Positions 1 to 64,000 of a stretch of DNA of 64,000 nt are shown here, one piece after another; position 1 is the first letter of the stretch, and every line of letters starts with the position of its first letter. The DNA comes from Ahaetulla prasina (taxonomy: Eukaryota > Chordata > Lepidosauria > Squamata > Colubridae). The notes under the pieces were generated by a model. The model did no database searches. It saw nothing but the letters and a program-made list of their open reading frames with translations, and was not told the DNA's origin. The DNA lies in NCBI RefSeq assembly GCF_028640845.1, contig NC_080539.1, positions 298,389,516-298,453,515 of the forward strand, given 5' to 3'. Made by a program: the position numbers and the translations under genes.

Positions 1-352
1 GGTAAAGGTTCCCCTCGCACATATGTGCTAGTTGTTGCCAACTCTAGGGAGCGGTGCTCATCTCCGTTTCAAAGCCAAAAAGCCAGCGCTGTCCGAAGAC
101 ATCTCCGTGGTCATGTGGCTGGCATGACTCAACGCCAAAGGCGCACGGAACACTGTTACCTTCCCACCAAAGGTGGTCCCTATTTTTTCTACTTGTATTT
201 TACGTGCTTTCGAAACTGCTAGGTTGGCAGAAGCTGGGACAAGTAACGGGAGCTCACCCAGTTACACGGCAGCACTAGGGATTCGAACTGCTGAGCTGCT
301 GACCTTTTGATCGACAAGCTCAACGTCCTAGCTCCTGAGCCACTGTGTCCCT
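1..352 (-). mobile_element. Sauria-type tRNA-derived SINE with BovB-like tail
   Basis: On the minus strand this reads as a tRNA-like head with a B box (GTTCGAATCC, near 285-295), a conserved body (GGGACCACCTTTGGTGGGAA at about 162-185) and a 3' end resembling the BovB LINE (GTTGGCAACAACTAGCAC, near 25-45), ending toward the window edge in AACCTTTACC. This architecture is that of squamate SINEs mobilised by BovB. The tail may continue beyond the window start. Confidence 0.8.
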
Positions 353-2337
353 CTTAATTTCTTAACTTACAACTCATCAATTATGATTGTCATGTGGAAC
401 TAGGGTACTTCTTTCTTTGCTATCATTTATTTTATGTAAAATAAGTCTTTGTTAGTAATCATTGTCTCTTTGACAGATTTATATACAATCTCGTAGAGAT
501 ACTCTAATATAGAACACATTTTAAATGATCTTTTGTGTCTCTTCTATCACAGACAAAAGCCTTCTCTATATTAGTTTATTTTTTTAAATGCTACTGGCCT
601 TTTTTTCTCCAGAACATAAGACCATCATATAAATGTTTCTGATGTGTGTTTTATGACTCTTGTCTTTCTGATTCTATTTACCTATTTGAACACAATGAAA
701 TTTCTTACTGATTAACATTTCAGCAAGGCCCTAAATGAATCTTACAGATTTTTTATCAAAATACATTTGACTATTTGCAGACTGTTTTTAAGAATTAAAA
801 AAAAATTTTTTTTAAACACAGAAGCACTTTTTACTCTGTCTTTCCATGCTTTGGCCTTTAACCAAGGTTTGCTTGATCAGAAACAAACAAATTGTATGTT
901 GTTTCTCCTCAACTTTATTTTAATACTGTTTATGGACTACTGTACTGACTTTTATTATCTATATTACAAATTCTTTTAGGTATATATTTTAGACAAGTTT
1001 AGCATATTACATCCCTTCCCATAATAGATTATTTCAAAAATCTAGCATACATGTTAGCCAATTCATCTAGTCTAAGATATATCTTAATTATGCTTTATGT
1101 TCAATTTGGTCTCACTTCTGTCCATATCTCAAAAGTTATTCTTTTTGAGATCAAGCATTAATTTTATGACTATTTATATTGAAGATGATTCACTAATCAT
1201 TGATAATGCCAGTTAAATTTTGATATAATTTGGAAGTATACCAACTAAAGCTTTGGAAGTATACCAACTAAAGCTTCAATCTGAAAACTGTTTCTCAAGA
1301 AATATATGAGAGTTGGAGAGGGGTTGGTAAATGGGCAGAATTGTTTCGCATGCAAGCCCATTTTTCAGGTTATTCATCAATTAATTTTTCATAGTATCAA
1401 TTAAAAATTTTCTTCTCTAGTAGATAGTTTGAATGCACCCTAGATGAAATCCAAAGCAGAATACATTTTTCTGTAACATCCTATATTACTTTTTAGCAGA
1501 CCTCTGTTACAAGGTAACAAGGAGAATACAAGTTATCAAAACTTTTCTCCAGCTGCTTGAACAGAATTCAAATATTTCATCTACAAACATGACTAATACA
1601 GGGTGAAAGTTGAACTTCCTTATCCGACATTTTTGTTGTTATTAAATCATGTGTCTGCTAGTTTTCTTCAGAAGGATAAAGTAACACAGTAGGATAAAAT
1701 GAAGAAGATGATGCCTTTTTTCTCTTGAGGAAGGAGATGCCACAAGTTGTTGAAAAATAACTATGCAACTTACATTAGTTTCATTTTTTTAGTCAACTAT
1801 TTGTCTGTAATCATTTTTTTCCTGTCAATTATTTATTCTGCATATTCCTTTGTGTGAATCTTTCTCATTTTCTGAAATCCTTTTTACTTTTCAACTTACT
1901 AAAGAACGTACATGTATGAATCAGCTGACACTTTAAAAAGTAAAATATATTTATTTTCTCTCCAAAGGGTAAATTGTAAGCCTATGACTGATACAGTGTT
2001 TACATTTGAGTGGTGGCCCATGAGTCTGTGCTTGGCCTGTTAAGCTTTTTCAGATTCAAAGCAGGAAGTTCTTGAAACTTCTTACAGTTATTTCAATGAA
2101 CCTATGTTTGAAATTTCTATATGGAAGAAAGTTGTTCCCATCAACATTTTACGTATATTAAGTTACACTGTGGCTTAACTACTAACATGTCTATATCATA
2201 TTCTGCATGTGGACATATGAAAAACGTCTGCATCTCAAAAAAAGAGTCACTACTGATTTATGTCTTTGTGAATTTATAATTTATTTACTTAACGTATTAT
2301 AAGCAGATTTGTAAGGCAAAAATTCTCAGATATACAG
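353..2337. other. GPHN intron, no recognised element
   Basis: AT-rich intronic DNA. I see no coding exon or clear transposon. A perfect 23-bp tandem duplication lies at 1230-1275. Confidence 0.6.
1230..1275 (+). repeat. 23-bp tandem duplication
   Basis: The unit TTGGAAGTATACCAACTAAA-GCT occurs twice, back to back and without mismatch, in otherwise unique DNA; it looks like a recent replication slip. Confidence 0.85.
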
Positions 2338-2590
2338 TAGCACTTAGCAATAGTTATAGCACCTAGCCTTATGTAACCCCTCACAGTGCTTTAAAGCCCT
2401 CTCTAAGCAGTTTACAGAGTCAGCATATTGCCCCCAACAATCTGGGTCCTCATTTTCCTGATCTCAGAAGGATGGAAGGCTGAGTCAACCTTGAGCCGAT
2501 GAGATCCAAACTGCCAAACTGCTGGCAGCCAGTGATCAGCAGAAGTAGCCTGCAGTACTGTATTCTAAGCATTGCACCACCGGGACTCAG
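2338..2590 (-). mobile_element. tRNA-derived SINE (snake family with GGTTGACTCAGCC core)
   Basis: The minus strand carries the core GGTTGACTCAGCCTTCCATC, then AATGAGGACCCAGATTGTTG, then a tail with CTGTAAACTGCTTAGAGAGG. The same consensus recurs at 16388-16615 and 62343-62562 and, with a different tail, at 16085-16372. A GA-rich tract (2588-2616) adjoins it. Confidence 0.75.
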
Positions 2591-3362
2591 AGAGAGAGGG
2601 AGAGAGAGAGAGAGGAAAAAACACATAAAACAGTCATTAAAATCAAGTAATCAACTTTTATCTCAGCAAATACTACATAACAAAAAGGCAGTAGTGTCTA
2701 AAGTATTGATGGCATAGGAGAGTTAGTCTAACGTCTAATCAAAATTAAAAATTAACTAAATAGAAGATGTTTAAGTATAGATTAAATCTGAAGCATGTGT
2801 TTTCTATCTATTATTTACCAACAGAAATTAGTTATATTGTATGCTTGATTACAATTTTTGATTGGAAGTAATCACTGCTTCATATGAAGGACCACTGAGA
2901 ACTATCTTTCTCAGAAACTTAGAATAAACTCAGTATGGTAACATTGTATGTGTTTCATAGGACAGCCGACTCAGCACTTGCCTGAGCGTTTTGTGTAACC
3001 ATCAGTTTCAGGCCACCTACGTGAAGCTTAATAAGTCATCTACAAATGCTTAAAAGATGCCATTTGTTTGATCGTATGCTCTTTAATGACCCAGTTTGTC
3101 TTCATAGACTTTATTTTTAAAGATCATATTCTTGATCTTGTTATAATTAATCAGCAAGAATTCTCTATAGAAAGCAGCCGGTGACTGCAATGCTGTCATT
3201 AGTCCAGTGGATGATGGGTATAAAATTGGTTTATCATCCATATGAGACAGTTTCAGCACTGAAACATTTTTATTTTCTAACTTTGGAAGACAATCCAACA
3301 ATTTCAGTATATGTTTTATTTGGGTAGGATTTCACAAAAAAGAAACAATGGTTCTTACATAT

Positions 3363-3987
3363 TGTTCTGTCCCCCACCTCAGTCCGGGAGGCATGCAAAC
3401 TGACCCAATTAGCCAGCAATTTAGTCCACGGCAACTATCAGCTCTGGCAGCAAACTAGCGTCCGTCTGCCAAGGTTTTCTTTATCTCCTTGATGCCGGCG
3501 TCGCAGAGCTCGTTACCGGAGCAACCAGGAAGTCAGGAGCAAACAGCAATTCAGGCCAAATGCTCAGTCAGATAGTTCAGCTCAAGTTTTCTCCAGTCTC
3601 CAACTCCAGTCAGTTGATTTGTTCGTCACGAAGTAGTATAGCAGCCCCTCCTTCTTTTATACCCTGTGGGGTGTGGCTCCGTGACTCAGCACTTTCTAGG
3701 CTTGCCCCACCCCTGCTTCTGTTGTTCCCGCCTCTCTTACCTACGAAACCTGGGATCTAACCAGGACTGATTGTCCACAGCTGGGTCTGGAAGCGTTGCC
3801 TGGGCAGGGGGAGATACAGGAGACAGAGGCCTCGTCACCTCCTCCACCTGGCCTGCCTCTGGCTCCTGGAGCTGAGCCAGAGAGGCTGGCCCTGCAGAAG
3901 GGAGCTCTGACGGCCCTTCCCCCTCACTCTCTGAGTCACTTTCAGGCAGGGGGAAGGGCCCGAGAGGTGGGGGCTAGAGCCACAACA
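3363..3987 (-). mobile_element. Solo LTR, 5-bp target duplication CATAT
   Basis: The 625-bp element runs TG...CA with short inverted ends (TGTTCTGTCC / CCACAACA) and is flanked by CATAT at 3358-3362 and 3988-3992. On the minus strand it has a TATA box (GGGTATAAAAG, about 3653-3663) downstream of a GC-rich U3-like part. It shares the block GGGGTGTGGCTCC-TGACTCAGCAC with the solo LTR at 33974. No internal retroviral genes are present. LTR retrotransposon versus endogenous retrovirus cannot be decided from the LTR. Confidence 0.82.
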
Positions 3988-3999
3988 CATATATATTTT

Positions 4000-6650
4000 T
4001 TGCAGAAATTACAGATCACCTTGTTCAATAGCAACTGTAACATGTTTCTCATGAGTTTCTCTACACCAGATATATTTATAGTAATATAAATATATATATA
4101 TGTAAACAATGTGATATATGTTATACTTCTGATGCATTATTGAAATTTATACCTAGTTCTCTGGCCATTACCAAAGCAATATCACAGAGTGATTGGTATC
4201 AATTCTCCAATTAACTGGCAGCACTTTATTTTAAATTTTTTTGCAAAATTTGCCAACATGATATACATAGACAATAGATGAAGAGACATGTTTCTTCAAT
4301 AAATTCAGTGCTTTCCAAGAATCATTGCTGAATGAATTCAGGACTGTTATTTCAGCTGGTAGTTCTCCAGGAACATTTCCTGTAACAGCTGTCCTCTGTG
4401 GACCCAAATATTAGTATGTTGAAGCATGAATGTGGCCATTGCAAAGGCAACTCTTAAATTAACAATTTTAAGCTGAAGAAAAATATATATATATAGGAGA
4501 TATTTTATATTTTTATTAAGTTCAATACTCATGAAAAAATAAAAAATTGTGATAAAATATTCTTTACCACAGTCCTTAAGATAGTCATAGAAATAGTTTT
4601 CCATTTCTTTTTTCCAGGATAGTTTTTGGCCTCTAAATCTATTCTATAATGCTAGAATTACTTAGTGCTATTCCATCCCGTATTGACAACAGTTTACCCT
4701 TCATAATGTCTCAGGCCGGGCAAAATAGGCTGGCTATTCAATGATAGTGGCAGTAAGTATTCTGGGTTAATGCAAACCTGGAAAGAGAGCTATATAGATG
4801 GAACTCCTGTTTATAAAGTAAATCTAATGTTTTGATGTTAGTTAGAAGAAAATAACTCTCACATCATAACTGCTTCTGTGTTTTGTTTATCTTGCTTCCT
4901 TCATTACAGCTTACCTAATCCATGGCATTTTCCTCTGTCTTGGCTAATATTCTATATATGTATATACAGTATGTATGTATTGGTCCACTGAGTTGGAGTT
5001 CTAGTGATGCTTCTACATATTGCATGTCTTTGATGATAAATAGTAACTCTTTCTGTAAATTAAATCTTTCTACTGTTCTTGAAAAATTGCTTTCAATCAG
5101 TGGGGAGGTTTGTTTTGTTATTATTGTTCCATATATTGTATTATACATGAACTTAAAAATTATTTATAAGAATTAGCTTTTTACTTTGAGTTAAAAATTC
5201 TTCATCTTTATATAGTATTTTATTTGACTTCTTAGCTTCTAACTACTTATTCTGTGCTAATCTTGTTATGATATAGTAAAGGTAAGTAATTTCTTGAAAC
5301 TTTCCTAAAGACTATAGGCACGTGTTCAGCATTTTTCCTCCGCTTCCTTATACTGTGGTTTTGGTTTGGTAAAACTTTTTATTTTAATTTTTATGTTTAA
5401 CATGAATATTTCATGACTATAGCACTCAGAGTCTCTTTGACTTTAAATGAAAGATGAAAATGGATTTTTAAAACTTAACATTTATCACAGTTGCAGAGTT
5501 CAGCTCTATCATAGTTGACCTTTTTGTTAATAAGTATTATATATGCATTATTTTCCATCTCCTTCAATTTCTTAATTTCACCTTACTTAATATTCATTTT
5601 TATAGAGTTATTACTTAGCATTTTCAAAATTTAATGGACAAATGTAACTTCAAACCCATGAAAGCAATTTATCATTTTTTTAAAAAATACTTTACTAAAC
5701 AACAGAATGTAGCTACAATTTGTCTAAACCTCTTTTTCTAATCAGAACTCAGAACAAAGAAAAGAAAAAAATTATATTTAAAATTATAATACAAAAGACA
5801 TGCACATGTTATTTTCTGTGAAGAGACTTCCATGGAAAAATGGGTTGAGCTAGCAGAATCTTGTATATATTTGTTTTAAAGAAAGATCTATTATATTCAG
5901 CCATGTCTCAAAATAGAAACCGTTGCAATGTAGACAAAAATAATCACTTTTCTTTCAATATGTAGAATAACATAAGTGGCAGCCATATTGCTGTTCATGC
6001 ACCATTTTTGTAATATAGGATTCATAATGTTTTGAATATTCAGAAAAGCATAGGAAATAAAAGACTTCCTTTTCTTGTATTCTATCTCTTGTGCTTTAAT
6101 ACATACTTCTCAAAATAAAGTTTTGCCAGTTGCTTTGCAGTAAGATGCCTAGGATGTTCATGAGGATAGAAAAAGAATGGAAAAAGTTCATTCATGTATT
6201 ACATTTGGAAATACGTGGGAGACAGGCACTTATTTTTCTTATACCCGAAGTTTATTATATGTGTGTAGCTATTTTGATATAAAGCCCATGCTAATTTAGA
6301 AGATAATGGTATACAATATATTAAAATGGAACTGCTAACGAGTAACAGCTTCTTATTAGATAGGGTTTCAGCTTTAAAAAAATCTGTGAAACTCATTTTA
6401 TCCCATGCAGTTTTTATCACTGCTTCTATGGACAGAAGGTAAAATTTCATAATATTAATCTAATAACTTGATGAGTGGTAAACTATAATTCATTTCTACA
6501 ATAAGGTTCTTCCAAACAGTTGAGAGATTTTTCATTTTAACAGTAGCTGAATCATCATACAAGTTTCAGCTGTATTGTTGCTATACTATATTACTACTAT
6601 TTTTTTATTTTGTCCCTTCATTTGCTTCACTATAAATGGACTTAATGCAG
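4000..6650. other. GPHN intron, no recognised element
   Basis: AT-rich sequence with short TA runs (for example 4087-4102 and 4955-4975). Short ORFs here have no recognisable domains. Confidence 0.55.
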
Positions 6651-6651
6651 G

Positions 6652-6872
6652 GGTGAAATACTCCCGGTTCGGACCGGATCACCTGATCCGGTAGTGATGG
6701 CAGCGGGGGTTCAGAGAACCCGTAGCAAAAATCCCTGCCTCCCCCCATGCCCAGCTGAGCCACGCGATCATCAGAGTTTTTTTGTTTTTTGTTTTACTTT
6801 TAAAAGCATTTTTTCTTCGGCCGAAAAAATGCTTTTAAAAGTTAAAAAAAAAAGCCTCTGATTTGCAAACAT
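6652..6872. mobile_element. hAT-like fragment with long perfect palindrome
   Basis: It begins CAGGGGTGAAATACTCCCGG, a hAT-type terminus. The centre (6796-6842) is a hairpin whose 20-nt arms, from ACTTTTAAAAGC outward, are perfect complements around TTCGGCC; outer ATCAGAG/CTCTGAT extends the fold to about 6771-6860. The 3' terminus was not located. Confidence 0.5.
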
Positions 6873-7611
6873 CTATTCTAGGGTGTGGGAATCCTGTTTT
6901 TATATTGTGTTCAAAAACCGTTGATTTTCACTTTGTTATTGTCATTAACATCATCTCATTTTCTGTGTTGTATGATCATATTTGTTTCTCCATTTATCAT
7001 TTCCCAGACTATGTTTTATTCTTATATTTTCCTGATAGGTCTCTGGCGTAAACACTTTTGATATTGCTCAATTATTTTTTTCATTTCTTCAAAGAAGCCA
7101 TTTTTTTAAAAATGACACTATCCATCCCAAACAACCCACCTCCACTCTCACTCATGCTTCACAGACACAAACACATTCATACAGGAGAGACATGTATTAT
7201 TCAAGAATTTTGTTTATAGTAGATCTAGGATACAAAAACCAACCTGCTAGGTTTTAATATTACTTTGATTTTAATAATCCTGGGAAATTTGGGGGTTGGG
7301 GGAGCAACAAATCTGAGCCACTTTTTTAATTGAAACTATTATTGTGTAATTATGGTAGGAAAGTTTGTGTTGTTTTTGGTTGTTGTTGTTGTTGTTTGTA
7401 ATGTAACTTTTTTCCAGGAAAGGACAACCATAAGCCAACATAGGTTGGGACATTGGCTTAAGTTATTTAATTGTAATAAGTAGATTTATGCTAGTCACAT
7501 AAATTCAGACTGAGGTAGATGTCTCCTTGGGGCAAGCTGCTGTGAAACAGAAGAAAGAGGGATATTTGGTGTGTTTTTTTAATCCATAATTATTTCATCA
7601 TTATATAAGAT

Positions 7612-8345
7612 GTCTCAAAGGTGCTTTTTCAAAAGGCAACGGGACTGTTTTTTCCTTAAGGAAGAAGAACAAAATGTTTTGCTTCTCATCCACAAGCTTC
7701 ATCAGTTGTGATGGTGGAACGGGGAGGGGGGGGGATGGAATAATAGATATGACAGTTGAGTTTGTATGGTGGGGGGATGGAATGGTAGGTGTACGTTCTG
7801 ACCAGATGTTGGTGGTGGGAGAATGGAAAGATTGTATTTCTTTGCAGTCATCTGGTCATTAGCACTCTCCCTGAGAGTTCTTGAGGCCATTTGGGGGTTT
7901 ATCTCTGCTCTGAAATTCACCTGAATCAGAGTGCAATTGGTTGTGGAACTTTACTGAAACTGCTGTAAGGGCTGTGTTGTAGACTGGAGATTGCAGCACT
8001 TTCAAGATTTCACAACTAATTGCACTCTGATTCAGGTGACCCTGTGGGCAAAGATAAACCTCCTAGAAGGCTCAAGAGCTCTCAGAGATAGTGCAGTCCA
8101 GATGATTGCAAAGAAATATAATCCTTCTATTGTTGGTCCATCCCCCAGTCATCCGGTCATAACCTAGCCTTCCATCACTCCCTTCCCCCTCCCCCCTCCC
8201 CCCTCCCCCCCCCACCCGTTATCACAACTGATGAAGCTTCTTGGATGAGAAGCAAAACAATTTGGTTTTTTTTTCTTAAGAAAAAATGTCCAGTTGCTTT
8301 TTGAAAAAATACCTTTGAGACAACTGTGTCTTGAATGACTGAGGA
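7612..8345. mobile_element. Penelope-type terminal fold-back (family B)
   Basis: Two diverged copies of the same roughly 310-bp sequence lie in inverted orientation: left arm on the minus strand (about 7612-7950), right arm on the plus strand (about 8012-8345). The inner ends, CACCTGAATCAGAGTGCAAT and its complement, match exactly. Each arm contains CTGATGA followed by a GCTTC stem-loop and a degraded GAAAC. No protein-coding part remains. A third, single copy is at 61606-61845. Assignment to Penelope rests on the shared terminal motif with the GIY-YIG-bearing element at 47.1 kb. Confidence 0.6.
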
Positions 8346-8693
8346 TATCCACAGACATTATATAAGGTACAATTTTGTACTCAGAAGTAGCTGCAGAACT
8401 ACACAGGTCTCCTTATTTTAACCTCAATAATTGTTGGCTTTTCACGTTAAATGTTCTTCATTAAGAAGTAAAACTAGAATCTGGACTTCATACTATAAGT
8501 TGCTTCTTTTCTTTTTAGAAGAAACAAATATTTGGAAATGTAGGCTCCACAATTAATAGTACATGCAAAAGTTTTACTCCCTCATTCAGAGATCTTTGAA
8601 AAATGTGGTATTGTCTAGCTCCTCTCAACAAAATACAACCTAGCAAGAAACAATCCCACTGAGTATCATTATTATTTATTGCCAAGAAACTAA

Positions 8694-9320
8694 GATTCAT
8701 AGAATCATAAAGTTAGAAGGCACGTTGGTCTTCAAATGCAATACCCTGTCCAGAGCAAGAACCCTCCTATCACCCTAGACCAGGGGTGTCAAACCGATTT
8801 CATTGGGAGCTGCATCAGGCTTGTGTTTGACCTTAGGGGCTGGGGTGAGCATGGCCAGTTCAACATCACTCGTGTCAGGGGTACCTGTGGTGGCCCGAGC
8901 ACTCTGCCAGCGAAAACGGCTTCCTGAGCTCCGTTTTCTGCTGCAACAGCCTCCTGCAACCCTCTTTCCCAAGAGCTCCGAGCTCCATTTTCATTGGCAG
9001 AGGCACTACGGACCAGTCCTTTGCTGTTTCCAGGACGGCCCACGGGCCAGATCTAAGCACCCTGCGGGACCAAAGGCCCCTGGACTTTGAGTTTTACTTC
9101 CCTGCCCTAGAAATTAGTGCCCAATCCTTGTTTCATCAAGTCCAATGTTAGAGTACCCAAACTTAAGAATCAGATTCTTCCTTTTTTAAAGAGTTCTCAC
9201 AGTCAGAAAATTGTTCTTGATTTCAAGTTTGGATTCCCCTCTGCAAAACCTCTATACCTTGATCCTTATCCTATTCTCAAATAAATCCAAACCCTTTCCC
9301 CAATTATAGCACTTTGTATT
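8694..9320 (-). mobile_element. CR1-like LINE 3' end, interrupted by a hAT element
   Basis: The left segment (8694-8780) contains ATTCATAGAATCATAAAGTT, the characteristic 3' end of amniote CR1 read from the opposite strand, followed by a diverged CR1 UTR. It resumes at about 9113 after the inserted hAT element. The right boundary is approximate. Confidence 0.55.
8781..9104. mobile_element. hAT non-autonomous element (CAGGGGTGTC family), 8-bp duplication
   Basis: It starts CAGGGGTGTCAAAC and is flanked by CCCTAGAC (8773-8780) and CCCTAGAA (9105-9112), an 8-bp target duplication with one change, as expected for hAT. It is inserted in the CR1 fragment. Same family as 30240-30535 and 36977-37260; GC-rich with no transposase. 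Confidence 0.78.
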
Positions 9321-9589
9321 TGCTAACATGCTTTCTTTAAGCTAAACATACCCAGTTTAGAATATGTTTAGGTTAATATTCATGCATACTGTAGACATGG
9401 TATAGATAATATAATATGCAGAATCTTGGAAACAGAATAAATCAAGTGCCAGTATTCCTTTATTATTCATTAAGCTAGAGCCTCTGAGAACTACTCAAAG
9501 CTGTTGTTTCCAGGAGTGCAACTCAACCAGTATATTAAGTAAGAAACAAAAAAGATGTTATGTTTCTCAAAAGTCCTCTGTAAAATTTC

Positions 9590-9909
9590 CCGGCAGGCCC
9601 CAGTTACATCATTAAGTGAATTACTGTGGGTTGTTAAGTGAGTACTTCATGTGACCATGACTTATGACTTCCTATGGGCTTCTTCAATGACTTTGCTTGT
9701 GGGAAGCCAGTGGGGAAGGTCACAAATCATAATTGTGATTCTGGGACACTACGATAGTAAAAAAAATCTGGACCAGTTGCCAAGGTCATGTGACTGCAGG
9801 GGTATTGTGATGCCCAGAATTTTGAGGACCATTTGTAAGAACCACTCTTCAGCACTGTCATAAATTCTGAGTCGCTGAACAAGTGGTCATTAACCAAGAG
9901 CTACCTGTA
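9590..9909 (-). mobile_element. Tigger-like MITE (TIR caggtagtcctcgacttac family)
   Basis: The right end AAGAGCTACCTGTA is the degraded terminal repeat seen intact at 20439 and 55667. The interior has the family's repeated AACAACTG / TTAAGTGA words. The left end is eroded. Confidence 0.55.
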
Positions 9910-10440
9910 TAGACTAATCAGATATCATGTTTAAGACAAATAATAAGATCAAAGTTTTGAAGAAATTTGTGCTTAGGAAATAATTGATCAAATTTTGAAA
10001 CAGCTAGAAATGTTAAGTATAGTGTTTATTTTATCTTGTCCTGTTTTAATTGATCTATTATAATCAGCTTCAAGTGTCTATATTCTGTATTTCTGTATTT
10101 CATTTTTGAAGTAAAATATAGATTTTATTATATTTTTCTCATTAATATATTTGTAGTAAAAGTAAAGCATAATTGAAATTGAAGATATATGTATATATAT
10201 ATATATATAATTACAGTTCAGCTTCAAACAAAATTTGTATTCTATACATTGGTTTAGTTTCTCTTGTTTATATTTAATTCAAACTGTTAAGCAACAGTTT
10301 GTTAAATATAAGTTGTGTAAGAAGATTTTTTAAAATGAATATAGCCTCTGTCTCCAGGTCCCAGGAGCTTACCCACTATATTCCTGTAGTCACTTTATAA
10401 TGTTTGTTCTGCTTTATCAGTTCTGCCCTTCTCTCTACAG

Positions 10441-10483
10441 GTCCAATCCAGGTGCAGCAGTAAGGAGAACATCCTCCGAGCAA
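10441..10483 (+). CDS. GPHN: GPHN exon: end of linker (residues 289-303)
   Basis: A 43-nt exon encodes VQSRCSSKENILRA plus the first base of Ser303. It is preceded by a pyrimidine-rich acceptor ending ctctctacag and followed by the donor gtaagt. It is too short to stand out as an ORF and was found by matching the linker end of gephyrin. It belongs to the flexible C (linker) domain that carries phosphorylation and partner-binding sites. The next linker exon upstream is outside the window. Confidence 0.93.
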
Positions 10484-10762
10484 GTAAGTGTTGCATCTTT
10501 GTATTCTTCTGGAATATAATACCTTCATGATAAGGTATAGTTTTGCTGGAATGATTTTGGTGACACCATAGAAAGTGAACTCCTTTTAAAGCTATTTTGT
10601 CTAGGCTTTTGTGTCTGCAGAGTACACATGGGTATATGTGAGGAGATCTTAGTAGACAAACTGAAAGATATACAAAATACTGTATCCAGTGGTCATGGAC
10701 AAATGTTCTATGACATTTGTAAAACCATAAATAAATATATACTAAAATGGAAAATAAATAAA

Positions 10763-10775
10763 GAAAGAAAGAAAG

Positions 10776-10838
<63 letters not shown>

Positions 10839-10839
10839 C
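10763..10839 (+). repeat. (GAAA)n microsatellite
   Basis: About 17 near-perfect GAAA units plus flanking imperfect ones. It creates long spurious Lys/Arg/Glu and Ser/Phe/Leu ORFs on the two strands, which I discount. Confidence 0.95.
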
Positions 10840-11365
10840 ATCTCCGCCCATCAGGATATGTAGCAGAAATTTCTGGAAATACAGTTTTATGTTACATGCA
10901 GAAAACTTGGATACACGTTTCTGACCTCGCAAACAAACCAGAAACTGACATTTATTTTCAGTAAGCTGCATATTAATTATATGTAGTAACAATGATTAAT
11001 TTTAATTAAGATTTACAGAACCAAGTTGCTTTATTATTGCATTTAATGCAGTCATTAAAATGGGTTGTCAGTAATGATAAACTGTGACTGTAATGATAAA
11101 CTATGACAAAGTTAATGCACCCATGAAACAGTTGTGAATTAAATAATTTATATAAAGCTAATTATCCTTTTAGCTTTGTGACTAGCAATGTTTTTACTGA
11201 TTCTTATTAGTTAATGCTTCTGTTTTCACTATGTTGCTTTATAATTTGTTATTTTAGTTCTTTTTTTATTAAATCAGTTTGTAATAAATATAATGGAATG
11301 AAATTGTTGAAGTTTGGACCACTGAATCTCTATAATAAAAGATATAGTGACTGATTGTAAAAAAG

Positions 11366-14288
11366 AGAAAGTTTATTTATTTATTTTTATTTATTTTATT
11401 TTGTCACAACAATATATGTAGGAATCATACAAAAGATTATATAGTATATAAACATATATGACTAAATATAAGGAGGTATAAGCATATATATAGAAAGAAG
11501 AAAAGAAAAACAATAGGACAGGAACGGTAGGCACGTTTGTGCGCTTATGCACGCCCCTTATGGTCCTCTTAGGAATGGGGTGAGGTCGATAGTAGAAAGT
11601 TTTTGGATAAAGCTTTTAGGATTATGGGAAGAGACCACAGAGTCAGGTAAAGTATTCCAAGCACTGATGATTCTGTTACAGAAGTCATATTTTCTGCAAT
11701 CTAGATTAAAGCGGTTGACATTAAGTTTAAATCTATTAGTTGCTCTAGTATTATTGCAATTAAAGCTGAAGTAGTCTTTAACAGGAAGGACATTACAATA
11801 GATGATTCTGTGAGTTAAGCTTAGGTCTTGTCGAAGGAGTTCCAAGTTTTCTAAGCCTAGGATTTCGAGTCTGGTAGGATATGGTATTCTATTGTTTTCA
11901 GAGGAATGGAGAACTCTTCTTGTAAAATATTTCTGGACACGTTCAATTGTATTGATGTCAGAGATGTGGTGAGGGTTCCAAACAGGTGAGCCGTATTCTA
12001 GAATTGGTCTAGCAAATGTTTTATATGCTCTGGTTAGTAGTGTGGTGTTTTGGAAAAGAAGCTACATAAGATTAGGTTTACAACTCTTAGAGCTTTTTGC
12101 TATGTAGTTGCAGTGGGCTTTGGCACTTAGATCATTTGACATGAAAACTCCAAGGTCTTTAACGGGATGGGGTCGTCTGTAAGGTAATGTCCATCTAGTA
12201 TGTACTTAGTTTGGGTTCTTTTTTCCTATATGTAAGACTGAGCATTTGCTGGTTGAAATTTGGAGCTGCCAATTTTTAGACCAAGCGGTTAGATGATCAA
12301 GGTCGTTTTGAATGATAGAAGTATTGTCTGTGATGTTAAATAGTTTGACATCATCAGCAAAGAGAACACAATTACTTGAGATATGGTCACAAAGATCATT
12401 AATGTATAGTATAAAGACTGTTGGTCCAAGAACGCTGCCTTGAGGAACGCCACTCTTGACAGGAACAGGATTTGATAGAGCATTGCCAATTTTGACCACT
12501 TGTTGTCTGTTAGACAGAAAAGCAGATATCCATTTGTGGAGGGGTCCTGAGATGCCATAGGATATTAGTTTTAGGAGAAGTTTATCGTACTACTGAGTCA
12601 AAAGCTTTGCAGAAGTCTATGTAGATTGCATCTATTGATTTGCCTTGATCAAGATTTGAAGTCCATATGTTTTTGCAGTGGAGAAGTTGTAAGTTACATG
12701 ATAATTTTTTTCTGAAACCAAATTGTTTGTTGGAGATTAGGTTGTTTGTTTCTAAGTGTGAGGTAATGGATTGGTTGATGATAGATTCCATGACTTTGCA
12801 GGTGACACAGCAAAGGGAGATCGGTCTGTAGTTTTCGACTAAGCTGGTGTCTCCTTTTTTGAAGATAGGGATGACTGTGGCTAGTGACCAAAGTTTGGGA
12901 AGAGAACTGGTAGTGAAAGCTTTATCAAAGATAATACTTAGGGGTTCTGCTATATTAATGGAAAGTTTTTTTAAGAAGTATGCACACAGTTCATCAGGTC
13001 CAATAGATAGCCATGGTTTTAAGTTGTGAAGAGCTTTTCCAACGTTGTCTTCTGTGAAATCTATATGAGTTAAATCATCATAATCATTGCTGGTATGTTT
13101 GTGGAAAGTCGGATATGTGTTATCGGAGTTAACAAAAACTGATCCAAAGAAAATGTTGAAGAGGTTTGCTTTAACTGTTTCGTCATTGCATTCTTTGTTG
13201 TTAGAATCTTTTAGTGGTGGGATGGATCTAGAGTCTTTAAGTTTATTGTTAACAAAATTATAAAAGGCACGATTGGAATTTGTGCGCATAAGATTCTCTT
13301 CTTGCTTGGTGTGGTAATTTGTGCATTCAGTTTTTATTTGGTTGCATATATTTCTGTAGCGGTTTTTGAAATTTGTAACATAGCCTTTTTTGTTTCTTTT
13401 CCAGAGGGATTTTTTTTTTGATTGAAGCTTTTTTATTGATATGGGTAGTTTGTTTTTCTTGATCATGGTAGTCATTTGTGGTACATATAGTTTAATGACT
13501 CTATTGATTTCAAGTAGGAAGACTCTATAGTGGTCTTCAGCGGTTATGCAGGTTGCAAACAAATTTTGCCAGTCCAGAAATGAAAGATCGTTGTTTATAA
13601 GGTCGTAATTGGCTTTTTTGAAGTTGTAGTTGGGAGTACTGTTGTTATGACGATTTAAGTATGGACGTATATTGAGACGAAAATCAATCATGCAGTGGTC
13701 ACTGTTGGAAAAACAGTCCACTGTTTTTAATTTGTAGTCCGTAAATTGAGTTTGAATTGTTGCAGAAGATGAGATCAAGGCAGTTGTTGAGTCTTGTATT
13801 GTTAGTTACAAGTTGTTCAAGACCTAGGTTTGTAACAGCGTTGTATAGTGTAGTATGGATTGGGTCAGTTGAACATTCATTAGTTGTCCAGTTAATGAGA
13901 GGTAGATTTAGGTCACCCAGGAAGATGAGAGGATATGGGCAAGAGGTAGCCCATGTTAGCATTGAGGTTAGCATATTTGCATGGGTAATGTCATAGTCAG
14001 AGGCTCTGTAGCATAGTAAGAATCGAAGAGTAGTGTCAAGTGATAGGTCGCATACAATAGTTTCAGGAAGAGAGAGTTTATGTGCTACTTGGATATTTTT
14101 TAGATTCAGTGACTTTTTGTAAAAGATAGCCACTCCACCACCTCTTCGGTTTTCACGATCTGATCGATAGACTTGATATTCTTTGTTTGAGATAATGGAG
14201 TCAGGAAGGGATGAGTTCAGCCATGTTTCACAAACAAAAATGATATCAAATGTGCCACTGTTTAATAAGAGGATAAGTTCAGGTAAGT
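11366..14288 (-). pseudogene. 5'-truncated non-LTR LINE with broken EN-RT ORF
   Basis: Read on the minus strand, the fragments run in order: an AP-endonuclease segment (ORF 13699-14133, containing FLGDLNLPLINW), reverse transcriptase (12582-13778, containing DFCKAFDSV), the FADDVKLF catalytic box (12206-12499), and a C-terminal segment (11558-11845). Frames shift between pieces, so the element is inactive. The 3' end (11366-11450) has the TTGTGACAAAATAAATAAAT-type tail. Clade is CR1/L2/Rex-like; I cannot place it more finely. Related copies are at 17223 and 50941. Confidence 0.85.
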
Positions 14289-14820
14289 TAAATATTTAGG
14301 AATAGAATTCCTAAGATAAAATTCTTATTATCTGAGCAAAGTGTTATAAGTTTATACCTAGCTGACAGAGTGAAATGTGATGACCAGATGCACCAACACA
14401 ATGAGATCTCTTTTATGTTAATACAGTAAATGCAAGAAAGTAGTCACAAATAATCAATGAAAGATAATTCCAATAAAGTAGATACAAGTAATCAATTTTC
14501 AATAATCAATTTTCAAAATATTTATGAAATACTATTAATATAGATAATAAAAGGTGACCTAATTTGAATAATTTAACCACAGAAGTTTTTCAAATTTCTT
14601 TCTTATGTCTTTTTTTAGACAGAGCTATTTCCCAAATTTGGATATCATGCATCTAATGAAAATGTATTTTAATTTTCAGTGTTTTAGTATAACAAATCCA
14701 ACAATCATTGCCTCACAAGAATTGAATCAATTGTTTATGTTACATTAATATTAGCTATAGAAATAGCTAACGTTTTAAGAAATATTGCAAAAAACTAAGA
14801 ACAGGATTTATATAAAAGTT

Positions 14821-15285
14821 ACCGTATATACTCGAGTATAAGCCGAGTTTTTCAGCACGTTTTTTGTGCTGAAAAACGTCCCCTCGGCTTATACTCGGGT
14901 CTATACGGCTTATACTCGAGTTTTTTGTTTTTTTTTTAAGCCCCTCGGCTTATACTCGAGTATATACGGCTTATACTCGAGTTTTTTTTTTTTTTTAAGC
15001 CCCTCGGCTTATACTCGAGTATATACGGCTTATACTCAAGTTTTTTTTTTTTCTTCTTTTTTTCACATTTTACCGGACGGCGCGGGGAAGCCCTGCCGGT
15101 GCAGTGAGAGGGCGGGCGGGGGCCGCCAGCCTTCTCAGCTGAGGGAGGGAGGGTTTCCCCAACCGGTAGGTGCCTCATTTCCCACCCTCGGCTTATACTC
15201 GAGTCCCCAGTTTACCCCAGTTTTTGGGGTAAAATTGGGGACCTCGGCTTATACTCGGATCGGCTTATATTCGAGTATATACGGT
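14821..15285. mobile_element. TIR element, short copy 1 (accgtatatactcgag family)
   Basis: The 465-bp element is bounded by inverted ends ACCGTATATACTCGAG and a near match of its complement, with AGTT on both sides (14817-14820 and 15286-15289) as a possible 4-bp target duplication. Inside are repeated CTCGGCTTATACTCGAG blocks, a hairpin TTTTTCAGCACG...CGTGCTGAAAAAC-type, and a GC-rich core (15074-15180). No transposase. Superfamily not assigned. Confidence 0.8.
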
Positions 15286-16084
15286 AGTTATTATTGAGCA
15301 ATGTTGTGCTTCAAAGTTTAGTGATCATAGTCTAAGAAATACATTTCTTGATTTTTTATCAGCAACTATGACTGATATCTTCAAAGGCAAGATCTTTTGG
15401 TACACAGGCCATAGCAATTGAGCAGGCACTGACTGATTAATTTTATACCCTGTCTTTATAGCCAAGCATCCTGGCTTCTCTTTGGTCTTTAGCTGCACTG
15501 ATTTGCAATTGGTGCAGGTTGATGAGTGCTGGTCTCTGATTATATTTTGTGCCTAATCTTGATTGGTCACTTTGGTGGTCTTGGTTTCAGATTGGTCCTT
15601 TGTTCATTTCAATTTCTAGTTGATCATTTTCAGAGTCCAGATTCCTGATTGTTTTGTTTTGTTTTATTTTGTTCTGGGTTCAAGTTGGTTAGTCTGAGCT
15701 ACTGAGTCTGATTGGTTTCTTATCCAAACAATTTCTGATTTGTCCATTGCCACAATCACTAAATCCTGAAGTCCAACACTGTCCAACAAATAGCATACAC
15801 CAGTATAATTATCAATTATTCTTTAATGAATGTATTAGTTGCTCAACTCCAATAGATTCTGGGTAAATTGAATAATTCTGTCAATTTCTTCAAAAATTTA
15901 AACCAAAAAGGTGCATTACTATGAAAAAAATGTAATATATACCCAACTTACATGTTAATTAAAATAATGTGAACTCAAAAGATTACAATCCATGTAGTAA
16001 AATTTTACTGGAGTATAATTCAGTATGGGTTATCTTCATGGTGGCCTATCAGAATTGATAAATACAATTTTATGTTGCTAAACA

Positions 16085-16372
16085 TGGAGGTGAAGGGGCT
16101 GGGAAGTGGCTCAGGCTGCTAATGCAGTCTGTTATTAACACACAGCTGCCTGCAATTACAATTACTGCAGGCTCGAGTCCCACCAGGCCCAAGGTTGACT
16201 CAGCCTTCCATCCTTTATAAGGTAGGTAAAATGAGGACCCAGATTGTTGGGGGGGCAATAAGTTGACTTTGCATATAAATATACAAATAGGATGAGACTA
16301 TTGCTTTACACAATGTAAGCCGCCCTGAGTCTTCGGAGAAGGGCGGGATATAAATTCAATATTTTTTTTTAA
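16085..16372 (+). mobile_element. tRNA-derived SINE, subfamily with CCGCCCTGAGTC tail
   Basis: It has a tRNA-like head with B box GGCTCGAGTCCC, the shared core GGTTGACTCAGCCTTCCATC and AATGAGGACCCAGATTGTTG, then a different 3' end (GTAAGCCGCCCTGAGTCTTC...GGGCGGGATATAAAT). The tail switch suggests use of a different LINE partner from the 16388 copy. Confidence 0.72.
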
Positions 16373-16387
16373 AAAAGGTCAATAATG

Positions 16388-16615
16388 TTAAGAGCCACGA
16401 TGGTACAGTAGTTAGAACCAGTACTGTAGGCTACTTCTGCTGATAGCCAGCTGCCTGCAATTTGTCTGATCAAATCACACCAGGCTCAAGGTTGACTCAG
16501 CCTTCCATCCTTCTAAGATGGGTAAAATGAGGACCCAGATTATTGGGGGCAATATGCTGCCTCTGTAAACTGCTTAGAGAGGGCTGTGAAAGCATATAAG
16601 TATATAAGTATATAA
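16388..16615 (+). mobile_element. tRNA-derived SINE (same core as 2338)
   Basis: The order is: GAGCCACGATGGTACAGTAG head, GGTTGACTCAGCC core, ATGAGGACCCAGATTATTGG, and a CTGTAAACTGCTTAGAGAGG tail ending in TATAAG repeats. Confidence 0.75.
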
Positions 16616-16784
16616 GTCTATTGCTGTATACTGCCTCTTCCCAATTACATCTGCCCATCCCACCAGATCTGTCAGAGAAGGCATGCTGTGGGTCCCATGA
16701 GTCAGAGAACATCACTTCTCTGCTGTAGCATCTGCCTTAAGGAAACTCCCCCCAGAAGTAAGGTTAACTCCCATCCCCCTTACC

Positions 16785-16921
16785 CAGTGATGGGATTCAA
16801 ATAATTTAACAACCGGTTCTCTGCCCTAATGATTTCTTCCAAAAACCAGTTCACCAAACTGCTCAGAAAGTTAACAACAGGTTCTCCCGAAGTGGTGCAA
16901 ACTGGCTGAATCCCACCACTG
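16785..16921. mobile_element. hAT MITE, 137 bp, 8-bp target duplication CCCTTACC
   Basis: Terminal inverted repeats CAGTGATGGGATTCA and TGAATCCCACCACTG are flanked by exact CCCTTACC at 16777-16784 and 16922-16929. It contains an AACCGGTTCTC / AACAGGTTCTC internal repeat. It sits at the centre of an older imperfect palindrome (AACTCCCATCCCCCTT / AAGGGGGATGGGAGTT). Confidence 0.9.
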
Positions 16922-17027
16922 CCCTTACCTAAAGGGGGATGGGAGTTTCTCCTAAAACTTTTTAGTTTATTTAGATTTTAGTTTCTCCTAAAACTAAAAT
17001 CCTACGGCATCTCTGGACCCCTACACA

Positions 17028-17222
17028 ATTGGATAACAACACAATTGGATAACACAATTATCCAATTATGTTACACAATTATCACAATTAACACAATTAT
17101 CACAATTAACACAATTGGATAACACAATTATCCAATTGTGTTATCCACAATTGGATAACACAATTGGATAACCCCTCCACAATTGGATAACAACACAATT
17201 GAATAACACAATTAGATAAAAG
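17028..17222 (+). repeat. Degenerate tandem array of CACAATTGGATAA units
   Basis: About 15 units of 11-14 bp built on ACACAATTGGATAA, some inverted (TTATCCAATTGTGTT), directly abut the 5' end of the LINE fragment at 17223. CAATTG is itself palindromic, so the array can form many alternative hairpins. Confidence 0.85.
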
Positions 17223-18330
17223 CGTTCCTGTCAAACAGACAACTAGTGGTCAAAATAGGCAGTGCCCTATCAAATCCTGTTCCTGTCAATAGCGGCGTTC
17301 CCCAAGGCAGCGTTCTTGGACCAATATTCTTGATATTATACATTAATGATCTCTGTGATCATATTATAAGTAATTGTGTTCTCTTCGCTGACGATGTTAA
17401 ACTTTGTGTCAGAATGGTCAAAAACTTGACAACTCCAAATCCCAACCAGCAAATGCTTTTTCTTACACATTGGAAAAAAGAATCTGAACACTAAATACAA
17501 GCTCGATGGACATTACCTTGTAGATGACCCTCACCCCGTCAAAGACCTTGGAGTTTTCATATCAAAAGATCTAAGTGCCAAAGCCCATTGCAACTACATC
17601 GCAAAAAAGGCTTTAAGAGTTGTAAACTTAATCATGCATAGCTTCTTCTCCAGAAACACTACACTACTAACCAGAGCATATAAAACATTTGCTAGACCAA
17701 TTCTCAAATACAGCTCGCCTATCTGGAACCCATACCTCATTAATACAATTGAGCGTGTCCAGAAATATTTTACAAGAAGAGTTCTCCACTCCTCTGATTA
17801 CAACAAAATACCTTATGTCACCAGACTTGAAATCCTGGGTTTAGAAAATTTAGAACTCAGCTGCCTTCGACATGACCTGAGTTTAACTCATAGAGTCATC
17901 TGTTACAATGTCCTTCCTGTTGAAGAATACTTCAGCTTCAATCACAATAATACACGAGCACACAATAGATTTAAGCTTAATGTGAACCGCTTCAATCTTG
18001 ATTGCAGAAAATATGATTTCAGTAACAGAGTTGTTAATGCCTAGAATGCACTACCAGACTGTGGTCTCTTCCCCAAATCCCCAAAGCTTTAACAAAAAAC
18101 TATCTACTACTGACCTCACTCCATTCCTAAGAGGTCTGTAAGGGGCGTACATAAGAGCACCAACATGCCTACCGTTCCTGTCCTAATGTTCCCTTGATTG
18201 TATCCAATTTTGTATAGTTATTACATACTTATGCTTATATATGGTATAGTTATTTCATGCTTATGCTTATATATACTGTTGTGACAAATAAATAAAATAA
18301 ATAAATAAAATAAAAATAAAATTCTGCAGG
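17223..18330 (+). pseudogene. Fragment of the same LINE family (RT and 3' end), plus strand
   Basis: Frame 17246-17400 carries PVNSGVPQGSVLGPI and the FADDVKLC box. After an internal deletion the C-terminal region resumes at 17634-18044 (TRAYKTFARPILKYSSPIWN). The element ends in TGTTGTGACAAATAAATAAA. Frameshifts and stops make it non-functional. Confidence 0.85.
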
Positions 18331-18339
18331 CTCCTCAAA

Positions 18340-19130
18340 ACCTGGCTATGCCTTCAGGCCTCAGAAAACTGGGGAGATCTTTTGATGACCCGATTATTGT
18401 AGCTTACATCATCCTCTCTTGCGTTTGTATTTTTTATAGTTTTTAATAATGAATGTTTTATACGTTTATTGATTTTAATACCAAAGTTAAATAATTTTAT
18501 TCAAGGGGCCCATAACATAAGCCTCTGGGTGTTATAAATACCTCCGAGAAGAATATTTAGAAACGCTCAATCATTTTCTATATTGCTAAAAGAAAAAAAG
18601 GCTGTGTGACAACATTGTTTTACAGAAAATAAACAGCCTCCTGGCTCTAGTTCCTAGTAAGGAAAAGAATTACCTAATCAGCCTATATAGAAAGCCCACT
18701 GCCAAAACCTCTTTATTAAAAGATGGCCTCATCTGAAACAATCAGATAACTAATGGTCAGTTATCAACATTTGCTAAGAATTACATAAAACTATATTTTT
18801 AACAAAGATTGCCAACTGCAACCCAATTTTCTCACCAACCAACTCCAGATCATATATTACAGTCTACAAAACTAGGTCTTTAAAGCTCTTTCCAAAATGC
18901 AGGCAGGGTTGGAGTACCTGGAATGTGTGTGTGGTGGGGGGGGGAGCAACTCCATAGGGCAGGCACAGCAACAGAGTAAGCAACAGAGTAAGCATGTCTC
19001 CTAAGTGCCACTCAGTCAGATTTTAATTGCTTTTATTTAGATGATAAATAAACACAGGAGAAGGTCCTTCTAGGGTGCCCTAAAGTGAAAGAAAATAGAT
19101 ACCTTAGATAAAGCTACTGAAACTCACAAT
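18340..19130. other. GPHN intron, no recognised element
   Basis: No clear transposon or exon; one G-run near 18940. Confidence 0.5.
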
Positions 19131-19132
19131 CA

Positions 19133-19345
19133 CATTAGCAGTTTGGTCTAGCAATTAAGACACCAAACTAGAAACCAGCAGAGTATGAGTTTTATTCCTG
19201 TTTTAGGTTGGGTGATTTTGGGCCAGGCACAACTCAACTCACAGGGTTGTTGGTCTGTGAAAAATAGAATGAGAAAAGACTATTAGGTATGTTTGCTTCT
19301 TTGAGTTTGAGCTTAAAAATTTAAACAAACAAACAAAAACCAAGC
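19133..19345 (+). mobile_element. tRNA-derived SINE with TTTGGGCCAG core
   Basis: The head TTTGGTCTAGCAATTAAGAC resembles a tRNA A-box region. The core GGGTGATTTTGGGCCAGGCA and CTCACAGGGTTGTTGGTCTG is typical of a squamate MIR-like SINE. It ends in an AAAC-rich tail. Confidence 0.6.
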
Positions 19346-19524
19346 AGGCTGTATTCAGTTTAAATAAATGGAAGATGTTTCATTTAAGCAAGATTTGAGA
19401 AGTTATCTTAGAGCAATCTTCTCTGAATGATATATAATTCCAAGGAAGTAGAGCATTTTCTCATAAAGTTGGAAAATATTTTCAGCTGAATAGTAGAAAA
19501 AGAATGGACACTTTAAGAAAAATT

Positions 19525-20220
19525 ATACATTAACAAAATCTGCCGCATATAAAGAAAATCAGTATAAAATGTTCTATAGGTAGCATCTAGCCCCAACAAG
19601 ACTTGCAAAAATGTACCCCAACCTAAAACCTAATTGCTGGAAATGTAAACAAGCACAAGGTACCTACTTCCATGTATGGTGGCTTTGCCCAGAAGTCAAA
19701 AAATATTGGATTAAAATACAAAAATGGTTAAAAGAAATCACACATTGTCAAATAGAATTGAAACCTGAATTATTTCTTCTGGGGGTCATTAAAGGAAAAT
19801 ATCCCAAAAGGATTAAATATCTGATTATTCATATTATTACAGCAGCGAAAATCATACTCACACAAGCTTGGAAAATGTCCACTATACCAACAGACAGTGT
19901 AATAATCCGGAAAAGTTTGGAATGTGCAGAAATGGACAAACTTACTATAGATAATGACTCGGAATACTACTCAACTTGGGAAAATTGGTATCAATGGATA
20001 GAAATTAAAAATAGGAAATGTATAGAACAAAATAAGATATAAATTGTGTTTACATATGTTGGATTAAGTAGGAATATTTGGGAATATATGAAGAAAGTTA
20101 AGAATTGTGTACTGTCAGATTGACGTTGAATTGTAGAATTATTACGGATGTATTTTTGTTATAGACGTATTTTTATTTGTATTTTAATATTTTAAATGTT
20201 AATAAAGGTTATTAAAAAAA
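19525..20220 (+). mobile_element. 5'-truncated L1 LINE with target duplication
   Basis: The insert carries the C-terminal end of L1 ORF2, a short 3' UTR and an AATAAAGGTTATTAAAAAAA end. It is flanked by AGAATGGACACTTTAAGAAA (19501-) and AGAATGGACATTTTAGAAAA (20221-), a diverged target-site duplication. Confidence 0.85.
19611..20042 (+). pseudogene. L1 ORF2 C-terminal fragment
   Basis: A 143-residue open frame includes a C-x2-C-x8-H-x4-C knuckle (CWKCKQAQGTYFHVWWLC), the conserved C-terminal motif of L1 ORF2p, followed by the helical YLIIHIITAAKIILTQAWK segment. The endonuclease and RT are missing, so it cannot be active despite being open. Confidence 0.85.
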
Positions 20221-20438
20221 AGAATGGACATTTTAGAAAAATTCAATTTGTAAAAAATATTGTTTTAATATGTGTTTTAGTTTGATGTGCTAACCATGGT
20301 GTCTAATGAGTTCTACAATTGTTTGATGCATAGCCTAGGAACTTTCCTAAGTAGGGTAACATTTTCTGTGAAAAATATGTAAAATAATCAAGCATATTGC
20401 AGTTGCCCCTTGGGGTTTGATTTTTGGAACACCCTGTA

Positions 20439-20832
20439 CAGGTAGGCCTCGACTTACAGCAGATTGTTTAGTGACCGTTTGAAGTTACAATGGCACTGAA
20501 AAAAATGACTTATTACTGTTTTTCACACTTACGACCATTGTAGCACCCCCATGATCACGTGATCAACATTCAGATGCTTGGCAACTGACTCATACTTATG
20601 ACAGTTGCAGTGTCCCACGGTTATATGATCACTTTTTGCAACCTTCTGACAAGCGAAGTCAATGGGGAAGCCAGATTCACTTAACAAGTATGTTAAGAAC
20701 TCAACAACTGCAATGATTCATTTAACAACTAAGGCAAGAAAACCGTAAAATGGGGCAAAATTCACTTAACAACTGTCCTGCTTAGCAACAGAAATTTTGG
20801 GCTCAATTGTGTTTGTAAGTTGAAGACTACTG
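20439..20832 (+). mobile_element. Tigger-like MITE, TA target duplication
   Basis: The 394-bp element starts CAGGTAGGCCTCGACTTAC and ends with its inverted partner (GTAAGTTGAAGACTACTG), with TA on both sides. The interior has TGATCACGTGATCA and repeated TTCACTTAACAACT words, no transposase. Related copies: 9590, 21500, 24953, 55667, 62563. Confidence 0.78.
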
Positions 20833-20984
20833 TATAGAGAAAAAAAAATGTTCCTTTTTTTGGCCATAATTCTCAGAAATATCAAGTAATAAGAAAATGG
20901 TTTTATTTATAGAAAAATGTGAGATATTGTTCCTCAAAAAGAGTCTCAAATTAACAAGATTATTCAATTTATTTATTTATTAAC

Positions 20985-21270
20985 TATATATATATATGTG
21001 TGTGTGTATATATGTATATATGTATATATGTATATATATATGTATATATATTTGTTTTCTGAGGTTTTCACGGGTGTTTGTATGTAGGTCTTTGGTTGTT
21101 CGGGTTTTCTCCCGTGTAAAAAAGAACAGCTGCGATCACACATTGCTCCCAGAAGCACAAAGCTGAAGCCTGAAGATGACGAATGAGACTTTGTCGAAAC
21201 GTTGCCAAGACATTTCCAATTTTACACGGGAGAAAACCCGAACAACCAAAGACCTACATATGTATTTATA
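20985..21270. mobile_element. Penelope terminal fold-back (family A), no ORF
   Basis: Between TA-rich tracts, inverted arms 21084-21121 and 21220-21259 are near-perfect complements (GTAGGTCTTTGGTTGTTCGG and partner). The loop carries the hammerhead-like motif at 21167-21206. It matches the ends of the GIY-YIG element at 47.1-48.9 kb. Confidence 0.72.
21167..21206 (+). ncRNA. Degenerate hammerhead-like motif (family A)
   Basis: AGC, CTGAAGA (core U changed to A), T, stem GACGAA / TTTGTC with one G-U pair, GAAACGTT, GCC. The compensated stem is kept but the core is mutated, so it is probably inactive. Confidence 0.4.
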
Positions 21271-21499
21271 CACACACACATATATATGGCCCATCTCACC
21301 TAGAGGCAGAAATAACCAAGTAAACTGGGTAATTAATTGAACTTCGTATATGTAAATAATAAATTGGATGGAACAAATTTGTTCTTGAGATAGACTATTT
21401 TTAATGTCTTACTCTGAACAGTATTTTCATTCCCCAAAGGTTATAAAATATTGGTTTGATACAAAGTATTGTTTAGATGAGGAAAATGATATAAATGAA

Positions 21500-21670
21500 A
21501 TCAGCAAAAAGGTCATGTCATGATCAGGTGACCTCAGGACACTGCAACCAGTGTAAAATGAAGCTGGTAGCCAAGGCCTGAATAGCAATCATGTGACCAT
21601 AGGTACAAGTAGTAATTCACTTTTCCTAAGATCATAATTTCAGGCAGTTGTAAATTGAGAACTACCTGTA
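21500..21670 (-). mobile_element. Tigger-like MITE fragment
   Basis: It ends TTGTAAATTGAGAACTACCTGTA, the family terminal repeat, 84 bp upstream of a GPHN coding exon; the other end is missing. Confidence 0.5.
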
Positions 21671-21740
21671 TCTATAGTTTATCACTCTTTCCAGGAAGAT
21701 ACTAATTGTGTTATTTATTAAAAATTAATTGTAACTTTAA

Positions 21741-21896
<156 letters not shown>

Positions 21897-21899
21897 TAG

Positions 21900-22580
21900 T
21901 ATCAGTTCTGGCATCCAGAAGAAGACTAAAGAGAGAACTGTTTAAGTTTCATTTACATTATCTTTATTAGGACTGAGCAAATACTTGGAAAGGTGTGCTT
22001 CACAATGCACAGAAATGCATACAAAGTACCTCTCTCTCGAACATTAAAGCAGCCATGTTTTTTTCTAGACCTGCACAGCTGTAACGTCAATTGTTTCTGC
22101 TTGTCTACTCAATATCCATCTGCAGGCACAGCCTTCTATGTTGAAACAGCCACAGGTAGATTACAAAGCAGCTGCATGCATCTAGAAAAAGATATACCTG
22201 CTTTAATGATTTGGAGAAAGGTATTTCATATGTAATCTTATATATTGCAAATTAACTGTTTGAAAGGATTTGCATAGCCATAGTTCTTATATTTTAAGTT
22301 ATGCATAACTTTTTAGAATGTTTACAGCAACAGTTGTCTTGGGCTAGATATTTTTCTACTACTTATAAAAGACTGAATCGAAGAGATAATGGCTTATAAA
22401 ATGCTTGGTATTTACCTAATAAATTCATAGAAAAAAATGTAGTTTACTTCAGATTTCGATTCTAGCAAAAAAAAATGGCTTAGGGAAATAAAAACTAAAA
22501 TCTGGAACAAAGAATGTTTTGTAACCTGAAGTACAACAGAAGCAGCAGTAATTTATTTTTATTATGAGAATTGAGCTACA
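21900..22580. other. GPHN intron, no recognised element
   Basis: Sequence after the exon at 21754 has small ORFs without domains. Confidence 0.5.
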
Positions 22581-23830
22581 TATACCCTGTTTCTCTGAAA
22601 ATAAGATTGGGTCCTATATTTTTTGGACTGCCAAAAAAGGTTTTAGTTTCAGGGAGGTCTTATATTTTTCCCCATTTTTTTCCATACTGGGAAGGGTGGG
22701 GGCAATGAGTCCATGTCCTCCACTAAACAGCTCATCTGCACCGCTTTCAGAGCCTGAACATCCTCCACAAAACAACTGAGCTGTGCCCACAGGTCTTCGC
22801 TAAACAGCATTTTCCTGCCGAGCCTTCAGTGTTGCAATCCTGGGATACGTTGAAGGCTCGGGATGGAGCCTTTTTGGCAATTGGCAGAAAAATGGGGAGT
22901 GGGATATTCCTGCCTGTCCTCCTTTTCTCAGTCTATGCTGAACTTGAGAAAAGGATGACAGGCAGGAAAATCCCCCTCCCCATTTTCCTGCCATTCGCCA
23001 AAAAGTCTCCACCCCGAGCATTTAGCATATCCCAGGATTGCTGAAGGCTAGGCAGGAAAATGGGGAGAGGAATTTTCCTGCCTCTCCTCCTTTTCTTAAG
23101 CTCAACACAGGCTGAGAAAAGGAGGAGAGGTAGGAAAATCCCCCTCCCCATTTTCCTGCTGAGCACCAAAAAAGACTTCATCCCAAGTCTTCAGCATTGC
23201 AATCCTGGGATATCCCCAGCTTCCCAGCGCTGCTCTGGGGCTTCCACAATGCTGGGGGTGGGGAGGTCATCGGAGGAGCCCCAAGCAGCCCCCATCTGGT
23301 TCCAGTTCGCCTTTGCCAGGGTGGCAGGTGCTGTCCTCAGCCAGGCAGTCCCCAGAATCATCCCAAAGCCTCCCCACCACTTGGTTTGGGGCGGACGGCT
23401 ATATTGGTCACTTGAGTTGCAAACAACCCACAGATTTGGGTGGCCTTTACATGACCAGTATGCCTGCAAGATCCCTGATTTCCAAGGCTGGCAAGGCTCA
23501 GCGTTTGAGCTCCGGCGTGCTCTTTTCCTTCTTGGCTGCGGCTGCGCAGTGCCTCCGGCTCACCAAGTCTGGCCTGCTGATCCTGGCCGCCAATGCTATG
23601 GGCAAGAACTGGCCATGCCAATCCCGCTTCATGGCTGCGCAAACAGAGCCCGCAATGGCTGCTGTTTCACATGGGAGAGGAGGCATTGTGAGGGAGCCCG
23701 TTTGTCATGTTGGCCGGACGGGGGTCGCCCACACAGAGGCCGGGCCTCAGGGCGCCACCCTGAGCAGGTGCCAAGCTGAAGGTGGGGGAGGGTCAGTCCC
23801 CTTACCCGGTTGCCCTCCGCCATTTTTCAT

Positions 23831-23834
<4 letters not shown>

Positions 23835-23922
<88 letters not shown>
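23835..23922 (+). repeat. (TG)n(AG)n compound microsatellite
   Basis: About 22 TG units are followed by about 22 AG units. Confidence 0.97.
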
Positions 23923-23926
<4 letters not shown>

Positions 23927-23956
23927 CCCTTTCAAACAGCATTGCCTGCAATTCTT

Positions 23957-24252
23957 TTTTTTTTTGAATTTTTTTTTATTTTTAAGACAAACAAACATAA
24001 AAGCATCTTCTATTCAAATACAATGTGTCGGTGAGTTAGTTACAAATCTTTTGTGCAATTTCAACATACACATATCATTAATTTATCTAATCTTCTATTT
24101 TATCATCCAATACATATTCAAATATTTTGTTCCATTGATCCTTAGAACTATAATATTTCATTCTCTCATTTAATAGACATTATTCTTTTTACACCATTTA
24201 TTCCATCATCTTAGATCGTTTATTCCTTCAATAATTTTCCCTTGTGGAAGCT
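23957..24252 (-). mobile_element. L1-type LINE 3' end, 15-bp target duplication
   Basis: The insert starts with a poly(T) tract (minus-strand poly(A) tail) and is flanked by exact TTGCCTGCAATTCTT at 23942-23956 and 24253-24267. It is inserted inside the 22.6-24.5 kb TIR element, so it is younger than it. Confidence 0.82.
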
Positions 24253-24286
24253 TTGCCTGCAATTCTTGTTACTCCCCTCCATTGTT

Positions 24287-24289
<3 letters not shown>

Positions 24290-24334
<45 letters not shown>
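24290..24334 (+). repeat. (CT)n microsatellite
   Basis: About 22 uninterrupted CT units close to the right end of the TIR element. Confidence 0.95.
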
Positions 24335-24337
<3 letters not shown>

Positions 24338-24952
24338 TGATCCATGGGCCACGGTTAAGGGGCCAAGGTGACCGGGGAAGGGAAGGGCTGCCTCCTGGGC
24401 TGGTCATGCCCACCTACTTCACGAGAGCTTTTTTTGGGGTAGGGTTTATATTAGGCTGACTCCAAAAAATCAGAGGAGGGCTTACTTTCGGAGTAGGTCA
24501 TATTTTGGGGGAAACACGGTATTATCTAGTTGCTGCTTGGTAAAACATTTGCTTTTGTTAGCAAAAGTGTGTGGTAATAGTATTTTCACAGGGAAAAAAT
24601 CCAGATTGAAGAAGAATTACAATAACAAACATAGTTATTAATCATACTTACCATCAGTTTCTTTCCCTGCTGCATGTCAAGTAAAAAAGAGAGTAAGTTG
24701 TACATTTATTTGGCATCCATGATTTTGTTATAGGAAATCGCTTCCCAACAATCTGTGTAATAATATTCACCAAAAAATGAAATAATACTGTACACATACA
24801 TCTGTACTGCATTCATAACATTACATACATTACAACTATATAACATTATATACATTACAACTATATATCAGATATTGTATCCCACTCACACATCCCCTAA
24901 ACTCAAGAAAGCAGCCTAAATCAATAGAAGCAAACAATTTTGAAAGGCTGTA

Positions 24953-25550
24953 CAAGTAGTCCTTAATTTACAACCACAACTGAGATCTTAATTTGGGTCA
25001 TACGTCATTGCAATTGTTATACGAGATGCCCATATGAGTGCCTCACTCAATAATCACAGTACCAGTGTTTTGCCGGTTTCAGGTGTGGTTTGGTATAAAG
25101 AAAGAAGAGTTCAGGTATTTACCTTGATAAGCTTTACGTGTTTATTCAGCTAAATAAAGACGGGCCTCTCTTAGTAAGGGAGAACCCTGAATACACTTTG
25201 ACACTCATATTTATATGTTTGCTACATTGTCCACTTCTCCACCCAGAAGCACTGGCACACTCCACCCAGACAAGCTGGCACACTCTAAATAAAATAAAGA
25301 AGTACAGAAATATTCATCCACCGCTCTTGGAGTTCCTCTGAAAACATTGAATGTCATCTCAGGGACTTGGGTGTTTCTTGAGGAATTTTCCATGACCTTG
25401 AAGGCCTGCAGAGGCAATGGTGACATTGGCATATATGCTTCCTCAAGACTTTCAATAGAAACATTAGATTCCTGGTCAACACCAGCGCCCCTGTCCTGGT
25501 CATTAAGCAACTGTACAGGTTGTTAAGTGACCACACAGGTTGTCCAGGGT
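24953..25550. mobile_element. Tigger-like MITE split by a solo LTR
   Basis: The left end AAGTAGTCCTTAATTTACAACC (24953-) and a right piece with TTAAGCAACTG / GTTGTTAAGTGACC (25503-25535) match the 20439 family; the LTR at 25066 lies between them. Confidence 0.45.
25066..25481 (-). mobile_element. Probable solo LTR, 4-bp duplication CCAG
   Basis: The 416-bp segment reads TGTTTTGCC...GTCAACA with CCAG on both sides (25062-25065, 25482-25485). Minus strand: TATAAATATGAG near 25205-25216, then AATAAA near 25140-25150, then the end, which is the normal U3-R-U5 order. Boundaries rest on a short duplication, so this is less sure than the other LTRs. Confidence 0.58.
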
Positions 25551-25819
25551 TTGGGGAGATCCTGGGAGACACACTGGTTCACAGATTTTTTCCCCTCCAT
25601 ACCACACCCAGAAGGATTAGGCATTCTCCCAACCCCACCATTCTCTGGGAACATTTGGGCTTTCCCCTCTCCCAACCACTCCTAGAAGATCTAGGTCTTC
25701 TCGCCAATTCACTACTGGAGCACTTCACAGCTGGCCTTCATCTCCTGCCCCACCACTGGCACTTGTTCCCCAACCTACCACTGGTGCTTGCAAAGTTTCA
25801 AAGGTAGAAAGAACCTTAG

Positions 25820-26700
<881 letters not shown>

Positions 26701-27823
26701 TAACAATTTTGAATAAGACAGGATGCTTTTCCCAGTTCAGTATCACAGCAGAGTGCTGGTTTCTGTATGTTGCCTGGAAAAGCAGGCCCAATAGGCCTCA
26801 GCGGCATTTTAGTCCTTATCCTAATGACATTCATTCATACTTACAGGGTATATACTGTATTTAAAAGTAAGCTTCATTTATCATTACACAATATAAATTG
26901 GAAGTGATATTACAAATCAGTTAGTTTGCTTATGTATACAGGTTTGTTTTTTTATTTATAATAAAGTTAATTTTTAAAAAAGTTCAGTGCTATAAAAGAA
27001 AATATCCATCCATCCCATTAAAGGATTTTAACTATTATTTTAGTAATGTGGCCTTCAGTTGTTTTTTTAAAGATTTCAGGATAATTTCATTCAGAGAAAA
27101 GTATGTTACTGAATAAAAAATATCTAGTATATCCTGTGCAGAGCAGAAATCTATGACCAATAGACCTTTCACCCTGGCTTGTTCTCAGTGAAACATTCTG
27201 GGCACACATCTCCCACCACCTCCTTTTGCTTTCCTAAAGCATTCTCCATAGACATAATGAATTCTCATGAAAAGATTGGATGTGGTTCAGGTACTGTATG
27301 AGGAAGAATGAGCAACAATCAAATTATCAGCATATGCTCCGTTCCATGGCAGCCTCACCCCAGATCATTTCTAGTTTATTGGCTGGACATATCAATAAGA
27401 ATATGGTATAAATGATAACCCTAACATGGTATAAATCATAATATCCTAACATTTTTACATATACATTAATTGTTTTCAACATAAATGGGACAATAAAATA
27501 ATTCATTGCCTTTTGCCATAAGTAAAAATTGTAATTTTGCTCCCAGAAAGTAAACCCAAGGAATATTTCTGTAAGAAATGTTAGTAGGGTGTGACACTAC
27601 TAGGTGTTTACATAAAGCAGAATGTATAATATATGTTACGTAGTAGCTTAACTTGTACAATTACGTTGTATATTAGGAAAGTGGTCAAATCAAAATTATT
27701 ATGCAAAAATATATGTGGGAGAAGTAATTATAAAGTCAGAAATAGCCTTAGCAAAAATAAAGAGCCTGGTAATGCTTATTTTATTGATAACTGTAATTAT
27801 CATGATCCTATATTAACTTTCAG

Positions 27824-27879
27824 CTGCTGATGGACCAGGGGATCGTTTCATCATTGGGGAATCCCAAGCTGGTGAGCAA
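27824..27879 (+). CDS. GPHN: GPHN exon: E domain (residues 380-398)
   Basis: A 56-nt exon follows tttcag and, with the carried-over G, encodes AADGPGDRFIIGESQAGEQ. The donor is gtaggt. This is the beta-rich subdomain II segment of the MoeA fold. The next exon starts at a codon boundary. Confidence 0.96.
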
Positions 27880-28504
27880 GTAGGTACAATATATTTTGCT
27901 TCTCTTTTCTATTTTTTGTTCATTATGAACTAGAATAATCTCGTAAAATAACATGAAACCATTGTAATGACTATTGTAAATAACACAAAGGCTATATGAA
28001 TTATTCTATTTCTATAATTACATATTTTAATGTGGTGATAGTTTCCTCCATGCATATAAAATCTAATAATAGTAATAATAGATAATAATAATATTATTTA
28101 TCATTTGCCTATAACTAAGTTCCTGTGTACATGAAATAAAAAGGCATGTTTATTACAGTCATTGACACAAATTCCAAAATTTAAAGAAATGAAGCAATTA
28201 AATAATACAAAGCAATTATAAAATCACACAACAAAATAAGGAGCCTCTAGATTAAAAATTAATAAAATCAATATCTATTATTTCAAATTAGTAGGATATT
28301 TATTTATGGCTTCACTAAAAGTGTAAGAAAGGAAGAGTCTAAAGTTCTTGAGAGATCTAAAGCATAACATTCTCTTATCATGTAAACAGCTAGCTCTTTT
28401 AACATTCCATTTCTTCAAGTCCAACAAGTTTAAATTGTTGCCAAGCAAATCAATCTAATGGTCAATCTAATAATCAATCAATAATCTAACAATCTAATAA
28501 TCAA

Positions 28505-29100
28505 TCCTCCTTTCCAGTGGATAGTAGTATCCCATAGAAATCAAGGCAAAGGAAACACTGAGAGGATACCCAATGCCATATTCCATTGCCATTGCTGCGA
28601 TAGGAAGACCAAATCCAAAGTGTGATCACGGTCTCGGGTCAGACTTTGGATGATCTGGGATAGATCCATGGCTGTCAAGGAACCCATGAACTCCCAAGCA
28701 CCTCAAAGCCCATTCCTAGGGAAGGTAGATTAAAGTCCTAGAACCATGAGGTTTCTCCAAAACTCCACTGCCAACCCAGAAATGGAACTCAGACAGGGAG
28801 GTTGCTATGCAGCAAGGAAGTTGGTGCAACAGCAACAATTCCCAACTGAGTCTTAGAGGTCAACTTAATGAACAGGCTCTCACCACCAGGAACCTATCTG
28901 GCAGGATTCAGAAAGGACAGATCACATCCAGATCTTGCTAATAAAGACATGTTGGCATCTCATCCGCAATCAAATTATAGATAGGGGGAGGGCTATTACA
29001 CACTGACCTGGCCGTCAGTAGCAGCAACCAGAGGACAGGGCCAATGAAGATCCATTCACAGGGAATTGGGTCTGAGATCAAGAAACTGGAACTGTTGTGA
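28505..29100 (-). pseudogene. Decayed CR1-like LINE endonuclease fragment
   Basis: On the minus strand a diverged VLG-F-STFP segment is followed by MDLSQIIQSLTRDRDHTLDL and VF, the H-T-L-D-L-V-F pattern of CR1/L2-type AP endonucleases. Frame breaks are present. Confidence 0.55.
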
Positions 29101-29364
29101 GACAACAGTTAGGCAGTTCTTGATCATTCAGAGATAAAATTTTAGGGGATAAAAGGGGACTGAAGTTTATTTTCTATGCACTGTATTTGAAAGCTTCTAC
29201 TGCAGTCAATTTTTTAAAAAAAAGATGAAATAGAAGAGAAGAATAAACTATCAACGCTTTTTATATGTGTTTCCCGGCAATAAAGTGCTGGAAAAGCACT
29301 TTTACTCGAAAGAAACTTCTTCTCTCAATTCCTCCTTCAAAAAACGATCTTGTTACAACCTTAT

Positions 29365-29748
29365 TGTCAGGCCTGGAATCCATCTTTTGCATTGGATCTG
29401 CCACATTTACTGCTGTGGGAAACTGGGAAGGGGGATTGTATGGAGCAGGGGTGATATATAGTCATAGTAACATTCCTTTCCCAGAAAGTCAAGGACATCT
29501 TGCCCTGCACCTGAAGGGGTGTGGCTGGGAGGTATCTCCAGTAGGGATGGTGCTTTGATTGGACCATATGATGAACTTGTGGGTGCTGGGCAGGGACTTA
29601 GACTTTCCTTTGGGTGGGGAAATCCTGGAAACTTTCAGATTCGGGTTTTCCCAGATGTGCAATATAACATCTCTAATAAAATGGAACTTTGAGGAACTTC
29701 AAGCCTCTGAGTCTTTTTTCGTTGGGAGTGTTACTTGGAACCCTGACA
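29365..29748 (+). mobile_element. Solo LTR, 5-bp target duplication CTTAT
   Basis: The 384-bp element has inverted ends TGTCAGG / CCTGACA and is flanked by exact CTTAT at 29360-29364 and 29749-29753. A TATATAG is near 29453 and AATAAA near 29673, so it is oriented plus. It differs from the LTRs at 3363 and 33974, so is another family. It lies 214 bp upstream of a GPHN exon. Confidence 0.85.
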
Positions 29749-29962
29749 CTTATAGTCTTATAATTCAGGGTAGTATATTTATTTATTCATTATCATCCTG
29801 AATTAAACTGCAAAGTGTAATGCAATTTTATTATAGTTTTTGTTGTTGTCCTATTAAACTAATTAAGAAAATATTTGTACTCCAAAATGTTAAAATATGT
29901 TTCATATATTTTATGATTCTAAAATTTTAAAAATAAATTGACATTTTTTGGTATTTTTTTAG

Positions 29963-30547
<585 letters not shown>

Positions 30548-30570
30548 TGAGAAGGAGCTGCATACATATA

Positions 30571-30670
30571 GAATAGAATAGAATAGAATAGAATAGAATA
30601 GAATAGAATAGAATAGAATAGAATAGAATAGAATTGAATTGAATTGAATTGAATTGAATTGAATTGAATT
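30571..30670 (+). repeat. (AATAG)n then (AATTG)n microsatellite
   Basis: About 13 pentamers AATAG pass abruptly into about 7 AATTG pentamers next to the LINE. Confidence 0.97.
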
Positions 30671-31108
30671 TATTGGCCAAGTGTGATTGGACACACAAGG
30701 AATTTGTCTTGGTGCATATGCTCTCAGTTTACATAAAAGAAAAGATACCTTCATCAAGGTACAACATTTACAACACAAATGATGGTCGTAGGGTACAATT
30801 TATCCCTTAATGATAGCAACAAAAAGTTACAGTCATACAGTCATAAGTGGAAAGAGATTGGTGATGGAAACGATGAGAAGATTAATAGTAGTGCAGATTT
30901 AGTAAATAGTTTGACAGTGTTGAGGGAATTATTTGTTTAGCAGAGTGATAGCCTTCGGGAAAAAACTGTTCTTGTGTCTAGTTGTTCTGGTGTGCAGTCT
31001 CTATAGCATCGTTTTGAGGATAGGAGTTGAAACAGTTTATGTCCAGGATGTGAGGAATCTGTAAATATTTTCATGGCCCTCTTCTTGATTCGAGCAGAAG
31101 AAACCTCA
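30571..31108 (-). mobile_element. Snake CR1/L3 LINE 3' end with (AATAG)n tail
   Basis: Plus-strand order is (AATAG)n, (AATTG)n, then TTATTGGCCAAGTGTGATTG and a UTR reaching CTTCTTGATTCGAGCAG near 31105. Read on the minus strand this is the LINE 3' end followed by its (CTATT)n tail, the arrangement described for Snake1 CR1 elements that seed microsatellites. Confidence 0.83.
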
Positions 31109-31119
31109 TATAAATAATC

Positions 31120-31985
31120 ATAAATAAATAAATATGTACAAAGTTAATTTTTGAGATAAAGGGGGTAAAATCCCACTTCCTTCAGAACATTTTCAGTTGG
31201 CTGTATTTTAATGGAACAAATCTTAAAATGGCTTAAATTCCAGCCATAGAAAACAACGGGAATTCAGAAACAAGTGCTACTTCCCTACATTGGAATTGGT
31301 CTTAGACAAAAGCTAAAGAAGAGATTCCCCTCTTCCCTTATGTTTCCCCCCCACCCCAACACATAAAAAACGATAAGGTGGCAGCTCATGCTGACTCCCA
31401 TTGAACCTACAGAATATTTGAACAAGGTGACAGTGTTTAAAATTGTTTGAAAAGCATTAAAGGAAAGGGATTTTTAATGATTTCCTAATAAATTACAAAT
31501 AATCTTCTTGGGAGTTTTTGTGAATTCAGTAGTAATTAGCACTTATTATAGACTTCACCCTATCTATTTAGCAGGCAAACCCAAGTACTAGAATTGTGTT
31601 CTTATAGTCATCCTGTTTATAGACATAGGCCCAGCGAAAAGCTATTGCTCTTTGCTAGTCTTATTTGGCTGCTTGTGTTTTGTGGCTGCAAAAAAAATAA
31701 GTTGCTCTTTTACCTTTGTATGAAATAATTACATTCCAATAGTAAAACAATGCCCTGCACTGCTCAAGTTCTACAAATAATCAAAATTTGCATTAAACGC
31801 ACCCTGAATTCTGATAACAACAGAACATAAAGTACATACCCATCAAAACACAAGCCAAAACATCAACATAGTACTTTGTCTTTATATATTTATAATCTAA
31901 AACATCAGCAGCATTAGCATTATGTGTGTGTAAATGTATTACATATAGCCAGACAACTTTACATTTAGCTACCTAGTGTTAGTTT
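31120..31985. other. GPHN intron, no recognised element
   Basis: Plain AT-rich intron. Confidence 0.5.
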
Positions 31986-31990
31986 TATTT

Positions 31991-32382
31991 ACCGTATATA
32001 CTCGAGTATAAGCCGAGTTTTTCAGCACGTTTTTTGTGCTGAAAAACTTCCCCTCGGCTTATACTCGGGTCTATACGGCTTATACTCGAGTTTTTTTTTT
32101 TTAAAGCCCCTCGGCTTATACTCGAGTATATACGGCTTATACTCGAGGTTTTTTTTTTTCTTTTTTTCACATTTTACCGGACGGAAGCCCTGCCGGTGCA
32201 GTGAGAGGCGGGCGGGGAGCCGCCAGCCTTCTCAGCTGAGGGAGGGAGGGTTTCCCCAACCGGTAGGTGCCTCATTTCCCACCCTCGGCTTATACTCGAG
32301 TCCCCAGTTTACCCCAGTTTTTGGGGTAAAATTGGGGACCTCGGCTTATACTCGGATCGGCTTATATTCGAGTATATACGGT
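31991..32382. mobile_element. TIR element, short copy 2 (accgtatatactcgag family)
   Basis: A 392-bp near-identical relative of 14821-15285 with the same ends, the same CAGCACG...GTGCTG hairpin and GC-rich core; flanks ATTT / ACTT are a possible 4-bp duplication with one change. It lacks part of the repeated T-tract/CTCGGCTTAT block of copy 1. Confidence 0.8.
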
Positions 32383-32389
32383 ACTTACT

Positions 32390-33430
32390 TTCTGTTATGG
32401 GCAACTTTTCTGTAAATGGCAGCAGAAGACCAATCAGATATGTAACCCCCTACTTAAGTTCTGACTTCCCTATAGGAACTAAGTTTTTTAACTGGCAGAA
32501 TGAGGCAATAAAACTGAGTCAACAATGGCTCTTCAGCTCTGAGCTGTGTGCCTGCTAATTGTTCCTACCATGTCCCAATCAGTATAAAGCATTAACAGAA
32601 TAAATATAATAGTACAACAGAGAAAACTAGAAAATAAAGAAAAGTTCAAGCACCAGAAAGGTCCAATCACAATGCCCAAATAATGCTATTCATTCTGGTT
32701 ACATTTTGTTCTGAGCATTGAACAAAAGAGCATGAAATAAAACTCTCAAATCACATGTGCTTTATTTCAAATCTGGAACATTGGATCACATTTGGAATAT
32801 TTTGTTCCCACAAAAATGTACATCTGCCTAGAAGACTCCATTGAATATAGAATCTATTTTGGTGGTGCCTTGATTGGTTTGAAGGAGGAATGAAAAGACT
32901 GATGGATGCATTCAGTGAAATATTAGAAATGAAATTTGCAGTTTTCTTCTTATGCTTGAAAAAGTACAGAAAAAGTACAATATAAAGTATAAAGTCTATT
33001 AAACAAGTTTGAGAAATACTCTTGTACTTTTAACTCCTGTATATTATCTTTATTATGAGATTTATAAATAGAGAAATAGAGAAATGTATTAAGATTAATG
33101 TACTTATTAATTAAATTTAAGGTTGTTGAACCTCCATATATATATTTTGATGTCATTCTTCCCCAGAATAATATATTCAGGGTTGTAATTGGATGCTAAT
33201 ATTGATTCACAAATAACACTGAGTTGGATTTTAATCAGTATTTGATAAATATATCATAATGGACTCAGTATAACACTTTAAGCCAGAAAGAACTTAACCA
33301 TATTATGGCTTACTGTTTTATGGAAAGCTAGTCATTGCTTTTAACAAATTTAAACTTCTACCCCACATGAACAAATCTGCTGTGTTCATACCATACTGTG
33401 ATGTAAGCTGAAATCTCTTATTTCCATAAA
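32390..33430. other. GPHN intron, no recognised element
   Basis: No clear transposon or exon. Confidence 0.5.
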
Positions 33431-33435
33431 TATAG

Positions 33436-33494
33436 GGCACTGAAGAACTCGAGGTACGCATTCTGGTGCAGGCTCGACCGGGTCAAGATATCAG
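33436..33494 (+). CDS. GPHN: GPHN exon: E domain (residues 439-458)
   Basis: A 59-nt exon begins after tatag and reads GTEELEVRILVQARPGQDI plus two bases of Arg458 (AG|gttaat). The intron that follows is only 143 bp, the shortest in the window. Confidence 0.96.
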
Positions 33495-33602
33495 GTTAAT
33501 GAATTATTTATTTTTAAATTTTAAAATGAAAAATAACTATTCAATACCTATAATAGTAATAGCTTTTGAAATGTTATAAAGGAGGTGTTCTTTTTGTTCT
33601 AA

Positions 33603-33872
<270 letters not shown>

Positions 33873-33973
33873 TGATTATAGTTTTACAATCTCTTTGATT
33901 ACAGATTTTGCACCCTCTATTAGTAAAATAGACATTTTAAAGATTTAATATAGTGCTTTGCAATATCTGGTTT

Positions 33974-34492
33974 TGTCGTGTCCCACTCCTCCGCTGACGG
34001 CCGGGTCAGGGAAATCCGAATCAGGCTTGCCTCTGCAGCTCTGCCCAAAGTCCTAGCAAAGTCCTCAGAGCAGGCAGGAGACCAGTAAGTGACTTCAGCA
34101 AGATAAGTTCGACTTTTGCCTGACTCAGAGACTGCCAGAAAGCAGATCCTTTATATAGGCCATGGGGTGTGGCTCCATGACTCAGCACTCATTAAGGCCT
34201 GCCCCTCCCTTCCTTCTGTTGCCTCCGCCTATCCAATCTTCTGATGCGAGGGTCACTCCAATCAGCTGTTGGTAATAAACCCTCCTCAGGCTCACATGCC
34301 GTGGAGGAGGGGGAGGGGTCTAGCTGCTCCGTTTGCCTGGGCATGGAGTCAGGGCTGGGGCCGGGAGATGCTCCTTCTTCTGCAGTTTGTGTGGGCATGG
34401 AGCCAGGACTTGGGCCGGGAGGCATACATTCCTCAGTGTTCGGGAGCAGGTAAGAAGGCCCCGGCTGCTCTGAGGGCGGGCAAGACACAACA
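33974..34492 (-). mobile_element. Solo LTR, 5-bp target duplication GGTTT
   Basis: The 519-bp element has inverted ends TGTCGTGTCC / GACACAACA and exact GGTTT at 33969-33973 and 34493-34497. The minus strand has CCTATATAAAGG (about 34148-34159) followed by a CTGACTC-rich leader. It shares GGGTGTGGCTCC-TGACTCAGCAC with 3363-3987. No internal genes. ORFs inside it are spurious. Confidence 0.88.
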
Positions 34493-34532
34493 GGTTTCAT
34501 AAAAGCCAGCAGAAAGTATATTTACATTATAT

Positions 34533-35647
34533 GTATAGTGGAGTTTAAAGTTTGTGAACCCGTTTAAATTTTCAATATTCCAGCATAAATATGATCTAAA
34601 ATTAATCTGTATTCCTTACAAGTCTTAGAACAAGATAAAGAGAATCCAAGAAATGAGTCAAAAATACTTTACTTTTAGTTTATTTATGGAGGAAAATGCT
34701 CTAAAGATAAAAAAAGTATGTGAATATTAAAGTAGGTTACCAGTTCATTTGAAGAGGAAGTAAAAGTCAATTGTTTCCATCAGTGGAATGATTCTCACAT
34801 GTTTGGTTGAGTCTCCTGCTTAAGAAGTCTCCTCCTTAAAGAACAGAATTCTAGATATTCACTATCGAAGTCTTATCTTTATAGCACAGGTATGTGGAAG
34901 TATGTCGTGCTTGAATAAATGAGATATTGAGGACCTCCAATAATAAGAGATTGATGCTCATCAGGCTGGAATAGGTTAAAAAATTAGTTCCAAAGAGTTT
35001 GTAAAATGTAATGGTAGCAGTATTGCCATTTGGGCCTGGTCTTCTGCCTATGGACCAAGATAGCTTATCTCCACTAATGGAACTATGAATTCTGAATCAT
35101 GTTAGCAACTCTACAGGAAAATATCAGGATATCTGTCTGTGCACTGAAGCTCAAGAAAAAGTGACAAAAATCCAAAATTCACAAGTAATATGACCAATGA
35201 ATTGCTCAAGCAGAAGAAAGTTAATGTTTTGGAATGGCCAAGTTAATGGCCAAACGTTTTGACCTTAAACCTCTGGTGGAAGTGCCTGAACTGACCACAT
35301 CATGAGAGGAATGCCACCAACATCCCCAAGTTGAATTATTGTGAAAGTAGGAATGGGCTAAAATTCCCCCAAGCCCATGTACATGATTTATCAACAGTTG
35401 GAGGAAACATTTTGTTGCAATTACTGGTGCCCAAGGAGAGGGCAGGGAGAAACTGTTACAGAAAGCAAAAGTTCACATATTTTTGCCCCATACAAATATT
35501 AGCTAGTGTTTTTATATATTTATTTAATTGGGGGTTTTAATCTAGTTGTAGAACTTCTACAGAAGACAGATTAAAGTTTAGGTAATATTTATGCTGAAAT
35601 ATTGAAAATTCAAAAAGGATTACAAATTTTTATATATCACTGTATGA
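34533..35647 (+). pseudogene. Tc1/mariner transposon remnant, both ends present
   Basis: The left end TATAGTGGAGTTTAAAGTTTG and right end GGATTACAAATTTTTATATATCACTGTA are diverged Tc1-type termini within TA. Transposase relics in order: GATGCTCATCAGGCTGGAAT (DAHQAG helix-turn-helix region), GGTAGTATTGCC-like GGSI/W region, AATGTTTTGGAATGGCCAAG (VLEWP-S, before the DPN aspartate), and a C-terminal GGGCTAAAATTCCCCCAAGC. A central deletion and many stops make it dead. Confidence 0.75.
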
Positions 35648-35689
35648 ATCTCAAAAGTTAAAAAACCCAAAATTTTGTGTGAATTATGA

Positions 35690-36015
35690 AGTAAGAAACA
35701 GAAATGGCAGTGATACTGGCCAGAGATGGAATTCAGTCTATCAAACAGTTAAGCAGTACAAAATCTGAATGATTTTTATTTAATGTTGCATAAATGGATT
35801 TTATGCCCTGTGGTAGAATTTTCTCTCCACCACGCCCTCTACAAATCTGCTCCAAACGTCCTTTAACCCACACCAGACAGCTCTGTGGGCCTACAATGTG
35901 TAGAAAGATACAAAATGACTTTACATCAGCAAAATCACGTGACTGATAAAAATCCCTGGGTGCAATCTAGTATGTACAGATTTGAAGCTATGTACCAATA
36001 AAGGAGAATATTTGT
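35690..36015. other. GPHN intron, no recognised element
   Basis: No recognisable element. Confidence 0.45.
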
Positions 36016-36017
36016 AG

Positions 36018-36130
36018 CTCAGGGTTGAAATCGGGTCCTTGGTGCTCTCTGAGCTTGGTTGTTTGCTTGCAGATGTTTTATTACCCAAATTAGGTAACAT
36101 CATCACTGAAGCTATGTGCATACTTTCAAA
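36018..36130 (-). mobile_element. Penelope-type terminal fragment (family C)
   Basis: On the minus strand: CTTCAGTGATGATGTTACCT, a loop, GGGTAATAAAACATCTGCAA. This is the third terminal type with the CTGATGA / stem / GAAAC layout, here mutated to GTGATGA and AAAAC. The ends are not defined. Confidence 0.5.
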
Positions 36131-36569
36131 GATAAAATCCCAATAGGACATTAAAGGAAGAATGGATTATGAGGATGTGAAAGAGAAGGAGAAGAAGAAT
36201 AACTGAGATAAGAGAGACATTTTTAATTTGGGAAAGCATCATGCAAGGCTAGATCGTTCCAATCATATAGAATGTTGCTAATAAAATTCCATCTACATAT
36301 TTCTCCTTCTCAACAACTTCAAAGAAGATTTTAGCAACTTCTTTTACTATCTGGGAAGGTGCTTGAATTTAGATTTTTACAAATCTTCAAGAAATTGTTT
36401 TTTCACAGTAGTGATGCAAACAGATATTATAAGTGAGTACCTGTTCACAGTCTTAAGATTATCGTATGTAACAAAGGTGGTTTCACAGTTCAATTAATTT
36501 AACTATAATCTATTCATAATTAGTTATTTTGACCCCTTTCCCACATAATACTATTACTATTTTTTATAG

Positions 36570-36806
<237 letters not shown>

Positions 36807-36976
36807 TAATTTGCTTTGAAAGACATACCTGTATATTGCTGGGAGTTACCACTATTATCACTCATTTCATCCTTCTAATGGGAAGAATCTTATTTCTTAT
36901 CCTTCAATTTTCCGCAAGTAGCTTCTTTTGAGGAATGTAGCTCTACTGTAATTCATATGATTTTAATCAATTAAAT

Positions 36977-37260
36977 CAGGGGTGTGAAACTCAAGGCTCA
37001 TAAGCCGGATCCAGCCTGCGGGATGCTTAGATCTGGCCCGCAGGGCTGGCCTGGAAATAGCGAAAGACCGTGACTCTCCCAGCGAAAACAGGGCACAGGG
37101 GACCGTATGGGGCCCCCTGCACTCTGTTTTGGCTGGCAGGGCTACAGGAGGCATCCATCCCACTGCCATCTGTCCCATCTCTCCCCCGCCCTTCAGCAGC
37201 TCACGGAGGACAACTACAATGATGATCTGGCCCTCGAAGAAATCTAGTTTGACATCCCTG
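36977..37260. mobile_element. hAT non-autonomous element, 8-bp duplication AATTAAAT
   Basis: Ends CAGGGGTGTGAAACTCAAGG and GTTTGACATCCCTG are flanked by exact AATTAAAT at 36969-36976 and 37261-37268. Same family as 30240-30535. Confidence 0.92.
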
Positions 37261-37269
37261 AATTAAATA

Positions 37270-38445
37270 GTTCTGCTAAATATTTGTCCACTGTCTAGTT
37301 TATTTAAAGTCAGATGTAAGTTTGAAATCAGATACTTTCTAAGCAAGCAAATAAAAACATTAATATTAAAATCATATTAAGAATCACACAGAGCTGTGGG
37401 GTTGTCTCCCAACATAAGATATAAAAATAAATGCTAGGAATTATAGCCATATACCATCATTCCAGTTTATATGTCTAAAATTATAGTGTATACATATTAA
37501 GGCATGGGAGCTATTGAATTTAGTAGGGTTTATTTATAGTTGGAAGGATAAAAAATGTAAACTAAAACAAGAGGGCTCCTTATTTACTATTAATTGACAG
37601 TCCTCAGCATACATCTGGGAATCAAATCTGCACAGTTTGGGTAAACAAGTAGGGATGGAAACTGAATGCAGCAGGGCATAAATTCAGCTCCACCACTTCT
37701 CTTTTTCACTGCATCCATCAGACTTGTTTAAGACACTATCAGCATTTTCTCTGAGAGAATATTGCATTATTCATTTCTCATTTTCTTGATTATAAAAAGG
37801 AAGAGGTAATCTGTTATATGCAGAAGCCAGATTGTTTTCAAAGCAGTAAATCAGGTCTGTAGTTTATTGCATTCTGCCTGTGTCTCTTTCTCTGTTGGCT
37901 AAGCTGAAGTACAATTCAAGTCCCATACATCTGCTTTGCAGTTTGCAACACTGGAGTTTTTGTGGGCTTATGAGCAACCCACTTACTTATAATCTTGATT
38001 CACTCTGTCTCTTGGTGCTAGAACTCAAGATTCCTTAGCAGGTTACATACGCAATTTGATCAGTAAATCTGATCTTTCTAGTTCTTTAAATGTCTGTCAA
38101 GAACAGGATCAGGTTTTTTTCCTACTTATATAAAAGCTTGCCTCCACACCACAGAGCTCAGAGCTTACTTACGATAGCTGTACAATAAGTGCCTGACTGC
38201 AAAACTACAATATCACAGTAACTTCACATAAATTTCATGTATATAAAATGAAATGTATATAGAAATGTATAAGCAGGAAGAATGCTTTCATGCCTAGATA
38301 ACATTTTTGAAACCACAGCTCAGGCTTGTTTTTGTATTTGTTTTGTTCACTTTCAGATAGATTACAGATTTCTATTATTTTCCTTCTTTTCTGGCTATGT
38401 TTTGTATAACATCATGATACCACTATTGTAAAACAATTCATTATA
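37270..38445. other. GPHN intron, no recognised element
   Basis: No recognisable element. Confidence 0.5.
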
Positions 38446-38446
38446 G

Positions 38447-38633
38447 CAGGGGTCCCCAATTCCCGGTCCATGTCCATGTCCCAGTACCAGACTGCAACCT
38501 GTTGGAAACCAGGCCACACAAGTGGCAGGTGAGCACGCAAGCGAAGCTCCATTTGTGTAAGCAGTAGCCATGCACACAAAAACATCCCCCATTGCCATCA
38601 CTGCCAGTCCGCAGAGCCAGAAAGGGTTGGGGG
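38447..38633. mobile_element. hAT non-autonomous element (CAGGGGTCCCCAA family)
   Basis: It begins CAGGGGTCCCCAATTCCCGG and ends GGGTTGGGGG; flanks CATTATAG / TATTATAG are an 8-bp duplication with one change. Distinct from the CAGGGGTGTC family. Confidence 0.7.
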
Positions 38634-39424
38634 TATTATAGCACTCTGTTTTTACAGTTGGAGGCAGAATTTACAAAGTTCCTTTATTATAATTGATTCT
38701 TTGTTTAGTGAGAATTGTATTTTTGAAATGTTAATATCAAACATGATAAAAACAAATTTCAGCGGTTGACCAAATCAACTGAAGAAAAAAGATTAAGGCA
38801 AGAAGATATTATAGGAGTGATCTGTGGAATTTGTTAATGATCTATAGAGAAATAAATTGGAACTGTACTGTGATTCAGCTCCCAATGCCCACATCCTCTC
38901 CTGCCGTATTGTTTCATAATAACTATGTCTTTTAAACTAGTGGTATAATCACTAGTTTAATAATATGGGTGATTGCCAAATTTAATAAGCAAGTTACTGA
39001 AAATTTTTCATACGGGATTAAGCACATCAGCAGAAATAAGTAATCTAACTAAGAGAGATTTTAAATAAAAGTCAAGTAAAATTCTCCTCTCCTTTGGCTT
39101 ATTGAATTAAGACTTGTGTTGACTAGACTTACTTGATTTGCTAAACGTGTAATGTATCTGTTTGAGACTGAATGGCCATGCTGGAAACTTAAAGTTCAGA
39201 GAAAAGGCCAAGCTAACACTTTGTCCCCTGACACCCACTTGTCACACAGAGGAAGTTCTTAGCTGATACTTAAAATTTATTTCACGAATGAAAGTGAACT
39301 TCTGCTAGAAAGAAGTTCCCTGAAGATGGGTTCCAGCACAAGACTGAAAGCTCAGAAGACAAAACTTCTGGTCCTGGTGAATGACCCAGATTGAATTCCT
39401 AATTTTTGTGCGTGTGTTTGTTTG

Positions 39425-40090
39425 TTTTTCACATTTTTGAATCACCCATCTCTTCTAAAAGACTCTGGGCAGTGTACAATTAAATATTGAAATACGAAAA
39501 CAGTATATAAATGTTAGAATGTTAGAATTAAAATTTTGGAAAGAGACAAGAATAATAATTAAACCCTGTGAAAAAGGTGAAGGGGGAGCTCTCAGGGCAT
39601 CACATAGTCCCATAGCTTTATGCTTTTTGGGCTCCTTACATGAGGCTTCAGAGCTTTGTTTTAACTCCTCTTTAGGAGGTCAGGAGAGTGGGAGCATCTG
39701 CCTCTCCTCCAGAGAGAATATTCCACAGTACAGGAGCAATGGCAGAAAAGGCTGTCAGAAAAGTTGGAGTTCTTTAATTGACAAGATCTGCAACGTACCT
39801 TCCCTGCCTGACCAGATGTGACAGGCTAATGTAATGAGGCAAAGCTGGTTCTGTCCATAGCTTGGCTCCATGCCATGTAGAGCTTTATAGGCGACAACCA
39901 AAACCTTGAATTGGGTCCAGAAGCAAACTGGCACAATGGCATTCATGGACTAGAGCTGTCACATGTGCCTTTCTCTAGGCATCCTAATATAGTTTGTACA
40001 GACTCATTTTGCACCATCTGAAGCTTCCAAATACATTTCAAGGGTATCCCCATGTATAGCACATTGCCTGTTATCTTATGCTTCACAGGA
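39425..40090 (-). mobile_element. Decayed CR1-like LINE fragment
   Basis: The block AAGACTCTGGGCAGTGTACAA (about 39458-39478) and the antisense region GTAGAGCTTTATAGGCGACAACC (39876-) match reptile CR1/L2-type 3' sequence as I know it; frame VVAYKALHG is visible on the minus strand. Boundaries are approximate. Confidence 0.5.
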
Positions 40091-40149
40091 GAAGGCTAGA
40101 AACTGTAAACAAGATTGCTTGTTTTTCTGCTTTTGCAGCCTTCTGGATA

Positions 40150-44098
<3,949 letters not shown>

Positions 44099-44172
44099 GA
44101 CTATCTTAAACAGGTGCTGGATATTGATCTTCATGCCCAGATTCATTTTGGCAGGGTTTTTATGAAACCAGG
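44099..44172 (+). CDS. GPHN: GPHN exon: begins with catalytic Asp580 (residues 580-604)
   Basis: A 74-nt exon after ccaaatag reads DYLKQVLDIDLHAQIHFGRV and FMKP plus GG of Gly604, then gtaagt. Its first codon is Asp580; loss of this aspartate (to Ala) is a known cause of human molybdenum cofactor deficiency, and it is intact. The following 8.2-kb intron holds the unusual TIR and Penelope cluster. Confidence 0.97.
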
Positions 44173-44174
44173 GT

Positions 44175-44967
<793 letters not shown>

Positions 44968-45727
44968 ATATACTCGAGTATAAGCCGACCCGAATATAAG
45001 CCGAGGTACCTAATTTTACCACAAAAAACTGGGAAAAACTATTGACTCGAGTATAAGCCTAGGGTGGGAAATGAGGCAGCTACTGGTCAATGTAAAAAAT
45101 AAAGATAGAGCCAAGACCCGTGGACCGGCAAGCTATCTTTTCCAAAGGCGAAAAGAGGGCGAGTGAGAGGAGGGCGAGTGTATCAAACGCCAAGGGGCGA
45201 GAGGAGGGCGAGAGTGACAAACGCCCCCTCCGCCCCCTCCGAGGGCGAGAGGAGGACGAGTGAGAGGAGGGCGAGTGTGTCAAACGCCAAGGGGCGAGAA
45301 GAAAGTAAATAAAGAACTGAGGCGTGCAATTTTGAGGATACGCACTGGGCTTGGGAGGTAACGGGAGGGGAAAGAGAATCGTTCCAAAAGCCACTCGCGA
45401 GGCGGAGTTTGCGGGAGTATCTGGATTCCCCTTCTGACATCGCCCTCAGCGAGCCCTCCTAGTGCTGCTTCGACGCCGTTTCAGCCTCCAAAGCGACTGT
45501 CAGTCTAAATCCACTTCGCTCGAAGCCCCTCGTTTCTTCCTTTCCCACTACACACCTGAGGTCCCCGAGGCGACGCGCGTTACCCGAGGCGGCGGGGCCC
45601 GCCGTCCTCACGTGCCGCTAATCCCCCCTCCCCCAGCAAATCCAAGAGTAGCTGAGAAAGAAAGCGGGCTGGCTTCACCCTCCTCCCCGACCTGCGCAAC
45701 GTGCCCGGGCTCCACGCTCGCCTTTAC

Positions 45728-45773
45728 CTTCGAAGAAGCGCTGCAGAGCCTCGGTCTCGTCCACCACCTCCAT
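45728..45773 (-). pseudogene. MYRF: Captured first coding exon of MYRF (fragment)
   Basis: On the minus strand ATG (45773-45771) opens MEVVDETEALQRFFE and the first base of a Gly codon, followed by GTAAAG, a good splice donor. This matches the N-terminus of myelin regulatory factor as I know it, including a coding-exon end inside the 16th codon. MYRF is a membrane-tethered transcription factor; only its first 15-16 residues, and presumably adjoining 5' UTR/promoter and intron 1 DNA, are here. No downstream MYRF exon is visible. It is antisense to GPHN. The match is short and from memory of the family, but no mismatch is seen. Confidence 0.72.
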
Positions 45774-46082
45774 AGCTGGGCCATGCACCAAGCGGTCGGG
45801 CTAGTCGCCGAGCCCGCACAGGGGCATCCCCCTGGCCAGGGCGCCTCGAGCGCGCAACACCGGCGGCGCGCGCCCCGGAGCCCTTTTCGCCCTGGGACTT
45901 CGCACTAGGCTCCACCGGACTCTGGCCCCGAGCTGGGGCATGCCTCCGTCGCCTGAGCAGAAGCCACACGTTTTCCACCGGGGCGATTGGCTCCCGGGCT
46001 CCCCCAGCCGGCACTTCATTGCGGCCTCCACCCACCCACCCACCCCCACTGCCGCTTCGCACTCAATTTCGGCTTTTTGGAG

Positions 46083-46945
46083 AGGAGGGCGAGAGTGACA
46101 AACGCCCCCTCCGCCCCCACCGCGAGAGGAGGGCGAGAGTGACAAACGCCCCCTCCGCCCCCACCGCGGGCAAGAGGAGGACGAGTGAGAGGGGGGCGAA
46201 AATGTCGAATGCCCCCTCCGCCCCCCGCCCCCTCCGCCGACCACCGCCGCCGCCGCCATCAAAAAGCGGCGGAAGAAAACGCCGAGGCCAGCCGCCGCCC
46301 AAAACGAGCCGGCCGAGCTGGCAAAGCATGCCGGCAGCATTTGGGCTCGTCCTGCCGGCACTTCAGGCGGCCTCCCCACCCACCCACCCCACTGCCGCCG
46401 CACTCAATTTCGGCTGGAGAGGAGGCGGGGTGACAAACGCCCCCTCCGCCCCCTCCGAGGGCAAGAGTAGGACGAGTGAGAGGGGGGCGAAAATGTCGAA
46501 CGCCCCCTCCACCCCCCGCCCCCTCCGCCGACCACCGCCGCCGCTGCCGCCATCAAAAAGCGGCGGAAGAAAACGCCGGAGGCCAGCCGCTGCCCCAAAA
46601 CGAGCCGGCCGAGCTGGCAAAGCATGCCGGCAGCATTTGGGCTCGTCCTGCCGGCACTTCACGGCGGGCTCCCCACCCACCCACCCCACTGCCGCCGCAC
46701 TCAATTTCGGCTGGAGAGGAGGCGAGGTGACAACGCCTCCGCCCCCTCCGAGGGCAAGAGGAGGACGAGTGAGAGGGGGGCGAAAATGTCGAACGCCCCC
46801 CTCCGCCCTCCGCCGACCACCGCCGCCGCCGCCATCAAAAAGCGGCGGAAGAAAACGCCGGAGGCCAGCCGCCGCCCCAAAACGAGCCGGCCGAGCTGGC
46901 AAAGCATGCCGGCAGCATTTGGGCTCGTCCTGCCGGCCCAGCTGT
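46083..46945 (+). repeat. GC-rich minisatellite, three units of about 295 bp
   Basis: The landmark GCGAAAATGTCGAA recurs at about 46197, 46488 and 46782, and ACTCAATTTCGGCTGGAGAG at about 46402 and 46699. Each unit also has GACCACCGCCGCCGC, AAAAAGCGGCGGAAGAAAAC and GCATTTGGGCTCGTCCTGCC. A partial unit (46020-46082) precedes them. Proline/arginine-rich ORFs across it change frame between units and are not genes. Confidence 0.88.
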
Positions 46946-47173
46946 TCCCGAGGGCAAAAAACCCTACAACTACAACTAACTCTGCAAGGGTAGACTCGAG
47001 TATAAGCCGAGGGGGCCGCTTTTCAGCACAAAAAACGTGCTGAAAAACTCGGCTTATACTCGAGTATATACGGTATATATATATATATATTTGTTTTCTG
47101 AGGTTTTCGCGGGTGTTTGTATGTAGGTCTTTGGTTATTCGGGTTTTCTCCCGCGTAAAATTTGAAGTGTCTT

Positions 47174-47213
47174 GGCGACGTTTCGACGAAATCCCATTCG
47201 TCATCATCAGGCT
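47174..47213 (-). ncRNA. Hammerhead-ribozyme-like motif, mirror copy
   Basis: The same motif as 48783-48822 on the minus strand in the other Penelope arm: CTGATGA at 47210-47204 and GAAACGTC at 47084+100 bases (47184-47177), with the 6-bp stem intact. Confidence 0.48.
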
Positions 47214-47271
47214 AGGTGCTTACAGCTTCCTATTTGTAGGAGAAATGTATGATCACTGCTGTTTCTTCCTT

Positions 47272-48522
47272 TTAACTGCTAGTGGGGGTTTGAACTGATT
47301 GGTTGGAAGCTTGGCTGTGTTCTGATTGGGTGGAGGTGTGTTCTGATTGGTTGGGAGTTTGGCTGTGCTCTAATTGGATGGTGGGGTTGTCTGTGCTCTG
47401 ATTGGCTGGGGGTGTGTTCTGTTGGGGGGGGCTTAGTTGTTCTAGGTTGGTTTGAGATGCAGGGGGATTTGAATTGGTGAGTTGCATTGCTGTTGTTTGG
47501 CTTCGCGTTTGTGGTCGTGCTTCATCTTCATGGTGGGTGTCAGTCTGCTGCATGTATGGATTGGAGGGGTTTGAAATGGCTAATGATGCAGCTGCGGTCT
47601 GGCTTCTGGTCCGTGGTCGTGCTTCATTATCGGTGTGGGTTTGAGTTTGCTTTCTGTATGGATGTGTGGTGGTGACATGCTGTGTGGCACTCACGAGTGT
47701 GGGTCTTGCGTCATTCTTCATGTTAGGGACTCGTTTGTCGATAAGGGCGGGTTTCCAAATGGCTGGTAGATGAGAGGTATCATCTCGTTTATTCATGCTG
47801 TGTGGGCATTTTTCTATCTCGATGGCTTCTCTGATTATTCTGTTGTTAAAGTGTTCAGTTTTGGCGATAGTTCTGGTATTTTTAAAATCAATTTTATGTC
47901 CTGTGGCTTTAAGGTGTTGGACCAAGAAAGAAGTTGGTTCCTCTTTTTTGATTGAGTTCTTATGTTCTTCAATGCGTGCACTTATTCTTCTGTTGGTTTG
48001 TCCAATGTATGTGGTGCTGCAGGAGGTGCATGGGATTTCATATACTCCTTGATTTTCTAACTTAATTTTGTCTTTGGGGTTTCTTAGGATGGTGGATATT
48101 TTTCGGTTTGTGCAGAATGCTGTCTTGATGTTGTGTTTGTGGAGGATCTTGCCGATTCTGTCTGTGGTACCTTTTATATATGGGAGGGGGGCTTTGCCGT
48201 TTTCTTGTTCTCTGTCTTGGATTTTAGTGGGGGTTTCTTTATGGATTAGTTTGGTAATCTTATTTCTTTGAAATCCATTGGATGTTAGTATGTTAGTGAG
48301 AGTGTGCAGTTCGGTTTTTAGGTGTTGTTCATCAGCCAAGCGTTTTGTTCTGGAGATGAATGTCTTGGCTACAGAGTTGATCTGAGCTGGGTGGTGATGT
48401 GAGAGTGCATCATTAGCCATTTCAAACCCCTCCAATCCATACATGCAGCAGACTGACACCCACCATGAAGATGAAGCACGACCACAAACGCGAAGCCAAA
48501 CAACAGCAATGCAACTCACCAA
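47272..48522 (-). pseudogene. Penelope GIY-YIG endonuclease region (C-terminal part of PLE ORF)
   Basis: A 416-residue open frame. From about residue 35 on it is PLE-like: LPYIKGTTDRIGKILHKHNI (113-132) and a GIY-YIG nuclease with GVYEIPC (159-165), TTYIGQTNRR (170-179), a catalytic Arg in SARIEEH and a downstream Glu. The last 150 residues are a low-complexity Gln/Thr/Ser/Pro tail. The first roughly 34 residues come from antisense reading of the opposite arm, so the ATG is an artefact of the inverted junction. No RT precedes it, so it cannot move by itself. Confidence 0.85.
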
Positions 48523-48782
48523 TTCAAATCCCCCTGCATCTCAAACCAACCTAGCACAACTAAGCCCCCCCCAACAGAACACACCCCCAGCCAATCAGAG
48601 CACAGACAACCCCACCATCCAATTAGAGCACAGCCAAACTCCCAACCAATCAGAACACACCTCCACCCAATCAGAACACAGCCAAGCTTCCAACCAATCA
48701 GTTCAAACCCCCACTAGCAGTTAAAAGGAAGAAACAGCAGCGATCATACATTTCTCCTACAAATAGGAAGCTGTAAGCACCT

Positions 48783-48822
48783 AGCCTGATGATGACGAAT
48801 GGGATTTCGTCGAAACGTCGCC
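48783..48822 (+). ncRNA. Hammerhead-ribozyme-like motif, most intact copy
   Basis: In order: AGC, CTGATGA (48786-48792), T, stem GACGAA / TTCGTC (48794-48799 and 48806-48811) closing a TGGGAT loop, GAAACGTC (48812-48819), GCC. CUGAUGA and GAAA are the hammerhead core. ACGU after GA can pair with the same ACGU of a second molecule as stem III, and AGC/GCC gives a 2-bp stem I. Small dimer-forming hammerhead variants are known from Penelope-like elements. The one base between core and stem departs from the canonical form. Activity is not shown. Confidence 0.5.
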
Positions 48823-48866
48823 AAGATACTTCAAATTTTACGCGGGAGAAAACCCGAATAACCAAA

Positions 48867-48870
<4 letters not shown>

Positions 48871-48935
<65 letters not shown>
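48871..48935 (+). repeat. (TA)n microsatellite
   Basis: About 32 TA units begin directly at the outer end of the Penelope arm, then pass into TGTATG / ACATAC repeats to 48983. Confidence 0.97.
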
Positions 48936-48942
<7 letters not shown>

Positions 48943-48983
48943 CATACTGTACATATACATACATACTTACATACATACATACA

Positions 48984-49068
48984 TTGTTGTTGTTAGTTGC
49001 GAAGTTGTGTCCAACCCGTCGCAACCCCAAGGACAACTTTCCCCCAGGCCTTCCAATCCTCTACCATA
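48984..49068 (-). mobile_element. BovB LINE 3'-end fragment
   Basis: On the minus strand: GGGGTTGCGACGGGTTGGAC, then ACAACTTCGCAACTAACAAC and a CAA-rich tail. This matches the 3' end of BovB (ruminant form: GGGTCGCAAAGAGTCGGACA). It is embedded in ATAC repeats. BovB is the classic retroelement shared by horizontal transfer between squamates and ruminants. Confidence 0.72.
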
Positions 49069-49089
49069 CATACATACATACATGAAAAA

Positions 49090-50240
49090 GGATGATCTCC
49101 ATAACTCGTTTCAACTGGAGTTGGCAATCAGAGGTTGGCAAATGGGAGAATTGGAATGTGTGCTTATGTTTGTAATTTTTTTCGGTCTATTTTTCTTTGC
49201 GGGATCATTTTAAATTCAGAGTTGTCTTCCTTTTAGGTACATATTGTAAATACCGAAAGTTTATCAAGATGCCTCTGGCCTATGTCAGATGATGAGCAAT
49301 AGGAAAAACTGAAAGGGGCAAAGGAAGCTCAAAATTTATCATGGGAGAAACAAACTTCAATCTGGAATCAGATTTATTTAACAAAACAAGAAGCAGGAAA
49401 GATTGGACTCCCCCCACTCTTTCCCTTCATTAAAACATTCAGATGATTGATGATATGAAAATGTCTGATGTCTGGACTATACGCCCTTGGGAGGAATGAT
49501 GATCTGACCTGAATATAAGGGTTTTGTGTTCTTAAATTAGAGCAATTACTTGCGGCCTCAGCCCCAAAATGGGAGCATTTTAGAGTGGTGCAAAGGTGTC
49601 AATTTCTTCTCCTCCTCTAGCAACATTATTTCCAGCTTCTCCCTTTTCCCCTATTTTTCTGACACACTCAGACTTATCAGGTATTATGATTTACTAATTC
49701 ATATAAATTGACATTTCAGGGATTCCTCAAATATTTTTTATAACTTCATTTTCTAGTGCTGATACACATTCAGTGATTTTTTTTTAGTGATGACTGGAAA
49801 TCACTAAATAAAGCAACCTTTAATAATGTAGAGGAAAAAATGAATGGATGCCACTAAAATAGTCATTGATTGAGATGGGCAGCTATACAAATTGAATAAA
49901 TAAATACATAAAGTAAGCAGAGCCATATTTTAATTACAGCAGTGCATAATTTCAACAGGTAGCATTTCTTCGTACAGCATTCTCATATATTAAATATCCA
50001 AATGCTAATCATACTAATCCAAAACATATTGCCATTATTCAGAGTTCATATTAATATTTGATGTAAGCATCCACATTTCTCTGGCCTCTCAAAAGGTAGC
50101 TGGTATGGTGGTATTGTTTCCTTAAAGTGGCAGGAAGATCTTTGTTTCACTTTTCCCTTAGCCACATGATTACAATTTAGGAAGTCAGACTGTTATCTTA
50201 ATCATGTACACAGGGTTAGATGCTTCCACTGACTTACTTC
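49090..50240. other. GPHN intron, no recognised element
   Basis: No recognisable element. Confidence 0.5.
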
Positions 50241-50245
50241 CTTTT

Positions 50246-50945
50246 TAAAAAATAATTTTAGTGAAATGAAAAAATAAGAAAAGTGTGAAAAGAAATACAA
50301 AATAGATAAAGAAATGGTTTCTGATCTTCTGTGCAGCAGTTACAAACTTATATTCTTTTCCTTCATTAAAATTTCATCATTATTCCCTTCTTCCCATAAT
50401 CAATCCTTTTAAATCAAAAGATCCATAAATCACCAATTCATTTCTTTTCCTTTTCAGCAAAATGTCCATACGAAATTTTGCAGTCTTTAAGTACTTGCTA
50501 TCCTACCCCAGATCAAACAGGTCAATGTTGCCATTCTATCCTCTTTACAATCCATTCCTCCATTGTGGGTGTTTCAGCAGTTTTCCATTTTGGGGCATAT
50601 AGTATTTTCATTACAATTACCATATGCAAAGCCAATCCTCCATAGATCTTTTTCAATTAGTTATCCATAAGTCCTAGTACTAACATTTCTCATTTTATCT
50701 GAATGTTTAAGCTTTAGAATTCTTTGTATCTTTATATGTATTAGTATCCAATACCTTTTTGCTTTTTCACCATGTATGGTAAAAAGATCCTTTATGTTTT
50801 CTAGTTTCAACATTGATAAGAAGTACCTTTATACATAAATCTTAGTTATTTTTTCTGATGTCATACAGTATACCAGCAATACATCTTTTTGTAAAAAAAT
50901 TTTCCTAAATTGTAACACAATATGGATTTCAGTTCTTTCCACATT
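50246..50945 (-). mobile_element. Decayed L1 3' region
   Basis: On the minus strand a frame resembling the L1 ORF2 end (MATLTCLIWG, matching the MxxLT position of L1 C-termini) is followed by AT-rich 3' UTR. It is cut by the LINE insertion at 50941. Confidence 0.42.
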
Positions 50946-51600
50946 TATTTTATTTATTTTATTTATTTATTTATTTATTTTGTCACAACAATATATGTAA
51001 CTATCATACAGAAAGGTTATATAGTATATAAAGGTATAGAAGAAAAGAAAAACAATAGGACAGGAACGGTAGGCACGTTTGTGCGCTTATGCACGCCCCT
51101 TATGGTCCTCTTAGGAATGGGGTGAGGTCAATAGTAGAAAGTTTTTGGTTAAAGCTTTTAGGATTATGAGAAGAGACCACAGAGTCAGGTAAAGTATTCC
51201 AAGCACTGATGATTCTGTTACAGAAGTCATATTTTCTGCAATCTAGATTAAAGCGGTTGACATTAAGTTTAAATCTATTGGTTGCTCTTGTATTATTGCA
51301 ATTAAAGCTGAAGTAGTCTTTGACAGGAAGGACATTACAATAGATGATTCTATGAGTTAAACTTAGGTCTTGTCGAAGGCGACGGAGTTCCAAGTTTTCC
51401 AAACCCAGGATTTCAAGTCTAGTGGGATAAGGTATTTTGTTGTTTACAGAGGAATGGAGAACTCTTCTTGTAAAATATTTCTGGACACGTTCAATTATAT
51501 TGATGTCAGAGATATGGTGAGGGTTCCAAACAGGTGAGCTGTATTCTAGAATTGGTCTAGCAAATGTTTTATATGCTCTGGTTAGTAGTGTAGTGTACAA
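50941..51600 (-). pseudogene. Third copy of the 11.4-kb LINE family, 3' end only
   Basis: A 167-residue open frame on the minus strand (51100-51603) contains TLLTRAYKTFARPILEYSSP and is nearly identical to the 3' part of 11366-14288, with the same TTTTGTCACAACAATATATG end. The first residues of the ORF come from flanking DNA. It lacks RT and EN. Confidence 0.85.
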
Positions 51601-51604
51601 CATT

Positions 51605-52489
<885 letters not shown>

Positions 52490-52824
52490 TAAATTATAAA
52501 TCTCTTCATTCATGCTTATACATACCAAATGAATTTTAAACCAAATGTTGCAAATTGTCATGTTCTTTACTGCAGATATCTTAGTCATGCTGTGTATCAT
52601 TATATCTTCCATATGTAACAACCACCATGGTCTTATTTTTCTGAACCAAGTGTTTTTTTTAAATTGACTATGATATTAATCTTTCTTGCTCCTCAGTTCA
52701 TCAAATATTCCTTTAAAAAAGTTTTTAGAAGACTCTTGCTATGAAGCACAATTTGATCAAAAGTAACAAATGTTCTTATTCTTGAAACAATTGTCAAGTA
52801 ATTTATCAAACAACTGTTTCTTGA

Positions 52825-54232
<1,408 letters not shown>

Positions 54233-54865
54233 TAGTGCTTATAACCTCTTTCTACCTTTGGCAGTTTTTGTTGAGGTCACAAATTTAAACACAGATTATT
54301 GGTATTTTCCCTAATTTTAAATAGCATGTAATATTTGAAACCATAATCAAACCATGTAACAGTTAAGGAATTCCCCTCCCCAGCCTTTACCCTTTCTTGC
54401 TTCAAATTAGGCTCCTGAATCTCACCCAGTTATAAAATAAGCAAGAAGCATGAGCATCTTCTGATTGTTTGAGCCTCCATTTGATACATATATAATTATA
54501 CTGTATAATTGATGCAGTTTAGATCTAGTGTCTTCTATTTGCCTTTTGAAGTCTTGACATTAAATATTTCATTCTATATAGAAAATATCTAAGTTTGGGG
54601 GGAGAGGAGAACATATTTTATTTACATATATAAAATTGAAAGATTTACTTGACTGTCAGGAACATCATTTCCTCTAAGTACTAAGTAATTAGCAAAATTG
54701 GTGCTTCCTGATATAAAAATTCATGAACCAGATGTCTGGTTAGGGAATGAAATAGGTATTTTAATTTTGCATCTGGATTCTTTATTTATTTGGGGGAAAT
54801 GTTCATTTTGAAAACTAAAACAAGCTTAACTTGCTGTGTACAGTTTGGTGCAAAACCTTCAATGT

Positions 54866-55060
54866 ACATCAAGACGAGGTAAAGAAGAAGGAAATGTGTA
54901 TATTCATTTTCTGCCTTCCTGGGTTATCACTGTGCTTTGCTCTTCATTTTTAAAAAATGTTATTTAAAATTGTCCAAATGAAGAGCAACACATGGTGATA
55001 ATTCACGATGGCAAAAATGAGATATACACATTTGTTTCTTCTTTACCTCTTCTTGGTACC
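54866..55060. repeat. Fold-back (inverted repeat with ~80-bp arms)
   Basis: The left arm contains AGGTAAAGAAGAAGGAAATG and GCTTTGCTCTTCATT; the right arm contains their complements AATGAAGAGCAACAC and CATTTGTTTCTTCTTTACCT in reverse order around a 30-bp AT-rich loop. Probably a mariner-type or fold-back MITE; no family assigned. Confidence 0.75.
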
Positions 55061-55666
55061 ATGACTTGTAAGAAAATGGAAAACAGTTTGCTTATTATTA
55101 CTTTCTGGTGCTCTTGACTTTTTGTTCCAAAACAATTCAAGGAGTATAAAAAAGAATAAGCATTGATGTTTGAATCTGGCTTGTAAGAAAAGCAACAAGG
55201 CCTGCTATGTGCAAAATACTAGACAGACTTTCCCAAATGAGTTAAACAGGGGAGGAGCAAAAGTGATGCAAACAGCACACAGCTTGATCACAGTAAGTTC
55301 ACATTCATTAGAATCTTGTTTTCTGTAACATTTTACTCTAAAGATCATGTAAAATCTCTCTTACGTAAAGCCCAATTGTTGATGATTTCATGGGCATGTA
55401 CCTCCAGCTTATTTGTGCCTTCTTCCAGAATAGTTTTCAGCCTTGGGATTTTGCCTCCCAAGTACTAACCAGGCCCGACCTGTTGATTTTCCAAGCCCAG
55501 ACAGTCAGATTCTGCCTTTTAAATATAACTCAATTATTTTTCTCTTTGTGAAAGAAAACATTTCACAGACCCATGTTTTTCTTAGATTTCCAACTTTTCA
55601 TAATCTAAAACAAGTACCTTACAAGAATATGCTGTTGTTCTTAAGATGGTACTGTTTCTCCTACTA

Positions 55667-56029
55667 CAGGTGGTCCTTGACTTAAGACCACAATTGAACC
55701 CAAAATTTCTGTTAAGGGAGATATTTGTTAACTGAGTTTTGTCCCATTTTATGACCTTCCTTGCCACCAGTAAGTGAATCAGTGCAGTTGATAAGTTAGT
55801 AACCTTGTTGTTAAATGAATCTGGCTTCCCCATTGACTGCTTGTCAATAGGTCTCAGAACATGATCACGTGACCCCAGGACAGAGCAAGGGTCATAAATA
55901 TGAACCAGTTACCAAGTATCTGACTTTTGATCACATGATCATGGAGATGCTGCAAAGATCATAACTGTGAAAAACGGTCATGTTAATTTTTTCAGTGCCA
56001 TTGTACTGTTGTAAGTCAAGAACTACCTG
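55667..56029 (+). mobile_element. Tigger-like MITE, TA target duplication
   Basis: Ends CAGGTGGTCCTTGACTTAAG and GTCAAGAACTACCTG are flanked by TA; the interior has ATGATCACGTGACC and GTTACCAAG words in common with 20439-20832. Confidence 0.78.
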
Positions 56030-56039
56030 TACTATTAAC

Positions 56040-58221
<2,182 letters not shown>

Positions 58222-58364
58222 TGTTACCAGCAGGAGAAAAGTTTTGATGCATGTCCACATATCATTGACTGTATCCTGTAATATGCAACGGCACAGCTAG
58301 TTTTTCTGAATTGGATAAAAGTTGATCAGTATAAACACCTTGAACTATATTTCAAATGGATTTA

Positions 58365-58370
58365 AATAAA
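58365..58370 (+). promoter_or_regulatory. GPHN: Proximal GPHN polyadenylation signal
   Basis: A canonical AATAAA hexamer lies 144 nt after the stop codon in the conserved-looking first part of the 3' UTR. Confidence 0.55.
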
Positions 58371-59057
58371 TACCTTTTAAAAAAAACTTCAAAAACAAAT
58401 CTTAAAAGAATTTATTCTGATTATATCAAAGCAACTTTTTCATTTCTTGCAATTGCTTTGTGTGTTCAATGCTAGTTCCAATAGCAGTAGCTTTTAGTAG
58501 ACAGCGGTAGGTGCCTGCAGAACTTGTGTTTTTTCTCATCTTTAAGATTCAACTACTTATGCTCTTAAAACAAGGCTGTCTGCTTATTTATACTAGTGTA
58601 GACAACACTTGGATTTTCCCTTATTAGTATGCTTCATAACTGCTTCACCAAGAGCTTCTGCTTGTTCTTTATCGTATCTCGTGTTGATGTGCACAGTGCC
58701 AAAAGCAGAGTGGCTGCCCTGGGAACCCGATCAAGCCCCAAGGTTTTCCTCCTTGCTGCGCGTTCAGGGATACCTGTCATCCCAGCAGCCACCCAGCTCA
58801 GTACTATTGGGCAGTAACTGGATACCTTTTGTTTAAACAAACAACAACAAAAAAATTGCTTCCTTAAGTGCTGACAGCCTTTTTAACCAATACATTTAAA
58901 ATGTACAGAATTAAAATCTTAAAAAAAAAATCAAAGACTGATCTTGTACAGATATTAGTGTTACCAGCATTCATGTGGAAATTAAATAAGAAATAAAAAC
59001 TAATGTTAAACAACTCTGTACCATAACATTTTCTGTAATGATACTGAAATTTAAATG

Positions 59058-59063
59058 AATAAA
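59058..59063 (+). promoter_or_regulatory. GPHN: Distal GPHN polyadenylation signal
   Basis: A canonical AATAAA lies about 840 nt after the stop codon, followed by an A-rich stretch. Confidence 0.5.
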
Positions 59064-59099
59064 AAAAATCCTGAATCATTATTTAAAAGGTGATTGTGT

Positions 59100-60500
59100 T
59101 AAGCCTGTTTTCAGTCTTGGGGAAAGGACAGTCTTGGTTCAAAAATTAAATGAGCACAAATATATTGGAGAAAAAAATGCTGATGCATAAATTTTTAATT
59201 TAAAAGGTTTTAATAAGGTTGTGTTATTTTTCTTGAGTAATATTAAAACTGGAATCCTTGGAAGATACTTTAACGGTACAATTTATGAACATCACCAATA
59301 CAGATTAACTTAAAAATATAGGATTTAAATCATCTAAGAAACTGACATAAGTGAAAGAAAATGTTTAAGTACTGTATGGAATATTTCTACATTTTAAAAA
59401 TTATTTGCCTCATGAACACTATTGCAGTTAACTATAATTGACCCATAGTCATTTGCATAATGTGACACTTCTAGGTGTTAAGTAAGAAGTGAAAGAAATA
59501 AATTCAGTATGAGATAACTAACTTCAAGATTGCTTTCAGGATACTGCATAGTGAAAAAATATTTTGAGTTCAGGTCTTCCCCCTGCATAGCATTATTGCT
59601 CTCATGACTACTTAAAATACTTGTTTTTTAAAATTCCATAAAGATGTACATAAATTATAGTTTGCCTTAAGATAACATTTATTGCTAATAAACTGTAAAA
59701 ATATGGTGAAATGAGAAATACATTTTATTCTAGAGTAGAATTAAGGCTAGTAAAAATACTGCCCATTGTAGAATGTAGAACTTAAAACTGATTTGATATT
59801 GACCATGGCTCTTCATGACTGACCACAATCTTATTTCCATTTGGGAATATGCCAAACAATGACAGTGAACATTTCTTCTCTAGAAGAAGAATAAGTAGAG
59901 TAATGAAAGTTTAACACTCTTTTGCTTAATGTCAGTAGTTAGACAGAGTTAGATAATTGTCCTCCAATAACTCCTTTAAGGATTTATCTGCCGTCTTCAC
60001 TGAGCATCATAACCAGATTAGAAATAAAAGTGTGCTTTCTTAAACAGAATACTTACAAAAATGCAGATTTAGACAAATACAATGCTTTTTGTTTTTGTTT
60101 AAATTAGGTAAAACATCTTTTTACGGATGAAGGTAACATCACAACTTGTTGATAATAGCACAAAGACATTTGTATAACTCTTAGAAATCACTACTTAATC
60201 TCATTTTGTATTTCAAAAATCTTATTTTACAAATGGCTTTAATCCAGATTGATTCTTCGGGGCATCATTGTTACTGCTGAGTCTGATTTTTTTCTGTGTA
60301 TTTCTATAAATGTCTGCTCCCCATCAAAAATGCCTTTCTGTTTGTATTTTGTAGTTCTCACACTTCAGTGTTCTAAGATTATTTGCCAACACTGGCATGT
60401 TCATTCAGTTTCCTGTGCTAAAGTAAGTTTTTTGCTATTCTTCTACACATGTTGATAGGACTCTTCCTTATGCTTACTAATATTTCTTCTTTGAAACTTA
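59100..60500. other. Downstream of GPHN, no recognised element
   Basis: AT-rich intergenic DNA, possibly including a longer 3' UTR. Confidence 0.5.
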
Positions 60501-60502
60501 CC

Positions 60503-61010
60503 AAATTTTCGGAGTATAAGATGCACCAAAGTATAAGACGCGCCTTAGCTTTTGGGGAGGAAAATAAGAAAAAAGCTGTTTGGCAGGTGGATTGGCCTCC
60601 CGGGAATACCCCCAATCATTTGTTCCAAGAGGTGAATTTTAGCAATAGGTTCCTTGGTTGTGAGCTGTGTGCCTTGCTTTTTTTTGCTTTTTTTTCTGCC
60701 TCTAAAACTTCTGAAACTCAGTTTCAGAAAAAACTTTTTTCTGCCTCTGAAAGCCTCCAAAACAGAGCTTCAGGAAAAAAGCTTCTGAAGCTCTGTTTGG
60801 GGCTTTTTTTCTGAAGCTCTGTTTGGGGGCTTTTTTTTGAAGCTCTGTTTGGGAGCTTCTTTTCTGAAGCTTAGTTTCTGATGCTTTTTTCAGCCACTGA
60901 AACCTCCATTTGAGAAGCTGGGTGGGGTTATAAGAGTATAAGACGCACCCAGATTTTCACCCTCTTTTTTGGGGAGAAAAAGGTGTGTCTTATACTCCAA
61001 AAAATACAGT
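60503..61010. mobile_element. TIR MITE (cggagtataagatgcacc family)
   Basis: The left end AAATTTTCGGAGTATAAGAT and right end CTTATACTCCAAAAAATACA are inverted matches, and a second internal AGTATAAGACGC lies near each end. The interior has imperfect repeats of GAAGCTCTGTTTGGGGGCTT (60770-60870). No transposase. Confidence 0.72.
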
Positions 61011-61078
61011 AGCTTATATTTTACCTTATATCTTACAGTTATCCTTTCTCTGCAGTTTTTTTAACCTTTCCTTCACTT

Positions 61079-61545
61079 TTTTTTTAATTAGAACAAGTTT
61101 TTATTGATTTTTTAGTTTCCTCCCCTACACACATACATGATTTATGAACAGAGTATTGGCCATAGCACATCTTATACAATTCAATATGTTCAAATATATT
61201 TTACTTAGTTACAATTTTTGCCAATATGTTCTTTTTTCATTTTTTCATTTTTATTCATTTCCTAATATTTCCTTGCTCATTTCATTAAATCACATCTTTC
61301 GCCCTCAAGTTCTAATTTCTCCATTTTTATTAGTGTTCATTCTCTTTCATTCTTTTTTTTTTTTTTTGACTATTTCAATTTTTATCCTAATATATTCAAA
61401 TATGTTCAGGGTTGCCTTTCTTCCATTTCATCTTTTCCTTTTCACAGCAATCCTTTCTTCTCCTTCTCACTCCTTTACCTCCCTCCTTTCATCCTACCTC
61501 CTTTCTTCTCTCCTCTCTTACTCTCTACTTCTCCTTCCTTTCTCC
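61079..61545 (-). mobile_element. L1-type LINE 3' end, 15-bp target duplication
   Basis: It begins with poly(T) and AACAAGTTTTTATTGATTTT, typical of a minus-strand L1 3' end, and is flanked by exact ACCTTTCCTTCACTT at 61064-61078 and 61546-61560. The pyrimidine-rich right half (61370-61545) is less clearly LINE. Confidence 0.75.
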
Positions 61546-61605
61546 ACCTTTCCTTCACTTCTGAATAGATATATAGAGCATTGTGTTCTAAGGGAACATA
61601 CTCAC

Positions 61606-61845
61606 AGCAAAGATAAACCCCCAAGTGGACTCAATGACTTCAGAGAGAGTGCTAATGACCAGATGACTGTAATCCTTCCATTCTGCCCTACCATCCTGTC
61701 AGAACCTATCATTCCATTTCCTCACCATAGTCACAACTGATGAAGCTTTTTGAATGAGAAGCAGTGTCTTCTCCTTGCTCAAAGAAAAACAGTCCAGTTG
61801 CCTTTTGAAAAAAACACAGCACCCTTGAGACATTTATCACTAATA
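61606..61845 (+). mobile_element. Penelope-type terminal sequence, family B, single copy
   Basis: It matches one arm of the 7612-8345 fold-back (AAGATAAACCCCCAAGTGGA ... TCACAACTGATGAAGC ... CAGTCCAGTTGCCTTTTGAA). CTGATGA at 61737-61743 is intact but the GAAAC side is mutated. Confidence 0.6.
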
Positions 61846-62342
61846 TCTTAATTATATTAAACAACTACTTACTAAGTTCACATTAGCTCTGATTTTGCAA
61901 CTGCCATCAGGAAAATCATCAGAGAGAGAACAAAAGTCAGGCCACTTTGGCAAGGCTTAGAAAAATAGCAGAAATTTGATGAAATAATGAATGCTAAGCT
62001 ATATACTGGCCAATTAACTCAATACAGAGAAATTATATAGAGAGACTGTATAGGAAACATTGTATATGAAGGGAAGGAAAGATGTAACATTGAGAGAGAG
62101 GAGCAAAATAGATAGCTGATAATAACCTATGCTGGCCGGTACTTCTGATAGTTGAAGTCAACCCATCTTGAAGGTGCTGAGGTTAAGAAATACGGATCTA
62201 ATCAAGCAAGAGAAATTATTTCTGGAAGAAAACATCAGGTTGCAGAAGGTCCCGCGCTGAAGATGTCAAATAAGCTAATGGTCCTGAAAAACATCTTGTT
62301 ATTTCTACAAGTCTACAAGCTACAAGTCAATATAGATAGTAT

Positions 62343-62562
62343 ATCTGTGGTGGCACAGTGGTTAGAATGCAGTATTGTGGGCTACTGCAGTTTGGCAGTT
62401 CGATTCTCACCAGCTCAAGGTTGACTCAGCCTTCCAGCCATCTGAGGTCAGTAAAATGAGGGCCCAGACTGTTGGGGGGCAATATGCTGACTCTGTAAAC
62501 CGCTTAGAGAGAGCTGTAAAGCATTGTGAAGTGGTGTATAAGTTTAAGTGCTATTGTTATTC
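62343..62562 (+). mobile_element. tRNA-derived SINE (same family as 2338 and 16388)
   Basis: Head GTGGTGGCACAGTGGTTAGA, B-box-like GCAGTTCGATTCTC, core GGTTGACTCAGCCTTCCAGC, tail GTAAACCGCTTAGAGAGAGC. It abuts the Tigger-like MITE that follows. Confidence 0.8.
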
Positions 62563-62932
62563 TAGTCCTTGACGTACAATTGGTCAATTAACAACTGTTC
62601 AGTTACACCACCACCATCACAACCATCATGGAACACATTTTGAGTATTTGGTAACTAACTCATCTTTACAGCTGTTTGCAGCATCCCATGACCACATAAC
62701 TGCAATTTGTTGTAATTTTTTGGCTGGTTTCTGGCATTCACTTCCAGTTTCCAGCAAAATAATACAGACTGGGAACAACTGATTTGCTTAATGACTGTGG
62801 CATTCACTTAATGACTGCTGCGTTTGCTTAACAACTGCCACTAAAAAAATCAGATCAGTCACGTGACTTATAATCACAACAATCCATAACCATAATTTGG
62901 GCTCAATTAGTCATACGTCAAGTACTATCTAT
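62563..62932 (+). mobile_element. Tigger-like MITE, diverged
   Basis: It starts AGTCCTTGACGTACAATTGG and ends TCATACGTCAAGTACTATCT with the family's CACGTGAC and TTAACAACTG interior words. Confidence 0.65.
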
Positions 62933-62939
62933 ATAAATA

Positions 62940-64000
62940 ATGTTCAAATATTGCCATCCTTTGTATACTTTGATAATAGTTCAATTTTAACAGAATTTAA
63001 GGGATCTGTAAGATTTAATTCTAGATCAAGACAGAAAGTATATGGCCTTCCAGTTGATAGCCTTTAGCAGCCCATTATCAATTGTGATGAGATTGGTAGT
63101 CCAATATGTAGGGGACCATTGGTCCCGCACCCATTTTCTAGATGATTTATTAGGAGAATAAAGTATATTGTTATTGTTTTAAATAATATAATTTAATTCT
63201 AACATGTCCTTTCATATATTTTTTTGTCTTTACATTCTCTTACGATTTCTTTTTCAGCATCCCTTGTTCAGTTCTGAAATTTAGCTGTGCCTTCTCTCTC
63301 TGTATGGATCAGTTGGTATCAAAATCCTTTCTAGATCACTAAAGAAGTCACCTATGTGTGAAAAAAATAAATATGTGTGTGTGAACAAAATAAATAATCA
63401 CTTTTTTACCCCAGACCTATTTCTAAGGCATTATTATAACAATTATATTTTTCATTTTCTCTTTCAGAAGGATATTAAATTTTGTCAGCCTTTATGTCAT
63501 ATATAAAAGAAGTAATACTTCATTTTCAGAGAACTGGATGGCTACAGTAAGAGTTTTGCTAATAGATGCCAGTCTTTCATATGTCACCAGTTCAACCCTT
63601 ATGGAAACTGACCAGACCTGAAAATTATCATCTGAAAGTGCTTTAGTGCTTTGTGAAAACTACTAAGATAATAAACTCTTCAACTCATCTGTCAGAGAAT
63701 AGCGAAAATAGAATGTGGTTGATTGAGTTTGAAAGCAAAGATCTTAGCCATTTATTCCTAAGGATGCCCATAATCTTGAATTGATATTAAAAGATGCATT
63801 ATCAATGTGATCAAGTACTGCCTTTGAAATTTTTATTTTATTTATTGATGAGATTAAAGGTTTTGCTTCTCTTCGTTATATATCTTCACATTCACTAATC
63901 TTCTATAGTCTTTGATAAGAATAACACCTCAAATATTAATGTGCAGAAAGTGTCCTTCCATCATCACACCTGAGCTAACTATTACTTCTTTCCTCTGAAA
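62940..64000. other. Intergenic, no recognised element
   Basis: AT-rich DNA to the end of the window with no recognisable gene or repeat. Confidence 0.5.

Follow-up and report, generated by a model that had tools for sequence, protein, structure and literature searches.

A MYRF gene start carried by a multicopy Pack-TIR family in Ahaetulla prasina

Introduction

Animal Pack-TIRs are elements with terminal inverted repeats (TIRs) that hold a DNA-level copy of a piece of a host gene. A survey of 100 animal genomes describes 370 of them in 55 genomes, with only four multicopy (given as 1.4%) (PMC8277862). The TcMariner type is the second commonest, accounting for 115 of the 370 (Tan et al. 2021, PMC8277862). 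Multicopy cases are described there as lying far from their parent genes, and repeats are invoked in template switching. One of them, in a frog, carries the 5' UTR of CAPSL on three chromosomes. Another, Ssk-FB4 of Drosophila, is a repeat-rich element with a captured gene start, nearly the whole gene having been taken up, and has TIRs of ~700 bp and target duplications of 9-10 bp (PMC8277862). Plant Pack-TYPE elements are likewise described as non-autonomous carriers of gene pieces (PMC8903248). The first-pass annotation of the DNA analysed here held such captures to be rare in vertebrates; the 370 animal cases qualify this, although no more than four of them were multicopy.

Here we describe an element in a stretch of 64,000 nucleotides of Ahaetulla prasina DNA (the window, C1:298389516-298453515; genome searched, 1.77 Gb in 745 contigs). 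The element is one member of a multicopy, non-autonomous Pack-TIR family that carries the start of MYRF. Like the surveyed animal cases it is a TIR element with a DNA-level gene copy, it is repeat-rich and it lies far from its parent. In contrast to the surveyed cases, as the survey describes them, the copy includes a start codon, the first coding exon and its splice donor, and a remnant of it has been amplified in tandem units. The block is ~780 bp long, compared with a median of 224 bp in the survey, and is found at no fewer than ten loci, compared with the three chromosomes of the frog family (PMC8277862). Neither MYRF nor GPHN, the gene in which the window element lies, is named in the main text of PMC8277862, supplementary lists aside, and a literature search on MYRF with transposons in squamates gave no match. 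The process has already been described in animals, and the MYRF case is an unusually clear example of it. The origin of multicopy Pack-TIRs has so far been deduced from few cases, four in the one animal survey (PMC8277862). In this genome the parent, the junctions, several stages of structure and a large number of loaded copies can be seen side by side, which makes it possible to establish in what order capture, tandem growth, loss and transposition took place.

Results and Discussion

The MYRF parent gene and the captured block

Positions 45773-45728 of the window (minus strand) hold a 46-nt exon consisting of ATGGAGGTGGTGGACGAGACCGAGGCTCTGCAGCGCTTCTTCGAAG (= MEVVDETEALQRFFE, 15 residues) plus one base, followed by the donor GTAAAG (45722-45727, minus strand). 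MYRF of the same genome has the identical 46 nt and the identical donor at C1:256989262, confirming the first-pass annotation, which had read the segment as the first coding exon of MYRF. Human MYRF variants are reported as c.46+2T>C on NM_001127392.2 (PMC8852845) and c.46+4245 (PMC7815889), indicating that the first coding exon of human MYRF also has 46 coding bases. Our query was a MYRF protein sequence whose middle part was confirmed by Pfam and by four distinct PDB sequences. It matched the exon with E-values of 8.7e-05 in the long query and 1.3e-07 for the exon alone; the chance of finding its 15 residues at random is ~2-5e-12 (128,000 positions, assumed 20,000 genes). The query also matched proline-rich, low-complexity sequence on the plus strand at 45873-46526, with a better E-value (2.6e-06) than that of the exon in the long query; as identity is 20-25% and the frame contains stop codons, we do not accept it as MYRF.

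The query also matches exon 2 at C1:257047244 (22 residues) and four later exons up to 257063579, giving a first intron of ~58 kb. Since the same exon and donor are followed ~58 kb on by exon 2 and the later exons, the locus at C1:256989262 is, on its sequence, the genuine MYRF and the source of the copy. It lies on the window's own contig, 41 Mb distant, and no TIR (at ≤4 mismatches) was found around it in the 9.9 kb fetched (L009). An intron of the MYRF gene holds TIRs of the same family without the MYRF block, just after the exon 2 match on C1 (L024, 5173-5563).

In the own-genome search, window 45297-46074 (minus strand) aligned to C1:256988961-256989732 with 95% identity over 783 alignment columns, far more than the 46 nt of the exon. 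The block comprises exon 1 together with ~300 bp on the upstream side of its ATG and ~430 bp of intron 1. The first-pass annotation was therefore right that sequence upstream of MYRF, its exon 1 and the beginning of intron 1 were copied by a TIR element; comparison with the parent corrects the extent from 45330-46020 to ~45297-46074. The same comparison led us to drop the reading of 45303-45995 as an insert replacing 134 bp of repeat unit, since part of the repeat unit is itself derived from MYRF. Intron 1 sequence retained past the donor rules out a processed (retro)copy.

A TIR element in an intron of GPHN

The block lies inside an element of 2,110 bp (44964-47073), which sits within an (AT)n tract in an intron of GPHN. 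Its ends are inverted over 25/25 bp, with the left TIR at 44964-44988 (plus strand) and the right TIR at 47049-47073 (minus strand). TA adjoins the right end; the left flank, within the (AT)n tract, reads AT where the family has TA. GC-rich DNA is found on either side of the block, as a minisatellite at 45088-45296 and as a core at 46075-46990 that contains minisatellite, 'mid' segments and tandem 282-bp units. The ends are common to two related short elements with TA on both sides and no MYRF block, A (14820-15287) and B (31990-32382), which differ by 8 mismatches in 393 columns. The left end of the window element is 88% identical to both, and the right end 95% and 93%. The window has 24 occurrences of a 16-bp inner motif (≤3 mismatches), grouped in three clusters, where 0.19 would be expected.

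A GPHN protein query gave 14 exon matches in order on the plus strand between 10438 and 58218 (E up to 0.002). The element falls between the matches at 44099-44173 (25/25 residues) and 52409-52480 (23/24 residues), in an intron of ~8.2 kb. The GPHN location, the GC-rich repeats on both sides and the ends shared with two 0.4-kb elements had all been proposed in the first-pass annotation, and each was borne out. TA duplication together with TIRs of <100 bp, the criterion of PMC8277862, would place the family in the Tc1/mariner superfamily. There was no Rfam match in 44700-48000, no match to the TIR patterns in viral and prokaryotic contig collections or to a degenerate exon pattern in viral contigs, and no Pfam match in the long frame across the array (45776-46990, plus strand). 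An open frame of 422 aa adjoining the element (47272-48540, minus strand) resembles GIY-YIG weakly, at E 0.024 and thus below the cut-off, and may belong to a Penelope-like element.

Loaded and array-only elements

Further copies with the same insert do exist. The own-genome search returned 81 matches from the 40 candidates scored out of 514, so the copy number is a lower bound: at least 10 loci on seven contigs carry the MYRF block (the window, L010 and L011-L018). Both TIRs were found in eight of these ten, with TA on both sides in seven of the eight and AT plus TA in the window; in L010 and in L018 a single TIR was found (≤4 mismatches). L010 (C8:43440000-43447000; 1618-4674) is rearranged, with four tandem MYRF blocks, the last cut short, separated by inverted pieces of array. 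Exon and donor are exact at five of the ten loci (the window, L012, L014, L015 and two blocks of L010); one base is deleted in L011, L013, L017 and L018, and four bases in L016 and one L010 block.

The family shows the features of a Pack-TIR, namely family TIRs around the insert, an insert copied as DNA from a host gene, a parent in the same genome and TA target duplication. Its chimeric junctions also recur at several sites whose flanks differ, which is the mark of a multicopy Pack-TIR.

The simplest loaded elements (L014, L015 and L017) have the layout Lend-MAIN-tail-mid-Rend, in which MAIN and tail derive from the parent and mid is the element's own. One extra tail-mid is found in L011, L012, L013 and L016, and two in the window, whose MYRF-derived remnants within the tandem units lie at 46343-46415 (tail) and 46639-46712 (both minus strand, 88.6% to the parent). 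The mid segment at 46505-46638 of the window recurs in arrays. We also fetched 20 of the ~29 array-only loci listed. All 20 lack the main block, have at least one tail (a MYRF remnant of ~72 bp) and have one mid more than they have tails. The tandem unit joins element to MYRF at a GCCGGC common to both, the element's own sequence being CCTGCCGGCCCAG and that of MYRF CAGCCGGCACTTC.

Capture from MYRF followed by transposition

We are highly confident that the block was captured from MYRF and then spread by transposition. A break or a stalled fork in the GC-rich minisatellite of the element may have led to a single template switch to the MYRF CpG island. A tandem unit would then have arisen at the shared GCCGGC, and its growth could have left the short MYRF remnant in the repeats of part of the copies and in a second set of elements. 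The simple history would begin with capture into the minisatellite and continue with tandem growth at GCCGGC, after which a second lineage lost the main block. The loaded element itself was probably moved by a transposase encoded elsewhere, on one occasion into the GPHN intron; no autonomous partner or transposase came to light.

The order of these steps, as distinct from capture and spread, can also be read the other way round, the family first carrying a MYRF piece of ~72 bp and gaining the full block later, by homology-guided copying at MYRF that replaced one mid. Exactly the first mid (~134 bp) of the 20 array-only elements is missing from the loaded ones, the remnant supplies homology at one edge, and the structure is fitted as well as it is by capture first. 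Against this order, the end regions diverge by 1.55% and 1.64% within the loaded and unloaded sets and by 1.74% between them, and the remnants differ from the MYRF parent mainly by indels, so that the two sets show no difference in age; the end regions do not settle the order. Among the 20 array-only loci fetched, no element had a mid without a MYRF remnant, although such a precursor is expected if capture came first. We regard the remnant-first order as possible, though doubtful.

Sequence shared among the copies bears on whether the loaded element moved at all. In an alignment of nine blocks (the window and L011-L018) the left junction is common to all nine, with small indels in L012 and L016, and the right junction to seven; L013 lacks four bases there and L018 is deleted. 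At 8 sites all nine blocks agree against the parent. Block divergence is 2.35-6.75% from the parent and 1.59-8.06% among the blocks, and their tree is a star with no supported inner branch, which gives no order of moves. The common left junction, the eight shared substitutions and the starlike tree together indicate one capture followed by transposition. Animal single-copy Pack-TIRs arise mainly by filling of a gap in place, which at the GPHN site would mean that the element came first and the MYRF DNA was copied in afterwards; here, however, the same junctions and substitutions recur at other loci, showing that the loaded element moved, and we consider such an origin very improbable.

It is similarly hard to believe that the copies spread by segmental duplication, even though L010 is rearranged and one repeat is common to the surroundings of three copies. 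The copies stop exactly at the TIRs with TA adjoining, and their 500-bp flanks are unrelated except for that repeat, which lies near L012, L013 and L014 in differing positions. GC-rich repeats do assemble badly, but an assembly error or a chance match is scarcely credible, as the block stands at ten loci on seven contigs and the chance value is ~2-5e-12.

CpG decay and predicted activity of the copies

Outside the elements, the window has an observed-to-expected CpG ratio of 0.24, compared with 0.89-0.93 for the eight loaded elements that have both TIRs. Transitions (C to T or G to A) are found at 31/1020 CpG positions vs 14/2492 other C/G sites in the seven blocks that are less diverged, a 5.4-fold excess. 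With L016 and L018 added, the nine copies give 46/1295 vs 35/3174, a ratio that falls to 3.2-fold because these two are diverged throughout. The MYRF parent shows CpG transitions at 0/148. With CpG transitions raised in the copies and absent in the parent, the copies seem to be recent arrivals that are methylated in the germ line, and most are probably silent. Their CpG islands have started to decay in the manner of methylated DNA. The family offers a natural test of how a CpG-island gene start fares once it has been copied to other sites, as the parent has lost no CpG at the compared sites and the copies have begun to do so.

A motif scan of the MYRF block turned up no GC box, TATA, NRF1, ETS or YY1 site. 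It gave a single CCAAT (45990), a single Inr-like site (45321) and, ahead of the start, three ATGs. We think it unlikely that some intact loaded copies start transcripts and splice the first 15 residues of MYRF onto host genes, and the CpG decay speaks against lasting promoter activity and an active island. If such transcripts were made, a single transposon family would have spread a mobile gene start across the genome of a vertebrate.

Elsewhere in the window, an open frame at 12582-13805 (minus strand) has a reverse transcriptase domain (RVT_1, E 8.3e-11), and frames at 11558-12061, 17430-18044 and 51100-51612 resemble it by eye.
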